Below are positions 1 through 37,091 of a stretch of DNA of 37,091 nt, one piece after another (the stretch's first letter is position 1; each line of letters begins with the position of its first letter). The notes under the pieces are model-generated. The model made no database searches. It worked only from the letters and a program-made list of their open reading frames with translations, and was not told where the DNA came from. The stretch is from the IMG/VR virus record IMGVR_UViG_3300024999_000236, positions 1 to 37,091 of that record; one strand, given 5' to 3'. The DNA is from a virus. Both the position numbers and the translations under genes were made by a program.

Positions 1-2
1 TA

Positions 3-152
3 GAGAAACAATCTGAAAGTTTATTTGGTGTAAAATTATTACATAGTAAAATATCAGCCGTATGTTTAGGTAAACGTAAACACCATAAAGGATTTACATT
101 TAAATATGTAAACAATAATAACGAAGCACTTTTACAAGTCGCTTCATTTTAA
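3..152 (+). CDS. Homing endonuclease, C-terminal fragment (cut by window start)
   Basis: The frame is open from the left edge to TAA at 150-152 (49 residues); the start and any nuclease domain lie outside the window. The visible part contains HSKISAVCLGKRKHHKGF followed by TFKY. This is the pattern of the NUMOD1/IENR1 helix-turn-helix repeat found at the C-terminus of free-standing HNH or GIY-YIG homing endonucleases, where it binds DNA beside the catalytic domain. The catalytic class cannot be told from what is visible. It fits the abundance of homing endonucleases in the rest of the window. The family assignment rests on motif recognition of a short stretch. Confidence 0.6.
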   Translation, partial: EKQSESLFGVKLLHSKISAVCLGKRKHHKGFTFKYVNNNNEALLQVASF

Positions 153-157
153 TTGGT

Positions 158-283
158 TGAAAATTAAGAAGATATTTTACACCAACAAATGATATTACTT
201 TAAATTTTAAATGTGTATCTCATACTGGTTCACCAGAATTACAATTTGAGTCATTTAGGATTGAAGTGAAACAATTGAAATAA
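158..283 (+). other. Short open frame after the endonuclease; possible interrupted gene end
   Basis: Between the TGA at 158-160 and the TAA at 281-283 one frame stays open for 40 codons with no ATG, GTG or TTG start inside it. It could encode a tail such as TPTNDITLNFKCVSHTGSPE and on to FRIEVKQLK. It may be the 3' end of a gene separated from its front part by the endonuclease, or chance. The product is not recognised. Only about 10 bases lie between the endonuclease stop and this frame, too few for an intron 3' half. Confidence 0.2.
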
Positions 284-306
284 CTCAATAAATAACTCAA
301 TAAATC
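282..306 (+). repeat. Two tandem AACTCAATAAAT units
   Basis: The 12-base unit AACTCAATAAAT occurs twice in direct succession, immediately after the open frame that follows the left-edge endonuclease. It resembles the AACTCAATAAAGTTCAATAAA array at 33772-33833, which also sits between a homing endonuclease and the next gene. The function is unknown. Confidence 0.6.
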
Positions 307-403
307 ATTCGTTTGAATTTGTATTGGTTAAATAAATCTAACGAATCAAAAATAATCTAAAGGAAGTGTTAGACTTCAAGTAATTAAAAAGTAGGTGTTA
401 CAA

Positions 404-598
404 ATGGCAAATCCGGCTAAAAACAAAAATACAAACAAGAATGATCCAAATCAAAAGAATCAAGTAAAGCAAAATAAATTAATATCAAGTGAATATTGCG
501 AGAAAACTTGTAAAGATGTTAGTGAGTGTCAGAAATACAAAGATTATTTGAGTAGGATGGTAGGCAGGGCTTGCTATGGGATACGTTGCGATAAGTAA
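404..598 (+). CDS. Small Cys-containing protein, unknown function
   Basis: This is a 64-residue product from ATG 404, chosen over GTG 395 because AGGTG at 394-397 is well placed for the ATG. The N-terminal half is a disordered, Asn/Lys/Gln-rich linker. The C-terminal half holds the ordered-looking part, with six cysteines spaced C-x3-C-x5-C in SSEYCEKTCKDVSECQKY plus a later CYGIRC. This spacing could bind zinc or form a small Cys-stabilised fold, but no named family is recognised. It is followed by a clear terminator and lies upstream of the antirepressor gene pair, so it is probably a small early phage protein. Confidence 0.55.
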   Translation: MANPAKNKNTNKNDPNQKNQVKQNKLISSEYCEKTCKDVSECQKYKDYLSRMVGRACYGIRCDK

Positions 599-619
599 AT
601 ATTTTGTGATTGATTGAAG

Positions 620-649
620 GAGCATATCTTTATTGATTATGCTCTTTTT
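620..649 (+). terminator. Rho-independent terminator
   Basis: GAGCATA (620-626) pairs perfectly with TATGCTC (638-644) across an 11-base loop and is followed by TTTTTA. It closes the transcription unit of the small Cys protein. Confidence 0.8.
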
Positions 650-695
650 ATGTGTCTCAAAATAAGATGCAAATATACTGAAAGGAGGAACTAAA

Positions 696-971
696 ATGAA
701 TGAGTCTATAAATAAAAAAGTAGAAAAAGAAACAACAATCCAAACAAAAGAAAAAGTAACATATTTGTATAATGTCCTGCAAATCAACTATTATTTATCT
801 CATGAAATTTACCCAAAACAAATTGGAATTAATTCAACTACAAAACGAGTATGGGCCATGTTTGGATGGGATCAGACGACAGAAATATTCAGCCGATGGT
901 GTGGTAGGAAGAAAGAGAATAATACAATAAATAATAATTTGAAGAAAGAAGGAATTAATGATGGAAAATAA
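696..971 (+). CDS. Hypothetical 91-aa protein
   Basis: The ATG at 696 is preceded by AAAGGAGGAACTAAA, an almost perfect Shine-Dalgarno at good spacing, so the gene is very likely real. The N-terminus is Lys/Glu-rich and polar. The middle carries an aromatic stretch with WAMFGWDQTTEIFSRWCGRK; the C-terminus is Asn/Lys-rich. No signal peptide or membrane helix is seen and no family is recognised. Its end overlaps the start of the downstream antirepressor (958) by 14 bases, so the two are probably translationally coupled and co-transcribed. Confidence 0.6.
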   Translation: MNESINKKVEKETTIQTKEKVTYLYNVLQINYYLSHEIYPKQIGINSTTKRVWAMFGWDQTTEIFSRWCGRKKENNTINNNLKKEGINDGK

Positions 972-1866
972 AAATAATAATGAATTAACTGTAAGTGGAA
1001 TGGTATTAGTTAATGATGTGGAAGTACATAATATTTTTGGTGAGTTTGGTGAAAATCAAAAAAGTGCATTAGTAAAAGAAATTGCAAATGTACACGGTGT
1101 AGAATTAAAGCATTTAAATGAAAAAATAAATAGAAATATTAAAAGATTTAGATTTGGAATAGATATTGTTGATTTAAAAGGTACAGACTCCGAGGTCGTA
1201 CTTTGCGACCACGAAATTTATACTCAAAATTCACTGAATCGCTCTAATAATATCTATCTATTTAGCAGAAAAGGTTATCTAAAATTAGTTGGAATTATGG
1301 AAGATGATTTAGCTTATGATATTCAAGATCAAATGATTGATGAATATTTTGAATTAAAAGAATTAGAAATTACCAAAGAAGATAAATTATGTTTGAGTAT
1401 TATCAAAGCAAATTCACAAGAGGGCAGAATGGTAGCAGTAGGAGAATTAGTTGAATATAAAAATCGACAAATTGCAGAGAAAGATGAATTATTGCAAATC
1501 CAAGCACCAAAAGTAGCAATGGCAGATAGATTTGCTGTTACTGATTCGTTACTAGGAGTTAGAAAAGTTGCTAAGATATTTAATGAAAGAGTTAAAAATA
1601 ATAAAACAATTGGCGAGAAGAAACTATTTGAAATATTAAGAATAGAAAACATATTACAAGATAGTGATGGAGAATGGAATATTCCTTATCAAAGATATAT
1701 TGATGCAGGATATTTTGAACTCAAACCAAGCACACATAGTAATGGATATGGAGGAGTAATTACAGATTTTACAACAAAGGTTACAGGTAAGGGATTAGAA
1801 TGGTTGTGGAAACAATTACTTAAAAAGGGCTATGTGAGTAGTGATGATGTAAAATTGTTGAGATAG
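958..1866 (+). CDS. Phage antirepressor, ORF6N-type N-terminus plus KilAC C-terminus
   Basis: This 302-residue protein starts at ATG 958, preceded by AAGAAAGAAGG. Residues about 15-135 look like an ORF6N/Rha-type DNA-binding module: a conserved opening, basic helices around LNEKINRNIKRFRFG, and the closing pattern LFSRKGYLKLVGIMEDDLAY. A helical linker follows to about residue 175. From about 185 to 295 it resembles the KilAC (ANT) domain, with VAKIFNERVKNNKTIGEKKL, then a wing and VTGKGLEWLWKQL. Such proteins bind or titrate phage repressors and tip the lysogeny decision. The C-terminal half is the same family as that of the gene at 10560 but clearly diverged. A terminator follows. The domain assignment is by pattern and the biological target is inferred. 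Confidence 0.8.
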   Translation: MMENKNNNELTVSGMVLVNDVEVHNIFGEFGENQKSALVKEIANVHGVELKHLNEKINRNIKRFRFGIDIVDLKGTDSEVVLCDHEIYTQNSLNRSNNIYLFSRKGYLKLVGIMEDDLAYDIQDQMIDEYFELKELEITKEDKLCLSIIKANSQEGRMVAVGELVEYKNRQIAEKDELLQIQAPKVAMADRFAVTDSLLGVRKVAKIFNERVKNNKTIGEKKLFEILRIENILQDSDGEWNIPYQRYIDAGYFELKPSTHSNGYGGVITDFTTKVTGKGLEWLWKQLLKKGYVSSDDVKLLR

Positions 1867-1908
1867 AATTTGTAATTATGTGTTTTATAAATAAATATAA
1901 AATAATTA

Positions 1909-1938
1909 AAAGGCATTGCTTTATTGTGATGCCTTTTT
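1909..1938 (+). terminator. Rho-independent terminator
   Basis: AAAGGCAT (1909-1916) pairs with ATGCCTTT (1929-1936) across a 12-base loop and runs into a T tract. It ends the antirepressor transcript. Confidence 0.8.
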
Positions 1939-1968
1939 ATGATATTAGGATATTGGAGATGAAAGAAA

Positions 1969-2514
1969 ATTAATTACATACATGCATATGATCTTTCCAT
2001 GGAATCGACAGGATTTTGTATTTTTGATGAGAATATGACACCAATTTTGATTGATTCGATACCCACAAAGAAAAGTCAATCTCATGGCAAAAGACTTAAA
2101 GTAATTGCTGATAAATTGATTGAATTAAAAGATAAATATCCACCAAAAGTAATTGTAATCGAAAGAGGATTCAGTAGGTTTAATATGGCAACTCAAGTAA
2201 TTTATCGGGTACATGGAATTTTAAACTATATTATGGAAAAATTTGAGCAAGTATACTATCCTCCTAAAACAGTCAAAGAAGCAATATTGGGTGGAAATGC
2301 AACAAAGAAACAAGTACAAGAAGAAATTAAGAAAAGATATCCTGATACAGTTTTTAAGAATGAAGATGAATCAGACGCATACGCTGTTGGATTGACACAT
2401 TTCATTAAGACTGGGAAATTAGAATGGGTTAAGGATGTTGTGGTTAAGGAGAAGAAAGTTAGAGTTAAGAAGGAAAGTAAGGAAAAGGTTGATAAAGAAA
2501 AGGTTAATAAATAA
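1969..2514 (+). CDS. RuvC-like Holliday junction resolvase (start unclear)
   Basis: This is an RNase H-fold resolvase that would cut Holliday or branched DNA during phage recombination and replication. The catalytic set is visible: Asp in HAYDLSMESTGF (codon 1990), Glu in VIVIERGF, and two Asp in DESDAYAVG. The C-terminus is a Lys-rich tail. The first ATG in frame, at 1999, would remove the first catalytic Asp, so translation must begin upstream. After the TGA at 1960-1962 there is no ATG, GTG or TTG before 1999; the only plausible codon is ATT at 1969, with TTGGAG at 1953-1958 as ribosome binding site. An ATG at 1959 in another frame would join this frame if one A of the run 1966-1969 were removed, giving MKEINYIHAYDLS. 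Either a rare ATT start, a frameshift or a base error explains this. Confidence 0.8.
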   Translation: MNYIHAYDLSMESTGFCIFDENMTPILIDSIPTKKSQSHGKRLKVIADKLIELKDKYPPKVIVIERGFSRFNMATQVIYRVHGILNYIMEKFEQVYYPPKTVKEAILGGNATKKQVQEEIKKRYPDTVFKNEDESDAYAVGLTHFIKTGKLEWVKDVVVKEKKVRVKKESKEKVDKEKVNK

Positions 2515-2688
2515 TTTTACATAGAATTTTAGGCACTAGAAATAGTGTCTTTATTTGTGTGTAAAAACACAAAGCAGGATAGGGAGAGCTACATGACAAG
2601 GGATAATTTGCCTTAATTTATCCTTTCCTCTTAATTTTCTTTTTTGGATTAAGGCAGTAATTAATGAAACGAAAGGCGGTTGTGAGGA
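2515..2688 (+). promoter_or_regulatory. Structured leader, copy A (pseudoknot-forming), upstream of repeat-type endonuclease
   Basis: Three stems in series are seen. H1: 2531-2538 with 2543-2550, loop GAAA, followed by a T-rich stretch (terminator-like). H2: TTTGTGT (2554-2560) with ACACAAA (2567-2573), loop GTAAAA. H3: 2598-2606 with 2618-2626 (9 pairs, one G-T). The H3 loop contains TGCCTTAAT (2609-2617), perfectly complementary to ATTAAGGCA at 2648-2656, which would form a 9-pair pseudoknot. The segment GCAGGATA (2574-2581) and a final GAAAGGCGGT (2671-2680) are shared with copy B at 5625-5799, while the H3 stem sequence is different but still paired. A cis-acting RNA controlling the downstream gene is the simplest reading; no known riboswitch class is recognised. 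Confidence 0.6.
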
Positions 2689-4452
2689 ATGAGTAAAGTT
2701 AAATTAAGTAATGAGGAAATAATAGAAATTTATAAAGAGTTCGTAAAAGTATTTGGAAAAACTCCTACGCAGAATGAAATGAGAGAAAAGTATAAGAATG
2801 ATAGGGATAATTTTATTTCGGTAGAATTAATCAATTCTAGATTTGGAGGATTAACCAATTTAAATACTTTGTGCGGAATTGAATTAAACTATAAACTTTA
2901 CACAGAAAAAGAATTGATTGATGTATTAATTGATTGTAATAATACATATGGATTTCCAGATAGCAAACTAATAAGAGATAAATATAATATCGATAGGAAT
3001 ATTTATGCTAAAAGATTTGGTTCATTCAAAGAAGCATTAATAATGGCAAAAATTGAAATTCCTCAGAAAAAAATGAATAGATTAGATGCTTATAGAGACA
3101 TATCCAATGAAGACGCACTTAAATTATTAAAAGATTATTGTGATAAACACGGTAGACCAACTCAAAAAGATTTAATACCAGAAAATAATTTACCATCATT
3201 TAGATTTTATAGCAACAGATTTGGATCAATGGAAAACATATTAAATCAAATCGGATTTGAAATTGATGAACAAACAAAAAAATTATATTTTAGCGAATTT
3301 AAGAATATATCAGATGAAGAACTTTTGGAAATTCTGAAGGATTATGATAATAATATTGGGTTCCCTACACAGAGAAAATTTATATCTTCCAATAATTTAC
3401 CCTCATATACTCTTTATGCTGATAGATTTGGATCATTTAGAAATGCAATTATCTTAGCAAATATCATTATACCTAAAAATAGAGAACGATGGTTTGATAG
3501 AGAAGAGTTAACAAATGAAGAAATGCTTAAATTATTAGAGTATCAAACAAAAATAAAACTTATAAGTAATATCTATCTATTAACAAATGATGAAATTAAT
3601 AGTATTAATGAAATACCTCACAGCAGTACATATTACACTCGCTTTGGAGGAATTATTGACGCTTATAAACAAATTGGTATTAATTATGAGGAATTTAACA
3701 ATAAAGCTTTAGAAAAAGATATGATTTTAAAATACAAAGAATTGTATAAAATTTTAGGAAGAACTCCACACAGTAGAGATATTGAATACTACTCAAGGAA
3801 AAGAACTAATGGTTTTTATTGTATGGGAGCGTATGAAGACCATTTTGGTGGAATTTACAAATTACAAATATATTGTGATTTTTTACCTACTGAAATAGGA
3901 AGACAAAAATCAAGTGAAGAATTGATTGAAGATTTACAAGAATTATATGAAAGATTAGGTAGAGTGCCTACTCAAAGAGACGTTGATGATTGTGAATGGG
4001 TGGCCTCGGCAAATAAATACCATAGTGAATTTAATACTTTTACTAATGCACTAAAAGTTGCAGGATTTAAAGATGATAAACAAAGCAATAATTGTTTGTT
4101 AACACCTCAAGGAAATTATTGTAGGTCTTCATATGAATATGATTTTTGTACAATGTTAGAGGGGAATAGTGGTATACTAGAATTTTGGCAAGAGGATTAT
4201 TATTATAATTACATAAAGGACTATACAAGAAGACATAGATTTGATTATACAGTTAAATACAATAATAAAATATACCCTATTGAGATATTTGGTATGATGG
4301 AGCATGAGTGGTATAGAGAAAAAACTAAGTTGAAAATTGACTTATGTAAAAATAACAATATAAATTTAATTGATTTTTATAAGGAAGATTTCAAAAAGAA
4401 AAATAGAGAACAATTATACGAAATGCTAATGAAAAGAATTAAAGAAATATAA
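2689..4452 (+). CDS. Homing endonuclease: seven HNH-associated repeats plus PD-(D/E)XK-like nuclease domain
   Basis: The protein has 587 residues. Residues about 5-464 form seven repeats of roughly 55-60 residues ending in the motif RFGS(F/M)xxA(L/I)xxAxI, for example PSFRFYSNRFGSMENI and PSYTLYADRFGSFRNA; this matches the homing-endonuclease-associated repeat (HNH_repeat type), a DNA-reading module. Residues about 475-587 form a separate domain with Glu483 in RSSYEYDF, Asp519 in RRHRFDYTV and Glu532 in YPIEIFGMM, a PD-(D/E)XK/Vsr-like arrangement. The gene at 11686 has the same domain with the same 13-residue Asp-Glu spacing. No HNH motif is present. It is likely a free-standing mobile endonuclease that promotes its own spread into sibling phages. 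It lies behind leader copy A and 30 bases before the integrase. Confidence 0.75.
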   Translation: MSKVKLSNEEIIEIYKEFVKVFGKTPTQNEMREKYKNDRDNFISVELINSRFGGLTNLNTLCGIELNYKLYTEKELIDVLIDCNNTYGFPDSKLIRDKYNIDRNIYAKRFGSFKEALIMAKIEIPQKKMNRLDAYRDISNEDALKLLKDYCDKHGRPTQKDLIPENNLPSFRFYSNRFGSMENILNQIGFEIDEQTKKLYFSEFKNISDEELLEILKDYDNNIGFPTQRKFISSNNLPSYTLYADRFGSFRNAIILANIIIPKNRERWFDREELTNEEMLKLLEYQTKIKLISNIYLLTNDEINSINEIPHSSTYYTRFGGIIDAYKQIGINYEEFNNKALEKDMILKYKELYKILGRTPHSRDIEYYSRKRTNGFYCMGAYEDHFGGIYKLQIYCDFLPTEIGRQKSSEELIEDLQELYERLGRVPTQRDVDDCEWVASANKYHSEFNTFTNALKVAGFKDDKQSNNCLLTPQGNYCRSSYEYDFCTMLEGNSGILEFWQEDYYYNYIKDYTRRHRFDYTVKYNNKIYPIEIFGMMEHEWYREKTKLKIDLCKNNNINLIDFYKEDFKKKNREQLYEMLMKRIKEI

Positions 4453-4482
4453 AATAAATTATAAAGGAAGTGAATTGAATTA

Positions 4483-5490
4483 ATGACAAGAGGAAGAGTT
4501 TATAACAAAATATATAGCGAAGAGGATTGGAATTTAGTCAATCCTCTAAACAAAGAATTAATGGAAGATTATAAAGCAGAATTAAAACAGAATCAAAAAT
4601 CAGAAGGTACTATTAGTCAATATTTCGCAGATTGGAAAATAGTAATGTTATACGTTTATAGGAAACTAGATAACAAATATCTCCTTGAATTAACAAAAAG
4701 AGATTTTCGTAGATATAGTTTATGGATAACTGGTGATTTGAAAGTATCCAATGCAAGACATAATCGTTTAATGAGTGCTCTTAGAAGTCTTTTAAATTTT
4801 TGCGAAGATGACGATGAGATTGAATACGACATTAATACTGCCCGAAAGGTGAAAGGTTTAAGAAAAGATCCAGTTAAAGATATTGTATTTTTATCAAATG
4901 AACAAATAATGAAACTTAAAGATGAATTGATAAGATTAGAGGATTATATGTTAGCAACAATTTTAATGCTTTCTTATGATTCTTGCGCCAGAAAGAATGA
5001 ATTATTTCAGGTAGAAAAAGAATGTTTTGAAGACAAAGAAAGAAATCATACAAATATTGTAATAGGAAAACGTGCTAAGAAATTTCCATTGCTTTATTTT
5101 GATGCAACTAAAGAGTGTGCCGAATTGTACTTAAAACAAAGAGGTAATGATGATTTAAAAGAAATGTGGATAACCGGAAAAGGTGATAATAAAACTCCAG
5201 TAACTTTGGGGACAATTTATGACTGGTTTGTAGAAATGAGTAATTTATTAAGTAAATTAGAAGGAAAGAAGATTGAATTTAACGTCCATAGTCTAAGACA
5301 TAGCTCATTAGAGAATTATTCTGTTGGAGAGCATTATATGTGTAAAAAGTTAGGAAAAGAAGATTGTCTATTGCTTGAGGATTTACAAATTATAGCTCAC
5401 CACGAGAATTCTTCGGTCACATCTAGCTATCTCAAGGATAAAAAAGATGAAAGACTTCAAAATCTATTTGGGATTAAAATTACAACTTAA
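4483..5490 (+). CDS. int: Tyrosine recombinase / phage integrase
   Basis: This 335-residue protein has an N-terminal SAM-like core-binding domain (about 20-115) and a catalytic domain (about 130-325). The catalytic set is complete: Arg170 in SCARKNEL, a basic strand with Lys197-200 (KRAKKFPLLYF), His269-x-x-Arg272 in NVHSLRHSS, His307 in AHHENSSVTSSY and Tyr316 as nucleophile, with the usual nine-residue His-Tyr spacing. It is about the size of XerC/D-type enzymes and lacks the long arm-binding extension of lambda Int. It would integrate or resolve the phage genome at an att site. AAAGGAAGTG precedes the ATG at 4483. It sits 30 bases after the repeat-type endonuclease and probably shares its transcript. 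Confidence 0.9.
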   Translation: MTRGRVYNKIYSEEDWNLVNPLNKELMEDYKAELKQNQKSEGTISQYFADWKIVMLYVYRKLDNKYLLELTKRDFRRYSLWITGDLKVSNARHNRLMSALRSLLNFCEDDDEIEYDINTARKVKGLRKDPVKDIVFLSNEQIMKLKDELIRLEDYMLATILMLSYDSCARKNELFQVEKECFEDKERNHTNIVIGKRAKKFPLLYFDATKECAELYLKQRGNDDLKEMWITGKGDNKTPVTLGTIYDWFVEMSNLLSKLEGKKIEFNVHSLRHSSLENYSVGEHYMCKKLGKEDCLLLEDLQIIAHHENSSVTSSYLKDKKDERLQNLFGIKITT

Positions 5491-5624
5491 TCCCTATCCC
5501 TATAATCCTCTCCACTCCAACCCCAAATAAAACCCCAAATTTAATGGATAATTGATGTCTCAAAACCCTTATATAGCAACACTTTTCAAATTCCCTAAAT
5601 TGGGATTTTATTAATTTTACAATA
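5491..5624. other. Integrase downstream region; possible attP area
   Basis: This non-coding stretch lies directly after the integrase stop. It holds short C-rich direct repeats (CCCTAT twice at the start, then CCCCAAAT twice near 5522-5540) and an imperfect palindrome around TCCCTAAATTGGGA (5592-5605). Integrase genes often lie next to attP, so this is the most likely place for a core site, but no host attachment sequence is available to compare. Confidence 0.25.
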
Positions 5625-5799
5625 ATATTTACATTAGATTGAAGCACCTTTGATTAAGGTGTTTTTATGTGTTGTAAATTAACACAAAAGAAGCAGGATA
5701 GACTGATCATCGAAAAACACATGCCTTAGTGTTTTCCTGCTTCTCTTTTATTAATCAAGGCAAACATAATATACAATATTGAAAGGCGGTATTAAAACA
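5625..5799 (+). promoter_or_regulatory. Structured leader, copy B (pseudoknot-forming), upstream of primase
   Basis: It has the same element order as copy A. H1: 5642-5650 with 5656-5664, loop TGATT, followed by T residues. H2: TGTGTT (5668-5673) with AACACA (5681-5686), loop GTAAATT. An outer stem pairs AGAAGCAGG (5689-5697) with CCTGCTTCT (5736-5744). Inner H3 pairs AAAACAC (5714-5720) with GTGTTTT (5729-5735). The H3 loop ATGCCTTA contains TGCCTT (5722-5727), complementary to AAGGCA at 5757-5762 (pseudoknot). GCAGGATA (5693-5700) and GAAAGGCGGT (5781-5790) are identical to copy A. The H3 stem differs in sequence from copy A but keeps pairing, which supports an RNA structure. GAAAGGCGGT probably also serves as a slightly off-consensus Shine-Dalgarno. 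Confidence 0.6.
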
Positions 5800-7920
5800 A
5801 TGAGAATCAAATTAATTACAGACAAAGTAAATTATCAGAGCAAACCAAAAGGTGGAGAAATCGGAACAATAATAAACAGAATGGCAATTGGAACGGCAAA
5901 AGAATATTCAATTGAGGAAATTAAACAAAATATCTTATCAGGAAAAACTATTAGACCATCTTATTGCGGAGCTCAAGAAACAGATTGGATATCACAACAA
6001 GTATTTATGATTGATATTGATAATAAACCAGTTAAACCTAAAAAGATGTCAGAAATTGATTATGAAATATTAACTGAACAATATCTTAAAGAAAATCATA
6101 GAACATATGAAGAAATAATTGAACATTGTAAAGAGATAGATATAATACCAAATTTCATTTATACTTCTTTTAATCATAAAGAAAACCACCATAAAATGAG
6201 ATTAGTATTTGTACTAGATAAAGTTATAACTGATGAAAATACAGCAAAAAGAATATTACTCTATTTAATGGAATCTATTGGAGAAGTTGATGAAACATGT
6301 AAGAATCTAAATAGAATATTCTTTGCAGGTAAAAATATAGTATTTGATTCTGGTAATATATTAAATAGTAATTATATTATAGAGTTATCTAAAGATATTA
6401 TTGTAGAGGATTCTAAACCTATAAAGGTTAAAAGTAATAAAATAAATAATAATAATAATAAGGGTAAAAGTCTTATGGAAAGGTATCCTAAACTCTATAA
6501 TAAATATTATAAGATTAAGGATATTGTGAGAGGGTTAAGGGTGACTAGTATATATACTTATAGAAGTAACTCCTTTAATACTTTGGTCACTGTTTCTCAA
6601 CGGTTCGGAAACCCCTCTCGCACAAAGGTATTAGGTAATCCCAAATCTTCTCCCTCTATAAAAGAGAGATATAATATTAAAGCATTAATAAATAGGGAAG
6701 TAGAATATTTACAAAATAGTTTGAATTGTGATCCTATAGTTTTTGATAATAAGGAAGATTTTTGGTATCACATTTATTATAACATTAATATGGCTGAATT
6801 ATTAGAGTTTAAATATCCTTCATCAGTTAAATGTCTATTTCACAAAGATAGTAATCCGAGTGCAAGTATATTTCAAACTAATGAAGGAAAATGGCTATAT
6901 AAATGTCATAGTGGTAAATGTGGAGTAGCAATGAATACTAAACAATTAATTGAAAAACTTGGTGGATTTAAGAGTGAATATAGAGCTATAGAATTTATTA
7001 AGACAATATTCAATTTATCAATAAAAGAAACTCAATGGAGTATTGAACAGAAAGCAAATCTTGATTCAATCATTAATACAATGAATCTAAATAAGTTTAT
7101 GGATTTATGTCCTCAAACAGATAAAAATATTAGATATGTTAAAGAATTATTTTTAGTAATGGCAGGTATTGCTCAAAATAATATTTATGGTGAAAATTAT
7201 ATGAATTCAGATGGGGATGCTGTATTCTTTGTTTCATTGAGTGAACTAGCAAGGATTACAAAAACTGCATCAAATAATTTAAAAAGAATTAGTCAAAGAT
7301 TGGCTGTTTTAACTTATCATGATTTAATAAGGAAATTAGATGATGATAAAATTCCTCCAAAAATGCTTGCTAAAGCTCAAGCAATAGCAATATCGCACAA
7401 GATGACACAAAGAGTTAGTTATTATTCTATTCCTTCATGGGTATTCGACCAACTTAACAATATTGAATCTCAAGGAGTTAAATGGAAACAAAATGGATAT
7501 ACAGTAAAAGGTACTTCATATGAGATGTTTTATAGAACAGAAGGGTTAGAGGTTGCACAAAATATTTACCCTCAATATAAAAAGGTTGCTTCTAAGGATA
7601 TTGATTATGAAACAGGAGAAATAATAGAATCGATTAAAGATAGAACTACAACTAAGAAAAGTGATGAAAGAGTTGAAAATATTGTTTCAGTTGTTGAGAA
7701 GTTGGTAAGTGAAAAGAATTACACTACTGAGAAAGAAATTGTATTATATTTATCTGAAGAATATAAATGGGAAGTAACTGAAATTCAACTTCGTAAAATG
7801 AGAGGAGAATTAGAGAAAATAGGATACATTAGGATTAGAGCAAATAAAGAGTTAAAAGAAAGATATTCTGTTCAGAGTAATGGGTATCCGGTGATTATTT
7901 GCAAAGATGAGAAGAATTAA
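5800..7920 (+). CDS. AEP-superfamily DNA primase with internal zinc finger and C-terminal winged-helix-like region
   Basis: This 706-residue replication protein starts at ATG 5800; an upstream in-frame TTG (5779) overlaps the conserved leader. Residues about 1-200 resemble prophage archaeo-eukaryotic-type primases: metal-binding Asp72-x-Asp74 in VFMIDIDNK, then IYTSFNHKENHHKMRLVFVL and LNRIFFAGK. After a variable linker (about 200-290), residues about 335-390 form a CHC2-like zinc finger with Cys345, His348, Cys369 and Cys374. A helical middle follows; the end (about 620-700) looks like a winged helix. It would make primers for phage replication. No replicative helicase is in the window. Codons of the linker (about 6530-6670) are noticeably richer in C and G than the flanks, suggesting a mosaic or inserted segment. 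Confidence 0.75.
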   Translation: MRIKLITDKVNYQSKPKGGEIGTIINRMAIGTAKEYSIEEIKQNILSGKTIRPSYCGAQETDWISQQVFMIDIDNKPVKPKKMSEIDYEILTEQYLKENHRTYEEIIEHCKEIDIIPNFIYTSFNHKENHHKMRLVFVLDKVITDENTAKRILLYLMESIGEVDETCKNLNRIFFAGKNIVFDSGNILNSNYIIELSKDIIVEDSKPIKVKSNKINNNNNKGKSLMERYPKLYNKYYKIKDIVRGLRVTSIYTYRSNSFNTLVTVSQRFGNPSRTKVLGNPKSSPSIKERYNIKALINREVEYLQNSLNCDPIVFDNKEDFWYHIYYNINMAELLEFKYPSSVKCLFHKDSNPSASIFQTNEGKWLYKCHSGKCGVAMNTKQLIEKLGGFKSEYRAIEFIKTIFNLSIKETQWSIEQKANLDSIINTMNLNKFMDLCPQTDKNIRYVKELFLVMAGIAQNNIYGENYMNSDGDAVFFVSLSELARITKTASNNLKRISQRLAVLTYHDLIRKLDDDKIPPKMLAKAQAIAISHKMTQRVSYYSIPSWVFDQLNNIESQGVKWKQNGYTVKGTSYEMFYRTEGLEVAQNIYPQYKKVASKDIDYETGEIIESIKDRTTTKKSDERVENIVSVVEKLVSEKNYTTEKEIVLYLSEEYKWEVTEIQLRKMRGELEKIGYIRIRANKELKERYSVQSNGYPVIICKDEKN

Positions 7921-7954
7921 AATTTGATTTTTTTATCTATCTTTAAAATCCCAT

Positions 7955-8051
7955 CTCAATCAAATCCACAATCCAATCACACGCACCACAATCGTCTGTG
8001 TTGAGTCAGAATTTGTTGATTGTAATATCGTAAGGGTTGGATTGATTTGAG
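7955..8051. repeat. Nested imperfect inverted repeats between convergent genes
   Basis: An outer imperfect repeat pairs CTCAATCAAATCCACAATCC (7955-7974) with GGGTTGGATTGATTTGAG (8034-8051) with small bulges. Inside it, ACAATC (7988-7993) pairs with GATTGT (8018-8023). The region lies between the primase stop and the bidirectional terminator. It could be an RNA fold in the primase 3' end, a cruciform or an origin-like element; the function is not known. Confidence 0.4.
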
Positions 8052-8088
8052 TGTTTAGAGAGTATAAAATTAATAAAAGCACTAAAGA

Positions 8089-8119
8089 AAAGAGACTCTA
8101 AGGGGTTTAGAGTCTCTTT
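8089..8119. terminator. Bidirectional terminator between primase and antirepressor
   Basis: AAAGAGACTCTAA (8089-8101) and TTAGAGTCTCTTT (8107-8119) form a perfect 13-pair stem with a 5-base loop. A-rich and T-rich flanks make it usable from both sides, as expected between convergent genes. Confidence 0.85.
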
Positions 8120-8160
8120 AAATCAATTTCAATTAAACAATATTATTTCTTATTTACCTC

Positions 8161-8961
8161 CTAAACAATCTCATGTAATCTATACATTTCCTCTACTAAA
8201 ACATTCACCTCGTTCTCATATAATTTACACGCAATGGAATATAACTCATCTATCATTCCAATTTCCTCAATATATTCTAATTTGCTTCTTAATTGGGTTT
8301 TATGAGTTTTATTATAAAATTCCATTCTAGCATTTATTCTAGTTTTATATTTTTGTTCAAAATTAAAGTACAATTCTTTCCATCTATCATTAAAATTACT
8401 ACATTTCATTACAACTCGATTAAGGATTTGTCTTTTAGAAGCAAGAGGTATATCTTCGACCAATCCTTTAATAATATCAGATTTATAATCAATATCACTT
8501 TTTTGTTTAGCAATTATTCCATTTTGATTAGTAATAACTGCAAGTGTTGACTTAAATAACATTTTAGTTGGTTCATCTGCAAATGGTAAATATGTACCAA
8601 TGAATTGTTCTGGATCAGCTACAAATCCTCCTGTCTTACGAATTGTAGGAAGAACAACATCAAATACCCACGATTCAAATTTTTCAGCAGAAGGAAGTTT
8701 TGATCTAGCTATAAGTCTATATAGATTTCCCTCTGTGATTAAGTTTATTTCTTGCTTTCTACCCATATTATCTATGACCTCGTGTTTCACGACCCCATCT
8801 TTTTTACAATGTCTTCCAATAGCATCGTGTGGATTTGCATATCCTAACATTGTTGCCGTAGATGTTGCTCCAAAATATTCTTTACCATTAATTGTGCAAA
8901 TTTGCAATTCTCCAAATTGCTCATTCATAAATACTTGTAATTCGGTTGTCATTGTTGTCAT
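8161..8961 (-). CDS. Bro-N family antirepressor with ORF6C-like C-terminus
   Basis: The product has 266 residues from the ATG at 8961. An upstream ATG at 8982 is possible, but AGAGGT sits correctly for 8961. Residues about 5-110 match the Bro-N domain: FGELQICTINGKEYFGAT, then GRHCKKDGVVKHE, NLITEGNLYRLI and the closing FESWVFDVVLPTIRKTGGF. The C-terminal 100 residues (SKRQILNRVVMKC, then DRWKELYFNFEQKY, then LRSKLEYIEEIGMIDELYSI) resemble the ORF6C/ORF11CD3 module of phage antirepressors. It is transcribed away from the repressor gene from a TTTACA/TATAAT promoter about 160 bases upstream. Such proteins bind DNA or repressors in the lysis-lysogeny switch. Confidence 0.85.
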   Translation of the reverse strand: MTTMTTELQVFMNEQFGELQICTINGKEYFGATSTATMLGYANPHDAIGRHCKKDGVVKHEVIDNMGRKQEINLITEGNLYRLIARSKLPSAEKFESWVFDVVLPTIRKTGGFVADPEQFIGTYLPFADEPTKMLFKSTLAVITNQNGIIAKQKSDIDYKSDIIKGLVEDIPLASKRQILNRVVMKCSNFNDRWKELYFNFEQKYKTRINARMEFYNKTHKTQLRSKLEYIEEIGMIDELYSIACKLYENEVNVLVEEMYRLHEIV

Positions 8962-9124
8962 GTTTTTATTTACCTCTTTCATTAATTTTATTTTTGTATT
9001 GTTACGATTTACAAAGTTGTTGAAATTTTCATCATTATGTATAAATTATCTCTCAAGGCCCATCTCTGATAATAATATCACTTCCTTTCTATATTATATT
9101 TTATACATTTGTATCACCTTCATC

Positions 9125-9153
9125 ATTATACCTGATTGGAATTGATTTGTAAA
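9125..9153 (-). promoter_or_regulatory. Promoter for the Bro-N antirepressor
   Basis: Reading the minus strand, TTTACA (9153-9148) and TATAAT (9130-9125) are separated by exactly 17 bases. It lies back to back with the plus-strand promoter at 9170-9199. Confidence 0.7.
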
Positions 9154-9169
9154 GTATAAAATAAAATTA

Positions 9170-9199
9170 TTGACATGAATATGTTTTGTATGATATTAT
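9170..9199 (+). promoter_or_regulatory. Distal promoter for the repressor
   Basis: TTGACA at 9170-9175 and TATTAT at 9194-9199 with an 18-base spacer. Only 16 bases separate its -35 box from that of the opposite promoter, so the two could interfere or share operators. Confidence 0.6.
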
Positions 9200-9276
9200 G
9201 CTTATATAAATGTAAAGGTTGCTTATTGTTTCACTCCTTATACATATGTTTTGATTTTATAGACATATGAGTATTA

Positions 9277-9285
9277 TGATATAAT
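9277..9285 (+). promoter_or_regulatory. Proximal extended -10 promoter for the repressor
   Basis: TGATATAAT is an extended -10 box (TGnTATAAT); no good -35 is seen at 17 bases. It lies 24 bases before the repressor start, leaving a short leader with TGGAGTGATT as ribosome binding site. Confidence 0.5.
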
Positions 9286-9309
9286 AGATAGGAATGGAGT
9301 GATTGGAAT

Positions 9310-9516
9310 ATGGCAATTAAGAATAGATTAAAAGAGATTATGGATGAGAGAGGTCTGAAACAGATTTGGCTTGCAGATAAGATTGGGATAGATAGAAGTA
9401 CATTATCATCTGTGATTGCAAATAGAAAAGGAACAAATTTAGAAACTGCTATGCGTATTGCTCATACTTTAGATTTGAAGATGGAAGATATATTTGAATT
9501 AGCTAATGATGATTAA
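9310..9516 (+). CDS. Small Cro/CI-type repressor (HTH_3)
   Basis: This 68-residue protein consists almost entirely of one xre-type helix-turn-helix: LKQIWLADKIGIDRSTLSSV is the HTH core, with supporting helices from KNRLKEIMDERG and LETAMRIAHTLDLKMEDIFEL. It would bind operators in the preceding region as a dimer and control the divergent antirepressor and its own gene. It lacks the C-terminal oligomerisation or cleavage domain of lambda-type CI, so induction probably works through antirepressors rather than RecA-stimulated cleavage (inference). The start at ATG 9310 is supported by AATGGAGTGATTGGAAT. Confidence 0.9.
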   Translation: MAIKNRLKEIMDERGLKQIWLADKIGIDRSTLSSVIANRKGTNLETAMRIAHTLDLKMEDIFELANDD

Positions 9517-9550
9517 GGAAAACTTTTTGATAGATTATGAAAATTTAATG

Positions 9551-9579
9551 TTGACATAACCAACAATTTCTTCTATAAT
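9551..9579 (+). promoter_or_regulatory. Strong early promoter upstream of unknown gene pair
   Basis: Consensus TTGACA (9551-9556) and TATAAT (9574-9579) with a 17-base spacer, about 60 bases before the next start codon. It is the closest to consensus in the window together with that at 10406. Confidence 0.8.
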
Positions 9580-9640
9580 AATTGATGTAAGGAAGATTAA
9601 TTCGGCCTTAACAAATATTAGAGTAGAGGAGATACATAAA

Positions 9641-10120
9641 ATGACTAAAGCATATGTAATTAAAGATTCTAATAATCATTATGGTGGTCATCTCAATATT
9701 TTCTCCAACGCAGAAAATGGCAAAGGTGATTACAAGTGGAGTTATTACTCTACTCCTTATCCTTTTTGTTGGTTCGAGTGCGAATGTGATAATTGTGATG
9801 AAATTAATTTAGAGTTACAGAATGAGATTAGTAAATTAAGGGAAATTAATTTATTAGCTGAGTTTGATTTAGATTGGATGATTGAGGAATTTAAGAGTCG
9901 TGAGGATATGGTGGAATTGTTTGTGAGAGGTAGGGATTTAGGTTATGGTAGTAGGGATAGTTTTGTTGTTGTGAAGGATATAAAGAAGAGTTGTGTTGGT
10001 TCTAGTAGGAAAATGTTGAGGGAGATTAGGAAGAAGTATAAGGATATGAGTATGATTAGAGAGATAGATAAGGATAAAGGTGATATAGACGATAAATACA
10101 TAGTAAATGAGTTGGTTTGA
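9641..10120 (+). CDS. Hypothetical 159-aa early protein
   Basis: The ATG at 9641 follows AGAGGAGATACATAA, a good ribosome binding site, and the gene has its own consensus promoter. The N-terminal third contains aromatic and Cys-rich sequence (PFCWFECECDNCDEIN; three Cys spaced C-x-C-x2-C) that might bind metal. The remainder is charged and helical, with LELQNEISKLREINLLAEFD and a basic RKMLREIRKKYKDM. No membrane segment or signal is seen. Position next to the repressor with a strong promoter suggests an early accessory function, for instance superinfection control or anti-defence, but no family is recognised. Confidence 0.6.
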   Translation: MTKAYVIKDSNNHYGGHLNIFSNAENGKGDYKWSYYSTPYPFCWFECECDNCDEINLELQNEISKLREINLLAEFDLDWMIEEFKSREDMVELFVRGRDLGYGSRDSFVVVKDIKKSCVGSSRKMLREIRKKYKDMSMIREIDKDKGDIDDKYIVNELV

Positions 10121-10122
10121 TT

Positions 10123-10308
10123 ATGGGTAAGATTATTGAATTTCCTTGTAGGAATTATTACGAGGAATGGAATTATGAAGAGTATTATGCCAATGAAGAG
10201 TTTGAGGAACAAGATTATGGAAATTGTGGTAGCGAAGTTTTAATTAAGGAGAATTTGTTTAAAGGGTTTATTAGGAAATGTTTGATGTTTGTTTTGATTA
10301 GGTTGTGA
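10123..10308 (+). CDS. Hypothetical small acidic, Tyr-rich protein
   Basis: This 61-residue product starts at ATG 10123, two bases after the upstream stop; the gene is probably coupled to its neighbour and its own ribosome binding site is weak. The first 35 residues are strongly acidic and aromatic (YYEEWNYEEYYANEEFEEQD). The C-terminal 20 are basic and hydrophobic (KGFIRKCLMFVLIRL) and could touch a membrane. A terminator follows within 75 bases. The acidic surface recalls DNA-mimic proteins, but that is only a compositional likeness. Confidence 0.45.
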   Translation: MGKIIEFPCRNYYEEWNYEEYYANEEFEEQDYGNCGSEVLIKENLFKGFIRKCLMFVLIRL

Positions 10309-10348
10309 TTATTGGGATTATTTTGGATTAAGTTAGTTTGAAAATTAT

Positions 10349-10380
10349 GGGGATTTCACTATCCCCTTCCTCTAATTTTT
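10349..10380 (+). terminator. Terminator of the early gene pair
   Basis: GGGGAT (10349-10354) pairs with ATCCCC (10361-10366) over a 6-base loop; the T-rich tail TTCCTCTAATTTTT is interrupted, so termination may be partial. Confidence 0.6.
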
Positions 10381-10405
10381 GTTTTGAATTAATTTTATTT
10401 ATTGC

Positions 10406-10434
10406 TTGACACCATTGTTCTATTCATGTATAAT
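10406..10434 (+). promoter_or_regulatory. Strong promoter for leader peptide and P22_AR_N antirepressor
   Basis: Consensus TTGACA (10406-10411) and TATAAT (10429-10434) are separated by 17 bases. Confidence 0.8.
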
Positions 10435-10459
10435 GAGATAGAAAGGGTGGTGAGGTAAT

Positions 10460-10492
10460 ATGCCTAGAGATCCAACGGATATAGGTATGTAA
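10460..10492 (+). CDS. Ten-codon leader peptide MPRDPTDIGM
   Basis: An ATG at 10460 follows GGTGGTGAGGTAAT, one of the better ribosome binding sites in the window, and runs ten codons to TAA at 10490-10492. It starts about 20 bases after the predicted transcription start and 68 bases before the antirepressor gene. A well-initiated ten-codon frame in a leader usually acts through the position of the ribosome (attenuation or coupling), not through its product. It could equally be the remnant start of a deleted gene. Confidence 0.45.
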   Translation: MPRDPTDIGM

Positions 10493-10559
10493 TTTAGTCA
10501 GGTGGTATAAATCAATAAATAAATAAAATAATATTAAAATGAAAGAGGTAACGAAATAA

Positions 10560-11378
10560 ATGGCAAACGAATTAATGATTAAAGAAGTAGATTTTAATGG
10601 TGCTAATATATTAGTAGCACAAAATATTGATGGTAAAATGTATGCAGGGGTTAAATGGGTTTGTGATGGTCTTGGATTAGATGTTAAAGGACAAAGAGAA
10701 AAAATTCAGAAACATGAAGTATTTTCAAAGGGGGTGGCAACCTTGCCCCTACCTTCAAATGGAGGAATTCAAGATACTATAATGATAGAATTAGATTTTC
10801 TACCTCTTTGGTTAGCTAATATTAATCCCAAATTAGTAGGAGAATCTGTCAAAGAGAAATTAATAATATATCAACTTAAAGCTAAAGATGTACTTGCAAA
10901 AGCATTTCTGCCAGACATAGAGACATTTATTCAAGATTATCTAGATATGGATGAAGATGAAAGAGGAATTGCATATTTTAAAGAAAAGAAACAAAGAAAA
11001 ATGTTAGAACTTCAAAATAAAGAGTTAATTCCTAAAGCAAATTCATTTGACAAACTTATTGGAGCTAATGGAAGTCAAAATATGAATTCAGTCGCAAAGT
11101 CGTTTAAGGTAGGACGTACCAGACTATTTGCATTCTTAAGATATAATGATATTTTAATGACTGGAAGTAAAAATGATAAAGAAAAGCATAATGTTCCTAG
11201 ACAACAATATCTTGAACAAAAATTATTTGTAGTTAGAGAATATACAATTCCTGACGATGATGGTGAAATTGTTAATAGAGTGCAAACTTTGGTGACTAGT
11301 AAAGGGATTGAATTTATTGATAAATTGTTGAAGAAAGTCAATTATAATTTAGATAGTTTTGGTGATTTGGATGATTAA
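10560..11378 (+). CDS. Phage antirepressor, P22_AR_N plus KilAC
   Basis: This 272-residue protein starts at ATG 10560, behind GAAAGAGGTAACGAAATAA. Residues about 5-115 match the P22_AR_N domain: AGVKWVCDGLGLDVKGQREK, then PSNGGIQDTIMIELDFLPLW and LANINPKLVG. After a charged helical linker, residues about 165-262 match KilAC: MNSVAKSFKVGRTRLFAFLR, a wing with VPRQQYLEQKLFVVRE, and VTSKGIEFIDKLL. It would act on a repressor to favour lytic growth. It is the third antirepressor-type gene of the window and has a consensus promoter. Its initiation region resembles that of the Bro-N gene (both read ATGAAAGAGGTAA just before the start). Confidence 0.85.
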   Translation: MANELMIKEVDFNGANILVAQNIDGKMYAGVKWVCDGLGLDVKGQREKIQKHEVFSKGVATLPLPSNGGIQDTIMIELDFLPLWLANINPKLVGESVKEKLIIYQLKAKDVLAKAFLPDIETFIQDYLDMDEDERGIAYFKEKKQRKMLELQNKELIPKANSFDKLIGANGSQNMNSVAKSFKVGRTRLFAFLRYNDILMTGSKNDKEKHNVPRQQYLEQKLFVVREYTIPDDDGEIVNRVQTLVTSKGIEFIDKLLKKVNYNLDSFGDLDD

Positions 11379-11462
11379 GTTAGTAATATAAATACATAAA
11401 TAAACTGTTTTTGTTTTTCCGGCTTTTATTGTTGTTGTGAATGTTGTAAATGTGAATATTTT

Positions 11463-11493
11463 AAGAATCCACTGGTTTTAGTGGGTTCTTTTT
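11463..11493 (+). terminator. Terminator after antirepressor
   Basis: AAGAATCCACT (11463-11473) pairs with AGTGGGTTCTT (11480-11490, one G-T) and is followed by TTT. It is a clear Rho-independent terminator. Confidence 0.8.
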
Positions 11494-11565
11494 GTGCGTC
11501 TATTTTTAATTTTGATAGTTTTAGCAAATCATTGGACGCTTTGATCTTGCTATTAAATATTTTTT

Positions 11566-11604
11566 GTGAGAACAGTCTACTCCTATGGATTGTTCTCACT
11601 TTTT
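11566..11604 (+). terminator. Hairpin with T-run; loop complementary to downstream CATAGGAG
   Basis: GTGAGAACA (11566-11574) pairs with TGTTCTCAC (11591-11599) and TTTTT follows, so it can act as a terminator. Its 16-base loop holds CTCCTATG (11580-11587), the exact complement of CATAGGAG at 11623-11630 and 11666-11673; the second copy is the ribosome binding site of the next gene. Confidence 0.65.
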
Positions 11605-11622
11605 GTATGTAAAAATTTAGAA

Positions 11623-11673
11623 CATAGGAGAAATGGTTTGTTTGGTCTATAAGTAATAAATAAAACATAGGAG
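11623..11673 (+). repeat. Direct repeat AACATAGGAGA carrying a Shine-Dalgarno
   Basis: AACATAGGAGA occurs at 11621-11631 and, preceded by an extra A, at 11664-11674. The first copy is followed two bases later by a seven-codon frame (ATG 11633 to TAA 11656), too close for efficient initiation; the second serves the endonuclease gene. Both copies can pair with the loop of the upstream hairpin. Confidence 0.6.
11650..11663 (+). repeat. Left 14-bp direct repeat flanking endonuclease gene
   Basis: TAAGTAATAAATAA at 11650-11663 is identical to 13090-13103, which begins at the stop codon of the endonuclease. The sequence is A/T-rich, so chance is possible, but the placement matches both edges of a mobile gene. 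Confidence 0.4.
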
Positions 11674-11685
11674 AGTGATTTGTTA

Positions 11686-13092
11686 ATGGGAATTAAAATT
11701 GATAAACAATTTGGTTTAGATAGGCTTAAAGAACATTGTAAAATATATAATAAAATACTTACTAGAGAAGAATTTAAAAAATACAACATTAATCCTTCAT
11801 ATAGTTGGTATGAAAGAAATTTCGGTGATTATAAAAATGCTTGTTATGAAGCAGGATTAATAGAGAAACCATTAACCGAAGAAGAAAGAATTAAGATATC
11901 AGTTAATGAATTAATAAAATTGGCACATAATTTAAATAAATGTCCAACTGTTGCTGAATATGAATCTATTAAACATAGAGGATACCAAAGGCGTGATTTA
12001 GAAAAACATTTAAATATGAAATATAATGACATTTGCAGAAAATATATTCCGCAATATAAGTTAAATAATGATATGGATGTGTCTAAAGAAACGATATTTA
12101 AAGATATGAAAGATATGCTGATTAAGAATGGTAGAGCTATGACATTTGATGAAATGAAAGAGCAAGGTCTTCATTATTCTTACAGTATCTTTGAATCAAA
12201 ATGCAACATGCTTTTTAATGATATTATATTACATCTTGGATATGTCCCTATTGGTACTACAACCTCAACAAGAACAAGAGACGAAATGTTAGATGATTTT
12301 AATAAATTATTTATAAAATTAAATAGAATTCCAACAGTAAAAGATTTAGATAAAAATAATGGAGAAACATCAAATTGGTCTACATATATTAGACATTTTG
12401 ATTCTATAGAAAATATATGCAAAATACTAAATATTGATTATGATAAATATTATATCAATAAAAGTCCAGGAAAAAGTTGTCTTGATAAAAATGGTGGAAA
12501 ATGTAGATCATTTATGGAGTGTATAATAACCAATTATTACATAGATAATAATATTGTATATGAAAAGGAACCTTCCTATAGTGATTTTATAGAAAACGAC
12601 ACAAGAAGATTAGACTGGAAATTAACTTTAAATAATAAATTTTACTACGTAGAGTACGCTGGAATGTACTATCCAAATAAAATGTATAGTCATATAAATG
12701 AGAAGTATGTAAATAAAATAGATAACAAAATAAAAGACTTAAAAGATGTTGGAAGATATGAAGAATGTCTTTTTATTTTTCCAGAGGATATTAAAACAAA
12801 AACATTAAAGGAAATATTTGAACCTTTTCTTGGTATTGAACTTGAAGAAAATAAAAATGGATATAATATTACCATTGTTGAGTATTTCAATAAAACAGAC
12901 AAGGAGCTTTTAGATATTATAATGAAACATAGCACTAATGCTAATATTTTACCAAGTACCTCAATTATTTCAAGGAAAGAGGGAGGTGCTTATAATGAGA
13001 TTAGAAAAAGGTTTAAGACATATAATAACTTTGCTCTACATTTCGGGATGACAACAATGTGTACACCTAGACAGAAAATTTTTCAGATGTAA
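11686..13092 (+). CDS. Homing endonuclease: HNH-associated repeats flanking a PD-(D/E)XK-like nuclease domain
   Basis: The product has 468 residues from ATG 11686 (TTG 11680 is also possible and is six bases after AGGAG). Four repeats related to those of the gene at 2689 fill residues about 10-260, for example PSYSWYERNFGDYKNACYEA and NWSTYIRHFDSIENICKIL. The nuclease domain (about 265-385) has Glu278 in RSFMECI, Asp310 in TRRLDWKL and Glu323 in YYVEYAGM, the same order and the same 13-residue Asp-Glu spacing as the gene at 2689. Another repeat follows near the C-terminus, ending in RFKTYNNFALHFG. It is likely a free-standing mobile endonuclease inserted between the antirepressor and the tail genes. 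A 14-bp direct repeat brackets it. Confidence 0.7.
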   Translation: MGIKIDKQFGLDRLKEHCKIYNKILTREEFKKYNINPSYSWYERNFGDYKNACYEAGLIEKPLTEEERIKISVNELIKLAHNLNKCPTVAEYESIKHRGYQRRDLEKHLNMKYNDICRKYIPQYKLNNDMDVSKETIFKDMKDMLIKNGRAMTFDEMKEQGLHYSYSIFESKCNMLFNDIILHLGYVPIGTTTSTRTRDEMLDDFNKLFIKLNRIPTVKDLDKNNGETSNWSTYIRHFDSIENICKILNIDYDKYYINKSPGKSCLDKNGGKCRSFMECIITNYYIDNNIVYEKEPSYSDFIENDTRRLDWKLTLNNKFYYVEYAGMYYPNKMYSHINEKYVNKIDNKIKDLKDVGRYEECLFIFPEDIKTKTLKEIFEPFLGIELEENKNGYNITIVEYFNKTDKELLDIIMKHSTNANILPSTSIISRKEGGAYNEIRKRFKTYNNFALHFGMTTMCTPRQKIFQM

Positions 13093-13103
13093 GTAATAAA
13101 TAA
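13090..13103 (+). repeat. Right 14-bp direct repeat flanking endonuclease gene
   Basis: TAAGTAATAAATAA begins at the endonuclease stop codon and is identical to 11650-11663. Confidence 0.4.
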
Positions 13104-13127
13104 TAATTGAAAGAAGGAATATAAATA

Positions 13128-13607
13128 ATGGCAAATAAAAAATTAACGCTATCTGCAATTAAAAAGGACAATGCAAAATTTAATGAGAAAATGACAGTTC
13201 AAATTAAGGACGGTAAATATGAGATTATTGTTAATAAATACTTTAAAAAGACAGACACCGCAAAACTTTTAGGAGACTATATTTTACTTACTGAGCAATT
13301 AATTGAAAGTGGAGCAAACATAGACATTACTTCTAATGAAATATTCCTCTTTCCAATTTTACTCGTCAAATACATGACAAACATCCCTCTTCCGGAAACA
13401 GCATTAGAATTAATAGCCTATATACAAGAATTAATCAATGCTGAATTATTAAATGAAATTATTGACGCATTACCAAAAGATGAAGTAGATAAGGTTGAAG
13501 GATGGATTAATGACTCATTTAAGAATATGCCACAAGTATTAGAATTAATGAAGAAACAACAAAATTTTGGATTAGAGCAAGAGGCGATTGAAGTTGGGGA
13601 TATCTGA
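13128..13607 (+). CDS. Tail assembly chaperone-like protein
   Basis: The product has 159 residues; GAAAGAAGGAATATAAAT precedes ATG 13128. The layout is a beta-rich N-terminus with KDGKYEIIVNKYFKKTDTAK, then an all-helical body, a size and plan typical of Gram-positive siphophage tail assembly chaperones (gpG/gp13-like). These coat the tape measure before tail tube polymerisation. Position supports it: first gene of the tail cluster, two genes before the tape measure. The usual neighbour upstream, a major tail protein, is missing. The next gene is in the +1 frame and overlaps by 14 bases, so a lambda-type -1 frameshift product is not supported. Assignment is mainly by context. Confidence 0.5.
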   Translation: MANKKLTLSAIKKDNAKFNEKMTVQIKDGKYEIIVNKYFKKTDTAKLLGDYILLTEQLIESGANIDITSNEIFLFPILLVKYMTNIPLPETALELIAYIQELINAELLNEIIDALPKDEVDKVEGWINDSFKNMPQVLELMKKQQNFGLEQEAIEVGDI

Positions 13608-14052
13608 TAAAATAAATAAGATGCTAAATTCTACAGCTTTTCTTTCAATAGTAAGAGACATTGAAAAAGAAGCAACCCAAGACCTTAGAGATGCTGTATT
13701 AAAATTTCATTATCAAGCTTATTCCCCAAAGGAATACGAAAGGACTTATCAGTTTTTAAACTCAATTCGTAGCGAACTTACTGTTGGAGGAAATAGTATT
13801 GAAATGAAAATATTTTTTGACCAAAATTTAATGAATCACAAATCTGTTGTAGACGGAGATGGGACTTTTGTCCCTCCCCTACTTTATTTCGGTCATACTC
13901 AATCTGGATATGAAGGAGTTAATGATTATTTTCATGATTATCCAGGCAATAAAGATTGGTTAATTGAAACAGCAGAAAAAATAAAACTTAATGTCAGTAT
14001 GAAATTCAAAAAGGCAATAGTAACAATAATAACTAATAAAAATTATAGATAG
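13594..14052 (+). CDS. Minor tail/morphogenesis-type protein, HK97 gp10-like (tentative)
   Basis: The frame opens after a stop at 13573-13575 and has no ATG near its front. TTG 13594 fits best, nine bases after GAGG at 13581-13584; TTG 13588 is the alternative. It gives 152 residues and overlaps the preceding gene by 14 bases. Features are an N-terminal amphipathic helix, then FHYQAYSPKEYERTYQFLNS followed by beta strands, ending in helical WLIETAEKIKLNVSMKFKKA. The motif YSPKxYxRTYxFLxS is common in phage head-tail or minor tail (gp10/neck-like) proteins. Such genes usually lie before the major tail gene, so its place here is slightly unusual. Confidence 0.45.
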   Translation: MGISDKINKMLNSTAFLSIVRDIEKEATQDLRDAVLKFHYQAYSPKEYERTYQFLNSIRSELTVGGNSIEMKIFFDQNLMNHKSVVDGDGTFVPPLLYFGHTQSGYEGVNDYFHDYPGNKDWLIETAEKIKLNVSMKFKKAIVTIITNKNYR

Positions 14053-14093
14053 TCTTATTTTGTTTTGAGAGGTTATAATTCTTCTTTGTTTCT

Positions 14094-14101
14094 GGTATAA
14101 T
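14094..14101 (+). promoter_or_regulatory. Extended -10 promoter for lipoprotein gene
   Basis: TGGTATAAT (TGnTATAAT, the -10 box at 14096-14101) lies about 38 bases before the lipoprotein start, with only a weak TTATAA in the -35 place. It lies after the stop of the morphogenesis gene. Confidence 0.5.
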
Positions 14102-14138
14102 ATTTTTATAAATTAGAAATTAAAAGGAGTGTTTTAAA

Positions 14139-14531
14139 ATGAAGAAAAGTAAATATCTTGTTTATTTTATTATCGTAGTTTTATTATTGTCGATAATGGG
14201 TTGCTCGGATAAAAACGCTAGTAAAACAACTTATAGACCGACAGTAACACAAGAAAAAATAGAAGCGGATTTAAAAGAAGCGTATTCGACAATGAATGAG
14301 ATAGTTGATTATGAACTCAGCAAAGATAACCATACACTTACACTATATGTTACAGACGCGATGAAAATTGGAACATATCAACAAAAGAAAGATTTATTGA
14401 ATAAAATGGCAGAATATTTCAGTTTGACAGTAAGAGAATTTGACCAAAGTAAAGTAAATGTATATGTTAAATCAAATTCTTCTAAGCAATTACTTTATTA
14501 TTACGAGGGTGGTCTTATAGGGGTTAAATAA
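14139..14531 (+). CDS. Small lipoprotein inside the tail cluster; candidate superinfection exclusion protein
   Basis: This 130-residue protein has AAAAGGAGTG before ATG 14139. The N-terminus is a lipoprotein signal: MKKSKYLVYF, a hydrophobic core to residue 20, and lipobox IMGC with Cys22 as the modified residue (Met at -2 is slightly unusual). The mature part is hydrophilic with helix-strand character (TVTQEKIEADLKEAYSTMNE, then strands). It should sit outside the membrane, anchored by lipid. The gene has its own promoter and its own terminator and lies directly before the tape measure, the layout of a moron expressed in lysogens. Ltp of phage TP-J34 is a prophage lipoprotein that blocks DNA injection by acting on the tape measure; a similar role here is inference. 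A host-range or tail-assembly role is also possible. Confidence 0.65.
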   Translation: MKKSKYLVYFIIVVLLLSIMGCSDKNASKTTYRPTVTQEKIEADLKEAYSTMNEIVDYELSKDNHTLTLYVTDAMKIGTYQQKKDLLNKMAEYFSLTVREFDQSKVNVYVKSNSSKQLLYYYEGGLIGVK

Positions 14532-14549
14532 GCAAGAAAATATTAAACT

Positions 14550-14576
14550 CCCTCTTTTTATTAAGAGGGTATTTTT
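14550..14576 (+). terminator. Terminator of lipoprotein gene
   Basis: CCCTCTT (14550-14556) pairs with AAGAGGG (14563-14569) over a 6-base loop, followed by TATTTTTA. It separates the lipoprotein gene from the tape measure. Confidence 0.8.
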
Positions 14577-14606
14577 ATGCCCTAAATTAAAGAGAGGTGA
14601 TTAAAT

Positions 14607-17600
14607 TTGGCTAATAAAGATGATATGTTTGGGATAGGTATAAAATTAACTTGGACTCCACAAGAGTTAACAAGTCAAATTAATGCAATACAAAATTACA
14701 TAACTAAGAACCATAATCTAAAAATAAATCTTAACTTAAACGAAGCTACATTAAAGGGATTGGAAAGATTAAGTCAACTTTCTAAATCTGCTGCAAAAGA
14801 ACTTAATGCAATAAAAGCACCAATGTTTAATCTTGATAACCCAAATCAAGAAGCACAAAAATATATTGGAACAATAAATAATTTAGTTTCTACTTTTCAA
14901 AAATTTAAAGGTCAAACTTCAGTTGTTTATGATGAGTTTGGTAAGGTAAGTTTAAAGGTTGATACAGCAAGTGGTGCTATTAAAAGATATACATTGCAAT
15001 GGGATGAACTAACTCAAAGACTTTCAAGAACAAATATGAGAAATATCGATAATTCTAATGTAAATATTGAAAGAGAATTACAATTGCGTCAGCGATTAAA
15101 TGCTCAAATACAAAATAATGCTGAATCTTTGCAACATTATCTTAGAATTCAACAAATGAACTTAAACTCTTCAATGAGTAGATTTGAAACTCAAAGAACC
15201 GGATTGTACAATGTTGATGAATTAAATAATTTAAGAACTAGATTAAATCAATTAACTCCAACAACAGAAAATTTAAGAAGAAATGTAGGATTATTAAGAG
15301 CAGAGTTTAATGCATTAAACACAACTGCAATTGCCAATGGAATAAATACCGTAAATAGAAATGCGATGTCTCTAGGAGAAAGTTTAAAACTTGTAGCTTT
15401 TAAAATGCTTACGTGGCTTGGGATGGGAAATTTAATTTTTGGAACTATTTCCCAAATAAAATCTGCAGTGGTTTTTATCAAGGATCTAGATTCTGCCATG
15501 ATTAATCTAAAAAAAGTTACAAATGAAACATCTACTGCATATAAAGAATTTGAAAATGATGCAGGTAATTTAGGTAGAGAGCTTGCTAGAACGACAATAG
15601 AAGTGGTCAAGGCTACGGCAAATTTTGCTAAAATGGGATATACGCTACGAGAAGCAAAGGAATTAGCAAAAGAAGCACTGATTATGCAAAATGTTGGTGA
15701 TATTGAAAATGTTGATAAAGCAACTCAATATTTAATTGCAACATTAAAAGGATTTAATTTACAAGCAACCCAAAGTGCAAAAGTTGTCGATATTATGAAT
15801 GAAGTGTCGAATTTACACAGTATTACGGTAGATGGATTAGGAAAAGCTTATGAGCGATCTTCGGCAGTAATGGCTCAGGCAGGAAATACTATCGAAGAAA
15901 CTACTGCATTATTAACTTCCGCGAACGCCGTGGTCCAAAATCCGGAAAAGGTAGGAAATGGATTTAAAACTTTAGCACTCAGACTTAGAGGTGTCGATGA
16001 AGAAGCAAAAGAATTATTTCCAAAATTAGAAGCAGATTTAAATGCTGTTGGAGTTCAGTTAAGAAATGTTGATGGTGGATGGAGAAGCACTTATAATATT
16101 CTTAAAGATTTCTCAAAGGTCTATATGCAAATGCCAGATATGGCTAGAAGTAAGCTTCTTGAAGATATGTCAGGTAAATATCAGGCTAATATTTTAGCTG
16201 CCACGCTTCAGAACTTTTCCGAAGCGGAAAAGACATTGGAAGACGCATTGACATCTGTAGGGTCAAGTGCTCGTGAAAATGAAATATATTTAACCTCAGT
16301 TGAAGCAAGAGTACGACAATTTAAGGTAAGTTTAGAGGAATTATACAAATTATTTCTCTCTTCAGACTTGCTTAAAGGTGGCATAAGTGTTCTTGGAGGG
16401 CTAGTTAGTGTAATGAGTGGTGTTTCTTCTGTTTTTGGTGGAATTCCAGCATTAGCTGGGGCAGCTACTACATCAGTTTTAGTATTTTCTAGTGCTCTTA
16501 GAACATCAATTTATGAAACCATTAGATTAAAAGTTGAACAATATGGGTTTCTACGTTCTATTCCTGCTTTATGGTTAACTGCTACTGGTGGAGTTAGAGG
16601 ATTTTCGGGAACTTTAGCATTTTTACGCACTAGTTTAACATCAACAAGAATTGCAGTAATTGCACTACAAACAACTATGACATTAGGATTAAGTTTAGTT
16701 ATTACTGGTGTAATTGCATTAGTTCAAAAATTAGTAGAAGCTCTTGGTAGATCAAAAAATGCAATGGATGAACAAAGTCAAGCATTTAAAGATACTTTAG
16801 ATAACTTGGGTAATCTTACTTCTGATTATGAAAAAGCAAATAAGCTAATTGCTATATATAATGAATTATCTAAAGTAACTAATAAAACAGTCGATCAAAA
16901 GCAGAAATTGGTTGATGTACAACAACAATTAGCACAACTTTTTCCTTCATTAGTGACAGGTTATGATTTAGAAGGTCAAGCAATTTTAGATTTGGATTCA
17001 AAACATGATGATCTTATTGCTAAAAAGAAAGAAGAAATCAACTTAGAAACCAAACGTCTTTCTTCTCAATTTTATCAAAATCAAGCGATTTGGATTCAAT
17101 CTATGGTTGAATCTCAGAAAGAATTAAATAAATTAAAAATAGAACAAAAAGACATCCAAGATAATATAGATAATATTAAAACTAATACTAGTCTATCAGA
17201 AGATGTGAAGGAATCTTATTTAGTTGGATGGTATGAAAAGTTCGATGCGGTTAGTGGAAAAATATCTGATACTCAGTTAAAATTAAATAAGGTAAAAACA
17301 ACTTACGATCAAGGTTTAACATCAACTGTTAAATATGAATTGGAGTCATTAAAACTTTCTAATGATACCATAAACAATTTTTCTGATAATTATTTATCGC
17401 TAGTTGAGGTTTTAAAGAATAGTGGTAATGATCCCTCTGTTGTTTTGAGGGGAATATTTGAGTCGATAAAGAAAAATTCTGATATACAAAATGTCTTTAA
17501 GAATTGGACTGATGCTCAAAATAAATATAAAGAAGGATCTATTGAAGCTGTTGAAGTTGAAAAGTTACATAAGAAGACAATTGATGATTTAACTGAATCA

Positions 17601-20600
17601 CTAAAAAAATCTAATCCTGAATTAAAACCAGAAATAGTTGATTCGATTGCACAGTCTTTTATTTTATTAGGAAATGTTACTCCCAAAGTTAAAGATGGGA
17701 TAGATTCTACAGCACAATCTTTTGCTACTCTCCAAGAAACCCTATCCGATTCCTCTTCTGCAATCTCAGAGATACAATCTGCTCTTGATTCCTATAATGA
17801 GACAGGGAAATTTAGTCTTGATAATATTATCAAATTGTCTTCTACATATCCTAAACTCCTTGGAATGCTAGGCGATGAAAAAGCTATCCGCGAAGAACTA
17901 ACAAACATTATAGAACAAGAACAAGAAAAATCCAGACAAGCTTATATTGTTATGCTCAATGGAAGTGTTAATTTCTATAATAAAAACATTGAAGGTATAC
18001 AAAAATTTGTCGCTGGATTAGATGGTGCTCGCGAAGTTGATTTATCTGGAGCAAAATCATTAGCTGAAGCAAAATTAAAAGTCGAAAATGAACTAATGAA
18101 GAATCTAGCAGGAATGTGGTCACAATATTATGATGCCCAAGGCAATATGACTAAGGCTAATATTATTGATGGTGGAAGAACTATTGTAGGCCAAGATGGT
18201 AAGGAAACCTATATTACTCCTGAAATGAGAGCACAACTTAAGGCGTATTATGATGCTTCTTCAGCAGTTAAGAAGAAGTTTGATGATATTGCAATGAGTG
18301 GAACAAAAAGCATAGACTTCTCCAAACTCGGTATGTCTAAAAGTGACTCTAAGAAAAAAGAAGAAAAACTCCTCTCAATAGAATCCACAACCCAAGCACT
18401 CATCAATCAAATCCAACAAGAATATCTCCTCCAAAAAGCCAAATCAGATTCAATCCAAAAAGACCTCTCTCAAGCACAATCCCAAAAAGACTATGCAAAA
18501 ACTCTCGAACTGACCAACTCTTTAATTTCCTCGCAAGCTCAAGAATTATCTCTTCTTTCTACAGCTCGCTCCAAAATAAACCAAGCAAAAGATTCTGCAA
18601 TATCTTCTGCATCATCTCAATTTGGTAACATCAGTGAACGTTGGTTTACTGGAAATGATAATCAAGAAAGCGTTGCATATATTGAAGAACACAATAAAGC
18701 ATCAGAAAAAACTCGTAAGATTATGGAAGAAACTTTTAAATCACTTCAATTATTAAGAAATGCTTGGATGTCTAATAAATCTACTATGGACGAAAATGCT
18801 GAATCATCTAAATCCCTCAAAACATCCCTAACTCAAATCCAAATAGATAAATTTAACCAATCTATCTCATTCCTTGACGATTCAATTTCTCAATCAAAAG
18901 CAAATCTAGACCTCTATTCCACATCTTCCCAAGAATATTCTAATGAGCAATCCTATCAAATCTCTCTTCTTCAACAAAAGAAATCAGCTATTGATTCTGA
19001 AATATTATCTTTAAAATCCCAACTTGTTAACACAGAATTAACAACCGAAGCAACTGTATTATTAAGCGAAGCATTAAAAACTTCTATATCAGATGGAATA
19101 AATGCTCAAAAGGCATTATTAGATGCAAAATCCTCAATTGCGGATTCAGTAATATCAACAATGAAATCATCCCTTGAAACTCAAAAAGATATTGCATTAA
19201 AATCCATAGACTTACAAATGGATGCAGAAGATAAACGTCATACTAACGAAATAGACAATATTGAAAAAGAAACAAAAGAGACTGCAAAAAAATACAAAAC
19301 TATTACTGATGATATTGATGCCCAAACTGAAGCAGAAGTAGATCGTCATAAAATAGCAACTGATAATATTGATGCAGAAATTGAAACCGAAGAAAAAAGA
19401 CATACATCTGTCATAGATAATATTGATGCAGAAATAGCTAAACTAAATGAGCAAGCAGATACGGATTCTTATAATACCAAATTAGCTAAAGATCAAAAAG
19501 AAGCCCAAGATATACAGGATAAAATAAATATATTGTCTCTTGATAATTCTTTAGAAGCTAAAGCTAAAATTTCCGATTTAAATGATGAACTTTCTGAAAA
19601 GCAAATTGCTATTGCAGATTTTCAACAAAAGCATAGTCTTGATTTGCAAAATAAAAATCTACAAAGACTTAAAGATGCAGAAAATACTAAAAATGATTTG
19701 CGGAATAAGGATTTTAAGAATTTTAAAGACGTAGAAGATACTAAAAATGATTTAATAAACAAAAATCTTAAAACTTATAAAGATGCTCAATCTGATATAA
19801 ATGATTCTCAAAATGAATATTATCAAAATATGAAAGATGCAGAAGATAATAAAAATAAAATCATAAAAGATGGTTTAGATTTGCAGAAAAAGAATCAAGA
19901 GTATTTTTGGAATGAGCAAATTAATAATGAAAGATATTTTGCCAGTCTCCGCACTCAAATAATAAATGGCAATATAGACCAAATGAAGACAAAGTTAACT
20001 TCATTTTTAGCTGATTTTAAGAATATGAATGAGGAAACTGCAAAAGCACTAGGTGTAAGTTGGACAGGATTGCAAAGTTTGATTGATGGGGTTCAAGCTT
20101 CTCAAACTAACTTAAATGTTATTTCTAATGGAGTAACTACGCCTTATTATCCTGGCACGACAATGAATGGAGTCCCTGTAAGTAATAACGGTAGTTCTAG
20201 TTCATCCTCTAGCTCCGGAAGTAGTTCTACAAGTTCATCTAGTGGAAATTATGTTACATGGAACAACGGTTCTTCTGGGTGGAATGCACATGATTCTAGT
20301 GGTAACATAATTGCGTCAGGAGTAGCTAATCCACCTAAATATGCTGAAGGAGGAGAAACTCAATCAACTGGTATGCATTATTTAGATGGTAAAGTAGGAA
20401 AACCAGAAAGAGTATTATCTCCGGTTCAAACTACAAGCTTTAACCAACTCGTAAAAGATTTACCTTCGCTCACTACTGTCATGGATAATTTAATGAAAAA
20501 TAACCTACTGATGAATAACTTTAAACAACCCCAAATTGACTTTTCAAATTTTAAACCGAGATCATCCGAAACTCATGTCAGTGTGCCAACTACAATAAAT

Positions 20601-20708
20601 TTTAATGTTACAGGAAAAGATTTTACGACAAGAGATTTGGATAAGATTAGTGGGCATATAGCTCATAGAACTATCACCAATTTAAAAAGAGTAGGAGTTA
20701 ATATTTAA
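14607..20708 (+). CDS. Tail tape measure protein
   Basis: This 2033-residue protein starts at TTG 14607 behind GAGAGGTGATTAAAT. Residues about 285-480 carry the conserved phage tape-measure core (ELARTTIEVVKATANFAKMG, then AQAGNTIEETTALLTSANAV and FKTLALRLRG). Hydrophobic segments lie near 590-635 and 690-716. The rest is coiled coil, with a near-repeated unit IDAxxEAEEKRH around 1530-1612 and runs of KNxKDAExxKND around 1680-1770. A Ser/Gly linker (nt 20188-20250) precedes the end motif YAEGGETQSTGMHYLDGKVG typical of these proteins. At 1.5 angstrom per residue it predicts a tail near 300 nm. Segments about 18300-18560 and 18820-18990 use many more C-ending codons, suggesting mosaic origin. 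Confidence 0.92.
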   Translation: MANKDDMFGIGIKLTWTPQELTSQINAIQNYITKNHNLKINLNLNEATLKGLERLSQLSKSAAKELNAIKAPMFNLDNPNQEAQKYIGTINNLVSTFQKFKGQTSVVYDEFGKVSLKVDTASGAIKRYTLQWDELTQRLSRTNMRNIDNSNVNIERELQLRQRLNAQIQNNAESLQHYLRIQQMNLNSSMSRFETQRTGLYNVDELNNLRTRLNQLTPTTENLRRNVGLLRAEFNALNTTAIANGINTVNRNAMSLGESLKLVAFKMLTWLGMGNLIFGTISQIKSAVVFIKDLDSAMINLKKVTNETSTAYKEFENDAGNLGRELARTTIEVVKATANFAKMGYTLREAKELAKEALIMQNVGDIENVDKATQYLIATLKGFNLQATQSAKVVDIMNEVSNLHSITVDGLGKAYERSSAVMAQAGNTIEETTALLTSANAVVQNPEKVGNGFKTLALRLRGVDEEAKELFPKLEADLNAVGVQLRNVDGGWRSTYNILKDFSKVYMQMPDMARSKLLEDMSGKYQANILAATLQNFSEAEKTLEDALTSVGSSARENEIYLTSVEARVRQFKVSLEELYKLFLSSDLLKGGISVLGGLVSVMSGVSSVFGGIPALAGAATTSVLVFSSALRTSIYETIRLKVEQYGFLRSIPALWLTATGGVRGFSGTLAFLRTSLTSTRIAVIALQTTMTLGLSLVITGVIALVQKLVEALGRSKNAMDEQSQAFKDTLDNLGNLTSDYEKANKLIAIYNELSKVTNKTVDQKQKLVDVQQQLAQLFPSLVTGYDLEGQAILDLDSKHDDLIAKKKEEINLETKRLSSQFYQNQAIWIQSMVESQKELNKLKIEQKDIQDNIDNIKTNTSLSEDVKESYLVGWYEKFDAVSGKISDTQLKLNKVKTTYDQGLTSTVKYELESLKLSNDTINNFSDNYLSLVEVLKNSGNDPSVVLRGIFESIKKNSDIQNVFKNWTDAQNKYKEGSIEAVEVEKLHKKTIDDLTESLKKSNPELKPEIVDSIAQSFILLGNVTPKVKDGIDSTAQSFATLQETLSDSSSAISEIQSALDSYNETGKFSLDNIIKLSSTYPKLLGMLGDEKAIREELTNIIEQEQEKSRQAYIVMLNGSVNFYNKNIEGIQKFVAGLDGAREVDLSGAKSLAEAKLKVENELMKNLAGMWSQYYDAQGNMTKANIIDGGRTIVGQDGKETYITPEMRAQLKAYYDASSAVKKKFDDIAMSGTKSIDFSKLGMSKSDSKKKEEKLLSIESTTQALINQIQQEYLLQKAKSDSIQKDLSQAQSQKDYAKTLELTNSLISSQAQELSLLSTARSKINQAKDSAISSASSQFGNISERWFTGNDNQESVAYIEEHNKASEKTRKIMEETFKSLQLLRNAWMSNKSTMDENAESSKSLKTSLTQIQIDKFNQSISFLDDSISQSKANLDLYSTSSQEYSNEQSYQISLLQQKKSAIDSEILSLKSQLVNTELTTEATVLLSEALKTSISDGINAQKALLDAKSSIADSVISTMKSSLETQKDIALKSIDLQMDAEDKRHTNEIDNIEKETKETAKKYKTITDDIDAQTEAEVDRHKIATDNIDAEIETEEKRHTSVIDNIDAEIAKLNEQADTDSYNTKLAKDQKEAQDIQDKINILSLDNSLEAKAKISDLNDELSEKQIAIADFQQKHSLDLQNKNLQRLKDAENTKNDLRNKDFKNFKDVEDTKNDLINKNLKTYKDAQSDINDSQNEYYQNMKDAEDNKNKIIKDGLDLQKKNQEYFWNEQINNERYFASLRTQIINGNIDQMKTKLTSFLADFKNMNEETAKALGVSWTGLQSLIDGVQASQTNLNVISNGVTTPYYPGTTMNGVPVSNNGSSSSSSSSGSSSTSSSSGNYVTWNNGSSGWNAHDSSGNIIASGVANPPKYAEGGETQSTGMHYLDGKVGKPERVLSPVQTTSFNQLVKDLPSLTTVMDNLMKNNLLMNNFKQPQIDFSNFKPRSSETHVSVPTTINFNVTGKDFTTRDLDKISGHIAHRTITNLKRVGVNI

Positions 20709-20717
20709 TAAATCAAG

Positions 20718-20753
20718 AAAATAAGATGTGCATTGAACTACACATCTTATTTT
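20718..20753 (+). terminator. Hairpin terminator between tape measure and Dit
   Basis: AAAATAAGATGTG (20718-20730) and CACATCTTATTTT (20741-20753) form a perfect 13-pair stem with a 10-base loop. With flanking A and T it could stop or attenuate transcription in both directions inside the tail operon, or protect mRNA ends. Confidence 0.7.
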
Positions 20754-20778
20754 CTATAAAAAGGTAGGTGAATAATTA

Positions 20779-21555
20779 ATGTCAATATCAGAATCATTAT
20801 TTTTTATTTATGATAATGTAAACTTTTATGAACAATTTGGAATTATAAATGTCCATGTTGATTCAGGGTTATATGATGAAAGTTTTCTATCAAATAGAAC
20901 CATAATTGAACAAAAAATAAGAAAAAATCCAGTTCCATATTTTCAAGAAATTCAAGAAGATACATTAGAGTTAAAATTATCATTTGCTTTTTCTGATAAA
21001 TTTGATGAAGAGAAAATTCGTGAAGTGGCAAGAAGTCTAAAAAAAGATTTTTATGCTCCTTTGATTTTTTCAGAGAATCCAGACCGTATCTTTTTCGCAT
21101 TATGTACTGACAATCCAAGATTAATACACACTGGATTGGGAACTGGCTATATAAATTTGAATTTCAGATGCAACGCTCCTTGGAGTTTTAGTCCAATTTA
21201 CTCTTCTCCTATTTATGATTACTCCTCTAATTCTGTTGAAGGAACTCAATTGAAATTTATAAACAATGGTGATCTTCCATTGTCACCTCTCATTAATGTA
21301 GAAATCGTTAGTGGGACATCTTTTTCAATTCAAAACTTATCTGATGGTGGAAAATTAATGTCATTCACAGATTTAGAAGTTGGTGAAATTTTAGAAATAA
21401 ATTGTGAATCTGAAGATATTAAAACCAATATTCCGTTAATTTATAGATATGATTCTATATCAGGAGATTTTCTGAGTTTGAATAGAGGAATTTCAAATTT
21501 GTTGGTTAAAGGTAATATAAAACTACAATTCCAATATGAACATAGAATTCTCTAG
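20779..21555 (+). CDS. Distal tail protein (Dit, Sipho_tail family)
   Basis: This 258-residue protein starts at ATG 20779, behind AAAGGTAGGTGAATAATTA. The N-terminal half has the Sipho_tail pattern: LLFIYDNVNF-type opening strands, an alternating strand region with DTLELKLSFAFSDKFDEEKI, VARSLKKDFYAPLIFSENPD and FNLNFRCNAPWSFSPIYSS-like end (here YINLNFRCNAPWSFSPIYSS). The C-terminal half is a beta-sandwich-like galectin region (KFINNGDLPLSPLINVEIVS). Dit forms the hexameric ring joining tail tube and tip. Its place right after the tape measure and before the large tip protein is the standard order in Gram-positive siphophages. Confidence 0.85.
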   Translation: MSISESLFFIYDNVNFYEQFGIINVHVDSGLYDESFLSNRTIIEQKIRKNPVPYFQEIQEDTLELKLSFAFSDKFDEEKIREVARSLKKDFYAPLIFSENPDRIFFALCTDNPRLIHTGLGTGYINLNFRCNAPWSFSPIYSSPIYDYSSNSVEGTQLKFINNGDLPLSPLINVEIVSGTSFSIQNLSDGGKLMSFTDLEVGEILEINCESEDIKTNIPLIYRYDSISGDFLSLNRGISNLLVKGNIKLQFQYEHRIL

Positions 21556-21598
21556 TTTTAGTCATAATTCTGAAGTTATTAATGAAAGGAAATAAAAT

Positions 21599-24500
21599 AT
21601 GTTGCAACAAATCGATTTGTCAAATACTACTCAAACGCCTAAAATACAAATATGTAAACCAAATAAAACAATTATAGGCAATATTAAAGAATCATACAAT
21701 ATAAATCTAAAACAAAAAATAATTGGTACATCTGAACTAAACTTTAATATACCATATCTTATAGAAAAAAATCATCAATTAATAGGCAATCCTCATATAT
21801 CTCAATTGAAAAATAGATACTTAATTAAATTTACTTTAGGAGAATTTGTAGAGTGGTTTATTATTAACAATCCATCAAATAATTCAGATGATAGTTCAGA
21901 TTTTTTATCTATTCAAGCATTCTCTCTTGAATATGAATTAAGCGATAGATATATTCGCAATTATCATCCAACATCTATTATACTTTCAGATGTGATTAAC
22001 ATTGCACTAATAGATACATCTTGGACAATAAGCAGTGTTCCCAATGGTTTTGATACTGTTTATAGAGCATTTGATGTTTCGTCTACTTCTGTATTGTCAT
22101 TTATTTTAGAAGTGGCAGAGAAATTTAATTTAATTGCAAAATTTAATACATCCCTTAGACAAATTGACTTTTATAAAAAGGATAATTTGGGACAAAATAA
22201 AGGATTGACTGCTAATGAGAGAAAATATTTAAAATCTATTAGTGATGGAATAGACAATACTAAATTCTGTACAAGATTAAAAGTTTTTGGCAAAGACGAT
22301 TTAACAATAAATAGAGTAAACCCTACGGGTCAGAATTATGTAGAAGATTATACATATTTTATGCTACCATTCACAAGAGATGTAAATAAAGTTACTATAA
22401 CTCATTCAGATTATTTGTCTGACGAATTATGTCAAGCCGAATTGGATTTTATAGATTTAATATCATCTAAATTAACAGATTATAATTATTTGCTCTCACA
22501 ATTAACACCATTACAAGAATTATTAACAACCAAACAAAATGAATTAGATGAATTAAATATAACGTTAAAGAATAATAATTATAATATACAATTATCAGTC
22601 GCGGAAGTTACAGATTTGACAGTATTGTTGGCAGAGCAAACCAATGTAAAAAATGCAATAACTTCCAAAGAAGCGGAAATAATTGTTGTAGGAATAGATA
22701 TTTATGCAATACAATCTCAAATTACTGCATTACAATCTTTATTGTCTTTATCAAACAATTTCTCTTCATCTTTATTAGCAGAAAGAAATCGATTTATTAT
22801 AGAAAAAGAAATTACAGATAGTGCATATATTGATGATGTAGACTTATATGGTTTTGCAAAGGATAAATTAGATGAAATGTGCATCCCTCCAATTTCCCTA
22901 CAGATTAATATTGTAAATTTTCTAGAATGCATAACGGAACAGCATAACTGGGGGAAAATTGTTTTAGGAGATACTGTCAACGTAAAACATAGTTTACTTA
23001 ATGTCAATGTAACTGCCCAAATAACTGAAACAAATTTTAATTTTGAAAGTAGGGACATAGATTTAACAATATCCAATATAGTTAAGATTGAAAATGAAGA
23101 TGAGAAATTATCGAGATTAATTAATAAAGCATCTTATGTTGGAAATATAGTAGATATCAATAAACCTGAATGGGATAATGCTTTGTCTAATTCTCAAAAA
23201 TACACAGACTTGCAAGCACAAGATATTAATAAATCATTAATTAATTTGGCTGTGAATGCAAATATAATTTCTCAAGATGGGTACATTACATTAATTGAGT
23301 CAAATACTTTAAAAACGTCATTAGATCAGTTATTGTCTGAGTCAATTGAATTTTTAAGTGTAGATTATTTAGATATTGCTACAGAGAAAACGAATTATCA
23401 AAATGCTTTAGACGTATTGCAAATAGAATTAGATAATTGGATTGGGAAAAGTAGTTATCCTATCTTTATTACTTTAGCACAAAAAACCATATTAACAACT
23501 AAATTTGAAAATGTTCAAAGTACAAAATCAATTTTAATTAATAAAATAAGCATTGTTAGGGAGAATAATGCAAAATTTTATTCGACAAGTCAATTGAATA
23601 ATTTTATTAGTGAAACTTATGATCTTGATTTAACAGGGATTCAAACTCAAATAGATGGAAAAATAGAATCGTATTTTACGGATACAGACCCCAATACTTG
23701 GTTGGAAACAGATAGAACAAAGCATAATGGAGATATGTGGTACAGTGCTTCGACCAAATTATTAAAACGATATAATGGAACAACGAATTTGTGGGCGTTA
23801 ATTGAAGATCAAAAAGCCATTGACGCTTATACAAGTGCTTCAACGGCACAAGATACGGCAGATTCTAAACGTAGAGTATTTATTGCAACTCCTACAGTCC
23901 CTTATGATATTGGCGACTTATGGAGAATTGAAGGTCAACCAGATTTCAAAATATGTATTGTTAGTAAATTAATATCTGAAACTTATGTTAGTACAGATTG
24001 GATTATAGCTACAGATACAGAAGGGTTTATTAATGCACAAATTTTAGATGTAGAAACATCTCTTGGTAGTTTAAAAGCAAATATAGATGATTTTTCAAGT
24101 GATTCTATATTAACATTATCTGAAGCGAATTCATTGAAGATATCTTTAAGTCAAGTTAATTCTGAAAGTGCAGACTTGATTATTATTGCTGATAAATTAT
24201 TAATTACAACAGAGAAATACAATTATCAAACTGCATTAAATAATTTACAATCAGAATTAAATAGTTGGATTACCGTTCCTAATGGAAACTACACGGGGAC
24301 ATATCCGATTGTCATAACGCCAACTAATAGAACAAACATTCAAACAAAATTTCAAGATGTTCAAAATAAAAAATCGATATTAATAAATATTATAGGGGAG
24401 GTAAGAAATACAAATGCAACATTTTGGGGAATTGAATCTGGTGGTGCAATATCTGTAATGAATCTTACTCCTTTAGATTATGAACCTAAATCTCAATTTA

Positions 24501-26044
24501 CAGGATATAGCACAGGAGTAATACCAAATACTATTTCAGTTGCAAGTACAGCAAATTTTCCTAGCTCTGGAATTATATACTATACTGTCCATGTCAATGA
24601 AGGGGGTATAATTAAAGATTATATACTTCCACAAGTTTATACGTCAAAAGATGACATTAATAATAAATTTTATTTAAATGATCCACCAACTTACTCTATA
24701 AATTCATATCCTCCGGGTGGTGGTATGATTTATACATTCCCATATCAGCCACAAACTACGGTTTATGAAGTTTCCCTCGATTATAAGGACATATGGGTTG
24801 CAAGCACAAGTGGGTTTCCTGATTCTGGTATTCTATATAGTTATAACAATAATAAAATAATACAACAACCTTATATTTCTAAAGATGCAAATGCTTTTTA
24901 TTGTGATGCAATGAATGAAGAAATGGTTAGTGATGAAGTTACCTATGTTGGTCTTTATCAAAATCCTGTTACTGTTGATATTAGTGTTGGGGAAATAATT
25001 GCAGTTAATAATAAGAATGTAAGGATGGTTGTTCCTGCAAAAACATGGACAAATTACCCGATATATTTATCACATACAGGATGCAGAGATTCAAGAAGAA
25101 TGGATGTTGGTTGGATATATGTATATATCTATATAGATCAAAACAGTGAATTACAAATTGCTAATTATGATACTATTAATGGTGTAGTTTTATTTCCACC
25201 ACAATTGAACATTTATAATCCATCTCCCTATATTTGGCAAACACCAGTAAGTAGTTATTCAATGATTGCTATAACCTATCCTAATCCTTCTCAATTATGG
25301 GGAGTAATGTGTAATGATACAAATAGAAGATATATTTATGTTAATTCTACTTGGTATTTCTATGACACATACTCTTCCAATGATATTTTAGTTGGTTATT
25401 TAATGTGTGGTTTTGGAAAAACAGAACCAAGTGGGATATATAGTTTTGGTAATTTTGACACTAATACGGACAATACTCCAGTTTGGAAAGCAATTGTAAA
25501 ACAAGACTTTCGCTATAGAAATGATAAGTTAATTCAATATGATTTAAGTGGAAATGGAGTTAATTTATCAACATATGGTACTGATATGATATCAATGATA
25601 TTGACAGGGGCGAACAGTAGTGTTCAATCAATATATAATACTCATACAAAGTATATTCCATTAGGAATAAGTAAAAGAACATGTGATTTATCAATTACTT
25701 CTAATACTACAAAGACCGGAGCAGACATTTTGGTTCAGGGTGCTCATTTTAACGTTGGTAGAAAAGCTGCAGGTGGAGATAGTTATGGTATTAAAGTATT
25801 GTGGGGTATTTATGTAAATTCGGATGGAACCTCAGTCCATGTTGACCAAAAAAGAAATAGTGTAACATGGGGGGATTACGTAATTCCACCTACTGCATTA
25901 AACACTATATATACAATAATTTGTGACCTTGATATTATGCCATATCCAAATAATCCAAATATAATGTGTTTAAAAGTTGTATTATTTAATTATTCTAACG
26001 TAGATGAAACTGTTAATTTAAGATTGAATTGGTCTGCTAGTTAA
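21599..26044 (+). CDS. Tail tip / tail-associated protein (Tal-like), large
   Basis: The product has 1481 residues; AATGAAAGGAAATAAAAT precedes ATG 21599. The first 390 or so residues follow the gp27/prophage endopeptidase-tail plan: beta domains with ELNFNIPYLIEKN and FILEVAEKFNLIAKFNTS. A coiled coil (about 285-390) and a return to the fold with LGDTVNVKHS follow. Downstream is the phage tip pattern DPNTWLETDRTKHNGDMWY, then AYTSASTAQDTADSKRRVF and YDIGDLWRIEG. It is flanked by two copies of a helical unit (about residues 545-660 and 820-945). The C-terminal 500 residues are beta-rich, possibly receptor- or carbohydrate-contacting. No lytic active site is recognised. It would form the tail tip below Dit. 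Confidence 0.8.
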   Translation: MLQQIDLSNTTQTPKIQICKPNKTIIGNIKESYNINLKQKIIGTSELNFNIPYLIEKNHQLIGNPHISQLKNRYLIKFTLGEFVEWFIINNPSNNSDDSSDFLSIQAFSLEYELSDRYIRNYHPTSIILSDVINIALIDTSWTISSVPNGFDTVYRAFDVSSTSVLSFILEVAEKFNLIAKFNTSLRQIDFYKKDNLGQNKGLTANERKYLKSISDGIDNTKFCTRLKVFGKDDLTINRVNPTGQNYVEDYTYFMLPFTRDVNKVTITHSDYLSDELCQAELDFIDLISSKLTDYNYLLSQLTPLQELLTTKQNELDELNITLKNNNYNIQLSVAEVTDLTVLLAEQTNVKNAITSKEAEIIVVGIDIYAIQSQITALQSLLSLSNNFSSSLLAERNRFIIEKEITDSAYIDDVDLYGFAKDKLDEMCIPPISLQINIVNFLECITEQHNWGKIVLGDTVNVKHSLLNVNVTAQITETNFNFESRDIDLTISNIVKIENEDEKLSRLINKASYVGNIVDINKPEWDNALSNSQKYTDLQAQDINKSLINLAVNANIISQDGYITLIESNTLKTSLDQLLSESIEFLSVDYLDIATEKTNYQNALDVLQIELDNWIGKSSYPIFITLAQKTILTTKFENVQSTKSILINKISIVRENNAKFYSTSQLNNFISETYDLDLTGIQTQIDGKIESYFTDTDPNTWLETDRTKHNGDMWYSASTKLLKRYNGTTNLWALIEDQKAIDAYTSASTAQDTADSKRRVFIATPTVPYDIGDLWRIEGQPDFKICIVSKLISETYVSTDWIIATDTEGFINAQILDVETSLGSLKANIDDFSSDSILTLSEANSLKISLSQVNSESADLIIIADKLLITTEKYNYQTALNNLQSELNSWITVPNGNYTGTYPIVITPTNRTNIQTKFQDVQNKKSILINIIGEVRNTNATFWGIESGGAISVMNLTPLDYEPKSQFTGYSTGVIPNTISVASTANFPSSGIIYYTVHVNEGGIIKDYILPQVYTSKDDINNKFYLNDPPTYSINSYPPGGGMIYTFPYQPQTTVYEVSLDYKDIWVASTSGFPDSGILYSYNNNKIIQQPYISKDANAFYCDAMNEEMVSDEVTYVGLYQNPVTVDISVGEIIAVNNKNVRMVVPAKTWTNYPIYLSHTGCRDSRRMDVGWIYVYIYIDQNSELQIANYDTINGVVLFPPQLNIYNPSPYIWQTPVSSYSMIAITYPNPSQLWGVMCNDTNRRYIYVNSTWYFYDTYSSNDILVGYLMCGFGKTEPSGIYSFGNFDTNTDNTPVWKAIVKQDFRYRNDKLIQYDLSGNGVNLSTYGTDMISMILTGANSSVQSIYNTHTKYIPLGISKRTCDLSITSNTTKTGADILVQGAHFNVGRKAAGGDSYGIKVLWGIYVNSDGTSVHVDQKRNSVTWGDYVIPPTALNTIYTIICDLDIMPYPNNPNIMCLKVVLFNYSNVDETVNLRLNWSAS

Positions 26045-26066
26045 TTTTTAAATAAGGGGTGATGAT

Positions 26067-26195
26067 ATGTCGGATGAAAATTTAATTCCACAGAGAATTA
26101 GAGTAGCAATTACTTTTGATCAAGTGATTGCTACAAATGCAAATGAGCAAAACTTCTTGTTGATAGGAATCGATGAAGGTGAAAAAACAGAATGA
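26067..26195 (+). CDS. Hypothetical 42-aa protein
   Basis: This short gene runs from ATG 26067 to TGA 26195, with AAGGGGTGATGAT as ribosome binding site, in the gap after the tip protein. The product begins MSDENLIPQRIRVAITFDQV and ends in an acidic IDEGEKTE. It is too short for membrane or domain calls. Many Gram-positive siphophages carry a similarly small gene between tip and fibre genes; the function is unknown. Confidence 0.5.
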   Translation: MSDENLIPQRIRVAITFDQVIATNANEQNFLLIGIDEGEKTE

Positions 26196-26257
26196 AACTA
26201 ATTGGATGATATTCTGTTTACTATTTTAATGAAATAAGAACAGAAAGCATAATTGCC

Positions 26258-26285
26258 GAGGAGGAATTTAATTCTTCCTCTTTTG
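26258..26285 (+). terminator. Terminator after small gene
   Basis: GAGGAGGAAT (26258-26267) pairs with ATTCTTCCTC (26271-26280, one G-T) across a 3-base loop, followed by TTTT. Confidence 0.75.
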
Positions 26286-26321
26286 CTGTTCAAATAAACT
26301 TTTAAGGAAGGTGATTAATTA

Positions 26322-27203
26322 ATGGCTTTTTTCTCAGATTCAAATCCGTTATATACTTTAGAAAATCTAGAACCATATCCATCTACCACAGATTTATTAC
26401 CCGTAGTAAGTGGTCGTACAATTTTGTTACAAATTCCAAATGAATTCCAAAAAGTTGTTGTTTCAGATCCATCTGCTCCCTTAGTTCAATATTTTGAAAC
26501 GACTGGATTATTAACCCAATCAACTTTTTATAGAGTTGATTATAAAAATGGTGGAATTGTTTACTTAGATTCTTCTCAAAATGGTAAAACATTACAATTT
26601 AATTATTATAGTAAAGGTGTAATGGGGATTAGTTCTAGACGAGTTATCACAGATAATAATGCCGATCCTACTGAGACTTTGCAATCTTTTATTGATGCAA
26701 CAGGTCAAGATTTACAACAATTTAAAAATGATACAAATCAGACATACAGTGATTTTGTTGAATCAACAAATAATTCTTATGATGATTATGTAAATACAAC
26801 GGATTTAAGAATTCAATATACAGATTCAATAATGATTAGTAAATTTTCTGAGATAGATGTAAAAATTGCAGATACGGAAGTTGCTAGACAAAATGCAATT
26901 GTTGCAACGAGTGATGCAAATGTTGCAACAACTAATGCAAGCAATGCGACAACTTTAGCTAATACAGCATATACAACAACTTTAACAATTCCTAAAGTTC
27001 CAGTTGCTACATATTCACAAATTACAAGTGTTTATTCTAATCCATCTGTTGGGTGGGAAGTTGTAACCTTGGATACTGGTAATAAGTATAGATATAGTGG
27101 CTCTGCTTGGATTGAAAATGGTAATGTTAATAGAGGTGGAATTTTGGTTGGATCAAGTCAACCTTCCGACAATTCTATAATCTGGATAGATATTAATAGT
27201 TAG
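26322..27203 (+). CDS. Minor tail / baseplate-associated protein
   Basis: This 293-residue protein starts at ATG 26322 behind AAGGAAGGTGATTAATTA. The first 110 residues form a beta-rich domain (TDLLPVVSGRTILLQIPNEF, then YRVDYKNGGIVYLDSSQNGK) resembling structural adaptors of phage tails. The middle (about 115-225) is a helical, Thr/Asn/Ala-rich stalk with the near-repeat VATxDAN(V/A)ATTNA, likely a trimeric coiled coil. The end carries GWEVVTLDTGNKYRYSGSAW and NSIIWIDIN, short modules often seen in fibre-associated proteins. The plan suggests a fibre or adaptor linking the tip to receptor-binding protein. The exact role is not known. Confidence 0.6.
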   Translation: MAFFSDSNPLYTLENLEPYPSTTDLLPVVSGRTILLQIPNEFQKVVVSDPSAPLVQYFETTGLLTQSTFYRVDYKNGGIVYLDSSQNGKTLQFNYYSKGVMGISSRRVITDNNADPTETLQSFIDATGQDLQQFKNDTNQTYSDFVESTNNSYDDYVNTTDLRIQYTDSIMISKFSEIDVKIADTEVARQNAIVATSDANVATTNASNATTLANTAYTTTLTIPKVPVATYSQITSVYSNPSVGWEVVTLDTGNKYRYSGSAWIENGNVNRGGILVGSSQPSDNSIIWIDINS

Positions 27204-27243
27204 TAGTCAATAAATAATAATTATTAAATTACTTGATTTTAGA

Positions 27244-27270
27244 ACGGATATATTTTTATCTGTTTATTTA
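27244..27270 (+). terminator. Weak terminator
   Basis: ACGGATA (27244-27250) pairs with TATCTGT (27257-27263) using G-T pairs, followed by a T-rich run. Confidence 0.5.
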
Positions 27271-27294
27271 TTTTGTGTAAAAGGAGTTTTAAAA

Positions 27295-27462
27295 ATGAAT
27301 ATTTACAATTGCTTCTCACAGAAGTTGGCTGGATTTTTACTTACGAATGGATTTCCTATTATTGGAGTTAAATCTGATTTAAAGAAAACTGGTAGAAATA
27401 TTTATTTGTTTCAAGATAGTGAATTGCTTAGAGCAATGATTAGTAAGTATAAAACAGTATAA
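27295..27462 (+). CDS. DUF5659-like small phage protein
   Basis: This 55-residue product is encoded from ATG 27295 to TAA 27462; AAAAGGAGTTTTAAAA is the ribosome binding site. The sequence has the pattern of the DUF5659 family: YNCFSQKLAGFLLTNGF, then VKSDLKKTGRNIYLFQDSE and a final short helix. These proteins are common beside structural and fibre genes of Gram-positive phages; their function is unknown. It lies between the adaptor gene and an HNH endonuclease. Confidence 0.6.
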   Translation: MNIYNCFSQKLAGFLLTNGFPIIGVKSDLKKTGRNIYLFQDSELLRAMISKYKTV

Positions 27463-27484
27463 AAAGAAAGAAGGTTGTATAAAT

Positions 27485-28330
27485 ATGCCATATATAAAAT
27501 TTAAAATAGAAAAAACATATGAAGAATATCTAGAACTATTTAAAATTACTTGTGAAGAGTTAGGTAAAGCATTGACCGTAAAAGAATTAAGAAATAATAA
27601 AAACTTACCTTATGAGAACTATTTTATAAAATATTGTCCAAATAAAGATGTAAAGAAATATAATGATTTTCTAGAATGGATAGGTCTTAATCCTAACATT
27701 AAACTATCTATATACACTTATGAAATAGCATATGAAGAATTTGCGAAACGAGGATTTATTTTATTACCACAAGAATATAAAGATTCTAAATCTCCTTTAA
27801 CATATGTATGTCTTAAACATCCAAATATAATTCAAACGAAAACTCTGAATAATTTATTATTTGGCAAATATAGTGAAACTCAAATGTGTTACCTTTGTTA
27901 CAAAGAAAGCATAACTGGATCAGGAAGTCATTTTTGGAAAGGCGGTATCTCTTCTCTAAACGCCTACTTACGAGAATTTATAGATGAATGGAAAAAGAAA
28001 AGTATGGCAAATTCTGGTTATAGATGTGTAATAACAGGTGGTAAATTTGATGTAATTCATCATCTTTACTCATTTAATAAAATATTACAAGAAGTGTTAA
28101 CAGAATTAGACATACCAATTTATTCTATAATTAATAAATATACTACCGAAGAATTAGAACTACTAAAAATAAATATTGCGCGAAAACATGATGATTATCC
28201 TTTGGGAGTATGTTTATGTAAAAAGATACATAATTTATATCATCATATTTATGGCGACGATAATGCCCCTGAACAATTTGAAGAGTTTAAGAACAAATAT
28301 AATAATGGCGAATTTGAAGAGGCAAGTTAA
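27485..28330 (+). CDS. HNH homing endonuclease
   Basis: The product has 281 residues; AGAAAGAAGGTTGTATAAAT precedes ATG 27485. Residues about 8-70 resemble one homing-endonuclease-associated repeat, related to those of the genes at 2689 and 11686. Residues about 80-145 hold a small Cys module with CYLCYK. The catalytic part (about 150-265) has HFWKGGISSLNAYLREFIDE, CVITGGKFDVIHHLYSFN with the paired His192-His193, and GVCLCKKIHNLYHHIYG with the closing His, the usual layout of phage HNH endonucleases. It would nick or cut a site in related phages lacking the gene. It sits between a small gene and the receptor-binding protein, an insertion-tolerant spot. Confidence 0.85.
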   Translation: MPYIKFKIEKTYEEYLELFKITCEELGKALTVKELRNNKNLPYENYFIKYCPNKDVKKYNDFLEWIGLNPNIKLSIYTYEIAYEEFAKRGFILLPQEYKDSKSPLTYVCLKHPNIIQTKTLNNLLFGKYSETQMCYLCYKESITGSGSHFWKGGISSLNAYLREFIDEWKKKSMANSGYRCVITGGKFDVIHHLYSFNKILQEVLTELDIPIYSIINKYTTEELELLKINIARKHDDYPLGVCLCKKIHNLYHHIYGDDNAPEQFEEFKNKYNNGEFEEAS

Positions 28331-28342
28331 GTCTCTTTTTTA
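28317..28342 (+). terminator. Terminator overlapping end of HNH gene
   Basis: AAGAGGC (28317-28323) pairs with GTCTCTT (28331-28337, one G-T) across a 7-base loop and a T run follows. The stem starts inside the last codons of the HNH gene. Confidence 0.55.
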
Positions 28343-28383
28343 ATTTAAAGATAAAATTCTTATAAAGGAGGAATATAAATAAA

Positions 28384-31300
28384 ATGTCTACGATGAAATA
28401 TTTTGATATAGGTACACAAACTTGGCAAAGAGTTGATTCGGGAGCCATCAACGATGGAGTGGATAGAATAATTCCTAGTGATTTAAAATCATTTCATAGA
28501 AGTCAATTACATAGTGGATTTTTAAACTTTGGTAGCATAAGTGATTTTACACTTTCTATTTCGACTTTGAATGCAGTAAAAATTAATCGTGATTTGTTTG
28601 TTAATTTAAATAGTTATTATGTTAAAATTCCTGTGAATACTTTAATTCAATTTTCGGCACCCCCCTCTTCAGGAATAAGAAATGATTTGGCATATTTAAA
28701 AGCAACATTAGATTCTAAAGGATATTTAACAGGAGCGACTATTCAGGTTGCTGATAATGCAAATACATTAACTAACATAAGTTATACATTAGATAGTGTT
28801 GATAAAGGTTTGTATAAAAACGGAAGTAATTTAGCAATAGAAATTTGCACTATTCCAAGGAGAAATTCTGGTTCATATTTACCTTCAAATCCTAATGGGG
28901 CAAAAAATTATTATGCTCTTGGTGCTTCTAACTCTATTACCACAACTTATACAGGATCTTCAGTAATAATTACAGTTCCTTCTACTACAGGAATGCAAAT
29001 TAATGACATCATAAAATCAGGAGCTAATATATTTTTAGTAACAGCAATTGGTTCTTCAACTCAGTTTACAGCAACTTATACAACTCCTACGAGTAGTGTT
29101 TCAGGAGTTTTAAATTTAACTTTAGTTTCTGATAGGGTAGATGGTAATTATTCCAATGTAATTGATAGTAGAGATTTACAAATCAATAATGATTTACGTC
29201 ATAGAACACAATTTCAATATAATTTTGATTATGAAGTTAAACGTGGTTCGGACCAATTTATGAGAGGTGAATTAAGTCCTAAAAAGTTATTGAAGACGTA
29301 TCATGGAATTCCAAAAACAGAAATAGATAACAACACTATATTCTACGCTAGTTTGGATGGGACGACTGTAGCTGAGGTTGGTGGAACGGATTTAAAAAAT
29401 GTTACTGCAACTTTTAAGCCGTCTTTAGTTGGTTCTGGATTAGTTGTTTCTGGTTATTATAAAAGGATAGATGTTAGTACATTTAATCTAAACAGCGCTG
29501 GAACAATTGATCTTTTAGTAAGTCCTCTTGTTAATACAAGCAATGGTATATTTTCTTTAAGGGATGCTTCTGATAAATGTTTATTGTCTTTGGTTATGGA
29601 TACAGCTTCAACTAGATTATTTCTAGGTACTGGCAATGGAACAACTTATTATACAGACACCGTTTTAGGTGGCTCAACTTTTAAGTACACTACAATGCCC
29701 GAAATAGCTAAACAATCTATGATACCCCTAAGAGTTACTATGGCCTACTCTGGTTCAACGACTGTAATTAAATTATTAGTAAATGGCAGTGTAAAATACA
29801 CAATTACTTTTTCTGGTCAACTGCCTACCATTAAAGATTTAGTGTTTTTTAGCACTTCTGATATGCACAACAGTCAAAACTTTAGTGCTTATTATGCTAA
29901 CGGGATTTTAGCAGACATCTCAATCTCCAACATCGACCGTGGCTCACTATTCCCCAATCTCCCTGCCGACTTCATATCAGGTGACGCAGTAATCATGCCA
30001 GCCTACACCGACCAAAGACGCATTTTATCGGAGAGTCAGACGACACAAACTGTCAATTCTATTGTAAAAGCGACAAATTTGTTAAATAGTCGTGGTGTTT
30101 CTAGGGTAATAATTGGCACTCCTAATACTTGGAGTGCGAATGATACAGTGACAGTTACAGGTATGGCAGGAGAATTGATTTCTGGAGTTTATTCAAGTCC
30201 TTTAGCAACTGTGATTAAGGATGCTTTATCTACTGATACAGTTATTTATACTGATTCAGTTACAGGATTGGTCGCTGGTGATGAAGTTAAATTAGTTGAT
30301 AGAGTTTTAGGTACAATTTTAGCAACAAAAACTATTGCTACAGATGGAGTAGATACTACTTTAAAGAAAGTAACATTTACAGCAACTATTGGAGTAGCAT
30401 TAAGTAAATATCAAGTTGTAGTAATGGAGTCAACTGCTAGTTCAAGCGTTCCATTAGTCTACCACATGGTAGCAGGAGTAAAAACGGCAGTAGTAGGAAC
30501 ATGGGCAACACTTAGTACAAATGTAGCAACATTTACATTGGGAACAAATGCAGGACTTGTAGCACAAGACATTCAAATTGATTATTCTATGATTATGCCA
30601 GCAGGTCAACCTGCATTGAGTGTACCGACAACAACTACTTTAATGGGTGAAGCAGGGTTTAGATTACCTTATGCTAATCAAACTATTACAAGTGATTATG
30701 CTAATAAGGTTAGTGGTAGGACATGGGAGAATCCGAATATTGCTAAGACATTAAGTGCGATTGTAGCAAATAATCCTGCTCCCACAGATTTTACTACAGA
30801 ATTGATTACTTCTGAATACGCAAAAATGTTTACATTAGATGGAATTTTAACTACATTTAGCACAAGTGTCAATGGTGATCAAGCAGTTAGAATTCATCAA
30901 TTAAATACAATTAAAAATATTGAACGCAAATTAGGTAGTAAAATTCCTGCAAGTACGACTGCTTTAAAAGTGGCATGGATTAAATCTAATGTAAGTAAAT
31001 TAATTCCAAAACTCAATTGTTCAGGAAGTTCACCAACTGGCAATAAAGCCACGGTAGCAATTCGAGATAATAATAGCAATACTTGGACTGTTGGAGGTAA
31101 TCATACTAATGCAGGGATTACATTAATTTCTTATGATATTACAAGTGCAAGCACAGTCACATTAGCAAATGCTATTGATGCTAATGGAATATTGAATGTA
31201 ATTTCGTATGGCGATGTATCAGATGGTGTGACTGCAAGTGTAATTAATAATGATTATGTGAGTTTGGATATTGTTTTTCAGAATAAAATCGTGAATTTAT

Positions 31301-32619
31301 TTGGTTTAGCGACAGGTCAAACCGTTGATGTAAGGGATGATTTTGTGGGGAAGGTTAGTGGGAGTGTAGTTGAGAATCCTAATTTATTTAAGTATGCTCC
31401 AGGTCTTACAACATTACAAACACCTACTGGAACTTGGCTTGAACCTACACAAGGACAATTAGATCTAATTAAATCACTAGATAATAGTTTATCCGTTTCT
31501 TCTCGTTTAGAGAATGGTGCAATAGCACAATACCTTTTCTCCTATAACATCATAGCAATTGTGGAGCAAAAATACGGCGCAATCCCTGCGATTGATAAGG
31601 TACAGTGGTTGAAGGATAATTTGAGTAATGTTGTTTGTAATTGGTGGGGGTATGGTAGTGGTCCAAGTGGAAATAAAGCTATAATTGCTAGTTGGCGTAC
31701 AAATAGTTCTTCGTGGGTAAATTTCTCAACAAATAACACTACAGCTACAGTTCAGAGAGTGCAAGGCGTCTTCAGCAATATTCCTGAGTCGTACATCATA
31801 AATAGTGACGGCTTCGTCCACTTCCTAGCCTACGCAGACGCTTCAGACGGAGTAACAGCATCCACCATCTACACGGACTACTGCAACATTGAATTAACCT
31901 TCAAAAAGCCAACAGGTTATGATGTTTTATCTTCTAGTAATCCAAGAAGAGATGCAGGGTTGAGTAATATTTTGCTTGTTAGTAAAAATACAAAAGAAGT
32001 ACAAGTGTTGTTTAATTGGAGTAACGAGTATAATCTAGTGACTTATTCAGAATATTTAGAAGCACCAAGTCCAATTTCAGCAAGTACAGAGGTGACGGTT
32101 TTAAGTGAAATTCCAGAATGGCAAATCGTTGACATCTCAAGTGCTTGCGGAACCAAAGAGGGTATTCATCCTTGGAAATCATTAGCTTATAGAGTTGGTC
32201 AAGACAATTTAAATCTCTATGGTGAAATCGGAATATCAAATCTCCCCTTTGCTTCAGATAATATCAATACAAATATTGGGAGTAAAGTCACAATAAATGG
32301 ATTAGGTTATTTAGCAAATTATACTAAACAATATGGATTAACTGCTATATCAAAACCACTTGTGGGAATTAGCAGATGGTTATGTATGTATAACTCTCAA
32401 CTTTATCTATTAGTTTTAAGCAAATATGTAACGAATGGTTCATTTGTTGTAGATGGGGCTGGAAGTTGCTATTTAATTCCAATTATAGGGAAAAATTTAG
32501 TGAAGATAGATGATGGAATTGTTAGGAGTGGTGTGGTGACTCCTACTAAGTGGGCAACAAATAGTTTAGTTGTTGAAGGTTTTGTGTCGAAAGCAACTAA
32601 TACATTAATTACTTCTTAA
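28384..32619 (+). CDS. Receptor-binding / tail fibre protein with duplicated C-terminal domain
   Basis: This 1411-residue protein starts at ATG 28384, behind AAAGGAGGAATATAAATAA. The N-terminal 280 residues are a structural attachment region. About residues 316-522 look like a LamG/concanavalin-type jelly roll: IFYASLDGTTVAEVGGTDL, later TMAYSGSTTVIKLLVNGSVK, ending NGILADISISNID. A middle beta-rich shaft follows. Two copies of one domain lie at about 839-967 and 1053-1177, sharing KVxWxKxNxSxxxxxxxxxGxxPxGNKA and SDGVTASxIxxDYxxxxxxF. The C-terminus is beta-rich. It probably binds a wall or surface glycan. C-ending codon patches at about 29917-30010 and 31770-31910 contrast with the flanks and suggest acquired segments. 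Confidence 0.75.
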   Translation: MSTMKYFDIGTQTWQRVDSGAINDGVDRIIPSDLKSFHRSQLHSGFLNFGSISDFTLSISTLNAVKINRDLFVNLNSYYVKIPVNTLIQFSAPPSSGIRNDLAYLKATLDSKGYLTGATIQVADNANTLTNISYTLDSVDKGLYKNGSNLAIEICTIPRRNSGSYLPSNPNGAKNYYALGASNSITTTYTGSSVIITVPSTTGMQINDIIKSGANIFLVTAIGSSTQFTATYTTPTSSVSGVLNLTLVSDRVDGNYSNVIDSRDLQINNDLRHRTQFQYNFDYEVKRGSDQFMRGELSPKKLLKTYHGIPKTEIDNNTIFYASLDGTTVAEVGGTDLKNVTATFKPSLVGSGLVVSGYYKRIDVSTFNLNSAGTIDLLVSPLVNTSNGIFSLRDASDKCLLSLVMDTASTRLFLGTGNGTTYYTDTVLGGSTFKYTTMPEIAKQSMIPLRVTMAYSGSTTVIKLLVNGSVKYTITFSGQLPTIKDLVFFSTSDMHNSQNFSAYYANGILADISISNIDRGSLFPNLPADFISGDAVIMPAYTDQRRILSESQTTQTVNSIVKATNLLNSRGVSRVIIGTPNTWSANDTVTVTGMAGELISGVYSSPLATVIKDALSTDTVIYTDSVTGLVAGDEVKLVDRVLGTILATKTIATDGVDTTLKKVTFTATIGVALSKYQVVVMESTASSSVPLVYHMVAGVKTAVVGTWATLSTNVATFTLGTNAGLVAQDIQIDYSMIMPAGQPALSVPTTTTLMGEAGFRLPYANQTITSDYANKVSGRTWENPNIAKTLSAIVANNPAPTDFTTELITSEYAKMFTLDGILTTFSTSVNGDQAVRIHQLNTIKNIERKLGSKIPASTTALKVAWIKSNVSKLIPKLNCSGSSPTGNKATVAIRDNNSNTWTVGGNHTNAGITLISYDITSASTVTLANAIDANGILNVISYGDVSDGVTASVINNDYVSLDIVFQNKIVNLFGLATGQTVDVRDDFVGKVSGSVVENPNLFKYAPGLTTLQTPTGTWLEPTQGQLDLIKSLDNSLSVSSRLENGAIAQYLFSYNIIAIVEQKYGAIPAIDKVQWLKDNLSNVVCNWWGYGSGPSGNKAIIASWRTNSSSWVNFSTNNTTATVQRVQGVFSNIPESYIINSDGFVHFLAYADASDGVTASTIYTDYCNIELTFKKPTGYDVLSSSNPRRDAGLSNILLVSKNTKEVQVLFNWSNEYNLVTYSEYLEAPSPISASTEVTVLSEIPEWQIVDISSACGTKEGIHPWKSLAYRVGQDNLNLYGEIGISNLPFASDNINTNIGSKVTINGLGYLANYTKQYGLTAISKPLVGISRWLCMYNSQLYLLVLSKYVTNGSFVVDGAGSCYLIPIIGKNLVKIDDGIVRSGVVTPTKWATNSLVVEGFVSKATNTLITS

Positions 32620-32684
32620 TCATGTATAAACAAAAAATAATAAATATGGTTGATAAATAAGGTTGCAAACTTATTTATTGTAAT

Positions 32685-32716
32685 AAAAGAGCTATGCTGA
32701 TACATGGCTCTTTTCC
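32685..32716 (+). terminator. Terminator after receptor-binding gene
   Basis: AAAAGAGCTATG (32685-32696) pairs with CATGGCTCTTTT (32703-32714, one G-T) over a 6-base loop, ending in T residues. Confidence 0.85.
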
Positions 32717-32757
32717 AATTTCTAAAAACTTTTGTCAGAAAGGATGATTAAATTATA

Positions 32758-33750
32758 ATGACGAGAAAAAAGACGAACGAAGAATTTATTAATGAATTAT
32801 ATAATTTAAGAGGTAATCAATATGAAGTATTAGAAAAATATAATGGGAGTCGTATTAAATTATTAACTAGACATAATTGTAATGAATGTAATAATTATGA
32901 ATGGGAAGTTTCTCCTTATGATTTAATAAGTAAAGAAGTGCAATGTCCAGTTTGTCAGCATAAAAAACAAGGAGAGATGAGAGCAAGATCGCAGGAAACT
33001 TTTGAATCACAAGTTTTTAATGTTTTTGGCGATAAATATATTATTAAAGGAAAGTTTAAGAATATTGACAAACAAATTGAAGTTTATTGTACTATTTGTA
33101 ATAAATCATGGAGTCCTATTCCTTATCATCTATTGAATGGACATGGATGTCCACATTGTAATGGAAATGCTCAAAAAACAACAGATGAATTCACTCAACA
33201 AATAAAAGATAAACATAAGAATAGATACACAGTAATTGGTAAATACATAAATTCAAAAACAAAAATAGAAATATTATGTAATATCTGCAATGAACCTTGG
33301 TTAATATTCCCTAATAATTTAATAAGAGATTATGGTGGATGTCCAAATTGTAACCTTAATAGAGCAGAATTAGCAATTAAAGAATGCTTAACTCAAAAGC
33401 AAATCAATTTTAAACCTCAATATAAATTTGATGATTGTCGTAACATTAAACCATTACCTTTTGATTCAGCAATATTAGATGAATATAATAATGTAATAGG
33501 TTTAATCGAAGCAGATGGGCAACAGCATTTTGAACCTGTGAGATTTGGTGGTATATCGCAAGAAAAAGCAGAGAAGAATTTTATAGAAACTAAAAAGAGG
33601 GATAAGATTAAAACGGAATACTGTGAGAAAAATCATATCCCCTTACTCAGAATCCCATATTGGGAGTTCAACAACATAGAACAAATAATAAATAATTTCA
33701 TCCAAGAACTATCACCCCAACAAGATAATTCTATTTTAATTGCCAAATAA
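32758..33750 (+). CDS. EDxHD (I-Bth0305I-like) homing endonuclease with three zinc-ribbon repeats
   Basis: The product has 330 residues; AGAAAGGATGATTAAATTATA precedes ATG 32758. Residues about 18-200 comprise three zinc-ribbon-like repeats of the DUF723 type with paired CxxC motifs: Cys41/44 with Cys63/66, Cys111/114 with Cys131/134, and Cys174/177 with Cys195/198. The catalytic domain (about 200-320) resembles the Vsr-related EDxHD endonuclease I-Bth0305I: Glu204 in NRAELAIKE, Asp236 in LPFDSAILD, then LIEADGQQHFEPVRFGG with Asp253 and His257. It would act as a free-standing mobile endonuclease. It separates the receptor-binding gene from the next tail gene and is a different nuclease type from the others in the window. 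Confidence 0.85.
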   Translation: MTRKKTNEEFINELYNLRGNQYEVLEKYNGSRIKLLTRHNCNECNNYEWEVSPYDLISKEVQCPVCQHKKQGEMRARSQETFESQVFNVFGDKYIIKGKFKNIDKQIEVYCTICNKSWSPIPYHLLNGHGCPHCNGNAQKTTDEFTQQIKDKHKNRYTVIGKYINSKTKIEILCNICNEPWLIFPNNLIRDYGGCPNCNLNRAELAIKECLTQKQINFKPQYKFDDCRNIKPLPFDSAILDEYNNVIGLIEADGQQHFEPVRFGGISQEKAEKNFIETKKRDKIKTEYCEKNHIPLLRIPYWEFNNIEQIINNFIQELSPQQDNSILIAK

Positions 33751-33771
33751 TCAATCATAATATAATAAATC

Positions 33772-33833
33772 AACTCAATAAAGTTCAATAAAGTTCAATA
33801 AAGTTCAATAAAGTTCAATAAAGTTCAATAAAG
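33772..33833 (+). repeat. Tandem 10-bp repeat array leading into a Shine-Dalgarno
   Basis: AAGTTCAATA occurs five times without change at 33781-33830, preceded by a variant CAACTCAATA (33771-33780) and followed by AAGGAGGTAC, whose AAGGAGG is the ribosome binding site of the next gene. The period equals one DNA helical turn. The array has no spacers. Similar AACTCAATAAAT units occur at 282-306. Confidence 0.9.
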
Positions 33834-33847
33834 GAGGTACAATCTTA

Positions 33848-34732
33848 ATGAAAACAATACTATTCGATAGAATTTCTAATAAAATTACAGGAATCGACAG
33901 AGAAAAATTAAACTTCGAATACTCGGTTCTGCTCCCATTTCCTATCAATCTCAATAAAACAATATCTGAACCAACAAATGAAAAAATACAAAAAGTCAAT
34001 GATAATGGTGAATATTTATACAAAGATAATATCCAAACCATTACAGATGAATTTGGCAATGAAATTGAGACATATGATGAGACTATTGAATCAGAAAAAG
34101 TAATAGAATGGGACAAACAAACTGTAACTTACCGTATAGCATCAGATGAATATATTACAGAATTGCAAGATGTGATTCAAGAGGATGGTTCAATAGTTCA
34201 AGAAGAAGTTCAAATTATTGTATATCAAGAAATAACAAATGTAGTTAATGTTCCTAAGACTATTGTAAAATTAGAACCTGTAATGATTGATGGAATAGTT
34301 GGTAGAATTTATACATTAGAAAATGGATATATGAATTTTGATTATCATGAGGTTTTGGAAGCAAAGAAACAAAGTATAAATAATAATTCATTGACCAATC
34401 TCTGCTTTTTTGATGAGGACTTCATTAATAACGATTTAATCTTATCAAATTGCAGTATCGGTGATGGGATTTTAATCTTACATTCTGGAGGAGTTGTTTC
34501 TAAAACAGTTCAACTCCCTAAATTAACAAACATCATAGAAATTTACCAAGAATCACAAAATAATGGATTGGTTTTTGAAGTAAATGATGTTCAAGTACAT
34601 TTTGAAGGAGACACAATAATATCGTCTAAAGGTAGGGTTAAATTACCTGAATACATAAATGAAATTACGATAAAAGTATCAAATCCAATAAATAAGAATC
34701 TTGAATTGTATGCGTTAGGAGTGATGTGTTAA
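33848..34732 (+). CDS. Putative structural protein of the tail/lysis junction
   Basis: This 294-residue protein starts at ATG 33848, eight bases past AAGGAGGT. The N-terminal two thirds is rich in Glu, Thr, Ile and Val with alternating strands (ITDEFGNEIETYDETIESEK, TYRIASDEYITELQDVIQED). The last 110 residues look like a beta-sandwich (GDGILILHSGGVVSKTVQLP, ending LELYALGVMC) that could contact other tail parts or glycans. There is no signal peptide. It lies between the endonuclease and lysis genes, where Gram-positive siphophages often keep a minor tail or fibre-related protein. No named family is recognised. The tandem repeat array before its ribosome binding site is unusual. Confidence 0.5.
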   Translation: MKTILFDRISNKITGIDREKLNFEYSVLLPFPINLNKTISEPTNEKIQKVNDNGEYLYKDNIQTITDEFGNEIETYDETIESEKVIEWDKQTVTYRIASDEYITELQDVIQEDGSIVQEEVQIIVYQEITNVVNVPKTIVKLEPVMIDGIVGRIYTLENGYMNFDYHEVLEAKKQSINNNSLTNLCFFDEDFINNDLILSNCSIGDGILILHSGGVVSKTVQLPKLTNIIEIYQESQNNGLVFEVNDVQVHFEGDTIISSKGRVKLPEYINEITIKVSNPINKNLELYALGVMC

Positions 34733-35067
34733 TGTCTGATTCGATTGATCTATGGCAAATTGTAGAGAAAGATTTAGAAAAACAAACGGGTAGTCTAAGC
34801 AAGAATGTCAGTTACTTGGAATATTACAGTGATATATTAGGTTTAATTTTAAAAGAAATGGTCTCAATATTACCTCCAGAATCAATTACTCCTCAATTAC
34901 AAGCAAAAGTTAATATATTAAGTACAATATTAGAACATTCTAGTATTGATTTATCAAATATTTCTTCTCCTTTAGAAATATGGAAAGTTGGAGGAATCAT
35001 TGACCTTAAAAAAATTAATACAGAATTACGAGAGATGTACATTTCAGCGAAAATGAGTGGTGTTTAA
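34732..35067 (+). CDS. Hypothetical 111-aa protein
   Basis: The ATG at 34732 overlaps the upstream stop as TAATG, so the two genes are probably coupled. It encodes 111 residues, mostly helical: a first helix SIDLWQIVEKDLEKQ, a middle with LEYYSDILGLILKEMVSILP and QLQAKVNILSTILEHSSIDL, and a C-terminal helix. There is no transmembrane segment or Cys. A small helical protein between a tail gene and the lysis enzymes could be a chaperone or tail component; none is recognised. Confidence 0.5.
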   Translation: MSDSIDLWQIVEKDLEKQTGSLSKNVSYLEYYSDILGLILKEMVSILPPESITPQLQAKVNILSTILEHSSIDLSNISSPLEIWKVGGIIDLKKINTELREMYISAKMSGV

Positions 35068-35069
35068 TC

Positions 35070-35549
35070 ATGGATATTAATGAAATAAAACCAACAGATA
35101 TATTAGCATATAAAGGTTCAAATCCAATATCAAAAATAGTTAAAAAATTAACAAATTCTAATTATTCACATTTGATAATTTATATATCAGATGGCATTGC
35201 AATAGAAGCAGATTGGAATGGAATTCAATATTGTAATATAGATAAATATAAAAATTATCTAGATGTCTATACATGCGATTCTTTAACAGATATTCAAAGA
35301 AAATTAATTTGTGATTATGCTATATCAAAAGTTGGAGATAAGTACGATTATGGTTTATTAATTTTTATGTTTTTGAAAAGAATATTAAAGTTCAGGTTTA
35401 GAATCAGGGATAGAAATAGTGATGTGTGTAGTGAATTGGTTAATGATTCATATGCTAAAGTTGATGGAATGAGATTAGTAAAGAAAAGATATCCTTCGCC
35501 ACAAGAGGTAATTAGTTCAGATAAGTTAAGGTATATTAGAAGTTATTAA
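35070..35549 (+). CDS. Permuted papain-fold hydrolase (YaeF/YiiX, C92-like)
   Basis: This 159-residue protein begins two bases after the previous stop. It has the circularly permuted NlpC/P60 layout: KPTDILAYKGSNPISKIVKK with a polar opening, then NYSHLIIYISDGIAIEADWNG bearing His34 and Glu46, and at the end RNSDVCSELVNDSY with Cys120 as likely nucleophile. In the permuted family the His comes before the Cys, as seen here. Members cleave peptide, amide or acyl bonds; in a lysis-adjacent position a peptidoglycan or tail-processing role is likely. No signal peptide is seen, so it would need holin-dependent export or be packed in the particle. Confidence 0.7.
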   Translation: MDINEIKPTDILAYKGSNPISKIVKKLTNSNYSHLIIYISDGIAIEADWNGIQYCNIDKYKNYLDVYTCDSLTDIQRKLICDYAISKVGDKYDYGLLIFMFLKRILKFRFRIRDRNSDVCSELVNDSYAKVDGMRLVKKRYPSPQEVISSDKLRYIRSY

Positions 35550-35630
35550 ATAATTAATATTTCAGAAAATAGTGGAGAATGGATAATAAGATTTAATTCT
35601 TTTTATTAATTAAATGGAAGGTGAATAATT

Positions 35631-36506
35631 ATGATAAAAAATAAGGTAGTCGTGCTCGATATAGGTCATGGAGGTCGTGATCCAGGGGCATTGGGTATTA
35701 AAACACAAGAAAAAAATAATAATTTAACTTTAGGACTAAAAGTAGGAAAAATACTTCAACAACATGGAGTCACAGTAAATTATACTAGAACAACTGATAA
35801 AGATTTTTGTTCAAATTCATATGATATAAATGAAGATTTACAGAATCGTATTGCAATTGCGAAACAATATAATCCTGATGTCTTTATAAGTTTTCATAAT
35901 AATGCGTTTAATAAATCAGCCAAAGGAATCGAATGTCACTGTTTTAAATTTGGAGGAACAGATGAGAAATTAAGTAGAAGTATTCAAAGTAATATGGTTT
36001 TTGCTTTAAACATGATGATTGCCCGTAAAGTTAAGGCAAGTAATTTTTATGTTTTGCGTAAATTCGATGGAACAAATACAGATGCTTGTTTAGTTGAATA
36101 TGGATTTATTGATTCTGAGGAAGATGCTATTTTAGCAAATATGGATAAAGCGAGTGTTGCTATTAGTAAGGGGATTTTAGAGCATCTTGATATTGCTTAT
36201 AAAGAACAAATTACTTCTACTATTCAATCAGCAATAAATAATAATCAAGGAGTGAATGATATGTTAGATGTTTGTGTATTGCTTTACAGTAAAGAAGATT
36301 ATTGGTCTGGGACAGATGTTTCTGAAAAAAATGGTAACTGTGCTTTATTTATTCGACCTGCTGATAAATCTGTACCAAAAGATGCGATGAGTTCAAAGAA
36401 GTTGATTATAGTTGGAGGATCTAGTGTTGGACATCCTTGTGAAATTTTATTAAGTGGAAAAACAAAATACAATACGGCTGAAGCAGTTGGAAAATATTTA
36501 GGATAA
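35631..36506 (+). CDS. Endolysin: N-acetylmuramoyl-L-alanine amidase (Amidase_3) with C-terminal wall-binding module
   Basis: This 291-residue protein starts at ATG 35631, behind ATGGAAGGTGAATAATT. Residues about 4-185 are an Amidase_3 (MurNAc-LAA) zinc amidase: VVVLDIGHGGRDPGALG with His13, QEKNNNLTL with Glu27, DVFISFHNNAFNKSAKG with His89, and the catalytic Glu156 in CLVEYGFID. It cuts the MurNAc-L-alanine bond of peptidoglycan at lysis. Residues about 205-291 form a second domain (DVCVLLYSKEDYW, KLIIVGGSSVGHPCEILLSG, KYNTAEAVGKYLG) recalling CW_binding_2-type wall anchors. There is no signal peptide, as for holin-dependent endolysins. A terminator follows. Confidence 0.88.
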   Translation: MIKNKVVVLDIGHGGRDPGALGIKTQEKNNNLTLGLKVGKILQQHGVTVNYTRTTDKDFCSNSYDINEDLQNRIAIAKQYNPDVFISFHNNAFNKSAKGIECHCFKFGGTDEKLSRSIQSNMVFALNMMIARKVKASNFYVLRKFDGTNTDACLVEYGFIDSEEDAILANMDKASVAISKGILEHLDIAYKEQITSTIQSAINNNQGVNDMLDVCVLLYSKEDYWSGTDVSEKNGNCALFIRPADKSVPKDAMSSKKLIIVGGSSVGHPCEILLSGKTKYNTAEAVGKYLG

Positions 36507-36523
36507 TAAAACAAATGCCAATT

Positions 36524-36556
36524 AGAGGTATAAAATAAAAATTACACCTCTTTATT
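36524..36556 (+). terminator. Terminator after endolysin
   Basis: AGAGGTATAA (36524-36533) pairs with TTACACCTCT (36542-36551) over 8 bases with one non-canonical pair; TTTATT follows. Confidence 0.7.
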
Positions 36557-36604
36557 AACCTATTAAATTGGTCAATATTATTTTATTCAGTTTTGTATGT
36601 ATTT

Positions 36605-36665
36605 GACAGCCAGATATTGCCCATCTGGACTGTCATTTGGGAATTACAAAGCGTTAACTTTGTAA
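36605..36665 (+). other. Two consecutive hairpins in the holin-like gene leader
   Basis: GACAGCCAGAT (36605-36615) pairs with ATCTGG-A-CTGTC (36623-36634) with a single bulged A. Then TTACAAAG (36644-36651) pairs with CTTTGTAA (36658-36665). Neither has a clean T tract, so these look like leader structures rather than simple terminators. They lie between the endolysin and the holin-like gene. Confidence 0.55.
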
Positions 36666-36707
36666 GACTTGTCTGAATTATACATCAAGAAAGGGGCAAT
36701 TGTCAAC

Positions 36708-37091
36708 ATGAAAAATATAATTATGGAAGAGGTGTTGAATTTGAGCATTGAGCCAGAAATAAAGGAAGTTTTGGACGACCATAAAAAAATATTAGAGGAG
36801 CATACAGATAAGATTCAGGATCTTCAAATTGATAATGCTAGTACAAAGGAGCAATTAAATTCGATTAAAACACAAATGAATGATGTAAAGGAAATTGTAA
36901 CAGAATTTAAAACTAGTTATTTACAGACAACAAGTTCAATGATGGGAACATTAAGCCAAGTGGTAATTAATACTAGCAATAATAATAAAGAAATTGCAAC
37001 AACCACTAATAATAATAAAACTCAAATTGCACTCAAGGTTTTAGCTATTGTTGGTGGTTTAATTGTTGGGTGGTTTGCTTTAAAGGGAGTC
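36708..37091 (+). CDS. XhlA/holin-like protein (runs off window end)
   Basis: The frame from ATG 36708 is open to the right edge (128 codons so far). AAAGGGGC lies ten bases before it; a second in-frame start, TTG 36741, is six bases after GAGGTG at 36729-36734 and would give MSIEPEIKEVLDDHKKILEE. The product has an N-terminal coiled coil (HKKILEEHTDKIQDLQIDNA and on), an Asn/Thr-rich hinge, and a C-terminal hydrophobic segment (ALKVLAIVGGLIVGWFALKG), the plan of XhlA-type cell-surface hemolysin or holin-associated proteins. It would help release the endolysin. Two usable starts recall dual-start holins. The C-terminus is missing. Confidence 0.65.
   Translation, partial: MKNIIMEEVLNLSIEPEIKEVLDDHKKILEEHTDKIQDLQIDNASTKEQLNSIKTQMNDVKEIVTEFKTSYLQTTSSMMGTLSQVVINTSNNNKEIATTTNNNKTQIALKVLAIVGGLIVGWFALKGV

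Follow-up and report, generated by a model that had tools for sequence, protein, structure and literature searches.

Some riboswitches, preQ1-II and SAM-II among them, base-pair their Shine-Dalgarno sequence within a pseudoknot or with the expression platform. In T4 and its relatives, homing endonucleases are under translational control by RNA that occludes the ribosome-binding site; hairpins of this kind have been described for I-TevI, I-TevII, I-TevIII, segB, and Aeh1 mobE (PMC2988022). Another RNA, int-alpA (Rfam RF02996), was found in 47 of 299 sampled Pseudomonadota genomes, and one 18-base variant occurs in at least 120 stretches of viral contigs; a limited literature search found no study of its function.

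The 37,091 nucleotides of viral DNA analyzed here (the window) contain two homologous structured RNAs, copy A (2515–2691) and copy B (5628–5802), each in front of a gene; all features lie on the plus strand. A first-pass annotation had assigned them to no known RNA family. As judged from sequence and model comparison, both are diverged relatives of int-alpA. We consider it likely, with a probability of roughly 0.7, that each leader, acting in cis, switches translation of the following gene.

Architecture of the two leaders

Each leader begins with a 5′ domain (2515–2571 in copy A and 5628–5686 in copy B) composed of P0, hairpin H1, and H2. In copy A, P0 (TTTTACA, 2515–2521) pairs with the H2 loop (TGTAAAA, 2560–2566); H1 spans 2532–2549, or up to 2556 with its T-rich tail, and H2 spans 2557–2570. 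Similarly, P0 of copy B (TTTACA, 5628–5633) pairs with the loop TGTAAA (5673–5678) of H2 (5668–5686), and H1 (5645–5661) carries a T-rich tail. The P0–H2 loop complementarity, overlooked by the first-pass annotation, is held by five different sequence pairs among 12 members, and only 2 of 5000 permutations did as well. Moreover, the 5′ hairpin of P0 and H1 is exceptional in single-sequence folding (z −5.0 for A and −5.5 for B). On comparison with int-alpA, the 5′ domain is an addition in these Bacillota-like phages, and its T-followed H1 stem probably terminates or attenuates transcription arriving from upstream.

The int-alpA-like core follows at 2572–2656 in copy A and 5691–5762 in copy B, with GCAGGATA near its 5′ end (2574–2581 and 5693–5700, respectively). 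Copy B has every element of a three-way junction of P3, P3a, and P4 with UA, GAAAA, and a loop–AAGG pseudoknot. Its P3 (5691–5698/5735–5742, outer stem GCAGGA/TCCTGC) encloses P3a (5701–5711, loop CTGATCA) and P4 (5715–5720/5729–5734), and the apical loop of P4, L4 (5721–5728, ATGCCTTA), pairs through 5722–5727 with site 1 (AAGGCA, 5757–5762) over 6 bp. In copy A, the outer part of P3 is degenerate, leaving 4 bp (AGGA 2576–2579/TCCT 2626–2629) and a C–C mismatch, and the P3a region is weak; GACAA, P4 (2600–2606/2618–2624), and the pseudoknot are present, with 2609–2617 of L4 (2607–2617) pairing with site 1 (2648–2656) over 9 bp. Because its P3 is poor, copy A may be decaying.

The next gene's ribosome-binding site is carried by hairpin P5, at 2668–2681 in copy A (AAC and GTT enclosing GAAAGGCG) and at 5775–5793 in copy B (AATATT and GGTATT enclosing GAAAGGC). 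Within it lies site 2, AAGGC (2673–2677 in A and 5783–5787 in B), which is complementary to L4. The Shine-Dalgarno sequence of both copies is the odd AAAGGCGGT, whose C costs about 4.5 kcal/mol of pairing with 16S rRNA yet improves pairing with L4.

All the elements named by the first-pass annotation, namely, H1, H2, GCAGGATA, H3 (here P4), the pairing of a TGCCTT loop with a downstream AAGGCA (9 bp in A and 6 bp in B), and GAAAGGCGGT, were found in both copies; P3, the small P3a hairpin, and P5 had escaped it. In particular, GAAAGGCGGT (2671–2680 and 5781–5790) had been described as sequence just before the gene, where it does lie, but it is more than a neighbor: it forms the loop, GAAAGGCG, and the 3′ strand of the conserved hairpin P5.

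Evidence for the structure and its kinship with int-alpA

Single-sequence folding of the core is unexceptional in both copies (z −0.7 and −0.1); therefore, the case for the core is comparative. In alignment A4, which holds eight B-type members, 10 of the 21 pairs have changes on both sides, none of 500 shuffles reached the covariation score, and structures slid along the alignment collapsed. Covariation among homologues, on which the first-pass annotation had staked its proposal of selection on structure, is thus present. Additionally, model R1, built without copy A, ranks this copy second in the window (2572–2655, 21.5 bits, E 0.0076; next match, 13.9 bits), and copy B, one of its training sequences, scores 86.8 bits. 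Two further loci, L077 and L088, are A-type relatives.

Narrow searches with the Rfam int-alpA model, even at a threshold of E 10, gave no match on either copy, and Rfam searches of the whole window and of each copy singly returned chance matches only, with no sequence relation to riboswitches of the preQ1-II or SAM-II kind. The kinship emerges through close relatives that align with copy B in A4 and exceed the RF02996 gathering cut-off of 35.8 bits (L164, 55.9 bits; L173/L190, 40.8 bits). Reciprocally, R1, built from phage leaders, detects classic int-alpA loci at the Rfam positions (L213, L217, L199, L216, and others; best E 1.2e-6). The integrase–alpA location implied by the family name does not apply to A and B; in many Rfam-passing members, too, the first gene downstream is something other than alpA. 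BLASTN found no match for copy B among phage records, or for a classic member in E. coli and phage. The first three DNA-pattern scans returned mostly chance matches, and members were kept only if independent features were present; L280, a chance pattern match, was dropped, and two chance matches from a genome contig scan served only as taxonomic centers.

Coupled change of L4 and its two target sites

Across about 150 relatives, L4 and both of its complementary downstream sites, the pseudoknot partner (site 1) and the P5 loop (site 2), change together, which is new in this analysis. When the loops were scored against their own sites and those of other members, 63 distinct loops gave z 15.0 for site 1 and 8.0 for site 2 (0 of 5000 permutations), with −1.1 and −0.5 for control regions; 40 distinct loops from a separate, independent set of phages gave 16.6, 9.6, and 1.0 (control), values to which joint inheritance of loop and site may contribute, an effect that restriction to distinct loops lessens but does not remove. 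By itself, a TGAAGG-type target is expected to create start codons immediately downstream of site 1; these potential starts of leader peptides were left uncounted.

Loops of the CCTT type are numerous, and every Shine-Dalgarno sequence resembles AAGG or GGAG. The L4–site 1 pseudoknot might accordingly serve merely to stabilize a ligand- or protein-binding fold, with the ribosome-binding-site match an anti-Shine-Dalgarno by-product. We regard this as improbable: permutation against other members' ribosome-binding sites, which share the same bias, still gives z 8–10, and loops far from CCTT also match both sites (GCATC/GATGC in L265, CTGATA/TATCAG in L351, and CTCGC/GCGAG in L171).

The hairpin around site 2 is also supported. 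Across 147 members, P5 averages 4.7 bp, compared with 3.3 bp for shuffled flanks, and reaches at least 4 bp in 77% of cases; the corresponding shares are 38% when the flanks are shuffled and 24% for the surroundings of site 1. The mean pairing length with L4 is longer for site 1 (5.6 bp) than for site 2 (5.1 bp), and the hidden, L4–site 2 state might therefore be a minor one.

Where two copies with different loops reside in one genome (L190 and L192 in G008; L164 and L191 in G001), each fits its own gene, so action in cis is most likely. The same observation bears on a trans-acting small RNA terminating at the U-rich stretch 3′ of P3 and using L4 to target ribosome-binding sites of other mRNAs, the next gene being one target among several. 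The Rfam type of int-alpA, "Gene; sRNA," and the T-rich sequence after P3 in many members are in keeping with such an RNA, which is nonetheless unlikely in view of these co-resident copies, the better fit of L4 to the sites of its own copy than to those of other copies, and the position of site 1 in the same molecule, just past the putative end. About equally low is the probability of a transcription attenuator, in which P3 and its U-rich tail form a terminator and the nearby pairings decide transcription of the gene. The U-rich tract in many members and the T-followed H1 upstream would suit it; however, the two partner sites of L4 are reached only after the U tract, when termination there can no longer be influenced, copies A and B have an interrupted tract, and site 2 coincides with the ribosome-binding site.

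Gene context, proposed switch, and relation to known systems

Copy A is flanked on one side by a RuvC-like gene and on the other by a homing endonuclease gene (2689–4452), whose 587-aa product has six HNH_repeat units (Pfam PF18780, E 8.2e-57). Copy B lies behind a tyrosine recombinase gene (phrog_1, E 3e-25) and before a primase-like gene (5800–7920; weak primase match to phrog_360, E 6e-4), and the related gene of L019 encodes a CHC2 zinc finger (PF01807, E 1.2e-7). The ATG at 5800 comes after P5; the listed ORF start, TTG 5779, falls inside it. Among 30 downstream phage proteins scanned, 15 are homing/HNH-type endonucleases and 7–8 are replication proteins; both classes are represented in the window. 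An RNA element complementary to an endonuclease gene's ribosome-binding site is seen, from sequence and comparison, in copy A, L077, L088, L191, and L282. Because the primase relatives L178, L180, and L186 lack such a leader, the RNA is separable from the gene. It moves together with genes for homing endonucleases and is also present in front of phage replication genes. Adjacency to integrase/recombinase and endonuclease genes, together with tandem occurrence in some genomes, could also point to a recombination or homing target whose hairpins act as DNA. Such an element is very improbable given the fixed sense orientation and distance just upstream of the start codon, the tolerance of G–U pairs, and the location of site 2 at the ribosome-binding site.

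In the cis-acting translational switch that we favor, the core would form a three-way junction in which P3 encloses hairpin P3a, the conserved GAAAA, and hairpin P4. L4 would pair with one site at a time: either site 1, a putative single-stranded decoy just 3′ of P3, or site 2, in the loop of the P5 hairpin bearing the next gene's Shine-Dalgarno sequence. In the presumed direction of control, loop–loop pairing with P5 would mask the ribosome-binding site and lower translation, and pairing with site 1 would expose it. The conserved junction nucleotides suggest a binding site, and candidate triggers are a junction-bound ligand or protein, P3a-mediated RNA dimerization, transcript context, and phage timing. 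P3a loops are mostly self-complementary (17 of 21 distinct loops in a hand-picked set, with 5.3 expected), which would allow such dimerization. The first-pass proposal of a cis-acting phage RNA is supported for translation of the endonuclease and primase-like genes, which is most likely controlled; its alternative, read-through, found no support in this analysis.

More tentatively, and with less confidence than disbelief, int-alpA and its relatives could be one large, unrecognized class of phage translational switches with a sensor and an address loop. A fixed three-way-junction sensor would drive the address loop, which would be free to co-evolve with its own gene and would choose between the decoy and loop–loop contact over the ribosome-binding site. 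Homing endonucleases would have spread the module and replication genes reused it, and dimerization through P3a would sense the RNA's own dose, that is, the number of phage genomes or transcripts. The co-evolution supplies a concrete, cheaply testable function for a common RNA, and the freely changing loop–target pair might be used to derive orthogonal translation switches.

Compared with known systems, the leaders resemble the T4-type hairpins in that the beginning of a phage homing endonuclease gene bears an RNA structure predicted to cover the ribosome-binding site. Those hairpins are simple and local, whereas the leaders have a conserved three-way-junction core whose loop can pair with a decoy or the ribosome-binding-site loop; homology is not claimed. 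Similar to preQ1-II and SAM-II, the leaders can form a pseudoknot in which a loop pairs with the ribosome-binding region, but they have two target copies, one a decoy, a target in a hairpin loop, and no known ligand. With int-alpA, they share, in the same order, P3 enclosing UA, hairpin P3a, GAAAA, and P4 with a CCTT-type loop, followed by a U-rich stretch and AAGG complementary to the P4 loop. In contrast, A and B carry the extra P0–H1–H2 domain, and the 71-position Rfam model ends before P5 and the ribosome-binding-site pairing. The co-evolution described here extends the range of int-alpA to Bacillota-like phages, ties it to genes of two classes, those for homing endonucleases and those for replication initiators, and shifts it from the "sRNA" of its Rfam type towards cis-regulation, which the evidence here favors.

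Core structure of the two leaders and their 5' domain

The two pseudoknot-forming leaders proposed in the first-pass annotation are present in the window with the elements it described. Copy A (2515-2691) and copy B (5628-5802) both run through strand P0, a T-followed hairpin (H1), hairpin H2, GCAGGATA, a hairpin whose loop includes TGCCTT, then AAGGCA, GAAAGGCGGT and the start codon. The gene behind copy A encodes a 587-aa homing endonuclease with six HNH_repeat units; the gene behind copy B, whose start is best placed at ATG 5800, encodes a primase-like protein, and a CHC2 zinc finger is present in its relative at locus L019.

In an alignment of eight members, 94.6% of the cells are paired and both sides have changed in 10 of 21 pairs. 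Its covariation score was reached by no shuffle, and the signal was lost when the partner strand was slid by one base. The covarying stems include P4 and the enclosing P3 (GCAGGA/TCCTGC, GCAGAC/GTTTGC), and P3 had escaped the first-pass annotation. This stem is weakened in copy A and intact in the A relative of L088 (TAAGAGGA/TCCTCTTA; L088 2721-2799). At 2572-2633, the 5' half of copy A resembles B (AAGCAGGATAG) and its 3' half is of the A type, a combination that leaves P3 mismatched. Copy A may be a recombinant, and gene conversion between the two leaders is possible. Across all members, the loop of the small hairpin P3a (5703-5709 in the window) usually carries a self-complementary 4-6-mer (TGATCA, TAGCTA, GGCC, CTGCAG, TGCA, CATG or CGCG). 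Such loops account for 17 of 21 distinct loops versus 5.3 expected after shuffling, in a hand-picked set of related sequences, which suggests that P3a loops could form kissing dimers.

Within the 5' domain, P0 and the loop of H2 are complementary in twelve members from metagenomic phages judged Bacillota-like from gene content and composition. Five different sequence pairs occur (TTTACA/TGTAAA, ATTTAAGA/TCTTAAAT, TTTCAA/TTGAAA, TAATCAAT/ATTGATTA and TATTTTGTT/AACAAAATA). Own pairs reached 7.2 versus 5.5, with 2 of 5000 permutations as high. Moreover, pairing of P0 can extend H1 into a single long hairpin (fold z of -5.5 and -5.0), which is predicted to cross H2, giving either a pseudoknot or two alternative folds.

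Relation to int-alpA and association with genes

Members were gathered by pattern scans of viral contigs, a search with the primase-like protein and a covariance model, and chance matches were filtered out. L164, at 55.9 bits, and L173, at 40.8 bits, both score above the cut-off (35.8 bits) of the Rfam family int-alpA (RF02996), and their matches span exactly the P3-P4-AAGG part. Copies A and B themselves gave no RF02996 match in the Rfam searches and would fall outside the family by its cut-off alone. Model R1 was trained on eight phage members, B included, with A and the Pseudomonadota members left out. It ranked copy A second in the window, at 21.5 bits (E 0.0076) ahead of 13.9 for the following place, and recovered classic Pseudomonadota int-alpA loci at the Rfam coordinates. 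The link of A and B to int-alpA thus runs via intermediates, with Rfam matching L164 and L173 and R1 bridging to A and to classic loci.

RF02996 occurs in 47 of 299 Pseudomonadota genomes, often in several copies and sometimes in tandem, and is seldom present in the phylum to which the other centre genome belongs (1 of 96). Tandem copies lie within a few kilobases at L268 (G028:C33) and L277 (G120:C2); at L277, the second copy is followed by a gene and then by one for an AlpA-like protein. Many Pseudomonadota genes downstream of int-alpA matched no Pfam or PHROG family. Upstream of the L173 leader, positions 3924-4009 gave a sub-threshold match to RAGATH-27 RNA (55.1 bits; cut-off 76.1).

Relatives of copy B lie upstream of primase-like genes at L074, L086, L088, L173, L176 and L019. 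Further copies stand before genes for GIY-YIG or HNH endonucleases, assigned by Pfam at L097, L191 and L282 and by eye at L077, L088 and L183, and a DnaD-like replication protein, recognized by eye without a Pfam match, follows the leader of L164. Among 30 phage proteins directly behind members, 15 have matches to endonuclease families (homing/HNH-type or endonuclease VII) and seven, or eight counting the related phrog_25314, to replication initiation, primosomal or primase/helicase families. The endonuclease and primase-like genes of the window are thus typical. Among the relatives of the primase-like protein examined, three lack the leader, and at L019 (3664-5760) the RNA and the primase-like gene lie between tape-measure and distal-tail genes that adjoin in the window, 70 bases apart (20708-20779); the association of RNA with gene is thus separable. 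From its setting in L019, the pair seems to be mobile. A tyrosine-recombinase-like gene lies upstream of copy B (4483-5490), and genes of this kind, with differing sequences, precede the leader in several relatives (L077, L086, L088, L097), echoing the 'int' of int-alpA.

Coevolution of the P4 loop with two targets

In the classic members compared, the P4 loop (L4) is complementary to site 1, the AAGG after P3, and to site 2, the ribosome-binding site of the gene that follows, and all three vary in concert. We measured the longest Watson-Crick run of each loop with its own site against the sites of other members. For 63 distinct loops, own runs averaged 5.60 versus 3.72 at site 1 (z 15.0) and 5.11 versus 4.16 at site 2 (z 8.0), with 0 of 5000 permutations as high in either case, and control regions gave z -1.1 (inside the gene) and -0.5 (upstream). 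In a separate phage set, gathered with one 18-base string outside the loop, loops are far more diverse, and 40 distinct loops gave z 16.6 for site 1, 9.6 for site 2 and 1.0 for the control. In both sets, the z-scores overstate independence because kin sequences share loop and site alike. In the phage set, loop ATTCTGATAC accompanies GTATCAG at site 1 and TATCAG at site 2, and loop AACGTAGA accompanies TCTACG and CTACG. Similarly, loop AACTCGC of L171 faces GCGAGT and GCGAG. In genomes with two differing loops, each suits its own gene (L190 and L192 in G008; L164 and L191 in G001).

P5, a hairpin outside the 71-position Rfam model, usually carries site 2 in its loop. With loops in square brackets, P5 reads AATATT[GAAAGGC]GGTATT in copy B, AAC[GAAAGGCG]GTT in copy A, GCAC[GAAAGGCG]GTGC in L081, AATTAC[GGAAAGGTG]GTAATT in L164, AACAC[TATAGGAG]GTGTT in L191 and CGCG[AGATGCA]CGCG in L265. 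Over 147 members, the stem enclosing site 2 has a mean length of 4.7 bp, compared with 3.3 bp once the flanks are shuffled (the highest of 50 replicate means being 3.65) and with 2.8 bp for the stem at site 1. The formerly unexplained-looking GAAAGGCGGT is thus the P5 loop plus its 3' strand. The C in this motif (AAAGGCGGT replacing AAAGGAGGT) weakens 16S rRNA pairing by ~4.5 kcal/mol and improves L4 pairing; Shine-Dalgarno sequences of other window genes are mostly ordinary.

A third leader of similar logic (11566-11691), in which the int-alpA core is absent, precedes a second repeat-type endonuclease-like gene (11680-13092). Its T-followed hairpin carries CTCCTATG as part of the loop (11580). 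Downstream of the hairpin, CATAGGAG appears exactly twice, at 11623 and at 11666, the latter being the ribosome-binding site; neither string has other occurrences on the window's + strand.

A candidate translational switch

Collectively, these comparisons establish homology, the core structure, the coevolution of L4 with both sites and the position of P5 at the ribosome-binding site. We estimate a probability of about 0.7 that the leaders are cis translational switches. The pairings of L4 with site 1 and with site 2 would be mutually exclusive; pairing with P5 would lower translation, pairing with site 1 would permit it, and the leader would act in cis. Rival readings take the leader as an sRNA, as an attenuator or as an element working at the DNA level, or take the match of L4 to the ribosome-binding site as a by-product.

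The int-alpA family is already known. In the literature searched, which did not extend to the motif's original description, no account was found of a phage branch with the 5' domain, of a hairpin at the ribosome-binding site, of a loop coevolving with two targets or of an association with endonuclease and replication genes. As for the translational switch, T4 and its relatives offer a precedent, in that RNA masks the ribosome-binding sites of their homing endonuclease genes, with simpler hairpins (PMC2988022).
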